Origin: Fodinibius salipaludis
Lineage (GTDB): Bacteria > Bacteroidota > Rhodothermia > Balneolales > Balneolaceae
Direction of reading: 5' to 3'
Assembly: GCF_002287075.1 (NCBI RefSeq)
Contig: NZ_NSKE01000008.1
Location: 1-64,000 of the forward strand
DNA length: 64,000 nt
Shown: positions 1-64,000 of the stretch, one piece after another
Layout: each line of letters begins with the position of its first letter
Numbering within the stretch: the stretch's first letter is position 1
Translations under genes and position numbers: made by a program
Notes under the pieces: generated by a model
Databases searched by the model: none
What the model was told of the DNA's origin: nothing
What the model saw: only the letters and a program-made list of their open reading frames with translations

Positions 1-189
1 TTATTCGGGCCGATCGACAATAGGACTCATTTGTTGCTCAGAATCGAAGTCAGGATTATCAACTTGCGCAGGCTGCTCGATGTCAGATTGCTCCTGGGCG
101 TCGAGGCCGGGGTCGGTGACCGAGGCGCAGCCGGTGAACAAGGCAATGCTGAAAATGATAGCGAGAAGTTTGTGAGAGAGAGATTTCAT
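1..189 (-). CDS. Small lipoprotein, copy A of a tandem pair
   Basis: A 62-residue protein with a typical lipoprotein signal. A basic start (MKSLSHK) is followed by a hydrophobic stretch and the lipobox FTGC, with the acylated cysteine at about residue 21. The mature part of about 40 residues is acidic and Gln/Asp/Pro-rich, with no recognised domain. It is identical to the copy at 248-436, but the DNA upstream of its start is different and shows only a weak ribosome site. The stop codon lies at the window edge, so further copies to the left cannot be excluded. Function unknown; an envelope-anchored peptide is the only supported statement. Confidence 0.65.
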   Translation of the reverse strand: MKSLSHKLLAIIFSIALFTGCASVTDPGLDAQEQSDIEQPAQVDNPDFDSEQQMSPIVDRPE

Positions 190-247
190 AATAATAGAGG
201 GAGTTTTAGAATTTTAAAAAGAGAGTACGTATTAAGGTTGAGGAGAG

Positions 248-436
248 TTATTCGGGCCGATCGACAATAGGACTCATTTGTTGCTCAGAATCGAAGTCAG
301 GATTATCAACTTGCGCAGGCTGCTCGATGTCAGATTGCTCCTGGGCGTCGAGGCCGGGGTCGGTGACCGAGGCGCAGCCGGTGAACAAGGCAATGCTGAA
401 AATGATAGCGAGAAGTTTGTGAGAGAGAGATTTCAT
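248..436 (-). CDS. Small lipoprotein, copy B of a tandem pair
   Basis: Same 62-residue product as the gene at 1-189: signal peptide, FTGC lipobox and a short acidic tail. This copy has a better ribosome site (AGGAA about 6 nt before the ATG, read on the minus strand), so it is more likely the ancestral, expressed copy. The AT-rich region to its right, shared with the divergent sigma-factor gene at 890, probably holds its promoter. No domain family is recognised. Confidence 0.7.
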   Translation of the reverse strand: MKSLSHKLLAIIFSIALFTGCASVTDPGLDAQEQSDIEQPAQVDNPDFDSEQQMSPIVDRPE

Positions 437-889
437 AACTGATTCCTGATTTTTGAGTTTAAATTAAAATTGTAACGTTTTGATTTGAGTGTATCCCCGA
501 AAAGCCATAATTGTATATTCAGGGTATACTCATAGTTGATTACAAGAGTAATCAAAGTTTGTTTTGTTACAAAAAAAGCTTTGTCTATAAGCTGTATTGT
601 ATAAAATTATTTTGTAACAAATTTCTATTATAATTTAAATTTCTATTTTCGATTATATTTATTTCAAGATTACAAGAGTAATAAACAACAATATGTTACA
701 AGAATTATTAATATTTAGATAAATAATATTTTAAATAATTTAAAATCACTTTAATTCTATTATAGAATTGTATTCTAATATTTGTTTGCCCATTCAATAG
801 TTATATATTAGAAAGCAGAATTACTACGGATGGCTTCATTTATTCATTTAGTGATGAATTAGTCAGCTAATTTAGGTTTATAGACTACG
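437..889. promoter_or_regulatory. AT-rich divergent intergenic region, no gene seen
   Basis: These 453 bases lie between the minus-strand lipoprotein and the plus-strand sigma factor. They are very AT-rich and contain no credible reading frame or RNA gene. They should hold both promoters, but I cannot fix -35/-10 boxes with confidence. The repeated TTACAA-containing motifs listed separately are the only organised signal. Confidence 0.5.
538..701. repeat. Cluster of TTACAA-type repeats (possible operator array)
   Basis: The 15-mer GATTACAAGAGTAAT occurs at 538-552 and again at 668-682. TTTGTTACAAAA at 563-574 has its exact reverse complement at 610-621 (12 bp, 35-nt spacing). A further TGTTACAAG lies at about 694-702. 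All share a TTACAA core within about 165 bp, upstream of the sigma-factor start. Base composition makes single TTACAA hits unremarkable, but the perfect 12- and 15-mers are less expected. A regulator-binding function is inference. Confidence 0.4.
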
Positions 890-1456
890 TTGAGTAACTC
901 CAGAGTTGATTATTCGGAATTAGTATATGCTCTTCAGCAGGATAGAGAAGGTGAGGCCAACGAGCTGCTGGAAGAAGTAATGCACAGACTCAAAGATTAC
1001 TTGCAGGTCGTGCTTAACGCCGATGAAAAAGATGCCGAGGAGTGTACCCAGCAAGCATTTCTTAATGTCTATGAACAGATAAAGAAAGACAATATCCGGG
1101 AGGAGAAATATATATTCAGTTACATGATTCGGGCTTGCCGGCACGAGTATTTTCGTCTTTCCAAAGAACAGCATCGATTTAATAATCCCGTTGAAGATCA
1201 TCAGGATCATTTGGTAGATCCCGCCGAGCAGTTTCAAAATCTAATGGATAAGGATCGCCAGGCTATCTTGGAGGCCTGCCTGAATGAGCTCCGGGAGAAA
1301 TCACGTACTTTTATTGAGTATTTTATTGATAAACCCGATGCAACTACCAAAGAGGCCAGTGCTCATTTTGATATTAGTGGAGCAAATGTACGGACGAAAA
1401 AATCACGTATTCTAAGCCGACTGCATCATTGCTTTAAACGCAAGTGGCGCCAGTAG
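890..1456 (+). CDS. ECF-type RNA polymerase sigma factor
   Basis: A 188-residue sigma-70-family protein of extracytoplasmic-function size. The N-terminal half (about residues 20-95) resembles region 2, with ECTQQAFLNVYEQI and a following aromatic/basic helix (YMIRACRHEYFRL) that fits promoter melting. The C-terminal part (about 125-180) looks like the region 4 helix-turn-helix (KEASAHFDISGANVRTKKSR). The start is TTG, since no ATG or GTG fits the N-terminus; the ribosome site is weak. No anti-sigma gene is adjacent; an RskA-type one lies about 30 kb away at 31808. The regulon is unknown. Confidence 0.8.
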   Translation: MSNSRVDYSELVYALQQDREGEANELLEEVMHRLKDYLQVVLNADEKDAEECTQQAFLNVYEQIKKDNIREEKYIFSYMIRACRHEYFRLSKEQHRFNNPVEDHQDHLVDPAEQFQNLMDKDRQAILEACLNELREKSRTFIEYFIDKPDATTKEASAHFDISGANVRTKKSRILSRLHHCFKRKWRQ

Positions 1457-1794
1457 GGTATCCAAAAAGTGTATTTTTGTGAGTTCCATCCATATATGTT
1501 TTGCTTCCCCTCAAATTGAGTATGGATTTCTGCAAATTTAACAGAAGGCTGGTGAAATTTTGTTGGTTATCAAATGGTTTCCATCCCCATAGACTAAAAT
1601 ATTAGCTAATCATATTGATAGTCGCCGCTTTTCATTTAAGATGGAAATCTTGTTTATTTCAAATCAGGCAAGAATTATTAATAGAAATAACGTTAAGATA
1701 ATTTGTTTCTTCAACTGACTTGATTATCTGCTTAAATTATTTAAAATATGGTTGTCTGTGAGAAAAGAATATTTCCAACTAAAATTCAATTGCT
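1457..1794. other. Intergenic gap, no gene seen
   Basis: These 338 AT-rich bases lie between the sigma factor and acs. There is no convincing ORF, RNA or terminator. A 7-bp inverted repeat (1488-1494 with 1521-1527) is too short to interpret. The promoter for acs is presumably in the right half. Confidence 0.4.
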
Positions 1795-3693
1795 ATGTGG
1801 TTAAATATTGATTCGTTTGAAGAGTACAAAGAGGTCTATAACGATAGTATCGAAAATCCTGAAAAATTTTGGGAACACGAGGCGGGAACGTTTTATTGGC
1901 GTGAGCGATGGGATAAAACGCATAGCGGCAGTTTTGAGGATGGAAATGTAAAGTGGTTCGAAGGTGGCAAGCTGAATATTACCGAAAATTGCCTGGATCG
2001 CCATCTGAATACCATCGGTAATAAAACAGCATTTATCTTTGAGCCGAATCACCCTGATTCTTTTCGACGGACGATTACGTATCGACAGCTGCATGAGGAT
2101 GTCTGCCGTTTTGCCAATGTGCTCGAAAACAAAGGAATTGAAAAGGGCGACCGCGTGGCCATATATATGGCAATGACGCCGGAGCTAATGATCGCAGCAC
2201 TGGCCTGTGCTCGTATTGGGGCGGTACACTCTATTGTATTTGCCGGCTTTTCTGCCCAGTCGCTGGCCGAACGTATCCAGGATTGTGATGCTAAAATGCT
2301 TATTACTAATGACGGACTTCGTCGTGGGGAAAAACATGTGCCCCTTAAAGATATTTCTGATGAAGCACTTGAAGAATGTCCTACAGTTGAAAAAATGATC
2401 GTGTGCCAGCGAACCAATCGCGATATCAATTGGGTTGAAGGACGTGATGAATGGTGGCACCTGTTGATTCGAAATGCATCCAAAGAGCATGAAGCCGTAG
2501 AGATGGATGCAGAAGATCCGCTTTTTATTCTCTACACTTCGGGATCAACTGGCAAACCGAAAGGGCAGGTGCATACCTGCGGGGGGTATATGGTGTACAC
2601 AAGTTATACCTTTCGTAATGTGTTCCAGGTTGAGGAAGATTCCGTTTATTGGTGTACAGCTGATGCGGGATGGATTACAGGGCACTCCTACATTTTATAC
2701 GGTCCGCTGCTGAATGGTGCAACCGGTATCATTTTCGAGGGTACGCCGACCTATCCTGATCCCGGTCGTCTGTGGGAGGTGTGTGAAAAATATAATGTAA
2801 CACACTTCTATACGTCGCCTACAGCTATCCGCGCGCTGATGAAGGAGGATATTGAGTATGTAAACAAGTACGATTTAAGCTCGCTCGAAGTGCTTGGGTC
2901 GGTGGGGGAACCTATTAACGAAGAGGCTTGGCACTGGTATCACGATAAGATTGGGAATGGGAAATGTCCGATTGTAGATACCTGGTGGCAAACGGAAACG
3001 GGTGGTATTATGATTTCACCGCTTGCCGGCGTAACCCCGACGAAGCCCGGATTTGCTACACTGCCATTGCCCGGAGTTGAACCGGCGTTGATGGACGCCG
3101 ATGGAAAGGAAATTAGGGAGAATGGCGTACAAGGTAATTTAGTGATTAAGCAATCGTGGCCGGGGATGACACGTGGAATATGGGGAAACCAGGAGCGCTA
3201 TATGGAAACCTATTTTGAGGATTATCCCGGATATTATTTTACGGGTGATGGTTGTCGCCGTGATGAGGACGGCTATTACCGCATTACCGGTCGTGTTGAT
3301 GACGTGCTTAATGTTTCTGGTCACCGGCTGGGAACGGCCGAAATAGAGAATGCCATTGACGAACATCCCAAAGTGGTAGAAGCCGCTATTGTAGGATATC
3401 CGCATGAAGTTAAAGGGGAAGGTATTTTTGCCTTCATGACATGTGACGATGGTGTTTCGGAACCGGAAACGTTTAAAAAGGAAGTCGATGATTTGGTTTC
3501 CAAAATAATTAGTCCGATTGCCAAACCGGATAAAATTCAGATTGTTGATGGATTGCCGAAGACGCGATCCGGAAAAATTATGCGTCGTATTTTGCGGAAA
3601 ATTGCGGCCGGAGAAACAGATGATATTGGCGATACCTCAACGTTGCTCGATCCCAGCGTAGTAGAAGAAATTATAGGAGGAACTGCTTACTGA
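1795..3693 (+). CDS. acs: Acetyl-CoA synthetase (AMP-forming)
   Basis: This enzyme activates acetate to acetyl-CoA through acetyl-AMP in the cytoplasm. The 632 residues match the normal Acs length. Adenylate-forming motifs are in order: the P-loop YTSGSTGKPKG at 247-257, DTWWQTETGG at 395-404 (the Trp pocket typical of acetate specificity), YYFTGDG at 480-486, and the C-terminal PKTRSGKIMRR around the catalytic, usually acetylation-controlled lysine (about 594). It stands as a single transcription unit ending in a strong terminator at 3722. The ATG start gives the usual short N-terminal extension. Confidence 0.95.
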   Translation: MWLNIDSFEEYKEVYNDSIENPEKFWEHEAGTFYWRERWDKTHSGSFEDGNVKWFEGGKLNITENCLDRHLNTIGNKTAFIFEPNHPDSFRRTITYRQLHEDVCRFANVLENKGIEKGDRVAIYMAMTPELMIAALACARIGAVHSIVFAGFSAQSLAERIQDCDAKMLITNDGLRRGEKHVPLKDISDEALEECPTVEKMIVCQRTNRDINWVEGRDEWWHLLIRNASKEHEAVEMDAEDPLFILYTSGSTGKPKGQVHTCGGYMVYTSYTFRNVFQVEEDSVYWCTADAGWITGHSYILYGPLLNGATGIIFEGTPTYPDPGRLWEVCEKYNVTHFYTSPTAIRALMKEDIEYVNKYDLSSLEVLGSVGEPINEEAWHWYHDKIGNGKCPIVDTWWQTETGGIMISPLAGVTPTKPGFATLPLPGVEPALMDADGKEIRENGVQGNLVIKQSWPGMTRGIWGNQERYMETYFEDYPGYYFTGDGCRRDEDGYYRITGRVDDVLNVSGHRLGTAEIENAIDEHPKVVEAAIVGYPHEVKGEGIFAFMTCDDGVSEPETFKKEVDDLVSKIISPIAKPDKIQIVDGLPKTRSGKIMRRILRKIAAGETDDIGDTSTLLDPSVVEEIIGGTAY

Positions 3694-3721
3694 TCCTCAA
3701 TATCATTCAGAAATATTACAG

Positions 3722-3752
3722 GGGCACACCATTAGGTTGGTGTGTCCTTTTT
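3722..3752 (+). terminator. Rho-independent terminator of acs
   Basis: A 9-bp stem GGGCACACC (3722-3730) / GGTGTGTCC (3739-3747), with one G-U pair and an 8-nt loop, is followed by a T-run. The T-run overlaps the stop codon of the convergent gene at 3751. Confidence 0.85.
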
Positions 3753-4119
3753 ATATAGTGAGGACAAACCCAATAATGAAGAGTAAAATACTTGCAACCA
3801 AAAGGATAAGGCGAAATCGGGTGCGCATCATAACAGGGTGAAAAAATAAGCCGTATGTAAGTGGTTGATCAGCCAACCAATCATAGTAGTGGTGCCGATG
3901 TGCTTCGCCCAGCGCCATGGTTACATGTCCGTGAAGAATGGTAATCATAAAGGGGATGGAAAAAAGGCAACATCCTGTGTAAATGATGAATTGCTCAATG
4001 CCGGATAAGTTGGCAAGGTACCAGTAGGGCCAGGCAAAAAGAATAAAAAATGGTACGCTTAGCATCCAGTTAATGATGCTGATGCGCTTAAAATTCTTGG
4101 GACTGAGTTCCTGGTTCAT
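3751..4119 (-). CDS. Small membrane protein, three predicted TM helices
   Basis: A 122-residue unrecognised protein. Three hydrophobic stretches are visible (about residues 17-35, 42-64 and 100-121). Between the second and third lies a His-rich segment containing HGHVTMALGEAHRHHYYDWL, which could bind metal or haem. It is the second gene of a two-gene unit and overlaps the upstream membrane gene (4088-4507) by 32 nt, so the two are probably co-translated and may form a complex. No family is assigned. Confidence 0.7.
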   Translation of the reverse strand: MNQELSPKNFKRISIINWMLSVPFFILFAWPYWYLANLSGIEQFIIYTGCCLFSIPFMITILHGHVTMALGEAHRHHYYDWLADQPLTYGLFFHPVMMRTRFRLILLVASILLFIIGFVLTI

Positions 4120-4507
4120 AGTGTTTGTTTGTCAGTTCATCAGCTTTGATTGCTTCGGCAGTGTTCCTTTTCCAGATATGAATATACCAGTAAATGGGTA
4201 TTGCAAATCCATAAAGAAGAAACACGACAACGATCCACAAAATTCGTTTTTCAGTGTCTAAAAAAGAGTTTTGAATAAGGTGGACGATGTAAAAAACGAA
4301 TAATCCCAGGGTAAGAAGAATAATGACGAATAAGTAGGGAAGGATATAGCTTAGATAGGAAAACAACATCATGGGTATTTGCGGCTCCTGCGAAAAGAAC
4401 ATCGAGAAAAAGTTGAAAATGATAAATCCCAGAATGCTGATTGTAAATAACAGGGGAAGGAACGTTATAATCCCAAGAACAATTTTTGCAGATTTGTTTA
4501 AATGCAT
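4088..4507 (-). CDS. Small membrane protein, PLDc_N-like C-terminus
   Basis: A 139-residue protein with three TM helices (about 10-33, 46-77 and 88-110). The last part, ILWIVVVFLLYGFAIPIYWY, resembles the short two-helix PLDc_N segment found at the start of cardiolipin-synthase-type proteins, but no phospholipase domain follows. Its 3' end overlaps the gene at 3751-4119 by 32 nt. It lies 14 nt downstream of the ald stop, so it may be part of the same transcript. Function unknown. Confidence 0.65.
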   Translation of the reverse strand: MHLNKSAKIVLGIITFLPLLFTISILGFIIFNFFSMFFSQEPQIPMMLFSYLSYILPYLFVIILLTLGLFVFYIVHLIQNSFLDTEKRILWIVVVFLLYGFAIPIYWYIHIWKRNTAEAIKADELTNKHYEPGTQSQEF

Positions 4508-4521
4508 GGGAAAATTAAAGG

Positions 4522-5736
4522 TTAAATTTGGCTGGCAATAAGCATCTCAATTTCACGGTAGGGCATATCGAAAATTTTAGAAAGTGATTTTTTGGTGAGA
4601 TGTTTTTTATAAACGTAAGTACCGTTGCGCAGTGCTGTATTTGTCCACAGGCATTCTCGAATTCCTCCCGCATCACCAATAGCCAAAAGGTAGGGGACGA
4701 TTACATTATTAAGGGCATAGGTAGCAGTGCGGGCAACATTCGATGGAATATTGGGAACGCAATAGTGAATCACATCATGCGCCATAAATGTAGGCGTTGA
4801 ATGAGTGGTAGCGCTGCTGGTGGCAATACAACCGCCTTGGTCAATTACAGTATCCACGATAACGCTGCCAGGTTTCATGGAAGCTACCATAGGCTCGGTG
4901 ACAAGACAGGGCGCACGTTCGCCTTCAAACACGGCGGCACCGATTACTACATCGGCATATTGCAATGCTGATGACAGGTATTGGTAATTCGCGGTGGCTG
5001 TAATGATGCGTCGGTCAAGGGCATTTTCGAGATGACGGAGCCGCGCCAGATCGTTATCCATTACAAATACCTGTGCACCGTATCCCAAAGCTGTTCGCGC
5101 TGCATATTCAGCCGTAATGCCGGCACCTAAGATCACAACCGTGGCAGGTGGAATGCCCGAAATACCACCCAGCATAATACCTTGTCCCCCTTCGGTTTTT
5201 TCCAGGTAGTGCGCCCCAATTTGTACCGACATCGAACCGGTTATTTCGTGCATCATCCGAACAATGGGGAACTCTTTATCGTCTCCTTTGATAAACTCAA
5301 AACCAATGGCTGTAATGTTCTTATTGATCAAAAGATCAAGAAATTCTTCGGTAGTGTTGCCCAGGTGTAGAGCAGAAAGGAGCGTTTGGTCTTGCTCCAG
5401 AAGCTCGAGTTCAGATTCTGACGGTGGGGCCACCTTTACAATCATATCAGACTTTTTATACACCTCGTCGATACTAAAAGCAATCTCAGCGCCGGCGTCG
5501 GCAAATTCCTGATCAGTGAAGTTAGCTTCGGCACCGGCATCCTGCTCAATAAAAACTTCATGCCCGTTGGCTATCAATACCGAAGCACCACCCGGGGTTA
5601 AACAAATTCGGCGCTCATCATTGGAGACTTCCTTTGGTACCCCTATCTTTAGGGAGATATTGGATTCCGATTTCATCAGGCGCTTTTCCAGCGTCTGAAT
5701 TCCAATTTGTTCTGTTTCCAGGGGATTAATATCCAT
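4522..5736 (-). CDS. ald: Alanine dehydrogenase
   Basis: Catalyses NAD-dependent interconversion of L-alanine with pyruvate and ammonia. The 404 residues include an N-terminal extension of about 28 residues before the conserved start (KIGVPKE at about 30-36); a typical length is about 370. Visible family signs are RRICLTPGG (substrate-binding Arg about 42), KVAPP (Lys about 101), SALHLG (catalytic His about 124) and the Rossmann turn VILGAGITAEYAART at about 201-215. An internal ATG at residue 21 would give a length nearer the family norm, so the start is uncertain. It is the first gene of a minus-strand unit with two membrane proteins. Confidence 0.9.
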   Translation of the reverse strand: MDINPLETEQIGIQTLEKRLMKSESNISLKIGVPKEVSNDERRICLTPGGASVLIANGHEVFIEQDAGAEANFTDQEFADAGAEIAFSIDEVYKKSDMIVKVAPPSESELELLEQDQTLLSALHLGNTTEEFLDLLINKNITAIGFEFIKGDDKEFPIVRMMHEITGSMSVQIGAHYLEKTEGGQGIMLGGISGIPPATVVILGAGITAEYAARTALGYGAQVFVMDNDLARLRHLENALDRRIITATANYQYLSSALQYADVVIGAAVFEGERAPCLVTEPMVASMKPGSVIVDTVIDQGGCIATSSATTHSTPTFMAHDVIHYCVPNIPSNVARTATYALNNVIVPYLLAIGDAGGIRECLWTNTALRNGTYVYKKHLTKKSLSKIFDMPYREIEMLIASQI

Positions 5737-5850
5737 ATGAAGTTGTATTGGGAATAAGTATTAACGGTTAATTTAATCTACCTGTTGACGCTAAGCAAAA
5801 AGACAATTAAAGCTTAAATATTTTATTTAGACCCGCAGGGTTTTGCTAAA

Positions 5851-5930
5851 AATTAGGAATTACGAATTAGGATTTAAGACTGAACAGTTACAATTCCTAA
5901 TTATTAATTCTACATTCTTAATTCATATCA
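5851..5930. repeat. AATTAGGAATT-type AT-rich intergenic inverted repeat
   Basis: AATTAGGAATT (5851-5861) has a perfect inverted partner AATTCCTAATT (5892-5902). Degenerate related words (ACGAATTAGGATTTAAG, TTAATTC) lie around it. Similar low-complexity words recur between genes in Bacteroidota-type genomes from general knowledge. It sits just upstream of rsmA and could form a cruciform. Confidence 0.55.
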
Positions 5931-5935
5931 TATAG

Positions 5936-6712
5936 ATGAGTATACGACCAAAGAAGAGTTTAGGACAGCATTTTTTAACGGATGAAAATATTATTACTAA
6001 AATTGCCGATGCTATTCCTGCCAAAGAGGGAGAACGTGTTATCGAAATTGGTCCTGGTACGGGAGCGTTGACAGGTGCACTGCTGAATCGTTTTGAGGAT
6101 GTCGTTGCTGTTGAATTAGATCAGCGGGCGATAGAAGTGTTGGAGCATAAATTTGATGACTTGGAAATCCATCACGAAAATGTGTTAGATGTTGATTGGG
6201 AAGCGCTATCTATCGGAAAAGAGAAAACACATGTGGTTGGAAACCTTCCCTATTATATTACCAGCCAGATCTTGTTTTCTCTTCTTGAGGATCGTCACCT
6301 GGTGGCTGATGCGCTATTGATGATGCAAAAAGAGGTGGCTGAGCGATTAGTGTCTGACATTCGGACGAAGGATTACGGAATATTAAGTGTACAAACGCAG
6401 TTGATGTGTACACCCGAAATTCTGTTCCCGGTATCCCGACATTGTTTTAGTCCGCAGCCCAATGTGGAAAGTGCTATTGTAAAGTTGACCTTCGATAAAG
6501 GAGCACTAAACTGTTCAGATCAAAATCTAAAGACGGTGGTTCGAACTGCCTTTAACCAGCGCCGAAAAAAGTTAAGCAATTCTCTGAAGCCAGTAGTCAG
6601 TAAAGATAACCAGCCCAAAGGATTCGATTTTGACAAACGGGCAGAGGCATGGGAACCTTCAGAATATGAAAAGTTGACAGCACAACTTGTAGAAGATGGC
6701 ATTTTGACCTGA
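5936..6712 (+). CDS. rsmA: 16S rRNA dimethyladenosine transferase RsmA (KsgA)
   Basis: Dimethylates the two adjacent adenines near the 3' end of 16S rRNA late in 30S assembly, using SAM. The 258 residues match the family length. Visible motifs are KKSLGQHFLTDENI at the N-terminus, the SAM loop VIEIGPGTGALT (about 35-46), VVAVELD for the ribose-binding acid, and the catalytic NLPYYI at 103-108. The C-terminal helical domain with NQRRKKLSNSL is also present. It stands alone, with the groESL unit 254 bp downstream. Confidence 0.95.
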   Translation: MSIRPKKSLGQHFLTDENIITKIADAIPAKEGERVIEIGPGTGALTGALLNRFEDVVAVELDQRAIEVLEHKFDDLEIHHENVLDVDWEALSIGKEKTHVVGNLPYYITSQILFSLLEDRHLVADALLMMQKEVAERLVSDIRTKDYGILSVQTQLMCTPEILFPVSRHCFSPQPNVESAIVKLTFDKGALNCSDQNLKTVVRTAFNQRRKKLSNSLKPVVSKDNQPKGFDFDKRAEAWEPSEYEKLTAQLVEDGILT

Positions 6713-6753
6713 AATTTCGACCTCCCTTTTTTAGTGTTTGACCTGTCGAAATT
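6713..6753. promoter_or_regulatory. Perfect 9-bp inverted repeat ahead of groES
   Basis: AATTTCGAC (6713-6721) pairs with GTCGAAATT (6745-6753) across a 23-nt loop, starting right after the rsmA stop. It is not the CIRCE element (TTAGCACTC-N9-GAGTGCTAA). It could be part of rsmA termination or an operator upstream of the groESL promoter. Confidence 0.35.
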
Positions 6754-6785
6754 AAAACAATTGCTATTTGGCGATTTTAAGACTT

Positions 6786-6815
6786 TTGACGCCGGTTGAG
6801 CGATAAAAATATATT
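6786..6815 (+). promoter_or_regulatory. Candidate sigma-70-like promoter for groESL
   Basis: TTGACG at 6786-6791 and TATATT at 6810-6815 are separated by 18 bp and lie about 150 bp before groES. The boxes fit the classic consensus well. It is not known whether this lineage uses that consensus, so the call is tentative. Confidence 0.35.
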
Positions 6816-6966
6816 TCTCTTAAAGTTTGGTATGGTACTTGCTCACCTATAACCCTGTTGAAATTGATGTGATTTCAAACAGAGATTTTTAAAAGTATTA
6901 ACAGCAATATTGCTGGATTCAAGAATTTTAAATTTCAACTAATAACTAAAATTAGGAGTCATACTT

Positions 6967-7260
6967 ATGGCTAAATCTAAAATTAAACCGTTAAGCGATC
7001 GTGTTCTGGTTCAGCCAGCACCTGCGGAAGAGAAGACTGAATCCGGAATTATTATTCCCGATTCTGCAAAAGAAAAACCTCAGGAAGGAACTGTAGTTGC
7101 TGCAGGTCCTGGTAAGGTTGAAAACGGAACCAAGATTGATATGTCGGTAGCGGAAGGCGACAAAGTGCTTTATGGAAAGTATTCTGGCACTGAAGTTACG
7201 CTGGATGGTGAAGAGTATCTGATTATGAGAGAATCCGACATTCTTGGAATCGTTGACTAA
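6967..7260 (+). CDS. groES: Co-chaperonin GroES
   Basis: The 97-residue lid of the GroEL chaperonin. It shows the family start [18 protein letters not shown], the mobile loop (about 20-35: [20 protein letters not shown]), and the closing [11 protein letters not shown] and [12 protein letters not shown]. The ATG is preceded by AGGAG (AATTAGGAGTCAT). It is co-transcribed with groEL 55 nt downstream. Confidence 0.97.
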
Positions 7261-7315
7261 CGCAATTCTTTCAACATTTTTTAAACAAAAACTCAAAAAA
7301 ATTAAATAGGCAATT

Positions 7316-9004
7316 ATGTCTGCAAAATTAGTTCATTACGATATGGAAGCGCGCGATGCTCTCAAGCAGGGCGTTGACAAGCTTGCGAATGCTGTCAAGG
7401 TCACCTTGGGGCCGCGTGGACGAAACGTAGTAATCGAAAAATCATTTGGTGCACCAACAGTTACAAAAGATGGTGTTACTGTAGCAAAAGAAATTGAGCT
7501 GTCCAACAAACGACAAAACATGGGCGCTCAAATGGTAAAAGAAGTTGCTTCCAAAACCAGTGATAATGCTGGTGACGGAACAACGACGGCTACCGTTCTT
7601 GCTCAGTCCATCATTCAAACGGGGCTGAAAAATGTCACGGCCGGTGCTAATCCGATGGAATTGAAGCGAGGTATCGATATTGCCGTTAAAGCAATTGTCG
7701 AAGAGCTTCGTAAAACGAGTCAACCTGTTGGTGATAGCCTCGAAAGTATTAAGCAAATTGGTACTATCTCTGCCAACGGTGATGCAGAAATTGGTCAAAA
7801 CATTGCGGATGCAATGGAAAAAGTTGGTCAAGACGGTGTTATCACTGTTGAGGAAGCCAAAGGTACCGAAACCTATCTCGAAACTGTAGAAGGTATGCAG
7901 TTCGACCGCGGATATCTGTCACCCTATTTCGTGACCGATTCCGAAAATATGGTCGCAGAGATGGAAGAACCTTATATCCTGATCTTTGACAGTAAGATCA
8001 GTAATATGAAAGATCTTCTTCCTATCCTTGAAAAAGTTATTCAAACCGGTAAGCCGCTGCTTATCATCGCCGAAGATATTGAAGGCGAAGCGCTGGCTAC
8101 ATTGGTTGTTAACAAGCTGCGTGGCTCACTTAAGATTGCAGCTGTTAAAGCGCCCGGATTTGGCGATCGTCGTAAGCAGATGTTGGAAGACATCGCGATC
8201 TTGACTGATGGTACCGTTGTTTCTGAAGAGCGTGGTTACAAGCTCGAAAATGCTACGCTTGATTTCTTAGGTACTGCTGATCGTGTAAACATCACTAAAG
8301 ATGATACTACGCTGGTTGGCGGCCAAGGAAAAGATGATGACATCCAAGCACGCGTAAATCAGATTAAAGGACAGATTGAGTCCAGTACTTCTGATTATGA
8401 TCGTGAAAAACTGCAAGAGCGTCTCGCTAAATTGAGCGGCGGTGTTGCAGTACTCAATATTGGTGCTGCTTCTGAAGTAGAAATGAAAGAGAAGAAAGCC
8501 CGTGTTGAAGATGCACTCCATGCTACTCGTGCCGCTGTTGAAGAAGGTATTGTAGCTGGTGGTGGCGTTGCGCTGCTCCGTGCACGCAAAGTACTGGATG
8601 AGTTAGAAGCTGATGTACCGGATCAGGAAGTTGGTTTCAATATTGTTCGTCGTGCGCTTGAAGAGCCACTTCGAATTATTGCCAACAATGCCGGTGCTGA
8701 AGGTTCAATCGTTGTGCAGAAAGTCCTTGAAGGTGAAGATGGCTTTGGATACAACGCTCGAACCGAGCAGTATGAAGACCTTATCGAAGCAGGCGTAATC
8801 GATCCTACTAAAGTAACACGCACTGCTCTTGAAAATGCTGCTTCTGTTGCCGGCTTAATGCTGACAACCGAAGCCCTCATCTCTGACAAGCCTTCTGAAG
8901 GTGACGATGATGATGACGGACCTGCTGGCGGCGGTGGAATGCCCGGCGGCGGTATGGGAGGCGGAATGCCCGGAGGAATGGGCGGAATGGGTGGCATGAT
9001 GTAA
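7316..9004 (+). CDS. groEL: Chaperonin GroEL
   Basis: The 562-residue ATP-driven folding chamber subunit. Recognisable regions include [17 protein letters not shown] and the nucleotide-binding [10 protein letters not shown] in the equatorial domain, the apical domain (about 190-375), and the C-terminal Gly/Met-rich tail ([14 protein letters not shown]) that projects into the cavity. An acidic run (EGDDDDDG) precedes the tail and makes this slightly longer than the E. coli protein. It forms a bicistron with groES and is followed by a strong terminator. Confidence 0.97.
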
Positions 9005-9024
9005 GCCATTCGTTCTTGATAAAC

Positions 9025-9080
9025 CGTCTTTCATAAGACGATTTAAAGCCTCGTCCCAATTATGGGGCGAGGCTTTTTTA
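9025..9080 (+). terminator. groEL terminator with two hairpins
   Basis: A small hairpin (CGTCTT at 9025-9030 with AAGACG at 9035-9040) is followed by a long GC-rich stem. AAGCCTCGTCCC (9046-9057) pairs with GGGGCGAGGCTT (9064-9075) with one G-U pair, and then a T-run. Confidence 0.92.
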
Positions 9081-9169
9081 TTTATTGATAAAAAACCGTT
9101 GAGCATCTCAATAAAATTACGTTTGTTAGAGTTCTTTCAGAGGACAAAATGTAATATCAAAATATAGCT

Positions 9170-10990
9170 ATGATACTTGCACCCATCGATTGGGCCATAA
9201 TTGGAGCCTATCTGTTATTTTCATTGCTCATTGGGGTATGGGTAATGCGCAAGGCCGGTAAAAACTCAGAGCAATTCTTTGCCGCCGGAAAAAATATGCC
9301 GTGGTGGCTGCTGGGAATATCGATGGTGGCTACGACTTTTTCGACGGATACGCCCAACTTAGTTGCTAATATTGTACGAACGGATGGCGTTTCTGGTAAT
9401 TGGGTGTGGTGGGCGTTCCTTCTTACAGGCATGCTCACCGTTTTTGTCTATGCTAATCTTTGGAAACGTTCAGGCGTATTAACGGATGTCGAGTTTTATG
9501 AACTTCGATACAGTGGAAAGATGGCTGCTTTTCTGCGCGGATTTCGTGCCGTATATCTTGGCTTTATTTTTAATGTTGTTGTGATGGCGACCGTATCACT
9601 GGCAGCGATAAAAATAAGCGGTGTGTTAATGGGATTGTCTCCCGTTGAAACCGTAGTAATTGGTGGACTTGTTACCGTTATTTATAGCTCACTCGGTGGA
9701 CTGCGCGGTGTGTTGCTTACTGATTTTTTCCAATTCTTTTTGGCCCTTGGGGGAAGTTTGATTGCTGCCTATGTGGCATTAAATCATCCCGAGGTTGGTG
9801 GGTTAAGCGGATTACTCGAACACAAAGAAGTGGTAAGTAAACTCAATATCCTACCCGACTTTTCTGATCCTTCGCAGGCCATTGGTATTTTTATTATCCC
9901 GCTGGTCATCCAGTGGTGGAGTGTTTATTATCCGGGCGCTGAGCCGGGAGGAGGAGGGTATATTGCACAGCGCATGTTTGCCGCTAAAGATGAAAATAAC
10001 TCCATTGCTGCGGTGTTCTTTTTTAATGCTGCTCATTATGCTCTGCGTCCCTGGCCGTGGATTATTGTAGGATTGTGTTCGATTATCGTCTTTCCTGAAG
10101 TTGCTGATTTAAAAGAGGCTTTCCCAGATGCTTCGGGCGTAGCAGATCACGATATGGGATACCCGGCAATGCTTACCTTTATTCCTACGGGTTGGCTGGG
10201 ACTGGTAGTTGCATCGTTAACAGCCGCCTACATGTCTACTATTTCCACACATCTAAATTGGGGATCTTCTTATTTAGTCAATGATTTTTATAAGCGTTTT
10301 ATACGCCCCGATAGTTCAGAAAAAGAGCTTGTTACAGTTGGACGTATTTCTACCGTGATTCTAATGATTGTAGCCGGGGCTCTTGCTTTGTTACTACAAA
10401 ATGCGCTCGACAGTTTTCAGATAATTCTTCAGATTGGTGCCGGTACAGGACTTTTATTTATCCTGCGCTGGTTTTGGTGGCGCATTAACGCGGGGAGTGA
10501 AATTGCTGCCATGTTTATTGCTTTTGCCGTTGCTTTATATTTCCAGTTTGCCCATGCTCATACGGGGCTACCGGAAGTGACCGGATGGCAAGAGCTAATT
10601 ATTGGAGTGATTGTAACTACCATTGGTTGGCTGTCGGTGACGTTTATGACGCGTCCCACGGATTATAAAACACTTGTTAACTTCTGCGAGGCAGCACGCC
10701 CCGGCGGACCCGGTTGGCAGAACGTGATTAATCGTGCTAAAGAAAAGGGAGAAGATCTGGAACCCCTCGAAGATGAAGCGTGGCGCGTTCCTCAAGGATT
10801 GCTTTGCATGGTGTTGGGATGTATCGCCGTTTATGGGGCACTTTTCGCCACTGGCTACTGGATCTATGGAAAGTGGATATTGGCTTCGATAATTACTGTT
10901 GTAGCTCTCGTGTCGTCGGGATTGCTTTATAAAGCATGGCGCAAGCTCATCAAAATTCGTCCGGATGAGGAATTGTTTGATGAAGAGTAG
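9170..10990 (+). CDS. Sodium:solute symporter (SSS family)
   Basis: A 606-residue inner-membrane transporter with about 13-15 hydrophobic helices. SSS signatures include FFAAGKNMPWWLLGISMVAT near the first two helices and a run of conserved Gly/Ser in VIYSSLGGLRGVLLTDFFQF. YMSTISTHLNWGSSYLVNDF is the region forming the sodium site in this family. The substrate is not clear from sequence; sugar or a related polar solute is plausible given the GH43 gene nearby. The following EEP gene starts inside its last codons, so translation is coupled. Confidence 0.88.
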   Translation: MILAPIDWAIIGAYLLFSLLIGVWVMRKAGKNSEQFFAAGKNMPWWLLGISMVATTFSTDTPNLVANIVRTDGVSGNWVWWAFLLTGMLTVFVYANLWKRSGVLTDVEFYELRYSGKMAAFLRGFRAVYLGFIFNVVVMATVSLAAIKISGVLMGLSPVETVVIGGLVTVIYSSLGGLRGVLLTDFFQFFLALGGSLIAAYVALNHPEVGGLSGLLEHKEVVSKLNILPDFSDPSQAIGIFIIPLVIQWWSVYYPGAEPGGGGYIAQRMFAAKDENNSIAAVFFFNAAHYALRPWPWIIVGLCSIIVFPEVADLKEAFPDASGVADHDMGYPAMLTFIPTGWLGLVVASLTAAYMSTISTHLNWGSSYLVNDFYKRFIRPDSSEKELVTVGRISTVILMIVAGALALLLQNALDSFQIILQIGAGTGLLFILRWFWWRINAGSEIAAMFIAFAVALYFQFAHAHTGLPEVTGWQELIIGVIVTTIGWLSVTFMTRPTDYKTLVNFCEAARPGGPGWQNVINRAKEKGEDLEPLEDEAWRVPQGLLCMVLGCIAVYGALFATGYWIYGKWILASIITVVALVSSGLLYKAWRKLIKIRPDEELFDEE

Positions 10991-11798
10991 CCAATTAATA
11001 AATAGAATCCTGTTATTATTAGGGCTATTCTTATTGTCAGCCTTTTCAGAAGTCATTGCCCAGGACACATTGAAAGTTATTACTTACAATATTTTCAATG
11101 CTCAGCATCCTGATAACAGGGGAGAAAGTACCTTGGCTGATATTGCTGACTTTATTTCAGATGAAGGTCCCGATTTTGTTGCGCTGCAAGAAGTGGATAG
11201 CGCTACCCATCGGTTGGCAACATTGAATGGGGGACGTTATTTCAGTTTGGCAGATAGCTTGGCCGAACGTACCGGAATGCATGCCAATTTTGGTAAAGCT
11301 CTTGATTTCGATGGAGGAGGCTATGGTATTGCAATCTTGAGTCGGAAGCCTATGAGTACGCAAAAAGTTACGTTGCCCAATCCGAAAGGTGGAGAACCTC
11401 GCGTATTGCTTACTGCTAATTTCGATACTGATTCAGGAAAAAAGTTAATCCTTGCCACCACTCACTTCGATCACCAGCATAAAGAAAATCGCCAACAACA
11501 GGTGGATGCTGTTAATGAACTCCTCCTGCAAAAGAACAAACCACCTGTCATTTTAGCGGGGGATTTTAACTTTGAGCCAGATTTAGAAGCTTACCAAATT
11601 ATGCAGAAGTACTGGGTTGATACCGCTATCGAGGGAGCGGGTGCTCCGGCTTTTACTTATCCCACAAACGATCCGTCCCGACGGATTGATTACGTTTTTG
11701 TCACCCCTTCCCAACGATGGGAGATACTGTCACAAGAACCCCCCAAATTGCCTTACTCTGATCATCTGCCGGTGGTGACCCGTTTGGTGCTACATTAA
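10980..11798 (+). CDS. Secreted endonuclease/exonuclease/phosphatase (EEP) family protein
   Basis: A hydrolase of the DNase I/sphingomyelinase fold. The ATG at 10980 is chosen because GAGGA lies 8 nt upstream and the product starts directly with a signal peptide ending about FSEVIAQ. Fold motifs follow: ITYNIF (metal-site Asn), DFVALQEVDS (catalytic Glu), ILATTHFDHQ (catalytic His), ILAGDFN (Asp/Asn pair), RRIDYVFV, and the closing YSDHLPVV. The start overlaps the end of the symporter gene, implying co-expression. The substrate (sugar phosphate, phospholipid or nucleic acid) cannot be fixed from sequence. Confidence 0.85.
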   Translation: MKSSQLINRILLLLGLFLLSAFSEVIAQDTLKVITYNIFNAQHPDNRGESTLADIADFISDEGPDFVALQEVDSATHRLATLNGGRYFSLADSLAERTGMHANFGKALDFDGGGYGIAILSRKPMSTQKVTLPNPKGGEPRVLLTANFDTDSGKKLILATTHFDHQHKENRQQQVDAVNELLLQKNKPPVILAGDFNFEPDLEAYQIMQKYWVDTAIEGAGAPAFTYPTNDPSRRIDYVFVTPSQRWEILSQEPPKLPYSDHLPVVTRLVLH

Positions 11799-11820
11799 AA
11801 AGGTTGAAAAATCTCTTTAT

Positions 11821-12003
11821 CCAAAGAAGCCAATTCCATCAAATGGCTTATTTTGCTATCCGATGGGTATGTTAGAGAGCATTGATTACCTTTGGCTGTC
11901 GAAAAATATAGATTGGGAGCTGTTGCATTGTCAGATTTATGACGTTGATCATTCGGACCATTTGCCAGTCGTGGCAAAGGTAGTTAGTTTATCCTACTAC
12001 TAA
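11821..12003 (+). pseudogene. Relic of a second EEP-family gene (C-terminal fragment)
   Basis: An open frame in a different phase from the upstream gene ends at TAA 12001-12003. It reads like the EEP C-terminus: CYPMGMLESIDYLWLSKN matches the TYP...RRIDYVF region of the neighbour, and DHSDHLPVVAKVV matches its YSDHLPVV end. The N-terminal two thirds, including the catalytic Glu and the GDFN motif, are absent, and there is no proper start. DNA identity to the intact copy is low, so this is an old paralogue left after deletion rather than a fresh duplication. Confidence 0.7.
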
Positions 12004-12085
12004 TTGATTTTGGTAGCAAGGGGCGTATCCCAACGGCCAATTGGCAAAGTAATTAATTTCAAATTTTGATCTAAATGAGGAGGTC

Positions 12086-13066
12086 ATGAAGCGAATCCTA
12101 ATCGTCAGCATTGCACTCTTGTGCGCAGTCCCTCTGTATGCTCAGGATGATGAAAAAGCAGGAAATCCGGTTGTTGAAGGATGGTATGCCGATCCGGAAG
12201 GAAATATATTTGGAGATCAGTATTGGATATTTCCCACGTTCTCGGCTCCATACGACGAACAGGTTTTAATGGATGCTTTCTCATCTCCAGATTTGGTAAA
12301 CTGGGAAAAACATGGGAAAATTATCGATACGGCTGCCGTAGCATGGGCCGATAGTGCGATGTGGGCTCCCTCCATCACCAAAAAAGACGGCAAATATTTT
12401 CTCTTTTTTGCCGCAAATGATATTCAGAAGGATGGGCAGGTTGGTGGAATTGGCATTGGTGTTTCAGACGATCCCGGAGGTCCGTTTAAGGATTACTTAG
12501 GTGAACCGTTGTTGAGTAAATTTCATAATGGTGCACAGCCCATCGATCAGTATATATTTGAAGATACTGATGGACAGTTTTATATGATTTACGGCGGCTG
12601 GGGGCATTGCAACATCACTAAGCTCAACGACGATTTTACCGGGTTCGAACCGTTCAAGGATGGTACGATATTTAAAGAGATTACGCCGGAAGGATATGTT
12701 GAAGGCTCGTTTATATTTATCAGGGACGGTAAATACTACTTTATGTGGTCGGAAGGTGGATGGGGTGGTCCGAATTACCGTGTGGCGTATGCCATGGCTG
12801 ATTCACCAATGGGACCGTTTGAACGGATTGGTGTGGTCTTAGAACAGGATTCATCCGTAGCAACCGGCGCAGGACATCATTCCGTGATTGAAGTCCCAAA
12901 GAAAGATGAGTGGTATATTGTTTATCACCGCCGGCCACTGGGCGAAACAGATCCCAATCATCGGGTAACTTCTATCGATAAGATGACGTTCGATGAGGAT
13001 GGATATATCGAGCCGGTCACTATCACGTTTGAGGGAGTTGAGAAGCGAAGTTTACAGAAGGATTGA
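12086..13066 (+). CDS. Secreted glycoside hydrolase family 43 enzyme
   Basis: A 326-residue single-domain five-bladed beta-propeller glycosidase, as in arabinosidases and xylosidases. A signal peptide (residues 1-20, ending LYAQ) directs export. The three GH43 acids are visible: general base Asp about 36 in WYADPEG, the pKa-setting Asp about 154 in QPIDQYIF, and the general acid Glu about 206 in YVEGSFIF. The ATG follows a strong GAGGAGG. It lies downstream of the symporter and EEP genes on the same strand, suggesting pentose-polymer use at the cell surface. No carbohydrate-binding module is attached. Confidence 0.88.
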   Translation: MKRILIVSIALLCAVPLYAQDDEKAGNPVVEGWYADPEGNIFGDQYWIFPTFSAPYDEQVLMDAFSSPDLVNWEKHGKIIDTAAVAWADSAMWAPSITKKDGKYFLFFAANDIQKDGQVGGIGIGVSDDPGGPFKDYLGEPLLSKFHNGAQPIDQYIFEDTDGQFYMIYGGWGHCNITKLNDDFTGFEPFKDGTIFKEITPEGYVEGSFIFIRDGKYYFMWSEGGWGGPNYRVAYAMADSPMGPFERIGVVLEQDSSVATGAGHHSVIEVPKKDEWYIVYHRRPLGETDPNHRVTSIDKMTFDEDGYIEPVTITFEGVEKRSLQKD

Positions 13067-13102
13067 TGATTCCAGTATTACGGATAAGTTTTCGCAGATG
13101 GC

Positions 13103-14056
13103 TCATTTGTTTTGCTGTTTTTCCTTTTCGCTCATTACCCAGTCAATAAATAAGAATTCAAGTCCGGCTGCTTCGTAGCTCTCCCAGTTCTTGATCATCT
13201 GCTGGAATTCTTCTTCGCTGGTGTTATCGGGATCACCGTCGTAGTTCAAGATAATCCACCGTCGGTGACCTTTTTCTTTGCCTTTCTTTTTGTTGCTGGG
13301 GAATACGGCATCGGGACGTTCACGGAAGAGCATCAGCTGCTGGGCCGAAGTGGGTCCCACACCACGAACGTTTGAGATCGTATCATAAAATTCATTCGGT
13401 GGACACGTTTCCAGATGGTGCAGATCCTGTTCACCGGAAAGTAAATCCTCGGCAAAACCAATAATAAATTCACCTTTTCGCTTGGTAGGGCCGGGATCGA
13501 GCTGCCGGATGCTCATAGGCGTGGCCTTAATAAGCTGATGCGGCCGCGGCCAGGCCGGAATATTTTCTGATCCGGTATTGATGAGTGAGCCATAGTTTTT
13601 GCGCACATTAAAGACCATCTTTTTGGCCGTAGGTTTATGCGAAAGTCGCATCTGGACGATGCGATTGACGGTATCCTCAAAGAGGTTAGCCCGCGCCATG
13701 CGTTTGAAACCATAATACTCTTTGAGTAGCGGGCCTAACACCGGATCGTCGGATGCCTGCTCGTAAAAAGGACGCAGATCGATGTTGGTGCCGAGGATAC
13801 GCGACAAGCTTTTATTCGCTTCTTTGATTTCGTCTTTGCTTAGCGATTCGGGACTTTCAAAGTGAAACTCGGGGTTTTCGGGATCCCCATTAAAAAAAGT
13901 AGTTATTAAAACATCACGATCATCCAGTGGAATGGGACGGGTAAACCCTTCTTCAAAAACTTTCTCGGGATCGTGTTCGTGATCAAAATACTGGTCAATA
14001 TCTAAGCATAAAAACCAGTCGTGCGGCGGGGTTGATTTAAGTGTCCAGATACTCAT
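13103..14056 (-). CDS. HhH-GPD (AlkA-like) DNA glycosylase-related protein
   Basis: A 317-residue protein resembling 3-methyladenine glycosylases. The central helical region LFEDTVNRIVQMRLSHKPTA (about 125-144) matches the GPD fold, the helix-hairpin-helix is NVRGVGPTSAQQLMLF (229-244), and WESYEAAGLEFLFIDW (291-306) matches the WrPYRS..W helix of AlkA. The segment after the HhH, where the catalytic Asp normally sits (FP.DD), reads FPSNKKKGKEKG. The usual acid therefore appears missing or displaced by a basic insert. It is the last gene of a minus-strand run that includes an exonuclease and a ligase, which favours a DNA repair role. Confidence 0.72.
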   Translation of the reverse strand: MSIWTLKSTPPHDWFLCLDIDQYFDHEHDPEKVFEEGFTRPIPLDDRDVLITTFFNGDPENPEFHFESPESLSKDEIKEANKSLSRILGTNIDLRPFYEQASDDPVLGPLLKEYYGFKRMARANLFEDTVNRIVQMRLSHKPTAKKMVFNVRKNYGSLINTGSENIPAWPRPHQLIKATPMSIRQLDPGPTKRKGEFIIGFAEDLLSGEQDLHHLETCPPNEFYDTISNVRGVGPTSAQQLMLFRERPDAVFPSNKKKGKEKGHRRWIILNYDGDPDNTSEEEFQQMIKNWESYEAAGLEFLFIDWVMSEKEKQQNK

Positions 14057-14111
14057 AGTAGTAAGTTGGGAGTTAAGAAAGTTAGACTGATATAAATTAT
14101 TTTAAATCTTC

Positions 14112-15848
14112 TCATCTGGTACTTGTTTCAGGATCTTCCTGTTTAATATAAAATGATGGATTTTTCTCTTGTTTCAACCTTTCTTTATCAATGTTCTGTT
14201 GATACATCCGCTCTACATCTTTAAGGGTGTCCGTCTTTTCCGGTGATAAATCCCGTCGTATAGCTTTAAAGCGAGGTAGTTTTAACGAATAATTTGCCTT
14301 GGTGCGTTTGTTTTTCTGGATATCATCGAATTCGATCTCAACTACAATTTCGGGAATGAGTCCTAAAGTAGGCCCGTATTTTTCGACGGTTAGATCCTTA
14401 ATGCGTTCGTTCAGGCGCTTCATTTCGTCGTCGGTGTAACGGCCGTTTGCTTTGCCAATAGGAACAAACTCTTCCTCGTACCGTTCGTCTTCTGCAACTC
14501 GGATGCCCAGCGTAAAATCAGAATAATTTCCACGACGTTTTCCGGAATCAGCATGGGCATACATCATTACCGTATCGAGGGTACCACCCGGTTTTTTAAC
14601 TTTAAGCCATGATTTGCGACGCTGACCATATTCGTAGGTACTGTCAACCTCTTTGAGTATTAATCCTTCATTACCATGGGCCAAAGCACGTTCAAATAAT
14701 TCATTGAGATGGTCACAGTCTTCGACATCAAATTGATTGGTGATCGGCAGATTATGGATTTGCGATAATTTGGTGAGCAAATTGCGACGTTCCGAGAGCT
14801 TCTTCTCGAAAATGGGATATTCGTCATGATAGAGCAGATCATAGGAGATAAATAGGACCGGATAATGTTCTATAATATCTTTGCTTGGCTTTTTACGTCC
14901 GATTCTCTTTTGAAGGAGTTGAAAGGGAAGGATCTCATTGTCTTTATACACGCAGATTTCACCGTCAAGGACGACATCGGGCAAATCCTTTGTTAAGAAA
15001 AACTGTACGATTTCGGGAAAAGAATGGGTACTGTCATTGAAGTCGCGGGAATACAATTTGACCTGTTGTCCGCTGACGTGAGCTTGGGCCCGCATGCCGT
15101 CGAACTTTTCTTCGGCTATATATCCATCTAAATTATTTATAGCACGACTTTCAATAGACGATGCCAGCATAAAGGGCAGTGGATGGAATAATCTAAAGTT
15201 TGCTTGATCCAACCTTTTCTTTTTACAGAGCACGGCCGTTTTTCCAATGCTGCCGGTAATCATGTGAGCATAGCGGACTTCATCGATTTCCTTTTGAAAA
15301 GCTTTTGCCAGTGCTGCAACCACATTTTTGGTTTCAAAGCCGATACGCAGCGATCCACGCGTCATAATTCGGATGAAGAATTTGATTTCGACCGGTGTCA
15401 TCTGTTTCCAGGCATTCCTTAGAATGTGCTGCTTATCTGCCCGTGAGGAAACGCTGTGTATTTCTTCATAAATCGATTCGATCTCTTGAAGACTTAGTTG
15501 GGCCGGTTCACGCTTTTTGTGGGCCGCTTCGATGTTGTGCATCAGCTTTTCGATAGCTTCAGAAGCACTGCCCAGGGCTGTTTTGCAAGGCTTAAATACT
15601 TTTTCGTAATCAATATCACAAAAGTCAGCGGCACAAGTTGAGTAGGTGCGACTGCCTATGGTAACCCGCTTGCCAGAAATAGATGAGAAAGCCCCTTCAC
15701 CCAGGAATTGAGCCGCAAGGTTCAGATCTTCTTCATTCCCAAGTGACTGAAAGTACTGGGAGCAATAGGAGATCTTCGCATTAGCGCTGCGCGTCTCGTT
15801 AATCTGTTGTGCAGTTTCTGCTAATTGATGGAAAGAGTGCTCAGCCAT
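14112..15848 (-). CDS. ATP-dependent DNA ligase
   Basis: Seals nicks via a lysyl-AMP intermediate. The 578 residues comprise an N-terminal DNA-binding domain (about 1-220), a nucleotidyltransferase domain (about 225-440) and an OB-fold (about 440-560). The adenylated lysine is about 248 in EEKFDGMRAQ. LYSRDF, VVLDGEICV, EGLILKEV and SWLKVKK follow as nucleotidyltransferase motifs. It starts 2 nt after the exonuclease stop, so the two are translationally coupled. The pairing of an ATP ligase with an SNM1-like exonuclease is a known bacterial repair association; the helicase and PdeM partners of the larger version are not adjacent. Confidence 0.92.
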   Translation of the reverse strand: MAEHSFHQLAETAQQINETRSANAKISYCSQYFQSLGNEEDLNLAAQFLGEGAFSSISGKRVTIGSRTYSTCAADFCDIDYEKVFKPCKTALGSASEAIEKLMHNIEAAHKKREPAQLSLQEIESIYEEIHSVSSRADKQHILRNAWKQMTPVEIKFFIRIMTRGSLRIGFETKNVVAALAKAFQKEIDEVRYAHMITGSIGKTAVLCKKKRLDQANFRLFHPLPFMLASSIESRAINNLDGYIAEEKFDGMRAQAHVSGQQVKLYSRDFNDSTHSFPEIVQFFLTKDLPDVVLDGEICVYKDNEILPFQLLQKRIGRKKPSKDIIEHYPVLFISYDLLYHDEYPIFEKKLSERRNLLTKLSQIHNLPITNQFDVEDCDHLNELFERALAHGNEGLILKEVDSTYEYGQRRKSWLKVKKPGGTLDTVMMYAHADSGKRRGNYSDFTLGIRVAEDERYEEEFVPIGKANGRYTDDEMKRLNERIKDLTVEKYGPTLGLIPEIVVEIEFDDIQKNKRTKANYSLKLPRFKAIRRDLSPEKTDTLKDVERMYQQNIDKERLKQEKNPSFYIKQEDPETSTR

Positions 15849-15850
15849 AG

Positions 15851-16834
15851 TTAATCATCTTCTTCGATTTCAATATCTAAAAATCGTGACTCGATATTTC
15901 GTTCATCCAAATAGTGTTGAACGACATCGGCATTGGGTGTATGGGTAATATGAACCATTTGAGGATTCAGTTCTTCACATAGACGAATGAGTTCAAAAAA
16001 ATCGAGATGGTCGGACAGGGGAATGAGTTTATTTATTGTTAGTTGTTTCCCCGTAGCCTCTCTCGTGGCCCAGCCTGAGCAGTAGGCGATACGTTTGTTT
16101 GTGATGTTGGAAGCGAAGCCATTATTTAGGGCAGAACGTGTTGTAATCAAGATTTTACCTTTGCAGGTATCGCGGTCGTAGGGTTCATAATTCCCCAGAC
16201 TGATACCAGCTTCTTCGTAGACATCACAAAGTTTATACCCTGCGCTATGGATTTGTACTTGGTGTCCCAGCGGGGCCAGCAGATACATCACTTCTTGTGC
16301 TTTGCCTAAATTATAGGCTAAAAATATTGGTGTGTATCCATTTTTAAGGGAGTTCGAGGCGAATGAACGAATTTCCTGTCCGAGACTTTCGTGGGAATCC
16401 CATTTGTAAATAGGCAGCGCAAAGGTAGCTTCGGTGATAAAATGGTCAACCTGATCGGGTATGGAAAATCCTTCTGAAGCGGGAGACGGTGGTGTGCGGT
16501 AGTCACCGGTATAGAGAACAGAGCCCTCATCAGATTCTACATACACCATCGCTGAGCCGAGAATATGTCCCGCAGGATAGAGCGTGATTCGTGCTTTGTC
16601 GGTTTCTATTGAATCACCAAAATCCAAGACGGTGGCATCGCCTTTAAAGCCGCGACGCTGCATCAGCTTTAGCGTATTGAGCGTGCAATAGACGCTGCTT
16701 TGACGGTTACGCGGCATGTGATCGGCGTGGGCATGTGAGATGAAAGTGTACCGGGTATTGGTGCCGCTGTAGTCAAACCCGATATTCAGTTCCGGGAGCA
16801 GAATACCGTGATATCCTGCCTTAGTGATATTCAT
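15851..16834 (-). CDS. Ligase-associated beta-CASP DNA exonuclease
   Basis: A 327-residue metallo-beta-lactamase/beta-CASP nuclease of the SNM1/Artemis type. The zinc motif HAHADH is at about 34-39, LYPAGHILGSAMV carries the next metal His, and LYTGDYR the bridging Asp. HITHT near the C-terminus gives the last His region. Its ATG overlaps the stop of the upstream membrane gene (ATGA) and the ligase follows after 2 nt. In this family the nuclease is thought to prepare ends for the neighbouring ligase; that role is inferred here from context. Confidence 0.88.
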   Translation of the reverse strand: MNITKAGYHGILLPELNIGFDYSGTNTRYTFISHAHADHMPRNRQSSVYCTLNTLKLMQRRGFKGDATVLDFGDSIETDKARITLYPAGHILGSAMVYVESDEGSVLYTGDYRTPPSPASEGFSIPDQVDHFITEATFALPIYKWDSHESLGQEIRSFASNSLKNGYTPIFLAYNLGKAQEVMYLLAPLGHQVQIHSAGYKLCDVYEEAGISLGNYEPYDRDTCKGKILITTRSALNNGFASNITNKRIAYCSGWATREATGKQLTINKLIPLSDHLDFFELIRLCEELNPQMVHITHTPNADVVQHYLDERNIESRFLDIEIEEDD

Positions 16835-17268
16835 GTAGGTGTTTGACGTGTTATTACAAAGTATGCTAAGAGCAATAACGCAAATCCCACTGCCACCATT
16901 ATGGCACCGCTTCTTTTAATGATATCGGGCAGTTGCTTAGTGCTTTTGATGAGCGTTCGACTTTGCTCCCATCGCACCAGTTGAAGTCCAGCTAAATAGA
17001 CAACCAATAAGCTCCAAATGGTAAAGAGAAGTTCAATCCATGAGAAAGGAGTAAATGAAAGTATGAGCCCGGGAAGAGTGAAAAGGAAAAGATATTTTAA
17101 GATCCTGATGAACAGCGTGGGTGGTTTTTTATGATCCGCTTTATCGATTAAATAGTTAGCAATCTGATCTTTTTTAAGGATGATATATCCCCCGGTTCCA
17201 ATCAAACAAATAGCCAGTATGGAGTAGTAAAGGGTAAACCATTTTGTTGAAAAGCTTTCCAAATCCAT
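16831..17268 (-). CDS. Membrane protein of unknown function, four TM helices
   Basis: A 145-residue protein with hydrophobic stretches at about 12-31, 56-73, 76-96 and 118-138. No family is recognised. It lies between terC (10-nt gap) and the exonuclease (4-nt ATGA overlap), so it belongs to the same transcript. Its link to DNA repair is positional only. Confidence 0.7.
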   Translation of the reverse strand: MDLESFSTKWFTLYYSILAICLIGTGGYIILKKDQIANYLIDKADHKKPPTLFIRILKYLFLFTLPGLILSFTPFSWIELLFTIWSLLVVYLAGLQLVRWEQSRTLIKSTKQLPDIIKRSGAIMVAVGFALLLLAYFVITRQTPT

Positions 17269-17278
17269 AAATGTAGAA

Positions 17279-18226
17279 TTATTCGTCTGGGAGATTCTCG
17301 GCTTCTACTGGATCCTCTTCTTTAGGATATAATATGGAAGCAATAATTGAGAGGGCAAGAGCACCGGCAATAAATGCTAATGCGTAAGGAGTGGGTATGT
17401 GATAAAAGTTTGAAAGCAGCATTTTAACTCCGACGAAAACAAGAATGAGCGAAAGTCCATAGTGCAGATAGTGGAAAAGACGCATGATGCCAGCGACGGC
17501 AAAGTAGAGTGCTCGAAGTCCCAATATGGCAAAAGCGTTGGAGCTATAGATAATAAATTCATCGCGCGTTATGGCTAAGATAGCGGGGATGGAGTCAAGG
17601 GCAAAAACGAGATCGGTAGTTTCTATGACAACTAAAACAATGAATAGGGGCGTGGCAATAAGCCGACCCATTTTACGGATGAAAAATTTAGACCCATGAT
17701 AATTCTTGGTCGTAGGAAAAAAGCGGCGAACTAAAATTAATACGGGATTTCGTTCAGGATGGACTTCTTTGTCTTTTTCCATAGCCAGTTTAATACCGGT
17801 AAAAATGAGAAATCCCCCAAAGACGTAAATGATCCAGTGGAAACGTTCTATGAGTGCCACCCCTGTAAAGATAAAGATCAGGCGCATAACAAGGGCTCCG
17901 AAAATCCCCCAGAAAAGTACCTTGTGTTGGTATTCATCCGGAACTTTGAAGTAGGTAAAGACCAACAGGAAGACGAAAATATTGTCAACGCTGAGCGATT
18001 TTTCGATCAGGTAGCCGGTATAGTAATCAAGGGCCGTCTGGGATCCCATATAGTAATAGACCCCAATGCCAAAAATAAGTGCCAGAACAATCCAAACGCC
18101 CGTCCAGTAGAGGGCTTCTTTAATGCTGACTGCCTCATCCTCTTTATGGAGTACAACGAGGTCGACAATGAGCATCGCAATAATGAACACATTGAATATC
18201 GACCACAGCAGAATGGAATGATCCAA
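17279..18226 (-). CDS. TerC/Alx family membrane protein
   Basis: A 315-residue integral membrane protein with about nine helices. The family has been linked to tellurium resistance and to manganese efflux. Acidic residues inside helices (LIVDLVVLH, SLSVDNIFVFLLVF, VIETTDLVFALDSIPA) are the conserved TerC signature and probably bind metal. The start is TTG, as no ATG gives the first helix. A short hairpin lies about 14 nt upstream. The gene heads the run leading to the exonuclease and ligase and follows oxyR by 84 nt. Confidence 0.88.
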   Translation of the reverse strand: MDHSILLWSIFNVFIIAMLIVDLVVLHKEDEAVSIKEALYWTGVWIVLALIFGIGVYYYMGSQTALDYYTGYLIEKSLSVDNIFVFLLVFTYFKVPDEYQHKVLFWGIFGALVMRLIFIFTGVALIERFHWIIYVFGGFLIFTGIKLAMEKDKEVHPERNPVLILVRRFFPTTKNYHGSKFFIRKMGRLIATPLFIVLVVIETTDLVFALDSIPAILAITRDEFIIYSSNAFAILGLRALYFAVAGIMRLFHYLHYGLSLILVFVGVKMLLSNFYHIPTPYALAFIAGALALSIIASILYPKEEDPVEAENLPDE

Positions 18227-18239
18227 ACCAGTTATCTAT

Positions 18240-18268
18240 TTTTGAGGTTAAAAAAATAAGCCTCAAAA
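18240..18268 (-). promoter_or_regulatory. 8-bp hairpin immediately upstream of terC
   Basis: TTTTGAGG (18240-18247) and CCTCAAAA (18261-18268) form a perfect stem with a 13-nt AT loop between the oxyR stop and the terC TTG start. No T-run follows in the minus direction, so it is a poor terminator. It could instead limit access to the terC start. Confidence 0.4.
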
Positions 18269-18310
18269 GTAGGCAATATTTGACAGAATTAATAGCTGGC
18301 CAAAGACAAA

Positions 18311-19249
18311 CTATTCTACTAAAAGTCCCTCTTCCTCTTTTTTGAGTACCCCGGGTATGGACGACATTATTTCTTCTTTAAAAGCCTCAATGATATTCTT
18401 CTTGAGGTATTCGCGTCCATATACGATACGTACTTTTCGGCGCGGAACAGGATCATTAAATTCACGTAAATGTGCTTTTGCACACCGTTCATTAATCTGA
18501 TTTTTGGCAAGGTAAGGCAAAAGCGTCATTCCAAAGTTTTGTTCAACCAACTGCTTCAGCGTTTCCAGGTTTCCGCTTTCGAACTCAATTTTGGGATTAT
18601 CAAGATTGTTTTTTCTGAATTTCTTGCACAGCTTAACAGTTTGGTCGCGAAAGCAATGTCCCTCATTGAGTAGCCAAAGATTGGTTACTTCCAGATCATC
18701 TACCGAAAGACGATCTTTTTTGGCAAGCGGATGATCCTCGGACACATAGCCCAAAAAGGGTTCATAATACAGGTCTTCTTCAAAAATATTTCCGCGATCG
18801 GCGGGTGTGGCAATAATGCCGATATCAAGATGATCTTGGTTAAGTAGGTCGAGGAGTTCATCAGTTACCAACTCTTCGAATATGAGCCGAACATCAGGAT
18901 GTTTTTTCCGGAAGTTACGTAAAAAGAGGGGTAGCAGGTAAGGGGCAACCGTGGGAATGATTCCGATGCGAAAAGTACCTCGCAGTTCATCATCATTAAG
19001 AGCGGCGAGATCTTCAATATGTTTCGACTGTTTGATGATCTTTTTTGCCTCCGCAATAATTTTTTCGCCTATCTCAGTTGGAATGACCGGAGATTTCGAT
19101 CGATCAAAAATAGTGACCCCAAGTTCGTCTTCCAGCTTGTGAATCTGCATGCTAAGGGTCGGCTGGGTGACATATGATTTTTCTGCAGCAGTGGCAAAAT
19201 GGCGATAACGATCGACGGCAATGATATATGAAAGTTGCGTGAGAGTCAT
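18311..19249 (-). CDS. oxyR: OxyR, hydrogen-peroxide-sensing LysR regulator
   Basis: A 312-residue LysR-type activator. The N-terminal winged helix-turn-helix is clear (FATAAEKSYVTQPTLSMQIH, about 18-37), followed by the linker helix and effector domain. The redox pair is present at exactly the E. coli spacing and numbering: Cys199 in NEGHCFRDQ and Cys208 in TVKLCKK, which form the peroxide-induced disulfide in the known protein. That makes OxyR much more likely than another LysR member. It is transcribed divergently from acylphosphatase; a dyad at 19311-19332 is a candidate own operator. Confidence 0.92.
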   Translation of the reverse strand: MTLTQLSYIIAVDRYRHFATAAEKSYVTQPTLSMQIHKLEDELGVTIFDRSKSPVIPTEIGEKIIAEAKKIIKQSKHIEDLAALNDDELRGTFRIGIIPTVAPYLLPLFLRNFRKKHPDVRLIFEELVTDELLDLLNQDHLDIGIIATPADRGNIFEEDLYYEPFLGYVSEDHPLAKKDRLSVDDLEVTNLWLLNEGHCFRDQTVKLCKKFRKNNLDNPKIEFESGNLETLKQLVEQNFGMTLLPYLAKNQINERCAKAHLREFNDPVPRRKVRIVYGREYLKKNIIEAFKEEIMSSIPGVLKKEEEGLLVE

Positions 19250-19310
19250 AATAAATCTATTTCAGAGCAAAATTTGTAACAATCTGTTTGACGGAATTAT
19301 ACAAACTTTA

Positions 19311-19332
19311 GAACTTTAATTCGTGAAAGTTC
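19311..19332. promoter_or_regulatory. Candidate LysR/OxyR operator
   Basis: A perfect dyad GAACTTT (19311-19317) and AAAGTTC (19326-19332) is separated by 8 nt. It contains a T-N11-A arrangement typical of LysR boxes and lies about 60-85 nt upstream of the oxyR start. It differs from the E. coli OxyR consensus (ATAG-based), so the link to OxyR is inferred from position. Confidence 0.4.
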
Positions 19333-19420
19333 GAGATTTCCTTTCAGATTAGTACATTAGCCGTGAATCACTAAACATTTGAGAGTTAACGATTTAATAA
19401 AAAGCATAGATATAATAATT

Positions 19421-19696
19421 ATGCAACAGGCGCATGTATTTATCGAAGGACGAGTACAAGGAGTAGGATTTCGTCATTTTGCAAAAGTGAATGCCGAAGA
19501 AGTAGGGGTTTTCGGATGGGTAAAAAATCTGCCCGATGGTCGTGTAGAAGCCGTTTTTGCAGGACCAATGGATCACATCAGGGAGATGGTAAACCGTTGT
19601 GAGCAGGGGCCGGGAGCCAGCCGTGTTGATAATATTGATGTAACGGTTGAGGAAGCTGATGAGGAATACGAAGAATTTGAGGTTCGTTATCACTAA
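19421..19696 (+). CDS. acyP: Acylphosphatase
   Basis: A 91-residue enzyme hydrolysing carboxyl-phosphate bonds. The catalytic Arg about 18 lies in GRVQGVGFRHF and the catalytic Asn about 36 in GWVKNLPDG, both in the canonical positions. The ATG at 19421 is chosen because it begins the conserved domain; an upstream in-frame ATG would add 14 residues with no family match. The gene is followed after 9 nt by thpR. Confidence 0.93.
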   Translation: MQQAHVFIEGRVQGVGFRHFAKVNAEEVGVFGWVKNLPDGRVEAVFAGPMDHIREMVNRCEQGPGASRVDNIDVTVEEADEEYEEFEVRYH

Positions 19697-19705
19697 TCCT
19701 TTGCT

Positions 19706-20248
19706 ATGCGTTTATTTATCGCTATTCCCCTGCGGGAAGGAGTAAAACGAAAGTTGCTGGATTTACGGCAACCTATTGATGGTATGCAATGGCAGTCTCA
19801 AGAGCAGATGCACCTAACCCTAAAATTTGTGGGAGAGGTTGATAAAACGACTCCCAGTGAGTTGCGGGGTGAGCTGGATAACATTGTTCATCCGGCGTTT
19901 ACGATGACGATTACAGGGATTGGATATTTCCCAGAAGGTAAGCAACCCAAAGTGGTTTGGGCAGGCGTTAAAGAAAATACGACCCTTCAGGAGTTGCACC
20001 AAAAAGTGGAGGACCACTGTGAGAAAATGGGAATTGCTCCTGAAAACCGATCGTATAAACCGCACGTCACAATAGGGCGAACAAAAAACACGTCGAAACG
20101 AACGGTCACGTCATTTATTAATCAGCATAAAAAGTTTGCTATTCCGGATATCTCCGTCAGTGAATTTGTGCTTTATGAGAGTAAATTACATCCTGATGGA
20201 GCCCGCCATTATCCATTACAAACCTATTCACTGAGGTCGGATGAATAG
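19706..20248 (+). CDS. thpR: RNA 2',3'-cyclic phosphodiesterase (2H family)
   Basis: A 180-residue LigT/2H phosphoesterase that opens 2',3'-cyclic phosphates on RNA. The two catalytic HxT motifs are HLTLKFVG (His about 36) and HVTIGRTK (His about 120). The length is standard. It lies 9 nt after acylphosphatase, so the two are probably co-transcribed. Confidence 0.92.
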   Translation: MRLFIAIPLREGVKRKLLDLRQPIDGMQWQSQEQMHLTLKFVGEVDKTTPSELRGELDNIVHPAFTMTITGIGYFPEGKQPKVVWAGVKENTTLQELHQKVEDHCEKMGIAPENRSYKPHVTIGRTKNTSKRTVTSFINQHKKFAIPDISVSEFVLYESKLHPDGARHYPLQTYSLRSDE

Positions 20249-20294
20249 TTTTTGTTATCTTTTGATCAACTAATTTCCATTTACCTAATCAATT

Positions 20295-21125
20295 GTGCGA
20301 ATTGTGCAGTCATTTTTATGGATTCTCTTGAGTGTTGCTGTAGGGTACCTCTTGCTGGTTGTCTTGATGTATCAGCTACAGTCGCAGATGATTTATCATC
20401 CTCAAAAATCGATCACTTATACCCCTGAGGATGTCGGGTTGCCATATGAGGATGTTACTTTCGATACTGAGGATGGGGTGAGTCTCCACGGGTGGTATAT
20501 TTCTGGAGATGAACATGATGTAAACGTTCTTTATTTCCACGGCAATGCAGGTAATATTTCGGGACGTCTGCAAACGATTGAACTCCTGCACAATTTGGGA
20601 CTCAACGTTTTTATTTTTGATTACAGGGGATACGGCAAAAGTCAGGGAAGTCCAAGCGAGCAGGGAACGTATAAAGATGCACGGGCAGCCTGGAATTACT
20701 TGGTATCAAAAAGAGATATAGAAAACGATCAGATTGTAATTATGGGACGGTCGCTGGGTGGGGCTGTTGCATCGTGGCTTGCAGCTCAAAAACAGCCGGC
20801 CGCTACTATTTTGGAATCCACATTTACCTCGGCCGCAGATTTGGGAGCTGATTTGTATCCCTGGCTGCCGGTACGATCTATGATAAGTTATGACTATAAC
20901 ACATTGGAAAATATTAAACAGATTCGGTCACCTCTTTTTATGGCCCACAGCAAGGATGATGAAATTGTTCCGTATCATCACGGGCAAACGCTGTTGGAAG
21001 CGGCCAATGATCCCAAAACATTTGTAGAACTGCGAGGTTCGCACGGTTCCGGATTTTGGGAAACAGGCGAAAAGTACCGCACAGCACTGCAGAAATTTTT
21101 AAAAGAAAATATAACGAATCAGTGA
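20295..21125 (+). CDS. Membrane-anchored alpha/beta hydrolase (BEM46/ABHD13-like)
   Basis: A 276-residue serine hydrolase anchored by one N-terminal helix (about 5-27). The nucleophile Ser about 153 is in GRSLGG, the acid Asp about 221-222 in HSKDDEIVP, and the His about 250 in RGSHGSGF. The oxyanion motif FHGNAGN is at about 81-87. The start is GTG. The substrate is unknown; family members are usually esterases or thioesterases at the membrane. The yjbQ gene starts 1 nt after its stop. Confidence 0.85.
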   Translation: MRIVQSFLWILLSVAVGYLLLVVLMYQLQSQMIYHPQKSITYTPEDVGLPYEDVTFDTEDGVSLHGWYISGDEHDVNVLYFHGNAGNISGRLQTIELLHNLGLNVFIFDYRGYGKSQGSPSEQGTYKDARAAWNYLVSKRDIENDQIVIMGRSLGGAVASWLAAQKQPAATILESTFTSAADLGADLYPWLPVRSMISYDYNTLENIKQIRSPLFMAHSKDDEIVPYHHGQTLLEAANDPKTFVELRGSHGSGFWETGEKYRTALQKFLKENITNQ

Positions 21126-21126
21126 T

Positions 21127-21546
21127 ATGGATATAGTTAGTAAAGAGATAACGATTGGAGCTGAAGGATTTTCGGATATTAACAATATTACGGATCGTGT
21201 AACGAAATTTGCTGAGGAAAGTGGGTTTTCGGAGGGAATTATCCATGTTTTTCCGATTGGTTCCACGGCTTCAATATCAACGATCGAATTTGAACCTGCT
21301 TTAGTGCAGGATATGAAAGATAAGCTGGAAGAATTTGCTCCACACGATCAAACAACACGTCACGGTGAAACCTGGGGTGATGACAATGGGTTTTCTCATA
21401 TGCGTGCTACAATGATGGGACCGGGAATAACGGTGCCGCTGCACGAGGGGGAACCGGTGCTGGGAACTTGGCAGCAGGTCGTAATCTTAAATCATGATAA
21501 TAAATCGAGGGATCGCAGAATATTTCTGCAGGTGATAGGAAAATAG
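21127..21546 (+). CDS. YjbQ/UPF0047 family protein
   Basis: A 139-residue protein of the YjbQ family, one member of which has thiamine-phosphate synthase side activity; the true role is unclear. Family landmarks are the Ser/Thr-rich IGSTASISTIEFEP, the DDNGFSHMRATMMGPGITVP region with a conserved His, and the closing LGTWQQVVILNHDN...RR. It is almost contiguous with the hydrolase upstream. Confidence 0.85.
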   Translation: MDIVSKEITIGAEGFSDINNITDRVTKFAEESGFSEGIIHVFPIGSTASISTIEFEPALVQDMKDKLEEFAPHDQTTRHGETWGDDNGFSHMRATMMGPGITVPLHEGEPVLGTWQQVVILNHDNKSRDRRIFLQVIGK

Positions 21547-21560
21547 CCCGATTGAGCGTG

Positions 21561-22445
21561 CTAATCTGTGGTGCTATTAAGATGATAGTTTTGCACAACG
21601 GATTTCAGAAGATCGGGTTTGTTGGTAAAAATTCCGGTAACGCCACCCGCAATGAGCTTTTGCATTCGCCTCTTACTATCCACGGTATAGATAAAAGTTG
21701 GGATCTTATGTTTGTTGAGATCAGCCATCCATTTTCTTTTTAGCTGTCGATAGCTACAGTTAAAAGCATCTACATTATATTGTTCAACGAGTTGGTGTGG
21801 CAATAACCTGCGTGATTGATTTCTGTTGTAAAGCAATGCTACCGGTATATCGGGATCCAATTTTTTGAGATGTTGAACCGCCCGGTAGTCAAAACTGGAA
21901 AACAGTACGTGATTTCTCATTCCATATTTTTTGACAAGCTGAAGTGCTTTTTGCTCTATGCTGTTTTCAATGTCATTAGAAACCGCTTCGGTTTTAATCT
22001 CGATATTGAGGGCAACTTTCCCCGAGGCAAAAGTCAGTACTTCCTCCAGTGTTGGAATTGTTTGATCAGAAAATTTGGGATGAAACCAAGAACCCGCATC
22101 GAGGTTTTTGAGTTCTTTGAGTGAGTAAAGTTTGATGTAGCTACTGCCGTTGGTGTGCCGGTTAAGTTTGGCATCGTGAAATACAATTGGGACCCCATCC
22201 TTGCTCATCATAACATCCAGTTCAATCATCTCCGCTTCCATTTCCACTGCTTTTTTGAAAGCGATCATGGTATTTTCGGGATAGTAAGCACTGGCCCCAC
22301 GATGGGCAATAATGATAAAGTCGTCGTCATTATCGTTATAAAGCGTGGGCAAATTATGGGTTTTTGTCATATGTGGCTGGGCCAGACAGTTAATAGTTGC
22401 AATAGAACCAAAAGTCAAGATAAGACAGAGAAACTTAATTCTCAT
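21561..22445 (-). CDS. Exported glycerophosphodiester phosphodiesterase
   Basis: Cleaves glycerophosphodiesters to glycerol-3-phosphate and an alcohol. The ATG at 22445 is chosen since GGAA lies 8 nt upstream and the product then begins with a signal peptide (MRIKFLCLIL...NCLAQ). GDPD motifs: IIAHRGASAYYPENT (catalytic His and Glu), ELDVMMSKDGVPIVFHD (metal Glu/Asp and second His), and NIEIKTE. The start overlaps the end of the upstream membrane gene by 11 nt, so it is the third gene of a small minus-strand operon. Confidence 0.9.
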   Translation of the reverse strand: MRIKFLCLILTFGSIATINCLAQPHMTKTHNLPTLYNDNDDDFIIIAHRGASAYYPENTMIAFKKAVEMEAEMIELDVMMSKDGVPIVFHDAKLNRHTNGSSYIKLYSLKELKNLDAGSWFHPKFSDQTIPTLEEVLTFASGKVALNIEIKTEAVSNDIENSIEQKALQLVKKYGMRNHVLFSSFDYRAVQHLKKLDPDIPVALLYNRNQSRRLLPHQLVEQYNVDAFNCSYRQLKRKWMADLNKHKIPTFIYTVDSKRRMQKLIAGGVTGIFTNKPDLLKSVVQNYHLNSTTD

Positions 22446-22767
22446 GCTGTATTTTCCATTGTAGGAATTCCAGCAGCTCATCAATTTGATTCTTTTGATA
22501 GAATATTAGTCCCATATTGATCGTAAAAACAGCAAAGATAATATAGAAAAAAGTTTGACCGAGCTGGGTTATATCAAAATAAAAGGAGTACCCAAAAAAC
22601 AGAATAGCCGCAATATTTACGGCAAGTTGAATCCACTTATTTCGTTTTTTCTTTTGAAGTGCATCCAGCTGTTCGCTTTCGGGAAGCGACAGTTCGTCTT
22701 TCTTGAGGTGTATGGTAAGGTAAGATTGAAGTCGCTCTTGTGTATCGGAATTGTTGAAGTCCGTCAT
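22435..22767 (-). CDS. Small membrane protein, two TM helices
   Basis: A 110-residue protein. A charged N-terminal half (about 1-45) precedes two hydrophobic helices (about 46-66 and 72-92). The ATG at 22767 is chosen because it follows the upstream stop by one base. Earlier in-frame starts would overlap that gene and add a Cys-rich tail with no support. No family is recognised. It is sandwiched between another two-helix protein and GDPD. Confidence 0.65.
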   Translation of the reverse strand: MTDFNNSDTQERLQSYLTIHLKKDELSLPESEQLDALQKKKRNKWIQLAVNIAAILFFGYSFYFDITQLGQTFFYIIFAVFTINMGLIFYQKNQIDELLEFLQWKIQHEN

Positions 22768-22768
22768 A

Positions 22769-23116
22769 TTAGTTTTTGTGTTGCATGATCCTCCGCATAG
22801 CATTGCGTAGCAGAGAATTACGGTTTTTTCTTTTGACGGCGGTAATATACAGAAGATAAAAACCAATCATAGTTGTTACACTGGCAACCATTATTAATGA
22901 GATAGATAGCAAGTGTGGCTGTATAAGCCCCAGCACAGAGATGGTAATGACTGCCAGTCCCAGAAAGATCTGTAATATCGCAGCAATTATATAGAATGTT
23001 GAAAGTGAATGGGTTTGTTCTACATAATGAGAAATGGCAGAATTATGTATGGAATCCTTTATATTGAGTGATTCCGAGGATGATAATGAATCATCTTTTG
23101 GGTTCTTGTTTTTCAT
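22769..23116 (-). CDS. Small membrane protein, two TM helices
   Basis: A 115-residue protein with a Ser/Asp/Asn-rich N-terminus (about 1-38), two TM helices (about 41-63 and 70-92) and a basic C-terminal tail (KRKNRNSLLRNAMRR). Its layout resembles the next gene, so the two may interact or be distant paralogues. It is first in the unit leading to GDPD. Function unknown. Confidence 0.65.
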   Translation of the reverse strand: MKNKNPKDDSLSSSESLNIKDSIHNSAISHYVEQTHSLSTFYIIAAILQIFLGLAVITISVLGLIQPHLLSISLIMVASVTTMIGFYLLYITAVKRKNRNSLLRNAMRRIMQHKN

Positions 23117-23196
23117 AGGTATTCCCGATTGTTAGTAAGCCGTTAAGTACTTATAAATTAAACGAAATTATTAATATTTCAATTCCTTGAGTAATT

Positions 23197-23946
23197 ATGT
23201 CAGAAAATGATACAAATATTTACGTTTATGGTCGCAATTCTATTAGAGAGGCATTAGCGAACGAAGCCGAACGCATGCAAAAGATTTTTGTGCGTGATTC
23301 GCTACACGATTCTCAACTCTCAGAGATTTTTAAATTAGCATCCCAACATCGTATACCTATTTCGCACGTTCCAGGTTCCAAACTTTATGATCTTGTGGGA
23401 AGTGTGAACGATCAGGGCGTAGTAGCGCTGATGAGCCAAATATCGTATCGGGATTTTGGAAGCTGGCTTGATACCGTTGATACATCTGACTACCCGGCTG
23501 TTCTGCTGTTGGATGAAATTGAGGATCCCGGGAATTTGGGCGCCATGCTTCGGACAGCTGCGGCGGCAGGAATTTCGGCAGTGTTGGTTCCCAAACATCG
23601 ACAGGCGCCTATAAATGCTACCGTTCATAAGACATCAGCGGGTACTGCGGGACGTATTCCCATTGTACGTGCAGGTAATCTTAATCAGTCCATTATGAAA
23701 TTAAAGGATGAAGGATTTTGGATTGGTGGTTTGGATATGGATGGGGATCAAGGGCTGTGGGATTTGGAGGTTGATCGTCCACTGGCATTTGTTGTTGGCA
23801 ACGAGGGAAGCGGTATTAGCCAAAAAACATTGGAGCACTGTGATTATAAGTTTCGCATCCCTATGGAAAATAATGTGGAGTCGCTGAATGCTTCAGTGAG
23901 TACTGCGCTACTCTGTTATGAGTGGAAGCGAAAGGTGCAGAGCTAA
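23197..23946 (+). CDS. rlmB: 23S rRNA 2'-O-methyltransferase RlmB-like (TrmH/SpoU family)
   Basis: A 249-residue SPOUT methyltransferase predicted to methylate G2251 of 23S rRNA. An N-terminal substrate-binding domain begins IYVYGRNSIREAL. The trefoil-knot SAM domain shows LLDEIEDPGNLGAMLRTA, VVGNEGSGIS and IPMENNVESLNASVSTA, the three SpoU motifs. Length and the GRNSIREAL start favour RlmB over TrmH; the exact target is inferred. Confidence 0.9.
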   Translation: MSENDTNIYVYGRNSIREALANEAERMQKIFVRDSLHDSQLSEIFKLASQHRIPISHVPGSKLYDLVGSVNDQGVVALMSQISYRDFGSWLDTVDTSDYPAVLLLDEIEDPGNLGAMLRTAAAAGISAVLVPKHRQAPINATVHKTSAGTAGRIPIVRAGNLNQSIMKLKDEGFWIGGLDMDGDQGLWDLEVDRPLAFVVGNEGSGISQKTLEHCDYKFRIPMENNVESLNASVSTALLCYEWKRKVQS

Positions 23947-23949
23947 GTA

Positions 23950-25179
23950 TTATTCGTATAGCAGGTATTGTCTGCGCTGTTCTTTAAATTCTTGAGCTGT
24001 TTCCTCCCAGTTCTTGAGATACAGCTCCTTTTTTAGCTGCTCTTGTAGAAGTGAATTATCAATACCGCTGAGCTTAGGCATATAATCATTGAGCGAAGCT
24101 TCCGGTGTGGCATCACGTAATGTGGACAAAAGTTCGGCTCCCAGAACAACTGGATTAAATGCATCAGGGTTGGTCACTCGTATGGCAATACCATGGCATC
24201 GCTCACCCTCAAATTTGGGGTTCGAAGCTTTACCGGGAATGGCTTTTGGAGTAAAAGAGCGCCGCTCGATATTGACACCTGAAAATTGCCGACGAAGCTT
24301 TGCAATATGGGAAGTCGTCAGCTTGGTTTCCGGTGAACCAATTCGAAGAAAGGGGTCATTGGTACCACGTCCCTCAGACATTGTTGTTCCCTCAAAAAGA
24401 ACGGTTCCCAAATACACATAGGCATGATAAAAACTGGGTAGATTGGGGGATGGCGGAATCCACGTCAGGCCTGTTTCGGGCCATTTCATGGAGCGATTCC
24501 ATCCCTCCATGGGAATAACACGAACAGTGGCTTGCCCGGCATTTTCAATCCATTGTTCGCCCACCATCATTTTGGCTAATTCACCGAGCGTCATTCCATG
24601 CACCATCGGAATGGGATATTTGCCCACAAACGAGCGGTGTTTGTTCTGTATCATCCATCCCGAAATAATGTCCCCGGCGGGATTGGGACGATCTAAAATC
24701 CAGACGGGAATATCTTGGGCTGCCGCTGCTTCGATAATATTACCCAGCGTAGCATTGTAGGTATAGAATCGAGCACCCACATCCTGAATATCAAATAGCA
24801 GGATATCTACTTTTTTAAGCATTTCCGGGCTGGGAGTACGTGTTTTTCCATAGAGCGAAAAAACAGGCAGGCCAGTGGATTGATCAATGCCATCTTCGAT
24901 GGTTTCTCCAGCTCCAACATCTCCGCGAAAGCCGTGTTCGGGAGCGAAGAGTGCCGTAACGTTAATGTCACGAGCAAGGAGCGTATCAAGCATATGCGAG
25001 CCGCCTACGCGGGCCGTGGGATTCATTACCAGTCCCACGCGTTTGTCTTCGAGCTCACCAAGGTGTTTGTCGAGCAACACATGGGCCCCCACTTTTACCG
25101 CTGGCTGGGATTGGGTCAAATTGCAACCCCACAAAATTAAGCATCCACAGACAGATAATAGGATGGTAGCAGCTCGCAT
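23950..25179 (-). CDS. NamZ-type exo-beta-N-acetylmuramidase (DUF1343) lipoprotein
   Basis: A 409-residue lipoprotein (lipobox ILWGC, Cys about 19) of the DUF1343 family. A Bacillus member, NamZ, removes terminal MurNAc from peptidoglycan fragments. Conserved segments are RVGLVMNPTARV, ALFAPEHGFRG, LLFDIQDVGARFYTY, WILDRPNP and FEGTTMSEGRGT. It lies 15 nt downstream of ndk on the same strand and converges with rlmB, only 3 nt away. A role in cell-wall recycling in the periplasm is inferred from the family. Confidence 0.87.
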   Translation of the reverse strand: MRAATILLSVCGCLILWGCNLTQSQPAVKVGAHVLLDKHLGELEDKRVGLVMNPTARVGGSHMLDTLLARDINVTALFAPEHGFRGDVGAGETIEDGIDQSTGLPVFSLYGKTRTPSPEMLKKVDILLFDIQDVGARFYTYNATLGNIIEAAAAQDIPVWILDRPNPAGDIISGWMIQNKHRSFVGKYPIPMVHGMTLGELAKMMVGEQWIENAGQATVRVIPMEGWNRSMKWPETGLTWIPPSPNLPSFYHAYVYLGTVLFEGTTMSEGRGTNDPFLRIGSPETKLTTSHIAKLRRQFSGVNIERRSFTPKAIPGKASNPKFEGERCHGIAIRVTNPDAFNPVVLGAELLSTLRDATPEASLNDYMPKLSGIDNSLLQEQLKKELYLKNWEETAQEFKEQRRQYLLYE

Positions 25180-25194
25180 ATCCTCGAAATTTGG

Positions 25195-25626
25195 TTAGGC
25201 TTTATTAGCCACTACTTCGGCTTCAGAAAAGAAATAGGCGGCCTCTTTTTTGCCATTTTCAACAGAGTCAGAACCATGAATGATATTTTCGCCTACGCTG
25301 TCGGCAAAGTCGGCGCGAATGGTTCCTTCTTCAGCTTCACTGGGATCGGTAGCACCAATGAATTCCCGGAAATCTTTGATAGCATTTTCCTTTTCAAGAA
25401 TCATGGGTACGCAGGGTCCGCTGCTCATGAACTCAACAAGTTCATCGAAAAATGGACGTTCTTTGTGAACGGCATAAAATCCGCCCGCGGTATCTTTAGT
25501 AAGACGAGTCATTTTCATCGCTACAATGCGAAACCCGGCCTCTTGAATGCGGCGGGTAACTTCGCCAATTAGATTTTTTCGTACGCAATCTGGTTTTAGG
25601 ATTGTGAGAGTTCGTTCTACTGCCAT
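25195..25626 (-). CDS. ndk: Nucleoside diphosphate kinase
   Basis: Transfers gamma-phosphates from ATP to other NDPs through a phosphohistidine. The 143 residues match the standard subunit. The active His about 117 is in ENIIHGSDS; the start [12 protein letters not shown] and [15 protein letters not shown] are family hallmarks. It is divergent from the cyclase gene at 25763 and followed by the NamZ-type gene. Confidence 0.96.
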
Positions 25627-25702
25627 AAAATGAATTTAAAGATTTGTAACAGATTAGGGTTTCTATGCTCTTTTAAATAAAGGATGTAAATATAACGCTT
25701 AC

Positions 25703-25730
25703 TGCACTAATTCACGAAGTCAATTGTGCA
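25703..25730. promoter_or_regulatory. Imperfect dyad between ndk and the cyclase gene
   Basis: TGCACTAATT and AATTGTGCA face each other across 9 nt with one bulged base, about 35 nt before the cyclase start. It could be an operator for either divergent gene or a leader hairpin. Nothing else marks it. Confidence 0.25.
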
Positions 25731-25762
25731 GAACTTTTTAGCTTATAAATAACTGTAAATTA

Positions 25763-27607
25763 ATGGTTGATAAGACGGTACAATTATCTTGGACCAGGCA
25801 GGTTAATGCTCTACCGCAGGAGATTTGGCCATTTGTTACGGATACTAATCGTTTGTTCAAGGATTTGAAGCAACCGAGTATTCAGAAAGCCCACATAACG
25901 CAGTCGGTAGATCAGGGTTTAGTTCAGCTCTCCTATAATGGAATCAACCGTTACGAAGTTTGGGAAGAAGCACCATATGAATGGGAATATCCCTTTCGGT
26001 TTGGTGTAGTTCGGCATTACCAATCGGGGGCGTATAAGGATTTGAAAATCCAGGTTGACATAAAAGAGAATGAAAACGGAAGCCGCGTAATTGTTAAGCT
26101 TTGGGCTATTCCCCGCAATAAAATCCTTTCATTCTGGACGACCCTAAAACTTAAAATGCTGGTAAGGCGACGCTTAAAAAATGTGATTGACACATACGAT
26201 CAGTTAGCCATAAGTGATCGTCATTACTATCAGATTGCTAAGAAAAAGAGATTGGTGCGTGGTGGCAAAAAGCGGCTTAGGCAGATTAAGGAAGAGCTGT
26301 ACAATAGCCAAGTAGATGCAGCTGTGTTGGAGCGGTTAATTGAGTTTGTCCGTTATGCTGATGATTTAGAGTTGCAGCAGATTTCTCCACTCAAACTGGC
26401 CGAACAGTGGGAGGTATCCCAAGAGAAGGTTTTTAAGGTTTTTGTTTATGCTGCCAAGGCTAATCTTTTGAATTTTAACTGGGATCTGTATTGCCCTTCC
26501 TGCAGAAGTATCCAAGAATCGGTAAAAACGTTGAATCAGATTCATGAGCCGATCTATTGCGATAAGTGTGAGCAGGAATTTAAAGTCAATTTTAATAAAA
26601 CGGTTCAACTCAGCTTTATACCACATCCACTTATTCGCAAAATAAATAAGGATCAATATTGCATCCGCGGCCCCCAACAGAAGTCACACATAGTGTTACA
26701 GCAGTATTTGGAACCCGGCCAAAAACGTTATCTGATGACGGATCTGCCCTCCGGGGAATATATTTTGCAATCTACTCAGTCAAAGGGTGAGGCAATGGTC
26801 TATGTTGATGAAGATGGAGACAATACGGTTCATGTAAATATTAGTCCATCGGGTCTTTCTGGTGAAGAGGTACATATTGCAAACAGTCCCAATTTGAGTA
26901 TTGAAAATACAACTGATGAAAATCAGCTGATTACTCTCGAGCATAAGAGCTGGTCACTACATGGAGTGAGTGCTGCTCGGGCAACTTCTTCGCAGCTGTT
27001 TCGCAATCTGTTTGCGGATGAAGTATTGCGCAAGGGCGAAAAAATTTCCGTTGATAATCTGACGTTGATGTTTACTGATCTGTTTGACTCAACCGGTATG
27101 TATAACGAAGAGGGGGATGATAAGGCAGTTGGACAAGTTATTGATCACTTTGAAATCCTTCATCGGGTAGTTGCCAAAGAGCATGGTGCTATTGTTAAAA
27201 CCATTGGTGATTCGGTTATGGCAGTATTTTGTGAACCGGATCAGGCGCTGCGAGCTTATCTGAGGGCTCAACAGATAATATCGAATGATGAACGTTTCAC
27301 CGATGATTTTCAGCTCAAGGCGGGTATCCATCACGGGAGCTGTGTTGCCGTAAATCTGAATAGTCGAATCGATTATTTTGGTTCCACGGTCAATATTGCC
27401 TCCCGATTCGTGGACTACGCTTCAGAAAACGAACTTATCATTTCTCAGAAGGTGTTTGAGAATTATAGCTTACAACAAATGCTTGAGGAATCTGACAATG
27501 GAGGGAGAATAGAGGACATGAGTATTCGTCTCAAGGGATTTGAGAAGGAATCATTTTCCATTAAGCGAATTCAAATAAGTGATTCTCCCCTTCGATTGGC
27601 TATGTAA
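25763..27607 (+). CDS. Class III adenylate cyclase with START-like and zinc-ribbon domains
   Basis: A 614-residue soluble signalling protein. Residues about 1-155 resemble an SRPBCC/START-type ligand-binding fold. A linker and zinc ribbon (CPSC 244-247, CDKC 266-269) match the DUF5939 layout, then a region of about 110 residues with no clear domain. The cyclase domain (about 428-600) has both metal aspartates (MFTDLFDST about 439, IGDSVMAVF about 483), adenine-selecting Lys about 479 and Asp about 537, and the transition-state Asn/Arg in VNIASR (544-548). All catalytic residues are present, so cAMP synthesis is likely. No TM segment; the activating ligand is unknown. Confidence 0.85.
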   Translation: MVDKTVQLSWTRQVNALPQEIWPFVTDTNRLFKDLKQPSIQKAHITQSVDQGLVQLSYNGINRYEVWEEAPYEWEYPFRFGVVRHYQSGAYKDLKIQVDIKENENGSRVIVKLWAIPRNKILSFWTTLKLKMLVRRRLKNVIDTYDQLAISDRHYYQIAKKKRLVRGGKKRLRQIKEELYNSQVDAAVLERLIEFVRYADDLELQQISPLKLAEQWEVSQEKVFKVFVYAAKANLLNFNWDLYCPSCRSIQESVKTLNQIHEPIYCDKCEQEFKVNFNKTVQLSFIPHPLIRKINKDQYCIRGPQQKSHIVLQQYLEPGQKRYLMTDLPSGEYILQSTQSKGEAMVYVDEDGDNTVHVNISPSGLSGEEVHIANSPNLSIENTTDENQLITLEHKSWSLHGVSAARATSSQLFRNLFADEVLRKGEKISVDNLTLMFTDLFDSTGMYNEEGDDKAVGQVIDHFEILHRVVAKEHGAIVKTIGDSVMAVFCEPDQALRAYLRAQQIISNDERFTDDFQLKAGIHHGSCVAVNLNSRIDYFGSTVNIASRFVDYASENELIISQKVFENYSLQQMLEESDNGGRIEDMSIRLKGFEKESFSIKRIQISDSPLRLAM

Positions 27608-27702
27608 GATTGTTTATTATCTATAATTATAGCTTGAGAGCCACCTCTACTTACCGTAGCTTATCTGCTGACCACACTATATTTTAAAGCTATATATCTG
27701 AT

Positions 27703-28197
27703 ATGAACGCAAAAGAAAATTCTCAGCAGCCTGTTGCTCCTGCAGCAAAAAAGATGAAAAAAAAGAAGAATATTGCTCTTGTTGCCCACGATCACAGAAA
27801 AAAAGATTTAATTGACTGGTGTGATTTTAACAAGGGATCGCTTTCAAAGCACAACTTGTTTGGGACAGGAACGACGGGCAAAATGATTGCAGACAAGGTA
27901 GGGCTGGATGTAAATCGTTTTAACAGTGGACCACTGGGGGGCGATCTGCAAATTGGAGCCGCCATTGCCGAAAATAAGATTGAGATGATGATCTTTTTCT
28001 GGGATCCGCTGCAGGCCCAGCCGCATGATGTAGACGTAAAAGCACTGCTCCGGATTGGCGTGCTTTATAACATCCCGATGGCATGTAATCGATCATCGGC
28101 CGATTTCCTGATTTCAACGGAACTTATTGATGAAGAGTATGACCGCTTTATCGTGGATTACAGCGATCGTTTTTCTAAAGATGTAGACAATAAGTAG
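27703..28197 (+). CDS. mgsA: Methylglyoxal synthase
   Basis: Converts dihydroxyacetone phosphate to methylglyoxal and phosphate, a glycolysis bypass. The 164 residues include a Lys-rich N-terminal extension of about 22 residues before IALVAHD. Family signs are FGTGTTGKMI, GPLGGDLQIG (catalytic Asp about 81), FFWDPL (Asp about 101) and QPHDVDVKAL (His about 108). Its stop directly abuts the ATG of the next gene, so the two are co-translated. Confidence 0.94.
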   Translation: MNAKENSQQPVAPAAKKMKKKKNIALVAHDHRKKDLIDWCDFNKGSLSKHNLFGTGTTGKMIADKVGLDVNRFNSGPLGGDLQIGAAIAENKIEMMIFFWDPLQAQPHDVDVKALLRIGVLYNIPMACNRSSADFLISTELIDEEYDRFIVDYSDRFSKDVDNK

Positions 28198-30291
28198 ATG
28201 ACTGATTCTTCTGATCACAATCAAAATCGTTTGGCTGATGAATCCAGCCCGTACTTATTACAGCATGCCAATAATCCGGTGAATTGGTATCCATGGGGAG
28301 AAGAAGCGTTTGAAAAGGCAAAGAAAGAAGACAAGCCGATACTGGTATCTATTGGCTATGCCACCTGTCACTGGTGTCATGTGATGGCGCATGAGTCATT
28401 TGAGGATGAGCAGGTCGCGGAGTTGATGAATCGTGCCTTTGTAAATATTAAAGTGGATCGCGAGGAACGCCCGGATATTGACAATACCTATATGCTGGTT
28501 TGCCAGATGCTTACCGGCAGTGGTGGATGGCCGCTAAACGTTTTTCTGACACCTGATAAAAAACCGTTTTATGCGGCAACGTATATACCAAAAGTCGGTC
28601 GGCAGGGTCGTCCGGGGATGCGGGAGCTGATTCCATGGATTTCAAAAATTTGGCAAAATGATCGGGAGAAAATTCTGAATTCAACTAATGAAATTGTCAC
28701 TGCTTTTCAGAAGTCGAATGTATTTACGCCGGAAGATCGCCTGGACAGTGATATTTTAGATGAGGCGTATCATCAGTACGAGCAGCAGTTTGATGAACAA
28801 CATGGGGGCTTTGGTTCATCACCAAAGTTTCCAAGTCCGCATAATTTAATGTTCTTACTGCGCTATGCCGATCGCTATAAGAATTCAAATGCCCTGGAAA
28901 TGGTGAAAAAAACGCTCACCCAGATGCGAATGGGCGGTGTTTTTGATCAGGTCGGCGGAGGGTTTCATCGCTATTCAACGGATCAGCAATGGCTGGTCCC
29001 TCACTTTGAGAAGATGCTCTACGATCAGGCGATGTTGCTAATGGCTTACACCGAGGGTTGGGAAGTTGCCGGGAACGACCTTTTCAAGCAGACGGCGGAT
29101 GAAATTTGCAGTTATTTGACGCGTAAGATGCAGGATGAGAAGGGTGGCTTTTATTCTGCCGAGGATGCCGACAGTGAAGGGGAAGAGGGGAAGTTTTATG
29201 TGTGGAGTACCGAGGAGATTCGAGAGATATTACCATTGGCGGAGGCAGAGCTTTTTATTGAAGCTTATAACCTGACTGATGATGGCAATTATCATGATGA
29301 GGCTACCGGTCGGAAAACGGGCAAGAATATTCCGCATCTTCAAAAATCGTTTAAAGAGCTTGCCCGGGAGCGGGATATGAAGCCTGAAAACCTTAAGTCT
29401 GCATTAGCATCAATTCGAGAAACATTGTTGGATAAACGCAAAAAACGGATTCATCCGCTGTTGGATGACAAAATTCTCACTGACTGGAATGGGTTAATCA
29501 TTGCCGCATTGGCCAAGGCGGGATCGGTATTTAATAATCAGAATTATGTCACAAAAGCGGAGCAGTGCTGGACATTTATTGAAGATAAGATGCTCATTGA
29601 GGATGGGAGGCTAAAACATCGATACCGCAATGGGGATGTAGCTATTGATGGCCATGCTGATGATTATGCGTTTGTAATATGGGGACTTTTAGAGCTGTAT
29701 GAAGCTACCTTTAAAACGAAATATCTGCAGCAGGCCGTTTCGTTGAATGAGCAATTTGTGGATCAGTTTTGGGATGAGGAGAAAGGCGGGTTTTACTTTA
29801 CGGATGAATCCGCTGAGGAGCTGTTAGGTCGCAAGAAAGAAATTTATGATGGGGCGATGCCTTCAGGAAATTCTGTTGCCATGATGAACCTGCTTAAATT
29901 AGGACGAATGACTGCCAATACTGAGTGGGAACAGATGGCTGATGAATCGCTAAAGCTGTTTGCCAAAAGTATTAAGAAGGCACCGACAAGTTTTGGGGCG
30001 GCCTTACAAAGTGTGGATTTTATGGAGGGGGATTCCCGGGAAGTTGTTATCGCCGGTTCTCAAGGGGATTCTGACATAGAACAATTTATTCGCTCGCTGT
30101 ACGGTCGCTTTTTGCCCAGATCGGTTTTTATTTTCCATGATCCGGAGGATAATAAGATTGGTGATTTGGTACCGTACCTTTCCGATTTTGGAATGAAAGA
30201 TGGTAAACCTACCGCCTATGTCTGTCAGAATTATGCATGTGAGCTGCCAACGAATGATCCTGATAAAATGATAGAGCTGATCGAAAAGTAG
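28198..30291 (+). CDS. YyaL/spermatogenesis-associated protein 20-like thioredoxin-domain protein
   Basis: A 697-residue protein with an N-terminal thioredoxin-like domain (DUF255, about 1-170) carrying the CHWCH motif at 57-61. A large (alpha/alpha)6 barrel like N-acylglucosamine 2-epimerases follows (about 190-600). The start [21 protein letters not shown] is nearly invariant in the family. The biochemical role is not established. It is contiguous with mgsA, with no intervening base. Confidence 0.9.
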
Positions 30292-30321
30292 TTAGCATCA
30301 AGCGTGGGTGCCTGATGCTAA
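30292..30321. repeat. Perfect 9-bp stem-loop after the YyaL-type gene
   Basis: TTAGCATCA (30292-30300) and TGATGCTAA (30313-30321) flank a 12-nt loop right after the stop codon. No T-run follows on either strand. It could help termination or protect the mRNA end. Confidence 0.5.
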
Positions 30322-30362
30322 TGCGGGATTGTGGCCCCCTTGGAGATAGCAGTGGAAAACAG

Positions 30363-30439
30363 AGATCTCTCCCTGCGGTCGAGATGACAGAAAAATTAGA
30401 TTTGTCATTTCGAACAGAACATAGTGAAGTGAGAAATCT
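30363..30439. repeat. Intergenic palindromic repeat (TGTCATTTCGA type)
   Basis: The left arm (30363-30389) reads AGATCTCTCCC then GGTCGAGATGACA. The right arm (30403-30439) reads TGTCATTTCGA and ends GAGAAATCT. The ends pair as an inverted repeat with a looser middle. Similar words starting GTCATTTCGA and ending GAGAAATCT are, from general knowledge, scattered between genes in many Bacteroidota genomes. No transposase is nearby. Confidence 0.6.
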
Positions 30440-30538
30440 TTGTTTTAATTATAGTGAAATCCGTTGATGTAGAGAGTTATTGCTCAAGAGTACAGCTCTC
30501 TTGGAATTGATGGAGCTGCTTCGTTAGCAGTTTTATCT

Positions 30539-31720
30539 CTATTCTTTTTGCAGAGTAATAACTGAAATGTTGGGTGGAGCTTCGTATCGTACGGGAGCCA
30601 GTGTAAATCCGAGTCCGTTGTTGACGTTTATGGGAATGCCCTGCTCGTGGTATAGGCCCTGAACGTATTTGGTTTCTTGCTGCGATGCAGAAAAGTTCAT
30701 CCCCATAAATGGTACGTGTATTTGTCCCCCGTGGGTGTGTCCGGACAGCATAAGGTGATAGTTTTGTTGTTGAGCTTTCGTTATCAACTGGTCGTTGACC
30801 TGATGGGAGGCAAATATTTTTAGCGTACTATTGGCAGTACTTTTGGTGAGGGTGTCTACTGCGGCGGGATCGGATTGTTTGCTGTACACCTCGGTAACGC
30901 CTGTAATGGTAATATTGCTGGTACTGTCAATTTGTATGATGTGATTTTCATCCTTAAGCAGAGGAATGTTCTGATTGTTGAGCGCAGGTTCTATATTGTC
31001 GAGGCCTGCCCAGTAATCATGATCGCCCACGGTGGCGATAGTTCCATATTTTGCCTTTGCTTTACCCAGTTCTTGTGCTGACATCTCAAGAAAGTTGGTG
31101 CCGTAGGAAATAAGATCTCCGGTAAAAATAATAAGGTCCGGATTTTCGGCATTTACTTGCCGGATGTAGTTTCGGATTTTATCTCGTCCGGTGTATTCGT
31201 CCCCCTGGATATCGGTAATATGAACAATTGTAAGTCCTTCGAGTGGCTCGGGCAGGTTTTCTACGGGAATGGTATGATGCTCTGCTTCCACCTGGGTTGT
31301 GTGGAGGTAGGTTTTTGTTGCGGTAAACAGAAATACAGTTACGAATAGTGCTATGATTATGTGAGGATGCCACCGGCTGATGATGTTTTTATCTCCATAA
31401 AAATATTTTGTACCCTCTTTAATGAGGTCGGTGATAATGACCCAGGTTGCCAGCTGAAAAACGAATATGAGTCCAAACCAGAACCAGTAAGCCAGGGGCT
31501 GGGGATAGTTGAGAAGATCGATGGTACCGGTGAGGTAAAAGTCGATAACGGCCGTCAGCGGATAGGCGTAAAAGGAGAGAAACAGCACCGGAGTCAGTAG
31601 TTTGACGGCGGTTGAATAATTGGTTGATTTGCCTGTTGCGTAATAGCGAAATGATAGGTAAAGTATAGCGGGTAGCATTAACGAGGCTACCACAAGTGTC
31701 ATTCTAAGAAGCCAGGGCAC
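30539..31720 (-). CDS. Membrane-anchored metallophosphoesterase (YaeI-like)
   Basis: A 393-residue protein with four TM helices in the first 145 residues, then a calcineurin-type phosphoesterase domain facing out. Metal motifs: VHITDIQGD, IIFTGDLI, VGDHDYW (Asp in place of the usual Asn of GNHD), and LSGHTHGGQ. The closest known relatives act on UDP-sugar lipids or phosphodiesters, but the substrate cannot be told. It appears monocistronic, convergent with the YyaL-type gene. Confidence 0.85.
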   Translation of the reverse strand: MPWLLRMTLVVASLMLPAILYLSFRYYATGKSTNYSTAVKLLTPVLFLSFYAYPLTAVIDFYLTGTIDLLNYPQPLAYWFWFGLIFVFQLATWVIITDLIKEGTKYFYGDKNIISRWHPHIIIALFVTVFLFTATKTYLHTTQVEAEHHTIPVENLPEPLEGLTIVHITDIQGDEYTGRDKIRNYIRQVNAENPDLIIFTGDLISYGTNFLEMSAQELGKAKAKYGTIATVGDHDYWAGLDNIEPALNNQNIPLLKDENHIIQIDSTSNITITGVTEVYSKQSDPAAVDTLTKSTANSTLKIFASHQVNDQLITKAQQQNYHLMLSGHTHGGQIHVPFMGMNFSASQQETKYVQGLYHEQGIPINVNNGLGFTLAPVRYEAPPNISVITLQKE

Positions 31721-31807
31721 GTTCTAATAGTTTTTTAAGTTTGAACTTTTTTGAAATTTATGGTGTAATATTGACTTACGTAATATTCATCAAATATACA
31801 TTTTGCG

Positions 31808-32671
31808 ATGGCTAAACAACAACCGGACAGGGAAACGTTCAAAGAGCTTTGCGCTGATTATGTATTGAATATTCTTGATCAGGATGAGCGTATGCGGTTC
31901 GAGGAGATGCTGGATGAGGCGACGGAAGAGGAGTATGAGTTGTATGAGCAAATGCGCACGAAGGGAAATGAACTATTACTTTCTGAGAGGGAAGATCCTT
32001 CTCCGGAGAAATTGAGAGAGGAACTGCTTGCGGAGGTGGAGGATTCTGATTCGCAGGCATCGGGCCGTATGACGAAACGTGCGGAGGAAGTATCAGATGA
32101 AGAAGTTGTAAATAAAGCTGCTGAAACGGAAGAAACAAGTGTATCGCTTACATTAGTACTATCAATTGTTTTGGGTTTTATCTGTTTAAGCCTGGTGTTT
32201 TATGCTTTTTCACTGCGATCGGATATTAGTACCCAAAGTAATGTTATTGCTGAGCAGGAAAAGCAGATAGCGGATCTTCAGAATGAGATGAATGAGCTTC
32301 AGGAGATGCTTGCGATCATTGATTCTCGTCAGTTGCATATGGTGAGGTTGTCGGGGATGGAGGCGAATCCCTTTGGGTATGGCAATGTAGTTTGGGATTC
32401 GCAGAATAACAGGGCTGTTGTACGGCTGGCCGAACTGCCGGCTCCGGTAGGGGATGAGGAATATCAGTTTTGGGCTATCTTTGATAACAAAGCTGTAGAT
32501 ATCAGTTCATTTTCGGTGGATGACAATGGAAACGCGTTATTTATGACTGATAATTTGGATGCGTTGGATAACGGGGATGACTTTTCTTTTGCTGTTACGC
32601 TGGAATCTGATGGCAGATCATCTCAGCCGGATGGAGAAATGCATCTGATGGGAAGTTTCAACCGGGAGTAG
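31808..32671 (+). CDS. RskA-type transmembrane anti-sigma factor
   Basis: A 287-residue protein. An N-terminal cytoplasmic anti-sigma domain (about 10-80, starting ELCADYVLNILDQDERMRFE), a linker rich in Glu, one TM helix (about 112-134), a coiled coil (about 138-172), and a periplasmic RskA C-terminal domain (about 178-285: VRLSGMEANPFGYGNVVWD and YQFWAIF). Such proteins hold an ECF sigma factor until stress triggers proteolysis. No sigma gene is adjacent; the only one in the window is at 890. The partner is therefore open. Confidence 0.82.
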   Translation: MAKQQPDRETFKELCADYVLNILDQDERMRFEEMLDEATEEEYELYEQMRTKGNELLLSEREDPSPEKLREELLAEVEDSDSQASGRMTKRAEEVSDEEVVNKAAETEETSVSLTLVLSIVLGFICLSLVFYAFSLRSDISTQSNVIAEQEKQIADLQNEMNELQEMLAIIDSRQLHMVRLSGMEANPFGYGNVVWDSQNNRAVVRLAELPAPVGDEEYQFWAIFDNKAVDISSFSVDDNGNALFMTDNLDALDNGDDFSFAVTLESDGRSSQPDGEMHLMGSFNRE

Positions 32672-32674
32672 TTG

Positions 32675-32728
32675 GTAGTGAGTTAGGAATCTCCTACTCA
32701 ATACTCCTCATATCTCACTACTACTTTT
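32675..32728 (+). terminator. Hairpin with T-run, built from GTAGTGAG-type repeat
   Basis: GTAGTGAG (32675-32682) pairs with CTCACTAC (32714-32721), with a small inner hairpin TAGGA/TCCTA, followed by ACTTTTTA. It lies between two convergent genes and suits termination of the anti-sigma gene. The words also resemble dispersed intergenic repeats. Confidence 0.5.
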
Positions 32729-33489
32729 TACTGTTGACTCATCTTTTGAAAGAGGTAATCCTGGAAGCTGAGTACTTTAATGCCTGAAGGAACCTGCACC
32801 ATAGCTTTGGCAACAGATGAAGGATTTACCTCGGTAGCCTCCAATTTTGATACCAGCTGATCATCTTTAAATACCTCTACTTTAAGCGGGAAATATTTTT
32901 CTTTGAACACGAGGTTTGTAGGCAGGCTGCTGATAATGGTTTTAGCACTGCCGCTCCAGGATTCGGCCAGCATACCCCAATTTACATCGAGCTGTTTTGT
33001 CATCCATACTTCGGTATGTTCGTTGGGTTCTTCATTATCTCTAAAAATAAATTTGTCTGCCTTAAATCCCTGAATGGTCGATGATTCACCGGTGCGTTCG
33101 TAATCAACATTATCGGCTTTGTCAGCTGCTGTATTTGCACTCTGCCCATTTCCAAACATATTCATCATGGAGGTGATATCCGATTTGGAGATTTTCAGGG
33201 CTTCGTTGCTACCGGTCAGGAATACAAAATCTTCGAAGTCGAGACGAACCAGCACTCCCTCTGTTTGGATAGATTCCATAAACCCGTATTTTTTTTCGCC
33301 CTGCAGCAGAATACGGTCGGGGGTGACAAATAGCGTGAAATTGTCGTCTTTTTGCTCAACGCCTTCTGATGAATAGTTGTAGCTGTTAAAGGTTATTTTT
33401 CCTTCAAATTGCGCTGAGGCAGGCTGCTGACTAAAAGAAGCAACTAAGAGCATGGCCGATAGATAATAGGACGCTTTTTTCATGATCAA
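32728..33489 (-). CDS. Exported DUF4412-like protein
   Basis: A 253-residue protein with a signal peptide (cleavage probably after PASAQ, about residue 27). The mature part looks like the beta-rich DUF4412 family: FEGKITFNSYNY at the start, EVWMTKQLDVNWG in the middle, and a C-terminal FPLKVEVFKDDQLV. Members are periplasmic or outer-membrane associated and uncharacterised. A second ATG two codons in is an equally good start. Single-gene unit. Confidence 0.7.
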   Translation of the reverse strand: MIMKKASYYLSAMLLVASFSQQPASAQFEGKITFNSYNYSSEGVEQKDDNFTLFVTPDRILLQGEKKYGFMESIQTEGVLVRLDFEDFVFLTGSNEALKISKSDITSMMNMFGNGQSANTAADKADNVDYERTGESSTIQGFKADKFIFRDNEEPNEHTEVWMTKQLDVNWGMLAESWSGSAKTIISSLPTNLVFKEKYFPLKVEVFKDDQLVSKLEATEVNPSSVAKAMVQVPSGIKVLSFQDYLFQKMSQQ

Positions 33490-33549
33490 AAAAGTTTAGA
33501 TAAATAATTGGGTTATGCCGTTTTACATCAATAACAAATACAAAGTTTC

Positions 33550-33590
33550 ACAAAAAAATAAAAAAGCCTGCCCGAATTAACAGACAGGCT
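33550..33590 (-). terminator. Rho-independent terminator of mnmA
   Basis: Read on the minus strand, AGCCTG (33590-33585) pairs with CAGGCT (33570-33565) and is followed by TTTTTTATTTTTTT. It lies about 25 nt past the mnmA stop. Confidence 0.85.
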
Positions 33591-33615
33591 ATCTAACGTT
33601 TGATAACAACAAAGA

Positions 33616-34746
33616 TTATGCTTCTTGCAGAACGTTGGTATCCACGTTTACTTTGTGGATCCAGCCTCCGCCGACAACATCATCACCTTCGTAACAAACT
33701 ACAGCCTGTCCGGGCGTAATTGCTTCGCGTCCGGTAGGGAAGGTAACTTCAATTTCGTCATCACCCAGCTGTTTTAGCTGACCAACGACGCCGTCGTCGT
33801 TATAGCGAATCTTTCCGGTAATTTCCATTTCTCCGCCGGGGACTTCGCCATACTTACTCAAGTTGATATTTTTGGCCTTGCAGGTGGTAGCTACCAGATC
33901 CTCCTTTTCCCCGATGGTAATAACATTAGTATCGGGATTAATATCGGTAACATATACGCGTTTACCGAGAGCTAAGTCTAACCCGCGGCGTTGGCCAATA
34001 GTATAAAAGGGATACCCTTCGTGTTCGCCTACGATATTTCCATCCTGGTCGACAAACTTACCGCCTTTGACGCGTTCTTCAAGTCCATCTACGCGATCTT
34101 TTAGGAACCTGCGATAATTATCGTCAGGGACAAAACAGATCTCATAGGAGTCGGGCTTGTCGGCTACTTTGGTGAGACCAAATTCTTCGGCCATATCACG
34201 AATTTCAGTTTTTTCGTAGCTTCCCAGTGGAAATATGGTACGCGCTAAATGTTTTTGTTCAACGCCCCAGAGTGCGTATGATTGATCTTTTTTGGGATCA
34301 AGGCCTTTGGAGATAACGTATCGTCCGTTTTCTTCACGTACGTTAGCATAGTGCCCGGTAGCAATATAATCACATCCCAAGTTATCGGCGCGACGCAGCA
34401 GTGCTGCCCATTTAATGTGGGTGTTACATAAGACACAGGGATTGGGAGTGCGTCCATTCATATAGTCATCCACAAAACGATCGATGACCCAATCGCCAAA
34501 TTCGTCACGGATATCTACGATAAAATGTTTAAAGCCATGGTTGACGGCAATCTGTCGCGCGTCGTTCATGGATTCAAGGGTACAGCATCCGGTTTCTTTA
34601 TCCGACTTGCCGCCTACACGGGAATAGTCCCATGTTTTCATCGTAATTCCGATGACATCATATCCTTGTTCTTTGAGCATAACAGCCGCAACAGAGGAGT
34701 CTACGCCTCCGCTCATAGCTACTAATACTCTTCCTTTGCTACTCAT
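33616..34746 (-). CDS. mnmA: tRNA-specific 2-thiouridylase MnmA
   Basis: Places sulfur on U34 of Glu, Gln and Lys tRNAs. The 376 residues show the ATP PP-loop VAMSGGVDSSVA (about 9-20), catalytic Cys about 104 in NPCVLCN, persulfide Cys about 204 in YEICFVPD, and the C-terminal beta-barrel (PFYTIGQRRGL onward). An insert with CC (ETGCCTLESMNDAR, about 51-64) after the first strand-helix unit appears in the Bacteroidota-type enzyme. Single-gene unit with its own terminator. Confidence 0.95.
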   Translation of the reverse strand: MSSKGRVLVAMSGGVDSSVAAVMLKEQGYDVIGITMKTWDYSRVGGKSDKETGCCTLESMNDARQIAVNHGFKHFIVDIRDEFGDWVIDRFVDDYMNGRTPNPCVLCNTHIKWAALLRRADNLGCDYIATGHYANVREENGRYVISKGLDPKKDQSYALWGVEQKHLARTIFPLGSYEKTEIRDMAEEFGLTKVADKPDSYEICFVPDDNYRRFLKDRVDGLEERVKGGKFVDQDGNIVGEHEGYPFYTIGQRRGLDLALGKRVYVTDINPDTNVITIGEKEDLVATTCKAKNINLSKYGEVPGGEMEITGKIRYNDDGVVGQLKQLGDDEIEVTFPTGREAITPGQAVVCYEGDDVVGGGWIHKVNVDTNVLQEA

Positions 34747-34854
34747 TGTACTGTTTGAATTCTAAAAGTGTGAATGAACCTCGAAGATAAGGGTTTTTTA
34801 TGTATTTCTTATGAAGATAATTTGAGGTTCGTTAACGAGAATCGTCTCGATAAA

Positions 34855-35352
34855 TTACATGTATAGATAGGGTTTCCAATCCTCCTGGACACCGCCAAGG
34901 ATAGATTGTAAAAAGGTAATATGGATGGGACGAAAAGGTTTTTGGTTCAACGGCATTTTTGCTTCTTCGGGGGTACGGTTCCCTTTTTCAACATTGCATG
35001 TATTACAGGCCGTTACGAGGTTCTCCCAGGTGTCTTTACCGCCGCGACTTTTAGGTAACACGTGATCAATGGTAAGATTTTTTGATGAACCGCAATACTG
35101 ACAGGTTTTATGATCGCGTTTCATAATATTATGGCGCGACAAGACGATTTTGTTATAAGGGATGTTGATGTATCGCCGCAATCGTATCACGGAAGGATAA
35201 GAGAAATCCTTTGAAACGGTACTGATGGTCCGCTCGGGATAGTCATGAACCATTTCGGCCTTATCCAAGAACAGCAGTTTGACCGATCGATGTACCGAGC
35301 AAATACTTAATGGTTGGTAATCTTTATTTAATACCAGAACATTGGCGTCCAT
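34855..35352 (-). CDS. HNH endonuclease family protein
   Basis: A 165-residue protein. The N-terminal half is a short beta-rich region ([20 protein letters not shown]). The HNH/zinc module follows: CQYC (84-87), [13 protein letters not shown] with catalytic His about 97, and ACNTCN (115-120). Stand-alone HNH proteins of this size are common chromosomal genes in many bacteria, with no established target. No phage or restriction partners are near, so it should not be read as mobile. Confidence 0.85.
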
Positions 35353-35666
35353 AGCATCTATGTTATTTTACAGCAATGAAATTAACCTCAAAAAGAAGTT
35401 ATAACGTTTATCTGTATGTTTAATGTGTAGAATCAACATTAAATTTTATTCAAATGCAACATGCTGTTAGCTATCAGTGGGGAATACTAATATATTATTT
35501 AAGGTATCACGGGAGAAATTTTTCATGTACTTCTCAAATCTTATCTATATCATCTACTAATTTTTTCATACCTTTCTGTCGTTTAAAAATTGTTATTAGA
35601 CAATCAACACCATAAGGATTTATCGTATTTAACAGTAATAAGATCAGTTTTTTTTAATCTCAATTT
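35353..35666. promoter_or_regulatory. Divergent intergenic region, no gene seen
   Basis: These 314 AT-rich bases lie between the HNH gene and glutamate dehydrogenase. They must carry both promoters. A short dyad ATTGT-N6-ACAAT lies near 35588, too short to interpret. No RNA gene or ORF is credible. Confidence 0.4.
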
Positions 35667-36974
35667 ATGCCTTACAACAAAAATATGTACACTACTGGTT
35701 ATTACAAGGAGCCGGGGCCCAAGCTTGATGAAGAATCTCCTTTTGAATCGATGTTAGAGCGTTTCCGTTTTGCTGCGGAGGTGCTTGAGCTTGACGAAGG
35801 AATGTTCCAATATTTGGCCAGTCCCGTTAAGCAGGTTACTGTTTCCATCCCCATTGTTATGGACAGTGGAGATATTCGTGTTTTTGAAGGATATCGTGTT
35901 ATCCATAACAATTTACTGGGTCCTTCGAAAGGAGGTATCCGTTATGCACCAGATGTGACGCTTGAAGAAGTAAATGCATTAGCTGCGTGGATGACCTGGA
36001 AGTGTGCAATCGTAAATGTGCCGTTTGGTGGTGCTAAAGGTGGTGTGCGAGTTGATCCTAAACAGCTTTCAGACGGTGAGCTGGAGCGACTGACACGTCG
36101 CTACACGGCCAATATGCTTGAGGTATTTGGTCCTGATCGTGATATTCCTGCCCCGGACATGAATACAAATGAGCAGATTATGGCATGGGTAATGGATACC
36201 TATAGCATGAATGCTCACAAGACAGAAACGGCGGTTGTAACCGGTAAACCTATTATTTTAGGAGGGTCGCATGGTCGTAAAGAAGCAACTGGTCGTGGCG
36301 TTGTAACCGTAACGCTTGCTGCTTTAAACAAGATGGGAATTTTGCCCAATAAATGTACCGTTGCCGTTCAGGGATTTGGTAATGTAGGTTCGGTTAGTGC
36401 AAAGCTAATGTATGAACAAGGGGCCAAGGTTGTAGCTATCAGTGATATTTCAGGTGGTTACTATAATGAAAACGGCATCGATATTCCTGCTGCAATAGAG
36501 TATGCCAAAGAGAATGATAATTCACTTGAAGGCTATCCTGAAGCTGAGAAGATCAGCAACGAAGAACTCTTGCAAATGGAGTGCGATGTATTGATTCCGG
36601 CAGCTAAAGAGGATCAGATAAATCGTGAAAATGCAGGTAATATTAATGCTAAAATTATTGCCGAGGGTGCAAATGGTCCGGTGACAGCTAATGCAGATTC
36701 CATTCTCGAAGATAAAGGTATTATGGTAGTGCCCGATATCCTTGCCAATGCCGGTGGTGTTACGGTTTCTTACTTTGAGTGGGTACAGGATCGACAGGGA
36801 TATTTCTGGACCGAAGAGCGTGTAAACCGTCGCCTTAACAGGATGATGCGCAATGCCTTCGATAACCTGTTTGAGGTACGTAACGAGTATGATATTACGC
36901 TGCGTCAAGCTGCTTACGTGTTTGGAATAAATAAAGTGGCTATGACGTTGAAACTGCGAGGATTGTACGCGTAG
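35667..36974 (+). CDS. Glu/Leu/Phe/Val-family dehydrogenase, probably glutamate dehydrogenase
   Basis: Interconverts glutamate and 2-oxoglutarate with ammonia. The 435 residues match hexameric GDH. Substrate-site lysines are seen in GPSKGGIRY (about 88), MTWKCAIV (about 112) and the catalytic PFGGAKGGV (about 124); ATGRGV precedes the Rossmann segment VAVQGFGNVGSVSA. Asp in AISDISG suggests NAD rather than NADP preference. Family length and sequence fit GDH better than leucine or valine enzymes. No clear Shine-Dalgarno; a second ATG lies 18 nt in. Confidence 0.88.
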   Translation: MPYNKNMYTTGYYKEPGPKLDEESPFESMLERFRFAAEVLELDEGMFQYLASPVKQVTVSIPIVMDSGDIRVFEGYRVIHNNLLGPSKGGIRYAPDVTLEEVNALAAWMTWKCAIVNVPFGGAKGGVRVDPKQLSDGELERLTRRYTANMLEVFGPDRDIPAPDMNTNEQIMAWVMDTYSMNAHKTETAVVTGKPIILGGSHGRKEATGRGVVTVTLAALNKMGILPNKCTVAVQGFGNVGSVSAKLMYEQGAKVVAISDISGGYYNENGIDIPAAIEYAKENDNSLEGYPEAEKISNEELLQMECDVLIPAAKEDQINRENAGNINAKIIAEGANGPVTANADSILEDKGIMVVPDILANAGGVTVSYFEWVQDRQGYFWTEERVNRRLNRMMRNAFDNLFEVRNEYDITLRQAAYVFGINKVAMTLKLRGLYA

Positions 36975-37035
36975 TAGTTTTTTGCACTATAGGGATGTTT
37001 CAGTGAGAGGCATCCCTTCTTTATATCTTTTGTCT

Positions 37036-37458
37036 ATGTCAAAGCCTGATACAAAAAAACTTGTCTTGAATTCCAGCTTCGATGAGATGGAGGAGCGGTT
37101 AGGGCCGTATGTTGAGAAGCTTAAGCAGTGGACTGGTGTTACTGAAGAGGATTCTAGCCGGATTATGCTTACGCTCAGTGAAGCGGTTAATAATGCAATA
37201 ATACACGGTAACAACGAGAATCCGGATAAAAAGGTGGTGGTGCTTTCAACCTTGGATAAGGAAAATCGGGTTTTGACCATCAGTGTTGAGGATCAAGGAG
37301 AGGGTTTTGATCCCGAAGAAATTCCGGACCCCCTGAAAGAAGAAAATTTATTAAATGAGGGGGGAAGGGGCGTTTACCTGATAAAGCAGTATGCTGATGA
37401 TTTACAATTTTCGAAAGGCGGCTCCAAGGCTACTATTACTTTTGAGTTAGGTAGTTGA
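37036..37458 (+). CDS. RsbW/SpoIIAB-like ATP-binding protein (HATPase_c_2)
   Basis: A 141-residue GHKL-fold protein. N box LTLSEAVNNAIIHGN and G1 box VEDQGEGFDPEEIPDP are clear, followed by NEGGRGVYLIKQYADD. Such proteins are serine kinases that bind sigma or anti-anti-sigma partners. No STAS or sigma partner is adjacent. The ATG at 37036 is chosen over one 54 nt upstream because the family start (KLVLNSSFDEMEER) lies here; neither has a strong ribosome site. It follows gdh by 61 nt. Confidence 0.8.
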   Translation: MSKPDTKKLVLNSSFDEMEERLGPYVEKLKQWTGVTEEDSSRIMLTLSEAVNNAIIHGNNENPDKKVVVLSTLDKENRVLTISVEDQGEGFDPEEIPDPLKEENLLNEGGRGVYLIKQYADDLQFSKGGSKATITFELGS

Positions 37459-37483
37459 CAACGGATTAAACCAACTGAAAAAT

Positions 37484-37521
37484 AAGAAAGGCGATGAAGT
37501 GGAAGCTTCATCGCCTTTCTT
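37484..37521. terminator. Bidirectional terminator with 16-bp perfect stem
   Basis: AAGAAAGGCGATGAAG (37484-37499) pairs perfectly with CTTCATCGCCTTTCTT (37506-37521) across a 6-nt loop, between convergent genes. On the minus strand ATTTTTCAG follows the stem, suiting trxA; the plus side has only a short T-rich end. Confidence 0.85.
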
Positions 37522-37544
37522 AATGGGTAATTCTTTGGAACTGT

Positions 37545-37880
37545 TTAGTTCGTAAGTTGCGCTTCAAGCTGTTTTTTAAGCTGCGCTTTCGGTACGGCTC
37601 CAACAATTTGATCAACCACTTCGCCGTCCTTGAAAATCAGCAGGGATGGAATACTTCGGATACCGTATTTAGTAGATGTTTCAGGATTTGAGTCAACATC
37701 TACTTTTCCAATTTTAGCTTTTCCTTCAAATTCTTCGGCCAGCTCTTCAACGACAGGGCCAACCATCTTACAAGGGCCACACCATTCTGCCCAAAAATCA
37801 ACTAAAACCGGTTTTTCAGCATCGGCATTAATGACTTCATCTTCAAAAGAGTCGTCTGTAAATTCTACTGCTTTACTCAT
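37545..37880 (-). CDS. trxA: Thioredoxin
   Basis: A 111-residue cytoplasmic thiol-disulfide reductant. The active site WCGPC is at 33-37 within VDFWAEWCGPCKMV; the cis-proline loop IRSIPSLLIF and Gly-rich C-terminus follow. Size and sequence are classic. It is transcribed away from dnaE-side DNA with a 14-bp palindrome 62 nt upstream of its start. Confidence 0.96.
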   Translation of the reverse strand: MSKAVEFTDDSFEDEVINADAEKPVLVDFWAEWCGPCKMVGPVVEELAEEFEGKAKIGKVDVDSNPETSTKYGIRSIPSLLIFKDGEVVDQIVGAVPKAQLKKQLEAQLTN

Positions 37881-37941
37881 AATCGTATATCATCTTCATT
37901 AATTATTATTACATAACCTTCATTACAACGCAACTAATATC

Positions 37942-37955
37942 GGATAATATTATCC
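37942..37955. promoter_or_regulatory. Perfect 14-bp palindrome upstream of trxA
   Basis: GGATAATATTATCC is fully self-complementary and centred about 68 nt before the trxA start, in the gap after the dnaE stop. Possible repressor or activator site for trxA; no regulator is identified. Confidence 0.35.
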
Positions 37956-38002
37956 AATTGTCACATCGTTTCTTGTTATAGAACGCATTACCAAAACTTA
38001 TC

Positions 38003-41000
38003 TTACCTCCCATTACCGTTATAGCGATTCAGAGCAACGGCATCTTTGCCAATGATGGTTTTTAACCCATCAAGTAGTTCTTCATTGGGATCAATCACAA
38101 ATTTTCGTACGTGCATAGCAAATGGACGCTTAGCCTCACTACTTAACACATTAAAGCGTACATTTGTTTCGCCTCGATTCTGTTTAAAGAGTTCGGCCAT
38201 TTGCCGGAGGTCTTCCTCATCAACATAATTGGTGTCGATATCCAGCTTTAATTCAATCTGATCCTGATATTTTTCACGCATACTTTCAATTCGTTCAAAA
38301 CCATTGGCAATGACTTGTAATTTGCCACGGGATGAGTCAAAATTACCGTCAACAACAACGCGGGTATCTTCCTGAATCATACCCAGGCAGCGATCATATA
38401 CTTCGTTAAAGACTACTACTTCCACATGACCGTGACGATCTTCCATCTCCAGGAATGCAAAGGGACGTCCCTTTTTGTCCGTCACGCGATTTACCTTGGT
38501 GATGATACCCGCTACACGTACATCGGTACCGTCGTTAAGTTGATTAAGTTTTTCGGCATCCAAGGTATGCGAACAGAACATGTTCACGTCTTCTTGGTAT
38601 TTATCGAGGGGGTGACCACTCAGATAAAAGCCGATGAGTTCACGCTCTTTATTAAGCCGCTCAATATTCGACCAACGATCAATCGGTTCCAGCTGGGGTT
38701 CATCAATCGCAGAAGCATTGTCACCTCCATCGCCAAACAGATCTGATTGGTTAGAGTTTTCCATCTCCTGCACGCGTGATCCATAACTGAGTAGAATCTC
38801 CATATGCTGCAAGAGTTGTCTTCGGTTGGGATTCAGCTCGTCAAAAGCTCCGGCCTGGAAAAGGCTTTCGAGCGTTCGCTTATTACAGACACTGGAATCA
38901 ACACGGCGCGCAAAATCATATATGGAATCAAATTTTCCATTTTCTTCACGCTCCTTAACGATCTCCTCAACAACATTTGATCCTACGCCTTTAATGGCTT
39001 CCATCCCGTATTGGATACGCCCGTCTACGGCCACAAACTTTCCCTGGCCGGTATTAATATTAGGTGGATCAACGGTAATGCCCATGCGGTTACACTCTTC
39101 GATAAATTTTGACACCTTATCGATGTCGCCCATATTGTGGCTGAGCACGGCCGCCATGTATTCCGCCGGATAGTTGGCTTTGAAAAAGGCTGTTTGGTAG
39201 GCCACTACCGAGTAGGCCGCTGAGTGCGATTTGTTAAAGCCGTAATTTGCAAACTCGGCCATAATATCGAAAAGCTCCTCGGCCTTTTCCTCGGAGACTC
39301 CATTGTCGATTGCGCGATTGGTGAAAATTTCGCGCTGCTCGGCCATCACCTTTTGCTTCTTCTTACCCATTGCTCGTCGAAGCAAATCCGCTTCACCGAG
39401 TGAGTAATTGGCAATTTTCTGAGCCGCTTTCATAATCTGCTCCTGGTAAATCATAATGCCGTAGGTCGGCTTTAAGAGCTCTTCCAGGTCGGGATGTGGA
39501 TATTCCACTTCCGAACGCCCGTGCTTGCGATCGATATATTCTGGGATAAACTGCATGGGACCTGGACGATAGAGGGCGTTCATCGCAATAAGATCATCCA
39601 GCTCTGTCGGTTTTAGTTGCTTGAGGTACTTGCGCATTCCATCCGACTCAAACTGGAAGGTGCCAATGGTATTTCCTTTTTGATACAGCTCAAAGGTCTT
39701 TTCATCATCCTCGGGAATCTCATCCAGCTCGTAGTGAATCCCGTGATTATTTTCTACATACTTGATGGATGTTTTTAGGATAGACAGCGTTTTTAGGCCG
39801 AGAAAATCCATTTTAAGCAGTCCACACTCCTCGGCGTGAGGGCCGTCATATTGCGTAATCAACTCCTTGTCTTTGGAAAGCGCAACCGGGACATATTCAC
39901 TGATTTCACCCGGGGCAATAATTACTCCCGCTGCGTGGATACCTGTTTGTCGCGCAGAACCTTCCAGCGTTCGGGCAAAACGCATCATTTTTTGTACTTG
40001 AGGATCAGGATGATCAAAAAGTTCTTTAATATCTTTAGCCGATTCAGGATTTTGGGAGGGATCCAACACCTTGTCAAACGTATTAACGCCCGGTTGATCC
40101 GGAAACAGTTTGGTGATACGATTGACTTCCTGAAGCGGCACGCCCAGTACACGACCTACATCGCGGATAGCAGTTTTGGCTTTCATCGTGCCGTAGGTCA
40201 CGATCTGAGCAACCTTCTCGCGGCCGTATTTTTCAACAACATAATCAATTACTTCCTGTCGACCACTATCATCAAAGTCGATATCGATATCCGGCGGACT
40301 TACACGCTCGGGATTTAGAAAACGCTCAAAAAGAAGATCATGCCGCATGGGATCTACATTGATAATCCCTAAACAGTAGGCCACAACTGAGCCCGCAGCC
40401 GAGCCACGACCCGGACCAACGAAAACATCCCGCTTGCGAGCTTCGGTTGTAAAATCCTGGGTAATTAGAAAATAGCCGGAGAAGTCCATCCGGCTGATAA
40501 TACCCAGCTCTTGCTCAATACGTTCACTAACTTCCTGAGTAATTTCTCCGTAGCGTTGTTTTGCCCCCTCATACGTCAGATGACGCAGGTAGTCATCCAT
40601 CGAATCAAACTGATCCGGGATGCTGTAATGGGGAAGCAGAAGTTCTGAGCTGAGGTCAATATTATCGACCTTCTCAATAATTTCGTTGGTATTATCAATG
40701 GCCTGGGGGAGGTCACTAAACAACTCCTCCATTTCTTCAGGCGTCTTCAGGTAAAAATCGGTATTTAGATTGTTGTCGTCATCTGTAAAACGAAAGCGGT
40801 TGGGATCGTTGATGTCGGCATTGGTCTGCAGGGCAAGTAAAATATCGTGGGCTTCCGAATCCTCCTCATTTACATAGTGGCAGTCGTTCGTGGCCACCAT
40901 TTTGACGTTGTATTCCTTCGACCATTTGACCAAAACCTCATTGCATCGGTCCTGATCATTAAGGCCATGACGCTGCAGTTCGATGTAGTAATCATCTCCA

Positions 41001-41485
41001 AAAAGATTGAGGTACCATTCAAAAATGGCGCGCGCTTCCTTCTCACTTTTGTTGATGATTGTCTGGTTGATCTCGCTGGCAATACAGCAGGTGGTAGCAA
41101 TAAGTCCCTCTGCATGCTCGGCCAGTGTTTCCTTATCAATGCGGGGTTTATAATATAGCCCCTCGGTATATCCCAATGAACACAACTTAGACAGGTTTTT
41201 ATAGCCTGTCATGTTCTTAGCCAGCAATACCTGATGGTAGCGAGTACGATCTTTTTTGTCCTCTATCCCGGAAGGGGTTACATAAAACTCGCAGCCAATA
41301 ATAGGTTTAACGTCGTGCTTATTGGCGGTATTGACAAATTCAGGCACCCCGAACATATTTCCGTGATCGGTGATGGCGATGCCGGGCATGCCGTGTTTTT
41401 TTGATTTCTTGATGAGCTGATTGATGCTCGCGGCACCATCGAGCATACTAAACTGCGTATGATTGTGGAGGTGTGAGAAGTTCAT
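38003..41485 (-). CDS. dnaE: DNA polymerase III alpha subunit
   Basis: The 1160-residue replicative polymerase. The PHP domain starts at residue 1 (HLHNHTQFSMLDGAAS), followed by the palm with PDIDIDFDDSGRQEVIDYV holding catalytic aspartates, YRPGPMQFIPEYI in the fingers, an HhH segment, and a C-terminal OB-fold (VRVAGIITKVNRVTDKKG). Length and domain order match the DnaE1 type. It is divergent from pyrG with a 163-bp shared promoter region. Confidence 0.97.
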   Translation of the reverse strand: MNFSHLHNHTQFSMLDGAASINQLIKKSKKHGMPGIAITDHGNMFGVPEFVNTANKHDVKPIIGCEFYVTPSGIEDKKDRTRYHQVLLAKNMTGYKNLSKLCSLGYTEGLYYKPRIDKETLAEHAEGLIATTCCIASEINQTIINKSEKEARAIFEWYLNLFGDDYYIELQRHGLNDQDRCNEVLVKWSKEYNVKMVATNDCHYVNEEDSEAHDILLALQTNADINDPNRFRFTDDDNNLNTDFYLKTPEEMEELFSDLPQAIDNTNEIIEKVDNIDLSSELLLPHYSIPDQFDSMDDYLRHLTYEGAKQRYGEITQEVSERIEQELGIISRMDFSGYFLITQDFTTEARKRDVFVGPGRGSAAGSVVAYCLGIINVDPMRHDLLFERFLNPERVSPPDIDIDFDDSGRQEVIDYVVEKYGREKVAQIVTYGTMKAKTAIRDVGRVLGVPLQEVNRITKLFPDQPGVNTFDKVLDPSQNPESAKDIKELFDHPDPQVQKMMRFARTLEGSARQTGIHAAGVIIAPGEISEYVPVALSKDKELITQYDGPHAEECGLLKMDFLGLKTLSILKTSIKYVENNHGIHYELDEIPEDDEKTFELYQKGNTIGTFQFESDGMRKYLKQLKPTELDDLIAMNALYRPGPMQFIPEYIDRKHGRSEVEYPHPDLEELLKPTYGIMIYQEQIMKAAQKIANYSLGEADLLRRAMGKKKQKVMAEQREIFTNRAIDNGVSEEKAEELFDIMAEFANYGFNKSHSAAYSVVAYQTAFFKANYPAEYMAAVLSHNMGDIDKVSKFIEECNRMGITVDPPNINTGQGKFVAVDGRIQYGMEAIKGVGSNVVEEIVKEREENGKFDSIYDFARRVDSSVCNKRTLESLFQAGAFDELNPNRRQLLQHMEILLSYGSRVQEMENSNQSDLFGDGGDNASAIDEPQLEPIDRWSNIERLNKERELIGFYLSGHPLDKYQEDVNMFCSHTLDAEKLNQLNDGTDVRVAGIITKVNRVTDKKGRPFAFLEMEDRHGHVEVVVFNEVYDRCLGMIQEDTRVVVDGNFDSSRGKLQVIANGFERIESMREKYQDQIELKLDIDTNYVDEEDLRQMAELFKQNRGETNVRFNVLSSEAKRPFAMHVRKFVIDPNEELLDGLKTIIGKDAVALNRYNGNGR

Positions 41486-41515
41486 TCAGGAGGCTTTTCT
41501 TTTAATCCTTAGATT

Positions 41516-41534
41516 GGAATAATAATACTATTCC
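41516..41534. promoter_or_regulatory. Short dyad in the dnaE-pyrG divergent promoter region
   Basis: GGAATA (41516-41521) and TATTCC (41529-41534) are separated by 7 nt, about 30 nt from the dnaE start. It may be an operator or chance in AT-rich DNA. Confidence 0.2.
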
Positions 41535-41642
41535 TGATCGACAATATTAAGGCATATTTTGGGATAAATTTCAAAAAATATTCATTCGGATTTGAATGGT
41601 GAGCGGAAACATTCTATTTTTAATTTTACCTAATCAAACTGA

Positions 41643-43301
<1,659 letters not shown>

Positions 43302-43311
43302 CAGGAAAATT

Positions 43312-43773
43312 ATGTCATCGGATCAGACGTTTGCCAATAAATTGCGAGTACGAGTTTGTGGACTGCTGATCCAAAATGATGAAATACTGCTGGCACAAAT
43401 TCATTCCCCCATTACCGAAAAGCTGGTTTGGATGCCGCCGGGCGGCGGACTTACGCTCGGAGAATCCATGAAGGATTGTCTCAAACGTGAATTTAAAGAA
43501 GAGACTAACCTTTCCGTGGAAGTTCATAAGCTGGTGCATATGAATGAGCTGCTACGCAAATCTTACCATGCGGTAGAATGTTTTTTCGAAGTAAAGAAGA
43601 GGGGAGGCACGGAAAAGTTAGGCAAAGACCCCGAATTATCTTGGGATCGTCAATTGTTGCACAATTTACAATGGATTTCTGTCGATGAACTGTCTGAATT
43701 AGATTTTGCCCCTTCAAGTCTTGTGGAGAAGATACAAAATTGGGATCAACGGTTTAACTATCCCGTATTTTAA
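43312..43773 (+). CDS. Nudix hydrolase
   Basis: A 153-residue pyrophosphohydrolase. The Nudix box is GGGLTLGESMKDCLKREF followed by KEETNL; its last conserved Gly is replaced by Asn. The ATG at 43312 follows AGGAAAAT, so it is preferred over an earlier in-frame start inside pyrG. It lies 10 nt after pyrG, suggesting a nucleotide-related role such as clearing abnormal nucleotides; the substrate is not evident. Confidence 0.88.
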   Translation: MSSDQTFANKLRVRVCGLLIQNDEILLAQIHSPITEKLVWMPPGGGLTLGESMKDCLKREFKEETNLSVEVHKLVHMNELLRKSYHAVECFFEVKKRGGTEKLGKDPELSWDRQLLHNLQWISVDELSELDFAPSSLVEKIQNWDQRFNYPVF

Positions 43774-43865
43774 CAGTTTCTTACGTTTGTGAAGGTACTC
43801 TGCTTTTTAATCCTAATGGGATTGTTATAAATTTAGAAGCTTAATTTTTAACTATATCTGTATAT

Positions 43866-45542
43866 ATGTTTAATCTTCGACCTTTAATTGCAGCTATTTT
43901 ATTTGTGGGTTTGGCAGGTTATGCGTGTCAAAATGTTCAAAGTCCAAAAGCAACGGTGGTCCAAAACATCAAGGGATATACGTTTTATGACGGGGATCTG
44001 ATTCAATTTGGGGCACTTGAATTTAAAGATGGTAAAGTGGTAGATGTTTATGGTGATACCACGTTCACCGCTGATGCTTCTACGGAAGTAATTGACGGTG
44101 AAGGAAAGGTTATGCTTCCGGGTCTTATTGACGCCCATGCCCATGTGATGGGATTAGGAACAATGCTTATGAATGTAGATCTGATGGGTATCAAAACCCT
44201 TGATGAAGCTTTAGCACATATTGAGGAATATGCTTCTGAAAATCCGGATTTAAAGTGGATTGAAGGTCGAGGATGGAATAATACGCATTGGGGAGAGGGC
44301 GATTTTCCCACCGCCGAAGATCTCGATAAGGTGGTAAGTGATCGTCCTGTTTGGTTGAGTCGTGTGGATGGTCATGCTGGTTGGGCGAATAGTAAGGCGA
44401 TGGAAATGGCAGGCATTACTGCTGAAACTGAAGCACCGGAAGGTGGCAAAATAATACGAGATGAAAATGGTGAGCCTACCGGAGTGTTTATAGATGAGGC
44501 AGAACAGCTTATTGCTTCACATATTCCTGAGTCAACGACCAAAGAGCAGCAGATGGCCTTACAAAATGCACTTCAGCAAATGCGAAGCAAGGGATTGACC
44601 AGTGTTCATGATGCAGGAGTTTCTGCAGAGACCTGGAAGCTCTATAAAAAGTTTGCTGATGAGGGAAAATTATCTACGCGCATTTATGCCATGATTAGTG
44701 GAACCGGAGATACATTTGATACACTCGCTGAAAATGGTCCTATTACTTCGTATGCGGATGATCTGTTGGCACTGCGGAGCGTTAAGATTTACGGTGACGG
44801 AGCATTGGGCAGCCGTGGGGCGGCCATGTTGGAACCTTATTCTGATGATCCCGGGAATACCGGCTTGTTGTTCCATACCCAGGAGGAGATGAACCAGATG
44901 GTGTTGAAAGCAATGTCGAATGGCTTTCAGACGAATATTCATGCTATCGGGGATGCGGCAAATCGCCAGGTATTGAATGCATTTGAAAATGCTAAGGATA
45001 GCTTGGGAGACCAAGGGTTGAGAAATAGAGTAGAACATGCACAGATCGTTTCTCAGCAGGATATTCCCCGTTTTAATGAGCTTAATATTATCGCTTCCAT
45101 GCAGCCCACCCATGCCACAAGTGATATGAATATGGCAGAAGATCGTGTGGGCCCCGAACGCATTCAAGGCGGTTATGCCTGGAAATCGTTTGTTGATCAG
45201 GGAACGACTGTTGCTTCGGGATCGGATTTTCCGGTAGAACATGTGAATCCGTTTTACGGCTTGTATTCAGCGGTAACACGGCAAGATCATCAAGGGAATC
45301 CCGAAGGCGGTTGGTATCCGTCCGAAAGTTTGACTCGTGAGCAAGCACTGCGCTCTTTTACGCTAGATGCTGCGTATGCTGCTCATCAAGAAAATATGCT
45401 TGGTAGTTTAGAGCCGGGTAAGCGGGCTGATTTTATTCTTGTAGATCGTGACTTCTTTGAGGTTCCGGAAATTGAGATTTGGCAAACCAAAGTGCTCGAA
45501 ACTTGGATGGGCGGCGAAAAAGTATATTCCGCAGACGAGTAA
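43866..45542 (+). CDS. Exported amidohydrolase (YtcJ-like, family 3)
   Basis: A 558-residue lipoprotein (hydrophobic leader, Cys in LAGYAC about residue 21). The metal-dependent hydrolase fold is shown by LPGLIDAHAHVMGLG (metal His pair), then IHAIGDAANRQVLNAF and RVEHAQIVS with further metal His, and SGSDFPVEHVNP with the catalytic Asp. Members cleave amides or related bonds of varied small molecules; the substrate is unknown. nadE follows 12 nt downstream. Confidence 0.85.
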   Translation: MFNLRPLIAAILFVGLAGYACQNVQSPKATVVQNIKGYTFYDGDLIQFGALEFKDGKVVDVYGDTTFTADASTEVIDGEGKVMLPGLIDAHAHVMGLGTMLMNVDLMGIKTLDEALAHIEEYASENPDLKWIEGRGWNNTHWGEGDFPTAEDLDKVVSDRPVWLSRVDGHAGWANSKAMEMAGITAETEAPEGGKIIRDENGEPTGVFIDEAEQLIASHIPESTTKEQQMALQNALQQMRSKGLTSVHDAGVSAETWKLYKKFADEGKLSTRIYAMISGTGDTFDTLAENGPITSYADDLLALRSVKIYGDGALGSRGAAMLEPYSDDPGNTGLLFHTQEEMNQMVLKAMSNGFQTNIHAIGDAANRQVLNAFENAKDSLGDQGLRNRVEHAQIVSQQDIPRFNELNIIASMQPTHATSDMNMAEDRVGPERIQGGYAWKSFVDQGTTVASGSDFPVEHVNPFYGLYSAVTRQDHQGNPEGGWYPSESLTREQALRSFTLDAAYAAHQENMLGSLEPGKRADFILVDRDFFEVPEIEIWQTKVLETWMGGEKVYSADE

Positions 45543-45554
45543 ATAATTATTGAT

Positions 45555-47228
45555 ATGATCATCCGTTTAGAACAGTTAAATCCTATCATAGGTGATATCA
45601 ATGGCAATTTAACGCTTATTGAAGAGGCTATAGCTAATGCAGAAGCGGATAATGTGGATTTGCTTGTGCTTCCGGAATTAGTGGTTTGTGGGTATTCCCC
45701 GATGGATTTGATTGAGCATCAATCTTTTTTAGATACGGTGTACCAGGCGAATGATCGGCTCAAAGTAAATTCAAGAGATACGGCTGTTTTATTTGGAACA
45801 ATTACTCCTAATAACAATGCGACTGGACGGAACTGTTTTAATAGTGCTTTGTTGGTCCAGAATGGTTATAAAATAGCAGAAGTTCATAAAACGTTGCTAC
45901 CTACCTATGATGTGTATGACGAACTCCGATATTTTGAGCCCAATAATACCTTTGAATGTATTGAGTTCAAAGGCACAAAAATTGGGATTACAATTTGTGA
46001 AGATATTTGGCATAATTTTGAGCTTCCTTATGTGACCTATGATGTAAATCCTGCCAAAGAGTTGGTGGAAAGAGGTGCGGAAGCAATTTTCAATCTCTCG
46101 GCTTCCCCCTATACCAAAGACAAGCCCCACAAACGTCAAAAAATGTTACAGCAGCATGCTCAACGTTTGGGGGTTCCCATCTTCTACGCCAATCAGATAG
46201 GTGGGAATACGGAATTAGTTTCGGATGGGGATTCAATGACTATTAGCAGTGATGCTGAAGTAGTGGGGAGAGCCCCGCTTTTTGACGAGGCACATATTGA
46301 TTTCAAATGGAACCCCAAAGCAGATATGTTAGAAAATGTAGGACCGGAGCCTGCAGAAGTTTCAGCGGAAATTGCCCAGATGTTCAATGCTTTGAGGCTG
46401 GGTTTGCAGGATTATCTTGACAAAACAGGTATTGCCGATGATGTTGTTTTGGGATTAAGCGGAGGGATTGATTCTGCGTTAGTTGCTGCCATTGCAACGG
46501 AGGCCTTAGGAGCCGAAAATGTAGTTGGCATTACCATGCCGTCAAAATTTTCATCAGAAGGGAGCGTTACAGATTCAGAGCAGCTCGCGCATAATCTTGG
46601 AATTGAGTTACATGAGATAGCGGTTAAAGATTTATATGACCAGTTTAATGTAGCTTTAGACCCGCTTTTAAAAGATTCGCCGTTTGGAGTGGCTGAGGAG
46701 AACTTGCAGCCGCGCATTCGGGGTACGTTGTTAATGGCATACTCCAACAAATTTGGGAATATGTTGTTGAATACTGGAAATAAATCTGAGCTGGCAACCG
46801 GTTACTGCACATTATATGGTGATATGGCTGGGGGCTTGGGAGTGATAGCTGATCTGTATAAACTTGAAGTGTATGAGATGGCTCACTGGCTCAATGAAGA
46901 ATATTATGGAGAAGAAGTTATTCCATCAGCAATAATTAATAAGCCGCCAAGTGCTGAATTACGTCCGGCTCAAAAAGATGCAGATAGTTTGCCAAAATAT
47001 GATATTTTAGATCTTATTTTGGAGGCTTATATTGAAAAGCGGCTCTCAATTACAGAAATTGCTGACCAAGGCTTTGACATTGATACCGTTCAAGAAATTG
47101 TCGCACTGGTAGATCGTAATGAATATAAGCGCTTTCAGGCTGTTCCTGCTATAAAAGTTAGTGACAAGGCTTTCGGGTCAGGCAGACGTTGGCCGTTGGT
47201 ACAACGTTGGACAAGTAGTCGAAATTGA
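45555..47228 (+). CDS. nadE: Glutamine-dependent NAD+ synthetase
   Basis: Makes NAD+ from nicotinate adenine dinucleotide, ATP and glutamine. An N-terminal nitrilase-type glutaminase (about 1-270) has LVLPELVVCGY (Glu), VHKTLLPTYD (Lys) and GITICEDIW (Cys). The C-terminal synthetase has the PP-loop VVLGLSGGIDSALVA (about 296-310) and GNKSELATGYCTLYGD. The 557 residues fit the short bacterial two-domain form. Confidence 0.95.
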   Translation: MIIRLEQLNPIIGDINGNLTLIEEAIANAEADNVDLLVLPELVVCGYSPMDLIEHQSFLDTVYQANDRLKVNSRDTAVLFGTITPNNNATGRNCFNSALLVQNGYKIAEVHKTLLPTYDVYDELRYFEPNNTFECIEFKGTKIGITICEDIWHNFELPYVTYDVNPAKELVERGAEAIFNLSASPYTKDKPHKRQKMLQQHAQRLGVPIFYANQIGGNTELVSDGDSMTISSDAEVVGRAPLFDEAHIDFKWNPKADMLENVGPEPAEVSAEIAQMFNALRLGLQDYLDKTGIADDVVLGLSGGIDSALVAAIATEALGAENVVGITMPSKFSSEGSVTDSEQLAHNLGIELHEIAVKDLYDQFNVALDPLLKDSPFGVAEENLQPRIRGTLLMAYSNKFGNMLLNTGNKSELATGYCTLYGDMAGGLGVIADLYKLEVYEMAHWLNEEYYGEEVIPSAIINKPPSAELRPAQKDADSLPKYDILDLILEAYIEKRLSITEIADQGFDIDTVQEIVALVDRNEYKRFQAVPAIKVSDKAFGSGRRWPLVQRWTSSRN

Positions 47229-47279
47229 CGTTATTAATAGGAGAGTATCGAAAAATTTAACTCTATACCGAAGAATTCT

Positions 47280-49274
47280 ATGCAGAATAAGATACAGCTT
47301 TTACTTGTTTTTATTTTAATCATAGGTGTTGCCCCCATACTTGCTCAGCAACAGGATGAGGATATCCAACTGGAGGAAACTCCTATGCCAGCCAAGCTGC
47401 TTCCCTATAATAATCCTATGGAATCGGGTGACGATAATTTTGCAGAGGAAGAAGCTCGGCCGGAAGTGAAGCTCGACGATTTTCAAAAAGATTTGATGCG
47501 CCGTATCGCTGATATATATCGGATGAATGTAAATGCTATTGAAGCACAACTTCAGGATGATCCGCTGAGTGCCGAGACGCATATTACCGACGCTCTAAAT
47601 GCTATGCAGAACCTTTTGGACACCTATCCCGAAGTGCAATCCAATAAGCGATTTAGTGCGCTATACCGCTCGGTAATGACCGAATATCGATCGTTCTATG
47701 GAGTGGATGATTCTACAAAACAGGTCCAAGGCGAAATTTTTGCGGTTCAAGAAGAATTGTATTCTGGAGATGATGAGTGGATGAGCGAGGGATATGTGCT
47801 TCCGGATAATATTACGACCCCCAAAACGGAAGTACCCCTTGTGCAAAACCGGCAGGTTAATCGACACCTGATGTACTTTACACTTAAGCGTCCCGAAGTG
47901 ATGGAGACGTGGTTAACACGCACTAAGAAGTACTTCCCGATGATGGAAAAGATATTTAAAGAGGAAGGAGTGCCCACAGAGTTAATGCATCTTGCGATGG
48001 TTGAAAGTGGATTGAACCCCAAGGCACGTAGCTGGGCATCAGCCGTGGGAATGTGGCAGTTTATTCAAGCAACAGGTTCTATGTATGGGTTAGAGGTCAA
48101 TTGGTGGGTTGATGAACGGCGTGATCCCGAAAAAGCAACCCGTGCAGCGGCACGACATTTGAAAGATTTATACAACATTTGGGGAGATTGGCACTTGGCT
48201 ATTGCGAATTACAATATTAGTCCCCGCGGATTGAAAAGAGCTATTCGAGCAGCCGGTGAGGAAAACTATTGGGCTGCACTCCCTTATTTGCCACGCGAAA
48301 CGCAGGGGTATGTTCCCGGATTTATAGCAGCAACGATGATTGAGATGAATCCGGAACAATTTGGGTTTACAGGGCAATATCAGTCTGAAGAATACGATTA
48401 TGAGGTTTTTGAAGTGGCTGCATTGATGCCGCTTGACGCTTTGGCTGATGCTGCCGGAATTACAACGGAGAAACTGAAAGATTATAATCCGGAGCTTCGA
48501 CGTTGGGCAACACCTCCCGGCAACAGTTATTCATTAAAGTTGCCGAAAGGAACAAAAGAACAGTTTGCTGCAAATTACGAGGACATCCCAAAAGAAGAAC
48601 GCAGCCAAAATGTAGCTATGCATACGGTGAATAGAGGAGAGACCTTAGGATATATTGCAAGAAAATATGGTACTTCGGTACGGGCCCTTTATGAGACGAA
48701 TGAAAATTTGTCAAACACCATTCATCCCGGCCAAAAAGTTGTAGTACCTTTAGCGCCGGGAAGCAACGAAAAAATTGCTGTTAATAAACCTACCCATCAG
48801 CCCCGAGGGAATACCTCTACAAGACAAAAAAGATCCAAGTCAAAAGCGCCGGCTAATTCAACCCAGCTTACCTATAAGGTAAAAGATGGAGATACCATTG
48901 GCCATATTGCTGAATGGTATGATGTTCGGGCATGGCAAATACGTTCTTGGAATGGGATATCAAATTATATTCGTCCTGGACAAAATCTGACGATTCATGT
49001 TCCACAGTCAAAGCAGTCGTATTACAGCCAGATTAACAGCATGTCTTTTAGTAAAAAGCAAGAATTGGAGCGTGAGCAACGATCCGGCAAAGATATAACA
49101 GAAGCATATTTGGCGTCGGCTGATGATGGAAACAATGTGACATATACTGTGCAATCCAATGATACCCTGATACAAATAGCCAACTCTTTTGGGGTATCTA
49201 TAAATCAGATTAAGCGGTTGAATAATCTCAACGGATCAAGAATTTATGTTGGTCAACAGTTGAAGATTAAATAA
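47280..49274 (+). CDS. Membrane-bound lytic transglycosylase, MltD-like, with three LysM repeats
   Basis: A 664-residue exported muramidase. After a signal peptide (ending ILAQ, about 23) and an acidic leader, the SLT domain (about 225-375) shows catalytic Glu about 242 in LAMVESGLNPKA and the family GMWQFIQATG and AIANYNISP. LysM repeats begin at about 443 (HTVNRGETLGYIARKYG), 535 (YKVKDGDTIGHIAEWY) and 622 (YTVQSNDTLIQIANSFG). It binds and cuts peptidoglycan. ctpA follows 11 nt downstream. Confidence 0.92.
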   Translation: MQNKIQLLLVFILIIGVAPILAQQQDEDIQLEETPMPAKLLPYNNPMESGDDNFAEEEARPEVKLDDFQKDLMRRIADIYRMNVNAIEAQLQDDPLSAETHITDALNAMQNLLDTYPEVQSNKRFSALYRSVMTEYRSFYGVDDSTKQVQGEIFAVQEELYSGDDEWMSEGYVLPDNITTPKTEVPLVQNRQVNRHLMYFTLKRPEVMETWLTRTKKYFPMMEKIFKEEGVPTELMHLAMVESGLNPKARSWASAVGMWQFIQATGSMYGLEVNWWVDERRDPEKATRAAARHLKDLYNIWGDWHLAIANYNISPRGLKRAIRAAGEENYWAALPYLPRETQGYVPGFIAATMIEMNPEQFGFTGQYQSEEYDYEVFEVAALMPLDALADAAGITTEKLKDYNPELRRWATPPGNSYSLKLPKGTKEQFAANYEDIPKEERSQNVAMHTVNRGETLGYIARKYGTSVRALYETNENLSNTIHPGQKVVVPLAPGSNEKIAVNKPTHQPRGNTSTRQKRSKSKAPANSTQLTYKVKDGDTIGHIAEWYDVRAWQIRSWNGISNYIRPGQNLTIHVPQSKQSYYSQINSMSFSKKQELEREQRSGKDITEAYLASADDGNNVTYTVQSNDTLIQIANSFGVSINQIKRLNNLNGSRIYVGQQLKIK

Positions 49275-49285
49275 GATATTCTTCA

Positions 49286-50935
49286 ATGGGTAAGATGAGG
49301 AAATTTTTAGTTGCCGGAGTGCTGGCGCTGACTTCTTTAGCGCTGATAGGTGTGGCACGTAATCCGGATATCTATTTCCTCATCAAAAAGAACTTCACCA
49401 TCTTCAGCGAAGTATACCGGACGGTTTCTTTGGAGTATGTGGATGAAGTAGATCCCGAAAAACTGATGCGCAAAGGGATTGATGCGATGCTGGAATCGCT
49501 TGATCCCTATACCGTTATGGTTGATGAAGCTCAACAGCAAAATATGGAGATCATCAGTCGCGGAAGTTATGGAGGGGTAGGTTTGGATGTAGGATTTCGG
49601 GATGGACAAATTGTAGTTATTGCACCTATCGAAGGCTATTCAGCACATCGCAAAGGTATTCGGGCGGGCGACGTTATTATTAAAGTTGATGGCGTAGCAG
49701 TTGAAGATTTAATGCCTGAGGAAGTACAAGAGTTGATAGATGGGGAGTTGGGATCCACCGTTACGTTAACGATTAAGCGGTATGGACTTGATAACCCCAT
49801 AGAGTTTGAGTTAGAGCGTCAGCGAGTTGAGGTGAAAAATGTAGGATATGCAGGATTGGTGGGAGACTCGCAGAATATTGGTTACATCTTGTTAAATCGT
49901 TTCTCAAAAGGCACGGCCGAAGAGGTACGAAAAGCGATTCAAGATCTTACCTCAAATAATAAGCTTGATGGAATAATTTTAGATTTCCGAAATAATCCCG
50001 GTGGATTGTTAGAAGAGGCGGTAGGTACCGTTGACAAATTTATTCCACAAGATCAGATGGTTGTTGAAACACGAGGGCGTCAAAGTCAGCATAATAACAT
50101 ATTTGCTACTGAAGAAACGCCCGTTTTGCCGGAGATGCCGTTGGTATTGCTCCAGAACGGAGGTAGTGCCAGTGCTTCGGAAATTGTGGCCGGGGCATTT
50201 CAGGATTACGATCGGGCTGTAATTATAGGGGAACAAAGTTTTGGAAAGGGGTTGGTGCAAACTGTGACGCAGCTTTCATACAATACGGCTCTTAAAATGA
50301 CGATTTCGAGATATTATATCCCCAGCGGACGCAGTATTCAGTCTATAACTTATACGCACGATGATAATAACAGTGCGGTATTGAAACCGGATTCACTCCG
50401 ACAAAAATTTAAAACACGTAATGGCAGAACGGTTTATGATGGCAACGGCATTGCCCCGGACATCAAAGTGGGTGCTGAGGAACCGTCACTGCTGGAAACT
50501 TCACTTTTGAGAGAGAACCTGTTTTTTAATTTTGCCAATCAATATGCGGCCATGCATGACAGTTTAAGTGAGTCTTTTGGTTCTGATGCTTTATATGATG
50601 AATTTACGTCGTTCGTGTCCGATAAGAATTTTCAATACCAAACGTCCTCTGAGAAGCATTTGGCAAAAATTGATTCGTTACTTGATGGGGGAAAGGGTGA
50701 AAGCAAGAAACATATTCAAGAGTTGGAAAACGTTATTGGTAAAAAAAAGAAGCAACAGTTCGAACAAGAACGCCCTGACCTCGAAAAAAGATTATACCTG
50801 GAATTGATAGCACGTTATAAAGGTCAGCAGGGACAAACGGCCGCTTGGTTGCCACATGATGAGGTAGTCAATAAAGCTGTTTCGATATTACAGAATAATG
50901 AACAGTATAACAGTATTTTAGCAGGATCTAATTAG
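49286..50935 (+). CDS. S41 carboxy-terminal processing protease
   Basis: A 549-residue periplasmic protease with an N-terminal membrane anchor (about 7-25), a PDZ domain (about 95-170: GGVGLDVGFRDGQIVVIAP) and the S41 domain (about 195-385). The serine lies in NGGSASASEIVAG (about 296) and the Lys in SFGKG (about 321). A Lys/Glu-rich C-terminal tail follows. CtpA-type proteases trim envelope proteins and cell-wall hydrolases, which fits the lytic transglycosylase just upstream. Confidence 0.92.
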   Translation: MGKMRKFLVAGVLALTSLALIGVARNPDIYFLIKKNFTIFSEVYRTVSLEYVDEVDPEKLMRKGIDAMLESLDPYTVMVDEAQQQNMEIISRGSYGGVGLDVGFRDGQIVVIAPIEGYSAHRKGIRAGDVIIKVDGVAVEDLMPEEVQELIDGELGSTVTLTIKRYGLDNPIEFELERQRVEVKNVGYAGLVGDSQNIGYILLNRFSKGTAEEVRKAIQDLTSNNKLDGIILDFRNNPGGLLEEAVGTVDKFIPQDQMVVETRGRQSQHNNIFATEETPVLPEMPLVLLQNGGSASASEIVAGAFQDYDRAVIIGEQSFGKGLVQTVTQLSYNTALKMTISRYYIPSGRSIQSITYTHDDNNSAVLKPDSLRQKFKTRNGRTVYDGNGIAPDIKVGAEEPSLLETSLLRENLFFNFANQYAAMHDSLSESFGSDALYDEFTSFVSDKNFQYQTSSEKHLAKIDSLLDGGKGESKKHIQELENVIGKKKKQQFEQERPDLEKRLYLELIARYKGQQGQTAAWLPHDEVVNKAVSILQNNEQYNSILAGSN

Positions 50936-50937
50936 GA

Positions 50938-51777
50938 GTGGCAAAAGCAGATCTACATATCCATACAACAGCATCCGACGGACATTCAACACCGCAGCAA
51001 ATTATAAAAAGTGCAAAAAAGCATAACCTGGATGTAATATCAATTACCGATCATGATACTATTCGCGGTTATAGAAAAGCAGTGACGGCAGCAGAAGAAA
51101 CAGATATAACTTTGTTGCCCGGGGTCGAGATCACCTCAGATTTTAACGGTCGTGAATGTCACCTGTTGGCTTATTGCTTTGATCCGGATCATTCAGTTAT
51201 TACTCAGTTACTAGTTCAGCATTATCACTCCCGGCTTGAACGTGGAAAATGGATTGTAAATGAGCTCAGAAAAAAAGGGCTTGATATAAATATTGATGAG
51301 GTCAAGGCAGAGGCGAATGGCAGTAATATTGGTCGTCCGCATATTGCCTCTGTACTTATTGACAAGGGATATGTTGCATCTTTTAAAGAGGCATTTATTC
51401 GCTATCTGAGCGATCAGTCGCTTGGTAGCATTTATAATGAGTATTATTCACATCACAAGGTTATTAAAAGTGTAAAAGAAGCCGGGGGAGCTGTTGTTGT
51501 AGCACATCCTGGAAATTTATATTCTGAGGATGAACTTGAAAAACTTGTCGAGGCCGGAATTGATGGCATTGAGTTTATTCATCCGAGCCACGATTATGAC
51601 CGACAAAAACAGATAGAGACATTTGCTGAAAAACACAACCTGCTGAAAACCGGTGGCAGCGACTTTCATGGTGGGGATAAAGAATATCAGAAATTTTTTG
51701 GAGTCGTCACTATTAATACCAAATATGTGCACCGATTGGTTCGGTTGACTGATCAGCGAAAAGCACTCAAAGTTTAG
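50938..51777 (+). CDS. PHP-domain phosphoesterase (RNase AM/TrpH-like)
   Basis: A 279-residue metal-dependent phosphatase. PHP motifs in order: DLHIHTTASDGHSTP, VISITDHDTIRGY, LLPGVEITSDFNGRECHLLAY, VVVAHPGN and GGSDFHGG. Relatives remove phosphate from 3',5'-nucleoside bisphosphates or trim 5S rRNA ends. The GTG start lies 2 nt past the ctpA stop and inside an AGGAG, so translation is likely coupled to ctpA. ribH follows 3 nt later. Confidence 0.87.
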   Translation: MAKADLHIHTTASDGHSTPQQIIKSAKKHNLDVISITDHDTIRGYRKAVTAAEETDITLLPGVEITSDFNGRECHLLAYCFDPDHSVITQLLVQHYHSRLERGKWIVNELRKKGLDINIDEVKAEANGSNIGRPHIASVLIDKGYVASFKEAFIRYLSDQSLGSIYNEYYSHHKVIKSVKEAGGAVVVAHPGNLYSEDELEKLVEAGIDGIEFIHPSHDYDRQKQIETFAEKHNLLKTGGSDFHGGDKEYQKFFGVVTINTKYVHRLVRLTDQRKALKV

Positions 51778-51780
51778 GTT

Positions 51781-52257
51781 ATGGCAGATAATATTTTACA
51801 GGGTGATACCGTCAGTAATAAATTTAGCATTGGTATTGCCATTGCAAAATGGAATTCTTTTATCACGGATGAATTACTGGAAGGAGCACTAAATACGCTC
51901 AAGAGTAAAGGGTTTGGTGACGAACAAATATTGATAGCTCGCTGCCCCGGTGCGTATGAACTACCGTTTACAGCAAAAAAATTATTAGAATATACCGATG
52001 GCGTAATAACGCTGGGAGCTGTTATACAAGGTGATACGCCCCATTTTGACTATGTATGTGATGCTGTGAATCGGGGCGTAACTGATCTTAATTTAAAGGG
52101 TAATAAGCCAGTGGTTTTTGGCGTTTTAACAACGGATAATGTAGCGCAGGCACAGGAACGCTCTGGGCTCAAAGGGGATAAGGGTAATAAAGGAGCAGAA
52201 GCTGCGCTTGCCCTAATTGAAATGATTTCGCTAACTGAAAAATTTGAAAAATTATAA
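51781..52257 (+). CDS. ribH: 6,7-dimethyl-8-ribityllumazine synthase
   Basis: Penultimate step of riboflavin synthesis. The 158 residues show GIAIAKWNSFITDELLEGA at the start, CPGAYELPFTAKKLL, and LGAVIQGDTPHFDYVCDAVNRG with the catalytic His. The rest of the rib pathway is not nearby and no FMN riboswitch is visible; the gene is read through from ctpA and the PHP gene. Confidence 0.95.
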   Translation: MADNILQGDTVSNKFSIGIAIAKWNSFITDELLEGALNTLKSKGFGDEQILIARCPGAYELPFTAKKLLEYTDGVITLGAVIQGDTPHFDYVCDAVNRGVTDLNLKGNKPVVFGVLTTDNVAQAQERSGLKGDKGNKGAEAALALIEMISLTEKFEKL

Positions 52258-52328
52258 TTCGTATTAGCTTGAAATAACGGGTATAAAACTCTAATATTGA
52301 TAGCTTAATAAAACACGGATACTACGTA

Positions 52329-53156
52329 TTGGAACCAATTTCGCTCACAAATAAAGAACAGAATAGCAGTGACAAGAAGTCACAGTCCGCGCTGATAGAG
52401 CAGGGGGCAATCCCTGAGCATATTGCTATTATTATGGATGGCAACGGCCGTTGGGCCAAGAGTCGCGGCAATATTCGTTCTTACGGGCATAAAGTTGGTG
52501 TAGATTCTGTACGGGATGTAACCGAAGCTTGTGCACAAATTGGTGTTAAGTATTTGACTCTCTATGCGTTTTCGACTGAGAATTGGGGGCGCCCCAAGAT
52601 GGAAGTCAGTGCCCTGATGCGTTTATTGGCTCGTTCACTGAGAAAAGAGGCCGATAATCTAAACGAGAATAATATTAAGCTCGAGACAATAGGACAGATC
52701 GATCGGTTTCCTGAAAATTGTCAGCAAGAATTACGAGAAGCTATTGATTTGACCAAAGATAATGATCGGCTGCAGTTATGTCTTGCACTCAGCTACTCGG
52801 GCCGTTGGGATATTACCGAAGCGGTTAAAAAACTGGCTCAATCGGCAAAAGAAGGTGATATTGATCCCAATAAAATTGATGATAAAATGATAAGTGATCA
52901 TTTATCAACAGCCGATGTCCCCGATCCCGAACTAATTATTCGAACAAGTGGTGAATACCGAATCAGCAATTTTTTGCTTTGGCAGTTGGCTTATTCCGAA
53001 CTATACATAACAGAAACATACTGGCCGGACTTTCGCCGAGAGGAGTTATATAAAGCCATTCAATCATTTCAACAACGAGAACGTAGATTTGGCAAAGTTT
53101 CTGAGAATTCGCAAAAGAAATCCTCAAGTCTATACGTTCAAGAGCTGACACCCTAA
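52329..53156 (+). CDS. uppS: Isoprenyl transferase (undecaprenyl diphosphate synthase)
   Basis: Builds the C55 lipid carrier for peptidoglycan and other envelope polymers. The 275 residues include a 30-residue N-terminal extension before IPEHIAIIMDGNGRWAKSRG (catalytic Asp). LTLYAFSTENWGRP and the closing RTSGEYRISNFLLWQLAYSE are family signatures. The start is TTG with no clear ribosome site. It precedes bamA, a conserved pairing in this bacterial group. Confidence 0.95.
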   Translation: MEPISLTNKEQNSSDKKSQSALIEQGAIPEHIAIIMDGNGRWAKSRGNIRSYGHKVGVDSVRDVTEACAQIGVKYLTLYAFSTENWGRPKMEVSALMRLLARSLRKEADNLNENNIKLETIGQIDRFPENCQQELREAIDLTKDNDRLQLCLALSYSGRWDITEAVKKLAQSAKEGDIDPNKIDDKMISDHLSTADVPDPELIIRTSGEYRISNFLLWQLAYSELYITETYWPDFRREELYKAIQSFQQRERRFGKVSENSQKKSSSLYVQELTP

Positions 53157-53206
53157 CCTTTCATATAAATATCGTAAGCTCAATTTTGTTTCAACAACGA
53201 ACCCAC

Positions 53207-55687
53207 GTGAAGAAATTATTAGTTACTCTTTTCGTCCTTTGCTTCATTTATAATCCTGCATTTTCTCAGGATACTTCCTTAAATATCGAAAATCCGATGA
53301 ACAATCGTCCCCAGCAGTTCGAAGTGCTGGGAGTGGAAGTAGAGGGACTAACAACATCCCGTGAAGAATTTGTTATTGGTACCAGTGGACTGCAGGTAGG
53401 GACACAAATAACCATACCCGGAGAAGATTTGTCAAGAGCTATTAAAAGTCTTCATAGAACAGGATTATTTTCTGATGTCGAGATTTTTGAAACTGATCGC
53501 GAGTCGGGCGGTATATATCTGAAAATTGTAGTACAGGAACAGCCACGCTTAGAAGGTTTTGAGATTCACGGCACAAAACGATCACATCGTAAGGATCTCG
53601 AGGAAGAGATTACCCTGCTAAGAGGATATGCCGTTACTGAATCATCATTGGCGCAGGCTAAAAATACCATACAGCGATATTACGATGAAAAAGGATATTG
53701 GTACACTGATATCGAAGTTGAAAAATCTCAGCCTGATACCGTTCGAAATCGGGTAACGGTTCATTTTAATGTTGATCCTGGTGAACGTTTAGAGGTCAAG
53801 GAAATAGCGTTTGAAGGTAACGAGCAGTTTAGTGATCGTACGCTTCGCAAGGAACTGGGTGAAATTAATGAAGACCGCTGGTGGAAATTCTTTTCTAAAA
53901 AACTTTTTAAAGAAGAAGACTTTGAAACGGCGAAGGAGAATTTAAGAGATTTTTATGGTGAGCATGGATTTCTTGATTTTCGTGTAACAAGTGATACCGT
54001 TTATACCTTTCCATATACGCAGCGCAGGTTAGTATTTTTAAAAACTCCTGCCGAAGGTATTAAAGTAAACCTTACGGTTGATGAAGGGCCGCAGTATAAG
54101 GTTCGGGATATTTCTTGGGAGGGGAACACGGTTTATACCGATGAACGACTTACTGAAGTACTGGGCTTTGAAAAGGGAGAAGTTTTTGACCAGAAAAAAT
54201 TTCAGAATAAGACACAATTTTCCCAGGAAGGTACTGACATAACAGGCCTCTATCGTGATATTGGATATTTGTTTTTTAGAGTTGAGCCGGAGATTGAAGT
54301 TGTTGGTAAAGACTCCGTGGATTTAAATATGAATATCTACGAAGATGAAATCGCTTATATCAAAGAAGTTTCTTTTACCGGCAATAATAAGACCCACGAT
54401 GATGTTGTGCGGCGTACCCTGCGAACGGTACCTGGACAGAAGTATAGTCAGCAAGCGATTGTAAGAACAATCCGTGAGCTGGGGCAATTGGGATATTTCC
54501 GTTCGCAAGCTATTACGCCCAATCTTTCGCCTGATCGTGAAAACCATACCGTTGACATTAACTATCAGCTGGATGAATCGCAGAGTACTGATAATTTTGA
54601 ATTCTCTGGTGGTTTTGGTGGACAGGGTATTGGACTTATCCTGTCGGCACGGTTGAATTTTAATAACTTCTCTATCCAGCGTGCTCTTAGAGGTGAAGGT
54701 TGGAATCCAATTCCTTCAGGAGACGGCCAGAAACTATCACTGGGGGTACAGGTTACCGGTAGTGGCTATCAGAGTTATAGTCTCGGATTTCAAGAGCCGT
54801 GGTTAGGAGGGAGGCCGCTGTCGCTGGGTGTCAACATGAGTTATGATTTAATTAGTTATCGAGGTACTTCTTCCCGTAACGAAATGCTTTCAAGCAGTGT
54901 TTCACTCGGTAGGCGGTTAGACTGGCCTGATGATTATTTTACCCATCGTTCTGTAGTTTCTTATCAGTTGTATGATGTTGCAGGCGGTGCTTCATTCTTG
55001 GCGGAAGGAACCTCCAGTATTCTGAGTCTAAAGCAGGTGTTAGAGCGTAATTCTATCGATAATCCAATTGCACCTACAACCGGTTCAAAACTTAGTCTCT
55101 CGGGTGAAATTGCACCGCCATTTCCTGGTTTCTCACAGTTCTATAAGTTGAAATCATCGTATCAGAACCACACATCTGTCGTCGGTAAATTAGTGATGAC
55201 GAATACGATTGAGTATGGTTATCTGGGGTATTTAACTGACAGTCAACGAAGCGATTTCCAACGCTTTAAACTGGGTGGTACACAAATGCAGCAGCGCCAG
55301 AGCTTTTTGGATGATAATATAGATCTTCGTGGTTTCCCAGGTGGACGAAATGGTTCCATTTCACCGATTCAGAACGGAGAACCCGTAGGTGGACGCCTGT
55401 ACACTAAGTATTCATTTGAGCTGCGTTATCCTGCTATTACCGAACAACAGGCACAGGTTCACCCTTATATGTTCTTAGATTCCGGTAATGCTTTTGCAGA
55501 TACGCGAGAATTTTCACCTTTTGATGTAAAACGTTCCGTTGGTTTTGGAACGCGTATTTACTTGCCAATACTTGGGTTGGTAGACCTCAGTTATGGTTAT
55601 CGGTTGGATGGTATTCCAATTCCGAACAATCCGATCCGGCCCGGCGAATGGCAGTTCTTGTTTAATATTGGTGCACCATTTCAATAA
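53207..55687 (+). CDS. bamA: Outer membrane protein assembly factor BamA
   Basis: Outer-membrane insertase. The GTG at 53207 is chosen because it starts directly at a good signal peptide (KKLLVTLFVLCF...AFSQ); a TTG at 53186 would add seven residues. About five POTRA repeats (for example EVLGVEVEGLTTSREEFV, LEGFEIHGTKRSHRKDL, IKEVSFTGNNKTHDDVV) precede a 16-strand beta-barrel with LRGFPGGRNGSISP, corresponding to the conserved barrel-lid VRGF motif. The stop shares a base with the first OmpH start. Confidence 0.95.
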   Translation: MKKLLVTLFVLCFIYNPAFSQDTSLNIENPMNNRPQQFEVLGVEVEGLTTSREEFVIGTSGLQVGTQITIPGEDLSRAIKSLHRTGLFSDVEIFETDRESGGIYLKIVVQEQPRLEGFEIHGTKRSHRKDLEEEITLLRGYAVTESSLAQAKNTIQRYYDEKGYWYTDIEVEKSQPDTVRNRVTVHFNVDPGERLEVKEIAFEGNEQFSDRTLRKELGEINEDRWWKFFSKKLFKEEDFETAKENLRDFYGEHGFLDFRVTSDTVYTFPYTQRRLVFLKTPAEGIKVNLTVDEGPQYKVRDISWEGNTVYTDERLTEVLGFEKGEVFDQKKFQNKTQFSQEGTDITGLYRDIGYLFFRVEPEIEVVGKDSVDLNMNIYEDEIAYIKEVSFTGNNKTHDDVVRRTLRTVPGQKYSQQAIVRTIRELGQLGYFRSQAITPNLSPDRENHTVDINYQLDESQSTDNFEFSGGFGGQGIGLILSARLNFNNFSIQRALRGEGWNPIPSGDGQKLSLGVQVTGSGYQSYSLGFQEPWLGGRPLSLGVNMSYDLISYRGTSSRNEMLSSSVSLGRRLDWPDDYFTHRSVVSYQLYDVAGGASFLAEGTSSILSLKQVLERNSIDNPIAPTTGSKLSLSGEIAPPFPGFSQFYKLKSSYQNHTSVVGKLVMTNTIEYGYLGYLTDSQRSDFQRFKLGGTQMQQRQSFLDDNIDLRGFPGGRNGSISPIQNGEPVGGRLYTKYSFELRYPAITEQQAQVHPYMFLDSGNAFADTREFSPFDVKRSVGFGTRIYLPILGLVDLSYGYRLDGIPIPNNPIRPGEWQFLFNIGAPFQ

Positions 55688-56235
55688 TGGTAAAACTGAT
55701 TTCACATAGTACCATTGCCTGTTTTTGGCTGATGTTTTGCGTTACCATAGCCACTGCGCAGGATCAAAAAATTGGTTATGTGAATACTGATCAGATTTTG
55801 TCGCAAATGTCGGAATATCAGGGAATACAGGAACAGTTGAGTACACTTAGTTCGGAGTGGAATCAACAACTGGATAATATGGAGCAGGAAATAGATCAGC
55901 TAAAGGAAGATTTTGAGGCCAAGGAAATTTTATATACAGAAGAGCTGAAAAAGAAGAAACAGCAGGAAATCCAACATAAAGTTCAGCAGCGCCAACAGTT
56001 CATAGAGGAAAAATTTGGTTCTGAAGGTGAATATTTCGAGAAACAGAAAGAACTGCTCGAACCAATTCAGCGAAAAGTATTCGAGGCTATAAACAAGGTA
56101 GCTAAGGATCAGAACTTTGATTTTGTGTTTGATCGTGCCCAAAATTCCAACATGCTTTTTGGAGAGCAACAATGGAATTTAAATGAAGAGGTACTACAAG
56201 AGCTTGGTATTACGTTAAATGAATCAAGCAATTGA
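55687..56235 (+). CDS. OmpH/Skp-family periplasmic chaperone, copy 1
   Basis: A 182-residue protein: signal peptide (ending TIATAQ, about 25), then IGYVNTDQILSQMSEYQG, the OmpH start motif, a long Gln/Glu/Lys coiled coil (about 45-130) and a short beta-rich end. It starts on the last base of bamA (TAATG). Skp-type chaperones hold unfolded outer-membrane proteins for BamA. First of three paralogues in a row. Confidence 0.88.
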   Translation: MVKLISHSTIACFWLMFCVTIATAQDQKIGYVNTDQILSQMSEYQGIQEQLSTLSSEWNQQLDNMEQEIDQLKEDFEAKEILYTEELKKKKQQEIQHKVQQRQQFIEEKFGSEGEYFEKQKELLEPIQRKVFEAINKVAKDQNFDFVFDRAQNSNMLFGEQQWNLNEEVLQELGITLNESSN

Positions 56236-56293
56236 TAAAAATAGTTTTTATAATCACAGGCCGAATAATTGAATCCCAAAATAAATTGATCTA

Positions 56294-56830
56294 ATGTTTA
56301 GAAAGTTAGCAAGTTTATTTCTCCTATTTCTTTTTGTTGTAACTACATCGGCATTCGGACAGCTAAATATTGGGTATCTCAATACCCAGGAAGTGATAAG
56401 TCAGATGCCCGAGCGTTCTCAAATTGAACAGGAATTAAATAGTTTTATCCAAGAAAAGCGACAAGAGCTGCAACAGAAAACAACAGAATTTCAGGATGCT
56501 GTTGCCGAATTTCAGCAGAATCAGGATAGTATGTCTGATACCGAAATTCAGAACAGAGAGCAACAGCTTGCCCAGATGGAGTCTGAGATGACACAATTTC
56601 GACAAGGAATTCAGCAGCAGATACAGCAGCGTAGAGCTTCATTATTAGAACCATTGTACAATAAGATGGATGAGGCTATTAGCACAGTTGCGGAAAATAA
56701 TGATCTCGATTTTGTTATTAATGAAGCAACCAGCAACGGCGAGAATGTTGTCTACTATGCTGCCAGTGATAAAATGGATATTACTAAGCAAGTTTTACAA
56801 TACATTAACGATACATCTGACCAGAATTAA
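56294..56830 (+). CDS. OmpH/Skp-family periplasmic chaperone, copy 2
   Basis: A 178-residue paralogue with signal peptide (ending SAFGQ, about 22), LNIGYLNTQEVISQMPERSQ, a coiled coil with many Gln (about 40-118), and a tail LDFVINEATSNGENVVYYA. It lies 58 nt after copy 1 and its stop touches the in-frame TTG ahead of copy 3. Confidence 0.88.
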   Translation: MFRKLASLFLLFLFVVTTSAFGQLNIGYLNTQEVISQMPERSQIEQELNSFIQEKRQELQQKTTEFQDAVAEFQQNQDSMSDTEIQNREQQLAQMESEMTQFRQGIQQQIQQRRASLLEPLYNKMDEAISTVAENNDLDFVINEATSNGENVVYYAASDKMDITKQVLQYINDTSDQN

Positions 56831-56848
56831 TTGAAAAAACACTCTACT

Positions 56849-57400
56849 ATGTTAAAACGAATACTATCTATATCGCTACTTTGTTTTTTAGCTGTTGGCT
56901 TTACCGGTCTTTCTACCGCACAGGCTCAAGGGCAACAAATGGAAATAGGTTATGTTGATCCGCAGTCCATATTAAATAAAATGCCTGAGATGAAGGCCGT
57001 TCAGCAGCGTCTGCAAAACTTTGTAGAGCGTAAGCGAAAAGAATTCAGTAAGAAGCAGCAAGACTTTCAACAACAGCTTACTGAGTATCAGCAAAAAGCA
57101 GATGTTATTAATGAGTCTGCTCGTAAACGTGAAGAAGAACGGCTTGGTAAGCTGAATTCTGAGTTGCAGCAGTATCAATCACAGATTCAGCAGGAGATAC
57201 AGCAGAAACAGCAAGAGTTGGTAGGTCCGCTTCTTGATCAAATTGACAATGCTGTGGGTTCGGTTGCTGAAGATATGGGCCTTACGTATGTGATTAATAC
57301 TACTACCAGCCAAGGCGATACGATTATTCTTTATGCTTCCGATGAAGCTCAGGAAAAGTATAATATTACCGACCAGGTAATGCAGGAGCTTGGCATTTAG
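56849..57400 (+). CDS. OmpH/Skp-family periplasmic chaperone, copy 3
   Basis: A third paralogue (183 residues from the ATG at 56849; a TTG at 56831 would add six). Signal peptide ending AQAQ, then EIGYVDPQSILNKMPEMKA, the coiled coil (about 50-130) and LTYVINTTTSQGDTIILYA. Its C-terminal half is closest to copy 2. It ends the uppS-bamA-ompH unit at a clear terminator. Confidence 0.88.
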   Translation: MLKRILSISLLCFLAVGFTGLSTAQAQGQQMEIGYVDPQSILNKMPEMKAVQQRLQNFVERKRKEFSKKQQDFQQQLTEYQQKADVINESARKREEERLGKLNSELQQYQSQIQQEIQQKQQELVGPLLDQIDNAVGSVAEDMGLTYVINTTTSQGDTIILYASDEAQEKYNITDQVMQELGI

Positions 57401-57429
57401 GATAGCGAAACATTTTCAGATTATTTTGG

Positions 57430-57461
57430 GGCAGCTCGTTAAGGGCTGCCTTTTTTATTTT
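57430..57461 (+). terminator. Rho-independent terminator of the bamA-ompH unit
   Basis: GGCAGC (57430-57435) pairs with GCTGCC (57445-57450), 9-nt loop, then TTTTTTATTTT. The T-run overlaps the end of the convergent VWA gene. Confidence 0.88.
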
Positions 57462-58564
57462 ACTCTCCGTTTGCGGTTTCGAATGTAATCCTCAAAAATG
57501 TAGCCACCCAGATTATCAAGAGATGCAAAATAGGCTCGTCCTTTATTTGCTTTAGTAAGTTCTCGAACGAAGTCCTGTAGATAAGGATCTCGGGCAATCA
57601 TAAATGTTGTGATGTCAATATCATCACGTCGGCACTTAACCGCTTCATCTAATACTCTGTTCACGATTTTCCGGTCGAGCCCAAAGCTGTTTTTGTACAT
57701 TTTGCCATTCTCAATAATACAGGATGGTTTACCATCAGTGATCATAAAAATTTGTTTATTGGCAAACTTTCGCCGGTGCAGGGTATGACGAGCCAGTTCC
57801 AACGCTTGCTGGGTGTTTGTATGATAGGGCCCCACTTTAAGATAGGGAAGATCTTCGATGTCAACCTTCCAGGCTTCATTACCAAAAGCAACGATATCCA
57901 ACGAATCTTTTGCGTAGTTATTTAGGATAAGTTCTGAGAGTGCCATCGCTACTTTTTTAGCGGGAGTGATACGATCTTCGCCATATAGCACCATAGAGTG
58001 GCTTAAATCTATCAGCAATACCGTAGCTACCGATGTGTAGTGATCGGTGTCATGCACACGGATATCGTCTTCATGCAGCTTCATCTGGTCGATGTTGCTG
58101 TGGCGAAGCATATTCATCATCGTACCCACACTGTCGATATTGGCAATATCATCTCCCTGCTGCCACTTGCGGGTTTCGGGCTGACGTTCCAAGCCTTTGC
58201 CGGTATGATCGGTCTGATGATTTCCTGCAGCTCCCTTTTTAAGATTATTGAAAATTTCTTCCAGGGATCGTTGGCGCAAACTTCGCTCGGTTTTGCGTGT
58301 CATTACATATATTTGTTGTTTGTTATCTTGCTCTATGTAACCGCGTTCTTTCAGTTCATCGACAAAATCACCGATATTATAATCATCAAACCGATCGGTT
58401 AGGTCATAATCATTATCAAGTTCCGTAAGCCAGCGCAGGGCTTGTTGAACGTCCCCGCTGGAAATAGTCAGGAGCTCTTGAAAGGTATCCCATAGGGTAT
58501 CAAAAGGGGATTGTCCCTTAGATTTGGCGAATCGTTCATCCCATCGCTGATACTTGAAATGCAT
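57455..58564 (-). CDS. VWA-domain protein
   Basis: A 369-residue cytoplasmic protein. An N-terminal helical region of about 170 residues has no recognised family. A von Willebrand A domain (about 178-350) follows, with the metal-ion site LLIDLSHSM (DxSxS) and IFMITDGKPS. VWA proteins of this kind often work with a MoxR-type AAA ATPase, but none is in the window. Single-gene unit. Confidence 0.78.
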   Translation of the reverse strand: MHFKYQRWDERFAKSKGQSPFDTLWDTFQELLTISSGDVQQALRWLTELDNDYDLTDRFDDYNIGDFVDELKERGYIEQDNKQQIYVMTRKTERSLRQRSLEEIFNNLKKGAAGNHQTDHTGKGLERQPETRKWQQGDDIANIDSVGTMMNMLRHSNIDQMKLHEDDIRVHDTDHYTSVATVLLIDLSHSMVLYGEDRITPAKKVAMALSELILNNYAKDSLDIVAFGNEAWKVDIEDLPYLKVGPYHTNTQQALELARHTLHRRKFANKQIFMITDGKPSCIIENGKMYKNSFGLDRKIVNRVLDEAVKCRRDDIDITTFMIARDPYLQDFVRELTKANKGRAYFASLDNLGGYIFEDYIRNRKRRVK

Positions 58565-58628
58565 AGTAAAAAGATTGACTTTAGCCTGAGTAATCTTAAC
58601 GCTTTAAAAAAGCTTTTAATTCATTGTA

Positions 58629-59276
58629 ATGAATAATTCGAGTAATTTAAATAACGCGGAGTCCACAGACCGTATCATGTTCGAACGTCAACTTTGGGGA
58701 GAAGAATATGAACGAGTAATGGGATTAGATGAAGTGGGACGTGGTTGTCTATCGGGACCGGTGGTAGCGGCGGGCGTTATTTTTGAGCCGGGGACTTTTG
58801 TAGAAGCAATTCGTGACAGTAAAAAGCTTACCCTTGCTGAGCGCAAGAAACTAACAAAACAGATTAAAAAAGAGGCATTGTATTGGACTATTCAATGGTG
58901 TAACCCTTCCGAGATTGATGAGCTGAATATCTTGCATGCCTCTATTAAAGCAATGACAAAATGCGCCGAAGCTGAAGATGCCAATCCGGATTACTTGTTG
59001 GTTGATGGGAATCGATTTAGCTCGGGATTATGCCCGCACAAATGTATTGTTGGGGGAGATGATCGATCAATGAGCATTGCTGCGGCCTCGATAATTGCAA
59101 AGGTATATCGTGATGAGTGGATGATTAAGCTTCATGAAGAATATCCCCATTACGGTTGGGATACAAATGTAGGATATCCAACAGCGAAGCATTTTAAAGG
59201 CTTAAAAAAGCACGGGGCTACAAAATTTCATCGGCAGAGTTTTAATTTGCGTACCGATAAGCAGTTCGAAAAGTAA
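58629..59276 (+). CDS. rnhB: Ribonuclease HII
   Basis: Removes ribonucleotides from RNA/DNA hybrids. The 215 residues show the acidic site: GLDEVGRGCLSGPVVAAGV (Asp34, Glu35), YLLVDGNRF and IIAKVYRDEWM, plus YPHYGWDTNVGYPTAKH. An N-terminal extension of about 25 residues precedes the domain. The stop lies 3 nt from the convergent rodA stop. Confidence 0.94.
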   Translation: MNNSSNLNNAESTDRIMFERQLWGEEYERVMGLDEVGRGCLSGPVVAAGVIFEPGTFVEAIRDSKKLTLAERKKLTKQIKKEALYWTIQWCNPSEIDELNILHASIKAMTKCAEAEDANPDYLLVDGNRFSSGLCPHKCIVGGDDRSMSIAAASIIAKVYRDEWMIKLHEEYPHYGWDTNVGYPTAKHFKGLKKHGATKFHRQSFNLRTDKQFEK

Positions 59277-59279
59277 CAG

Positions 59280-60530
59280 TTACCGGTAGATGCTGAACTG
59301 TCGTTTATAGAAATCGAGATTTAAACAGATCCCCAACATCAGGGTATTGGTGATGAGAGCGGAACCTCCATAGCTGATAAAAGGCAGGGGAATGCCAATT
59401 ACGGGTAATAAGCCAGTGGCTGATCCTACATTGATGAAGAAATGAGTGAAGAAAACAGTTAACACACCTACTATGACAAGCCGCGCAAAAGGGTGTTTGT
59501 GGACAGCAGCCATTCGCAGTAGTCGTAATGTAAGCGCAAGCAGTAATAGAACTGTAAATCCGGCTCCAACAAATCCGAACTCTTCTCCAATTACGCAGAA
59601 AATAAAGTCGGTCCATTGCTCGGGTAAAAAGCGCAGTTGTGTTTGTGTTCCCTCAAGAAAACCTTTGCCGTAAATTCCTCCCGAGCCTATTGCTGTTTTG
59701 GCTTGGATAACGTTCCAGCCTGCTCCTTGAGGATCAAATGAAGGATTGGTAAAAGCTTCTATCCGGGCACGTTGATGAGGTTGTAATACTTGATTGAGAG
59801 CAACCTGAATGCCAATAACAAGTAAAACTCCAGTAACAAATGAGGTAAATGTTAACCATGTTCTCCGCTGAAGCATAAAAATTGCGAGTGTAATAATTAT
59901 TGCGGCAATAAGTCCCCAGTACCATGAGATAATAGTGAGGTAGCCGATGATGGCAGGAGAAATTATAAAGAGGGAGATACCGTAAGGCAGTCCCGACCAA
60001 AACAGCACCACCGGTATTAATGCAAAAAAGATAATAGCCGTCCCCATATCATTTTGCAGAATAATTAAGACAGCTGGTAGGACTATAAGGGAAACCGCAA
60101 TAATTGCTGATTTTAGATTCTCTGCTGATATATTACGTCCGCTGGTTAAATAATTAGCTACAGCAAGGATGGTAGCAATTTTCATCAGTTCACTTACTTG
60201 CAGGTTGAAAGGTCCCAATACAAGCCAGCTTCTCGCACCGTTAACTTCTTTCCCGATTAAAAGCGTGAGAATCATTAACAGGATTCCAAGCCCGTAAAAT
60301 ATGTAAGAGCCCTCTTGAAAGGTCCGGGGATTGATAAATTGAAGTCCTATTAAAAGAAGTATAGCAATGCCAAAAGAGATCAATTGTTTATAGAAATTAA
60401 ATTGAATATAGCTGGGTAAAAATTCAGCTACCGGGCCCTGCGTGGCACTGTATATAGCCACCAAACCCACGGCAATAAGGCTTGCCCAAATTGTAACGAG
60501 CGACCAGCTAAGTTCCTTGAGATTGATCAT
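59280..60530 (-). CDS. rodA: RodA, SEDS peptidoglycan glycosyltransferase
   Basis: A 416-residue polytopic protein (about ten helices) polymerising lipid II during rod elongation. SEDS features are ARSWLVLGPFNLQVSELMKI with the conserved Arg and Glu, NDMGTAIIFF with the essential Asp, and the C-terminal GIPLPFISYGGSAL. It overlaps the upstream PBP2 gene by 23 nt, matching the usual PBP2-RodA pair, and is last in the operon. Confidence 0.95.
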   Translation of the reverse strand: MINLKELSWSLVTIWASLIAVGLVAIYSATQGPVAEFLPSYIQFNFYKQLISFGIAILLLIGLQFINPRTFQEGSYIFYGLGILLMILTLLIGKEVNGARSWLVLGPFNLQVSELMKIATILAVANYLTSGRNISAENLKSAIIAVSLIVLPAVLIILQNDMGTAIIFFALIPVVLFWSGLPYGISLFIISPAIIGYLTIISWYWGLIAAIIITLAIFMLQRRTWLTFTSFVTGVLLVIGIQVALNQVLQPHQRARIEAFTNPSFDPQGAGWNVIQAKTAIGSGGIYGKGFLEGTQTQLRFLPEQWTDFIFCVIGEEFGFVGAGFTVLLLLALTLRLLRMAAVHKHPFARLVIVGVLTVFFTHFFINVGSATGLLPVIGIPLPFISYGGSALITNTLMLGICLNLDFYKRQFSIYR

Positions 60531-62379
60531 CTAGGTTTTCTTCCTCATCTTCATCGGTTATTTGTTTTCTGGGTTCAAAAGTCTTCACATAGTTATATAC
60601 ATACGATCGATCTATTTCTCCTGTTAAATACTGTTCAATAAGAAGTGAGGCGATCGGGGCAGCTGAGATAGATCCGTAGCCTCCATTTTCAACAAGAACG
60701 GCAAGAGCGATTTTAGGGTCATCTACCGGAGCAAAACTAATAAACCAACCGTGATCCTGGCCATGTGGATTTTGGGCGGTTCCCGTTTTTCCGGCAACTT
60801 TAACGCTATCCAAGTTGGCATAGTAGCGGCCGCTGCCATCGGTAACAACTCTGCGCATACCGTCTTTTACGACTGCTATATCTTGGGGATCAACCCAGTC
60901 AATTTTTTCCTTTTCGGGATTGGTCAACATTGTTGTACCATCATTTTGGCGAATTGTGCTAACAAAATGGGGTTGGACTTTATAGCCGCTGTTTCCAATT
61001 TGAGCTGCTACCAGTGCCATTTGTAAGGGAGATACGGCTACAAATCCCTGGCCAACGCCCAGGCTAAGCTGATCGCCAATTCCCCATTTGCCTTCGCCCA
61101 GTACACGATTAAAAAATGTACTGTCCGGAATGGTTCCTGTCACCTCGTTGGGTATATCGATATTGTTTAGCTGTCCCAATCCAAACGAAGTAGCTAATTC
61201 GTGCCATTTATCGAGTCCTTGTTGAGTGGCAATTTTATCCATCAACCAAAAGAAGAAGGTATTGCTGGACTCCTGAAGAGCTTTTCCGACATCATATTTT
61301 CCGGGGTCGGCCAAGTCGTTGTATCGGCGTCCACGGGAGTAGTAACCCGGATTGTCAATTTCGGTTTGGGGAGTAATAATTCCGAGTTCCAATCCCATCA
61401 GGGCCATAAGTGGTTTAAATGTAGAGCCGGGGGGTTGTTTCCCGGATATTGCACGATTATATAGTGGATTGGTCGTGTCCGCATTGATGCTATCCCAATA
61501 TGTTCTGTCAAGACGCCCTGATAGCTTTCTGATATTATATTCAGGAGCACTTACCATGCTAAGTACTGCGCCGTTATCTGGATTTATTGCTACCACCGCC
61601 CCTTCTTTGCCTTGCATAAGATCTTCGGCCAAGAGCTGCAGTTCGGTATCGATTGTAGTATATAAATCAGATCCTTTTTTAGGGCTTTCATCTATGGCTC
61701 CATCTTGATACGATCCCATATTTTGTCCCATGGCATTAACTTTAATATAGTTGGTACCGATAGTGCCCCGCAAGTGTTCTTCGTAGGCCATTTCGAGACC
61801 ACTTTTGCCCGTTCTATCACCGAGATGGTAACTTTGTGTTCTCAGATATTCTTCCTTGGATACTTCACGCAAATATCCCAAAATGTGTGATGCTTTTAGA
61901 CTATCTACAGGATAATCGCGTTTGCTTTCAATTTGGTGACCTACGCCCGGGAGCTGCCAAATACTTTCTTGAATGATAGAAAAGGTTTCAAAATCGACCT
62001 CGGTAAAAATACGGGATGAACGATAATAAGAGTAGTCACGGGCCTCCTGTACTCTTTTTTTGACCTCTTCTACTGGCACATCCATAAGTTCAGCCAAGAT
62101 AGGAGTGTTCTTGGGATCGTAACTGGCCGGTGTTACAGTTATGGTGTAAATTGGTTGGTTATCTACAATCAGGTTACCATTACGATCATAGATTAACCCC
62201 CGGGCAGGGTTGACAACTTCTTGGCGAAGCGAGTTTTCACGACTCAGAGGATTATAGGTATCATAGTTAAGTATCTGTAACTGGAATAATCTTCCCAAAA
62301 TGATAAGTCCCAAAACAATAATACATACTTGTATTACCCGGAGGGAGGTTTGGGTACGTATTTTATTTCGGGAGTGCAT
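60508..62379 (-). CDS. mrdA: Penicillin-binding protein 2, elongation transpeptidase
   Basis: A 623-residue cell-wall transpeptidase working with RodA. One N-terminal TM helix (about 13-32), the dimerisation/pedestal region (about 45-210), and the transpeptidase domain with SxxK in PPGSTFKPLMAL, SxN in QESSNTFFFW, and KTG in VAGKTGTAQNP. It lies 4 nt after mreD and overlaps rodA. Confidence 0.95.
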   Translation of the reverse strand: MHSRNKIRTQTSLRVIQVCIIVLGLIILGRLFQLQILNYDTYNPLSRENSLRQEVVNPARGLIYDRNGNLIVDNQPIYTITVTPASYDPKNTPILAELMDVPVEEVKKRVQEARDYSYYRSSRIFTEVDFETFSIIQESIWQLPGVGHQIESKRDYPVDSLKASHILGYLREVSKEEYLRTQSYHLGDRTGKSGLEMAYEEHLRGTIGTNYIKVNAMGQNMGSYQDGAIDESPKKGSDLYTTIDTELQLLAEDLMQGKEGAVVAINPDNGAVLSMVSAPEYNIRKLSGRLDRTYWDSINADTTNPLYNRAISGKQPPGSTFKPLMALMGLELGIITPQTEIDNPGYYSRGRRYNDLADPGKYDVGKALQESSNTFFFWLMDKIATQQGLDKWHELATSFGLGQLNNIDIPNEVTGTIPDSTFFNRVLGEGKWGIGDQLSLGVGQGFVAVSPLQMALVAAQIGNSGYKVQPHFVSTIRQNDGTTMLTNPEKEKIDWVDPQDIAVVKDGMRRVVTDGSGRYYANLDSVKVAGKTGTAQNPHGQDHGWFISFAPVDDPKIALAVLVENGGYGSISAAPIASLLIEQYLTGEIDRSYVYNYVKTFEPRKQITDEDEEENLDDQSQGT

Positions 62380-62383
62380 TGGA

Positions 62384-62854
62384 TTAATTTGTTCTAAATA
62401 ATTGAATAAAACTTGCTAAAAAAGCAGTATACAGGCTACTGCCGATAAGGTGTCGCCAGAAATACTGTTCTCCGGTATAGCTTTCAATAGCGAAATTGAG
62501 ACCAAGGAATATGAGATTATGAATTACTGCTGCAATGGCAATAGTCAAAAACACCTGTCCAATGAGCAATTGTTTTTTTGAGCCTCTTGGGATAAAGTTG
62601 TAGGTCATGAATACTAATAACGTTTTTGAGAACATATTTAGTCCCCATAAATCGAGCATAGCATCTTGTAAAAAACCCAATCCTGCAGCCATAAGTAAAG
62701 CGGCCGTCCGGTCTTTTCGAGCCATATACCATACCAAAAAAATAAGTAACAGATCGGGCTGGATTTGCATGATTTTAAGATGCCGGAAAAGCATGAATTG
62801 AATCAAAAGAAAGCCAAACCCGATGCCAAAATTTTTAAAACGTTCAGGATTCAT
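62384..62854 (-). CDS. mreD: Rod shape-determining protein MreD
   Basis: A 156-residue inner-membrane protein with about five helices. It is recognised by position and by the family layout (ILLIFLVWYMARKDRTAALLMAAGLGFLQDAM shortened: GLGFLQDAMLD). Sequence conservation is low in this family, so context carries the call: ATGA overlap with mreC upstream and PBP2 4 nt downstream. Confidence 0.88.
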   Translation of the reverse strand: MNPERFKNFGIGFGFLLIQFMLFRHLKIMQIQPDLLLIFLVWYMARKDRTAALLMAAGLGFLQDAMLDLWGLNMFSKTLLVFMTYNFIPRGSKKQLLIGQVFLTIAIAAVIHNLIFLGLNFAIESYTGEQYFWRHLIGSSLYTAFLASFIQLFRTN

Positions 62855-63693
62855 TGTAAAAGATTTTCATAATCTTCATTCAGTTTTTGAAAGGTAGTAT
62901 CTGGCTTAAATTTTACAATAAAGCCTTCGGCTATCTCAAACAGGTTCACAAAGGGTTCAATATATACGCGTTGGGTTTCTTTCCCCGCCTGTGGTTCGGT
63001 TCTTAATACTTTTCCGATGGGAATATCAGGCGGAAACTGGTTGCTGTATCCCGAGGTGACCACAACTTCCCCGGTATCAACCTCGGTAGTTTGAGGAACA
63101 TAATTGAGTTGTAGTTCATTGATGTTTTCCCCATCCCAAGAAACTATGCCGTAGGCGTTGGATTGCTGAAGTTTTGCACTTACTCGAAATAGGGTGTTGA
63201 AATAGGGCATAATCTGAGAATATCCGTTTGCTGTTAAGATCACTTTACCCACGAGCCCTTCAGATGAAACCATAGGCATACCATTGGTAATCCCTTCTTC
63301 CTGTCCGGCATCTACAGTAAGAGAATTGGTAATTTGGTTAAGCTCTTTGCCCACTATCTGAACCGGATATAAGCTTAAATTGCTCTCACTACTGAATTGT
63401 AGCAGTTCTCGAAGCTTTTCATTGCGTTTTTCGGCTGCTCTGAGACGGCTTAGCTCATCTAAAAGCAAAACATTTTGTTTCCTCAGATAGGTATTCGTAT
63501 TTATGGCTTGTCGGTATACCCGAACATTTGAGAGCGGCTCTTCGAGATAGCTGAATACTGTAATCGATGCTTTGCGAAGATTATTGAGTCCACCCTGATA
63601 TCGTCCAATCATCAGCGCTACCGCAATAATCAGAATAAGCGCTGTTATTATATGATCTTTCGCATCAGCTATGCTGGGAAGTTTGAATCGCAT
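62851..63693 (-). CDS. mreC: Rod shape-determining protein MreC
   Basis: A 280-residue periplasmic scaffold with one N-terminal helix (about 13-30), a coiled coil (about 65-98, ending RLRAAEKRNEKLRELLQF) and two beta-barrel domains (SLTVDAGQEEGITNGMPMV is the conserved MreC stretch). It links MreB to the synthetic enzymes. It lies 15 nt after mreB and overlaps mreD by 4 nt. Confidence 0.94.
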   Translation of the reverse strand: MRFKLPSIADAKDHIITALILIIAVALMIGRYQGGLNNLRKASITVFSYLEEPLSNVRVYRQAINTNTYLRKQNVLLLDELSRLRAAEKRNEKLRELLQFSSESNLSLYPVQIVGKELNQITNSLTVDAGQEEGITNGMPMVSSEGLVGKVILTANGYSQIMPYFNTLFRVSAKLQQSNAYGIVSWDGENINELQLNYVPQTTEVDTGEVVVTSGYSNQFPPDIPIGKVLRTEPQAGKETQRVYIEPFVNLFEIAEGFIVKFKPDTTFQKLNEDYENLLQ

Positions 63694-63708
63694 TCACCTT
63701 CTCTGGGT

Positions 63709-64000
63709 TTAGGAAATAACCGTTCTATAATATTCAATGTCTTCAAGAATTGCTCCCGTTCCGCGTACCACAGCCGTCAGTGGATCTTCGGCAATATGAA
63801 CAGGAAGATCCGTTGTTTCAATAATCAACCTATCAAGATTCTTGAGCTTTGCACCGCCACCGGTTAGCATGATACCGCGATCAAGGATATCAGCCGAAAG
63901 CTCGGGAGGCGTTTGCTCAAGTGATTTCGTTATAGATTCTACAATAGTGTTAACGGATTCGGAGATTGCTTCTCGAACGTCTTTCGATGAAACGTGACGA
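63709..64000 (-). CDS. mreB: MreB, C-terminal part (gene runs off the window)
   Basis: About 97 C-terminal codons of the actin-like filament protein. The frame reads RHVSSKDVREAISESVNTI, then IMLTGGGAKLKNLDRLI (nucleotide-binding Gly triplet) and the end PLTAVVRGTGAILEDIEYY. The stop is at 63709-63711, 15 nt before mreC. The N-terminal part lies beyond position 64000. Confidence 0.95.
   Translation of the reverse strand, partial: RHVSSKDVREAISESVNTIVESITKSLEQTPPELSADILDRGIMLTGGGAKLKNLDRLIIETTDLPVHIAEDPLTAVVRGTGAILEDIEYYRTVIS

Follow-up and report, generated by a model that had tools for sequence, protein, structure and literature searches.

A glycosylase-like protein accompanies the Exo–LigB pair across the Balneolales

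Which process joins an exonuclease and an ATP-dependent ligase to a glycosylase-like protein and two membrane proteins beside oxyR? We analysed this arrangement in a 64,000-nt stretch of Fodinibius salipaludis DNA (the window), in which six minus-strand genes follow one another in the order OxyR, TerC, Mem, Exo, Lig, HhH. The five-gene run (13103–18226) starts at TerC, with 10 nt between TerC and Mem, a 4-nt ATGA overlap of Mem and Exo, 2 nt between Exo and Lig, and 55 nt between Lig and HhH; OxyR (19249–18311) ends 84 nt ahead of the TerC start at 18226. This layout agrees with the original prediction, which had described five genes on one strand with gaps of 55 nt or less, a single ATGA overlap and OxyR 84 nt upstream. 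The 19415–20248 region holds AcP, a divergent acylphosphatase gene, followed by a LigT-like phosphoesterase gene. AcP is conserved next to the cluster in other Balneolales families as well (L118, L121, L179, L181 and L183). A defence-system reading of the cluster was rejected, as none of the six proteins had a PADLOC match.

The exonuclease/ATP-ligase pair had been called a known repair couple, and this was borne out by the adjacency of the two genes and by the expected domains and motifs. Lig (14112–15848, minus strand; 578 aa) contains the Pfam domains DNA_ligase_A_N/M/C, with motif I (EKFDG) at residue 247. The genome yielded no other PF01068 match, and among solved structures Lig resembles archaeal and eukaryotic DNA ligases. 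Exo (15851–16834, minus strand) is a predicted beta-CASP/SNM1-like nuclease with the motif HAHADH at residue 34. Its best relatives among solved structures were Apollo and, close behind, DCLRE1A/SNM1A (weak similarity, E ~1e-8), which are crosslink- and end-processing SNM1 nucleases, a point in favour of a repair reading. Unlike the SNM1/Apollo/Artemis nucleases, Exo is a short bacterial form of 327 aa.

Homologues of Exo and Lig form the same tight side-by-side pair in a known cluster of LigB, an Lhr-Core helicase, MPE (PdeM) and a metallo-beta-lactamase exonuclease, as outlined in the passages of PMC10140301 and PMC7437997 that cite Ejaz and Shuman (2018). The corresponding NCBIfam families are TIGR04120–TIGR04123. 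Both proteins of the window fell under the family cut-offs, Exo with 218 bits against TIGR04122 (cut-off 325) and Lig with 311 bits against TIGR04120 (cut-off 400), and these equivalog cut-offs divide names, not functions. The helicase-bearing relative G006 (L086) scored like the Exo and Lig of the window. All Balneolales Exo proteins gave 190–231 bits to TIGR04122, whereas most of those elsewhere in the phylum gave 345–480 bits, which makes this Exo a distinct subfamily that travels with HhH. As judged from these scores, the Exo–Lig pair of Balneolales is a divergent subfamily. A second divergent Exo paralogue (253–291 bits to TIGR04122) was seen in one family of the phylum, at six loci (L167–L172, in G128, G179, G164, G247, G144 and G059). 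Five of the six had neighbours of recurrent size (~200, 315, 105, 150, 315 and 362 aa), and no ligase match was found there; these loci are possibly another undescribed cluster.

The remaining members of the known cluster were missing from the genome of the window: whole-genome searches gave no helicase (TIGR04121) over the cut-off and no match to PdeM (TIGR04123). Helicase and PdeM had been thought to be replaced here. Their absence held, but replacement did not, since the helicase is kept in 29 of the 51 HhH-bearing Balneolaceae genomes compared; HhH is therefore an addition, and the loss of helicase and PdeM is a separate event. In 58 Balneolaceae genomes the helicase was present in 34 and PdeM over the cut-off in 30. 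Many Balneolales genomes encode both, in likeness to the known cluster, some of them 4–35 kb off on the same strand, and a helicase within 40 kb of HhH was always on the same strand as HhH (16/16). HhH, Mem, TerC and OxyR are outside the described cluster. We conclude that the locus is a lineage-specific variant of the LigB/Exo/Lhr/MPE repair cluster.

HhH (13103–14056, minus strand; 317 aa) is a DNA-glycosylase-like protein. On its own it had no Pfam match, and the NCBIfam and other family scans gave a weak AlkA-type match; 30 of 35 family members matched PF00730 weakly (best E 3e-4). Searched against solved structures, a profile built from the 35 sequences recovered A. fulgidus AlkA (E 1.7e-17), 4ejy, Clostridium OGG and E. 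coli AlkA. The AF2 model (pLDDT 94, pTM 0.89) aligned over nearly its full length with E. coli AlkA (VIA-align Z 25.8) and mammalian OGG1 (Z ~22). The modelled protein is thus of the AlkA/OGG fold over its whole length, with the same domain order as the E. coli and A. fulgidus AlkA enzymes. The other HhH-GPD matches in the genome were one Nth-like and one MutY-like protein, both named from sequence, so HhH is the sole AlkA/OGG-type protein found there.

The description of this protein as atypical proved apt; the AlkA-type fold is combined with Glu261 at the catalytic Asp column. An alignment to MutY, Nth and AlkA-like relatives showed that HhH lacks the hallmark Asp and has Glu in its column in 75/75 sequences; Glu261 is assigned to the Asp site by this alignment and by a helix predicted to start at 263. 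Also unlike the AlkA/OGG proteins, HhH carries a short Lys-rich insertion (FPSNKKKG) before Glu261 and a HKPTAKKM motif, and it lacks the OGG-type lyase Lys, having Thr236 and Ser, Ala or Thr at 237 among the 75 sequences. Other residues invariant in the same set were H12, D13, H140, K141, W169, K194, G232, G234, P235, Q239, R265, W267, E295 and E300.

As read from the alignment, a Glu in place of the Asp could reduce or abolish catalysis by HhH. It may accordingly be asked whether HhH is a catalytically dead lesion sensor that recruits Exo and Lig, with the Asp-to-Glu change and the Lys-rich loop marking lost glycosylase chemistry. The exceptionless replacement of Asp, the remodelled loop ahead of it and the missing lyase Lys fit this explanation. 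The column nevertheless holds a carboxylate in every sequence and the region is highly conserved, which suits catalysis better than pure binding, and active AGOG glycosylases also have a longer linker ahead of the catalytic helix (PMC3397491). We therefore consider a dead sensor rather improbable, although it is the strongest of the alternatives.

How far the arrangement extends was examined by the gene-neighbourhood survey that had been proposed with the original prediction. Of the 58 Balneolaceae genomes, 53 had HhH, 52 had Exo and 52 had Lig. The set includes related, hence not independent, genomes, and because some are incomplete, single absences may be artefacts. Lig and HhH were within 30 kb of each other in 33 of the 36 genomes that had both on one contig, and HhH lay downstream of Lig on the same strand in all 33. 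This arrangement is far from chance. The linkage spans many genera despite varied inserted genes, and in nine genomes of several genera HhH directly adjoined Lig, within 200 nt. In Fodinibius-type genomes (loci of named organisms) the order was AcP (divergent), OxyR, TerC, Mem, Exo, Lig, HhH, and Mem-Exo-Lig-HhH was kept in other Balneolales families (L118, L120, L121, L131 and L182–L184). The gene order is thus conserved beyond the Exo–Lig pair, within Balneolaceae and in other families of the order, and not limited to the pair, the outcome that would have spoken against the prediction.

The association ends at the border of the order. In a 394-genome sample of the phylum, HhH was found in 50 of 52 Balneolales genomes, with 445–640 bits, versus 30 weak, AlkA-like matches of at most 80 bits outside Balneolales. 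By these comparisons HhH is a Balneolales-specific family. None of HhH, Mem, TerC and OxyR stood beside Exo in 12 loci from outside Balneolales, inspected for ~7 kb on each side.

Conserved order might also be ancestral synteny with no common pathway behind it; Exo–Lig would then form a unit, HhH would be an independent base-excision enzyme, and OxyR, TerC and Mem would be mere neighbours. The genes between Lig and HhH vary from genome to genome, insertions are frequent, and some lie on the opposite strand, so that a single Lig–HhH transcript is impossible in many genomes. In genera g19 and g20 HhH and Lig were widely separated or on separate contigs. Losses can be separate too: G003 and G052 have HhH but neither Exo nor Lig, and G016 has Exo/Lig but no HhH, indicating that mutual dependence is not strict. 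AcP, which has no known tie to repair, is likewise a conserved neighbour. Against synteny alone, the uniform same-strand downstream position and the close adjacency in nine genomes exceed what drift would be expected to leave, and we regard this explanation as unlikely.

Several loci deserve mention in their own right. At ten loci of several genera, a pair of genes resembling an RND efflux adaptor (~435 aa) and pump (~1038 aa), called by eye from sequence, followed Lig; the pair lay between Lig and HhH in L047, L048, L051, L052, L054, L059, L060, L063 and others. Genome G014 had broken Exo and Lig copies ~16 kb ahead of HhH (L066, G014:C5:309000-328900) and a second OxyR-TerC-Mem-Exo-Lig set on a different contig (L067, G014:C13:9500-20209). 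In L068 (G052:C3:62000-73000), OxyR-TerC-Mem-HhH was retained and Exo and Lig were gone, a natural deletion of the pair.

The genes upstream of Exo bear on whether peroxide stress controls the system. Mem (16831–17268, minus strand; 145 aa) is a predicted membrane protein whose position before Exo is conserved in other families. It had no Pfam or NCBIfam match above cut-off, and its all-helical AF2 model (pLDDT 89) resembled no PDB fold at E below 0.5; 14 columns were invariant among 13 sequences of the family. TerC (17279–18226, minus strand; 315 aa, TTG start) is a TerC/Alx family metal-homeostasis membrane protein, with 420 bits against TIGR03718 (cut-off 246.4) and a PF03741 match; unlike known TerC/Alx proteins, it adjoins repair genes and OxyR. 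OxyR (18311–19249, minus strand), a LysR-type peroxide sensor, was nearest to PRK11151 (220 bits) and matched OxyR structures (E 5e-57). Both redox cysteines, Cys199 and Cys208, are present, and OxyR itself looks functional from its residues.

An association of OxyR and TerC with the repair genes had also been claimed, and it held in part. Among 29 Balneolaceae loci with enough upstream flank (14 genera), a same-strand OxyR was upstream of Exo in 20 (11 genera); TerC and Mem were each so placed in 12 loci, from 7 and 5 genera respectively. In other Balneolales families, TerC and OxyR did not adjoin the Mem-Exo-Lig-HhH core.

Transcription signals were sought in the OxyR–TerC gap. TAnnTTTG-type promoters are known from Bacteroidetes, and an element of this form (TACTTTTG; 18264–18271, minus strand), resembling a promoter -7 element, occurred at an aligned position common to 13 genomes, here 37 nt before the TTG start, against a background in which ~5% of 150-nt stretches drawn at random from these loci contain the motif. 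TerC and the genes after it therefore probably have their own transcription start. For HhH we found no conserved promoter of its own, as only 5 of the 67 stretches upstream of it contained TAnnTTTG, close to the background. A simple sigma-70 scan gave match counts equal to those of shuffled sequences. Neither a Mn riboswitch nor any other known RNA was detected upstream of TerC by Rfam search (E up to 1, 12000–20500).

These data bear on the model first put forward, an OxyR-controlled peroxide-stress operon joining TerC manganese or metal handling to DNA end processing and sealing. OxyR with its two cysteines, upstream in most of the flank-sufficient loci, is in keeping with it. Two loci have OxyR ahead of Exo by just 48 and 140 nt, and in L077 and L105 OxyR and TerC nearly abut, so that joint transcription is likely there. 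The MPE of the known cluster is manganese-dependent (PMC7437997). Given the separate promoter-like element of TerC, the lack of TerC and OxyR beside the core in other families, the missing riboswitch match and the metalation of secreted enzymes by TerC proteins (PMC10550928), a function unrelated to DNA, this model is the least probable of the alternatives. That metal transport belongs to the repair system is a guess; co-transcription is putative, and so is any part that Mem, TerC or OxyR may play.

We favour the reading that the locus is a Balneolales form of the LigB/Exo/Lhr/MPE cluster with HhH and Mem added, in which HhH recognizes lesions, Exo trims and Lig seals; we put its probability at about one half. 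The analysis established the fold, the conserved residues, and the gene order with its taxonomic limits; we infer catalysis, an order of steps and a substrate, which may be an alkylated, oxidised or crosslinked base. HhH would bind DNA through its helix-hairpin-helix, flip the damaged base out and cleave or flag it, with Glu261 acting where such enzymes normally use a catalytic Asp. The SNM1-like Exo would then trim from a nick to beyond the lesion, the gap would be filled by a housekeeping polymerase, and Lig would seal the strand. More tentatively, HhH might be a Glu-dependent glycosylase subfamily that gives Exo/LigB its lesion recognition, the route being base excision or crosslink unhooking, possibly peroxide-controlled in Balneolaceae.

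As of 2023, neither the biological role of the LigB/Exo/Lhr/MPE cluster nor the damage that it targets was known, according to PMC10140301. That cluster was already known; what is new is the glycosylase-like HhH, with Mem, alongside Exo–Lig in Balneolales. A dedicated protein of this kind beside Exo–Lig across a whole order suggests that the target is base damage or crosslinks. HhH would also offer a test case for an HhH-GPD protein in which Glu stands where the superfamily has its hallmark Asp, and its association with Exo–Lig makes the question of which damage the Exo/LigB pathway targets a testable one.

Follow-up and report, generated by a model that had tools for sequence, protein, structure and literature searches.

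A predicted START-like/DUF5939 class III adenylate cyclase of Fodinibius salipaludis and a candidate cAMP receptor encoded between pilus-motor-like genes

Class III cyclases with diverse sensor domains are well known. These enzymes use two metal-binding Asp residues, a Lys/Asp pair for the substrate, and an Asn/Arg pair for the transition state; among them, Rv1264 senses pH by means of an N-terminal domain different from the one described here. To our knowledge, SRPBCC/START-like ligand binders such as MSMEG_5634, TcmN, and PYL do not occur fused to a cyclase, and we know of no established input of START-like domains to bacterial cAMP signaling. In Pseudomonas aeruginosa, cAMP reaches type IV pili through the transcription factor Vfr, according to the accessible part of PMC11656802. 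Here, we present an analysis of a predicted adenylate cyclase gene of Fodinibius salipaludis, which lies in a window (the whole stretch of DNA analyzed) of 64,000 nucleotides at the start of contig NZ_NSKE01000008.1. The gene and its parts are as follows:

25763..27607, plus strand: START-like/DUF5939/class III adenylate cyclase gene, 614 aa (reading frame and domain matches)
25763..26227, plus strand: predicted SRPBCC (START-like, helix-grip) domain, residues 1-155 (AF2, Foldseek, VIA)
26264..26491, plus strand: winged-helix-like part of DUF5939, residues 168-243 (AF2, VIA; near-neutral charge)
26303..26647, plus strand: Pfam DUF5939 (PF19363) match, residues 181-295 (61.9 bits, cut-off 22.5)
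26492..26569, plus strand: predicted zinc ribbon CxxC-x18-CxxC, C244-C269, inside the wing (Cys invariance in 50/50)
26639..26962, plus strand: beta-rich domain, residues 293-400 (AF2 strands; alignment to homologues)
26963..27052, plus strand: residues 401-430, helical linker leading into the cyclase (AF2 helices; alignment)
27047..27604, plus strand: class III cyclase catalytic domain, ending with the protein itself (residues 429-569 match Pfam)

The reading frame is uninterrupted, and no NCBIfam model matches the 614-aa protein above its cut-off. The highest hydropathy over 19 residues is 0.76, which suggests no transmembrane segment and agrees with the original prediction of a soluble cyclase. 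Purifying selection acts on every domain: across all four parts of the protein, dN/dS was 0.046 to 0.065 in the comparison with L013 and 0.035 to 0.103 in that with L014, two close relatives with 84-92% identity per domain, arguing that the architecture of the gene is not a product of chance. For two more distant relatives (L091 and L092), dS was saturated in six of eight comparisons. A scan for promoters and terminators near the gene returned 6 and 2 sites, respectively, versus 5.2 and 1.7 in shuffled sequences.

The catalytic domain matches PF00211 at residues 429-569 with 67.8 bits (E 1.2e-18; Pfam cut-off 21.9), and its closest solved structures are class III cyclases, of which Ma1120 is the best (E 3.9e-14). 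The six catalytic residues, expected from the outset to be intact, are all present; we take D439 and D483 to be the metal-binding Asp residues, K479 and D537 the substrate Lys/Asp, and N544 and R548 the transition-state Asn/Arg. Our alignment contains seven short proteins and 43 that are full-length; of the latter, 42 (including that of the window) are among the 49 members from the order, and one comes from genome G244 of another Bacteroidota family. The six residues are retained in 42/43 full-length and 7/7 short ones. Because Lys and Asp occupy the two substrate positions, ATP, and not GTP, is the predicted substrate. Judged from these residues, the protein very likely makes cAMP.

For the N-terminal region, an AF2 model of residues 1-168, computed from an alignment of 43 rows, has a mean pLDDT of 74.4 (medium confidence) and the topology b-a-a-b-b-b-b-b-b-a. 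Foldseek searches of the PDB with this model returned 309 matches at E <= 0.001, the top one being 7wa9 (MSMEG_5634; E 7.2e-8), and VIA-align superimposed it on Cor a 1.0404 with a Z of 12.1 (rmsd 3.4; 144 residues aligned), followed by MSMEG_0129 (Z 12.0), a TcmN mutant (11.7), and PYL3 (11.6). The highest-ranking PDB entries belong to the START/Bet v 1-like type and include MSMEG_5634, TcmN, and PYL receptors. At the sequence level, the Pfam family Polyketide_cyc2 matches 15 of the 43 aligned N-terminal domains (best E 3.8e-5); a Pfam scan of the window protein's own N-terminal domain gave no match, and sequence-profile searches of the PDB with two domain alignments gave weak matches only (best E 0.25 and 0.057). 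Residues 1-155 are predicted to form an SRPBCC/START-like helix-grip domain, and the modeled fold, the Foldseek match, and the VIA Z score thus bear out the original assignment of this region.

We suggest that this START-like domain probably senses a hydrophobic ligand. Alternatively, it could be a protein-protein or membrane-docking module, with the cyclase being set by partners or by expression. The domain is among the two least conserved parts of the protein (mean identity 0.34, compared with 0.51 for linker and cyclase), and homologues in rhizobia as well as short homologues of 348-349 aa do without it, as might be expected of such a module. However, W22, W74, and P77 are invariant across the 43 START-like domains, with nine further columns nearly so, and the nearest folds include ligand binders (PYL receptors and the TcmN aromatase/cyclase). 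Given both sides, we regard a docking function as possible but rather improbable, and we retain ligand sensing as our working assumption.

DUF5939 (PF19363) was recognized at residues 181-295 with an E value of 7.3e-17 and 61.9 bits (cut-off 22.5), a match that spans positions 12-127 of the 281-position profile, and the family was found in 46/46 aligned proteins (E <= 0.1). tblastn alignments to rhizobial DUF5939 members continue past the Pfam match, to about residue 577-601. For an AF2 model of residues 164-428 (pLDDT 86.7), Foldseek gave no match at E 0.001; VIA aligned it with a Fur protein (Z 7.7; rmsd 2.6; 80 residues aligned, within model residues 2-127) and with TFE-alpha (Z 6.3), and most of its matches lie within model residues 3-130. 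Residues 168-243 are apparently winged-helix-like with the zinc ribbon in the wing, the scores being middling. After the ribbon, six predicted beta strands make up a beta-rich domain (residues 293-400), which is alignable in the rhizobial homologues and missing from those of 348-349 aa; the helical linker (residues 401-430) is alignable even in these minimal proteins. The region of about 110 residues that the original prediction had left undefined is, therefore, in part DUF5939 with the ribbon inside it and in part the beta-rich domain at 293-400.

A winged-helix-like fold with a Z of 7.7 to Fur raises the idea that the cyclase binds DNA and couples cAMP directly to transcription. However, this Z is middling, and both the winged-helix region and its presumed recognition helix carry almost no net charge (medians of +1 and +2, respectively, in 43 proteins). 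Based on this charge, we rejected DNA binding by the winged helix and consider a direct coupling to transcription extremely unlikely.

The four Cys residues of the ribbon (C244, C247, C266, and C269), two CxxC knuckles as anticipated for a four-Cys zinc ribbon, are invariant in 50/50 aligned proteins, among which are some that lack the START-like domain and one in which the cyclase has decayed. Because even decayed and minimal homologues keep all four, the zinc is more likely structural than sensing. It had also been proposed that the protein senses zinc or redox state, such that loss or uptake of the ribbon zinc would switch the cyclase. The predicted fold places the ribbon upstream of the beta-rich domain and linker, and CxxC pairs can in general be redox-active; against this, the pattern of invariance fits a structural site better. 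We found no support for zinc or redox sensing and regard it as very unlikely.

The architecture is widespread among relatives. In the order, 76/128 genomes have some match and 49/128 encode the full-length protein, while DUF5939 occurs in 40/394 sampled genomes of the phylum, in 49/244 genomes of the class, and in 0/14 control genomes. A close relative (87-88% identity) is encoded in two uncultured Aliifodinibius assemblies. Relatives beyond Bacteroidota come from plasmid records only: tblastn returned 198 such records, many of them matching the cyclase only and none covering 80% of the query, and the best matches, from Rhizobium, Sinorhizobium (pSymB), and Microvirga, extend from residues about 178-196 to 577-601 with ~27-31% identity. 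Four genomes of another Bacteroidota family encode the versions of 348-349 aa, which consist of just the winged-helix/ribbon part, the linker, and the cyclase. From these alignments, the START-like and beta-rich domains can be read as additions to a common core or as losses from it. By visual inspection, each of the minimal cyclases (L048, L052, L054, and L060) adjoins an undecaprenyl-diphosphatase-like gene. In the homologue L090 of G244 (L090:4917-6785), all six catalytic residues are changed, while the ribbon and the START-like region are kept; this protein would be a pseudo-cyclase and is perhaps a ligand-binding regulator. Across 98 genomes of G244's order, L090 is joined by a single further DUF5939 match, which is weaker.

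The original prediction had regarded a soluble cyclase with sensing of a hydrophobic ligand or of redox/zinc state as unusual. This holds in part only: the architecture is common within its order, and DUF5939 is a recognized Pfam family; on the other hand, DUF5939 itself appears to be unstudied. A literature search returned no paper naming DUF5939 and no description of the START-like/DUF5939/cyclase order, and the accessible parts of PMC8316039, PMC11656802, and PMC12288463 describe neither this architecture nor a cyclic-nucleotide-binding (CNB) protein of the kind presented below. In the accessible parts of two papers on Sinorhizobium meliloti cyclases (PMC10127613 and PMC13001267), no named Cya protein could be matched to the DUF5939 protein. 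DUF5939 is, in sum, a named family in an arrangement that we did not find in the literature searched.

The cyclase gene lies in a conserved gene order, for which we compared 50 loci, including those of the seven short homologues:

25195..25626, minus strand: ndk, nucleoside diphosphate kinase, divergent, upstream (cluster in 41/50 loci)
27703..28197, plus strand: mgsA, methylglyoxal synthase, downstream (cluster in 36/50 loci)
28198..30291, plus strand: DUF255 thioredoxin-fold protein, downstream (cluster in 35/50 loci)

A gene for a NamZ exo-beta-N-acetylmuramidase (23950-25179, minus strand) belongs to the same order. In five of the 12 genomes of the genus (L124-L128), the cyclase is absent between ndk and mgsA and mgsA is kept; in G005, mgsA is missing between the cyclase and the DUF255 gene. 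The gene order looks like an inherited background in which the cyclase is dispensable. That mgsA lies downstream in 36/50 loci, and here starts 95 bases past the cyclase stop codon, could point to a control of carbon overflow in which the cyclase acts together with the neighboring methylglyoxal synthase. However, each gene has been lost singly from an otherwise intact order, and their co-occurrence within genera is weak (42 genomes with both versus 40.4 in label shuffles; p 0.08). For these reasons, we rejected the mgsA operon as a functional unit, and a joint role in carbon overflow has, in our judgment, little probability.

The genome itself encodes five proteins with a CNB domain. In an alignment with M. 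tuberculosis CRP, the best-scoring CRP/FNR-like protein (L004) shows Asn in place of Glu and Tyr in place of Arg, and the CNB proteins L005-L007 have, by eye, no full phosphate-binding cassette motif, which is G-E...R-x-A. We rejected a CRP-type cAMP receptor for this genome because the Glu/Arg pair of the cassette is missing from its CRP/FNR-like proteins. The search for CRP-family receptors called for by the original prediction thus gave no receptor of the CRP type and one candidate in which the cassette is kept, so that the genome is not without a potential cAMP receptor. This candidate is a stand-alone CNB protein of 167 aa encoded outside the window (G000 contig 36, 95389-95889), distant from the cyclase gene. 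Its closest solved domains are those of cGMP-dependent protein kinases, G90, E91, R100, and A102 are invariant in 20/20 orthologues, and no DNA-binding domain was detected. With its intact cassette, the candidate is the most likely reader of the cAMP among these proteins; such a receptor would explain why cyclases are kept in a genome without a recognizable cAMP-binding CRP. Its locus is as follows:

L160:1508-5365 (G000 contig 36): CNB gene flanked by the genes of a PilB/GspE-like and a PilT-like ATPase

A CNB match occurs in 81 genomes, from which we compared 20 loci; the order PilB/GspE-like, CNB, PilT-like on one strand was present in 20/20, with small genes intervening in some. Pfam assigns both flanking ATPases to T2SSE, and both score below their NCBIfam cut-offs (PilT, 314.2 versus 319.1; PilB, 440.2 versus 675.65); therefore, a type IV pilus and a related secretion machine are both possible. 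The PilB/GspE-like ATPase (L160:3593-5365) has an MshEN domain (Pfam, 27.9 bits versus 23.1), and the NCBIfam model of the c-di-GMP motif scores below its cut-off. Domains of the MshEN type are known to bind c-di-GMP, and the pilus-type machine may, consequently, answer to two cyclic nucleotides.

The cyclase and the candidate receptor tend to occur together. Counting receptor matches at E <= 1e-50, which omits weaker matches in seven more genomes, 45 of the 92 genomes of the family have both, three have the cyclase only, seven the receptor only, and 37 neither; for the 67 genomes that are at least 90% complete, the numbers are 40, 1, 4, and 22, respectively. When labels were shuffled within genera, a mean of 39.2 genomes had both (p <= 5e-5), a comparison in which kinship inside genera is uncorrected; mgsA served as the control in the same shuffle. 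With any class III cyclase in place of this one, 44 of the 67 genomes have both, 14 the cyclase only, none the receptor only, and nine neither. Counting also the weak matches, a receptor match is present in 40/41 near-complete genomes with this cyclase, compared with 10/17 with other class III cyclases only (Fisher p 0.0004). Three of the 12 genomes of the genus, all among the five without the START-like/DUF5939 cyclase, have no PF00211 gene at all, and exactly these three have no receptor, although this may reflect a single event. In G037 (97% complete), the START-like/DUF5939 cyclase is the sole PF00211 gene and there is no receptor match; the receptor of G042, counted as present, has an in-frame stop. 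The source genome has three class III cyclase genes, and most genomes have other cyclases as well; the cAMP read by the receptor, therefore, need not come from the START-like cyclase. Based on sequence and occurrence, the arguments for and against the candidate reading the cAMP of this particular cyclase seem to us evenly balanced.

Altogether, we propose a model in which a cytosolic cyclase is gated by its START-like domain. Binding of a small hydrophobic ligand to this domain would control the C-terminal catalytic homodimer; the winged-helix/zinc-ribbon part (DUF5939), the beta-rich domain, and the short helical linker would act as a structural transducer, in which zinc has a structural role. 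The resulting cAMP would be read by the stand-alone CNB protein encoded elsewhere, between the PilB/GspE-like and PilT-like ATPase genes, and as its output a type IV pilus, or a machine related to it, would be controlled post-translationally. We give this overall explanation an equal chance of being right or wrong. The narrower version of a direct relay, from hydrophobic ligand to cyclase and, by cAMP and without transcription, to a receptor acting on the motors for pilus extension and retraction, is tentative and, in our view, doubtful. Nevertheless, the co-occurring receptor candidate offers a concrete output for the cyclase, and the data suggest, without amounting to proof, that a small molecule is linked to surface pili through cAMP.

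Compared with described systems, the protein shares its catalytic domain with the mycobacterial class III cyclases Ma1120 and Rv1264, and the matches to both are restricted to this part. With MSMEG_5634, TcmN ARO/CYC, and the PYL abscisic acid receptors, it shares the predicted helix-grip fold, at an identity of 5-18% among the matches listed. The rhizobial DUF5939 cyclases (PF19363 and PF00211) resemble it in the winged-helix/ribbon part, the beta-rich domain, and the cyclase, and L111-L113 have the same catalytic and Cys residues; however, these proteins (468-469 aa) begin at the DUF and have no START-like domain. The system of P. aeruginosa, as described in the accessible part of PMC11656802, is similar in that an adenylate cyclase, CyaB, feeds pilus function. 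There, however, cAMP acts via the transcription factor Vfr, whereas the candidate CNB protein here has no detected DNA-binding domain and is encoded between motor-like genes, which would make for a possible non-transcriptional cAMP route to pilus motors, as opposed to the transcriptional route through Vfr.
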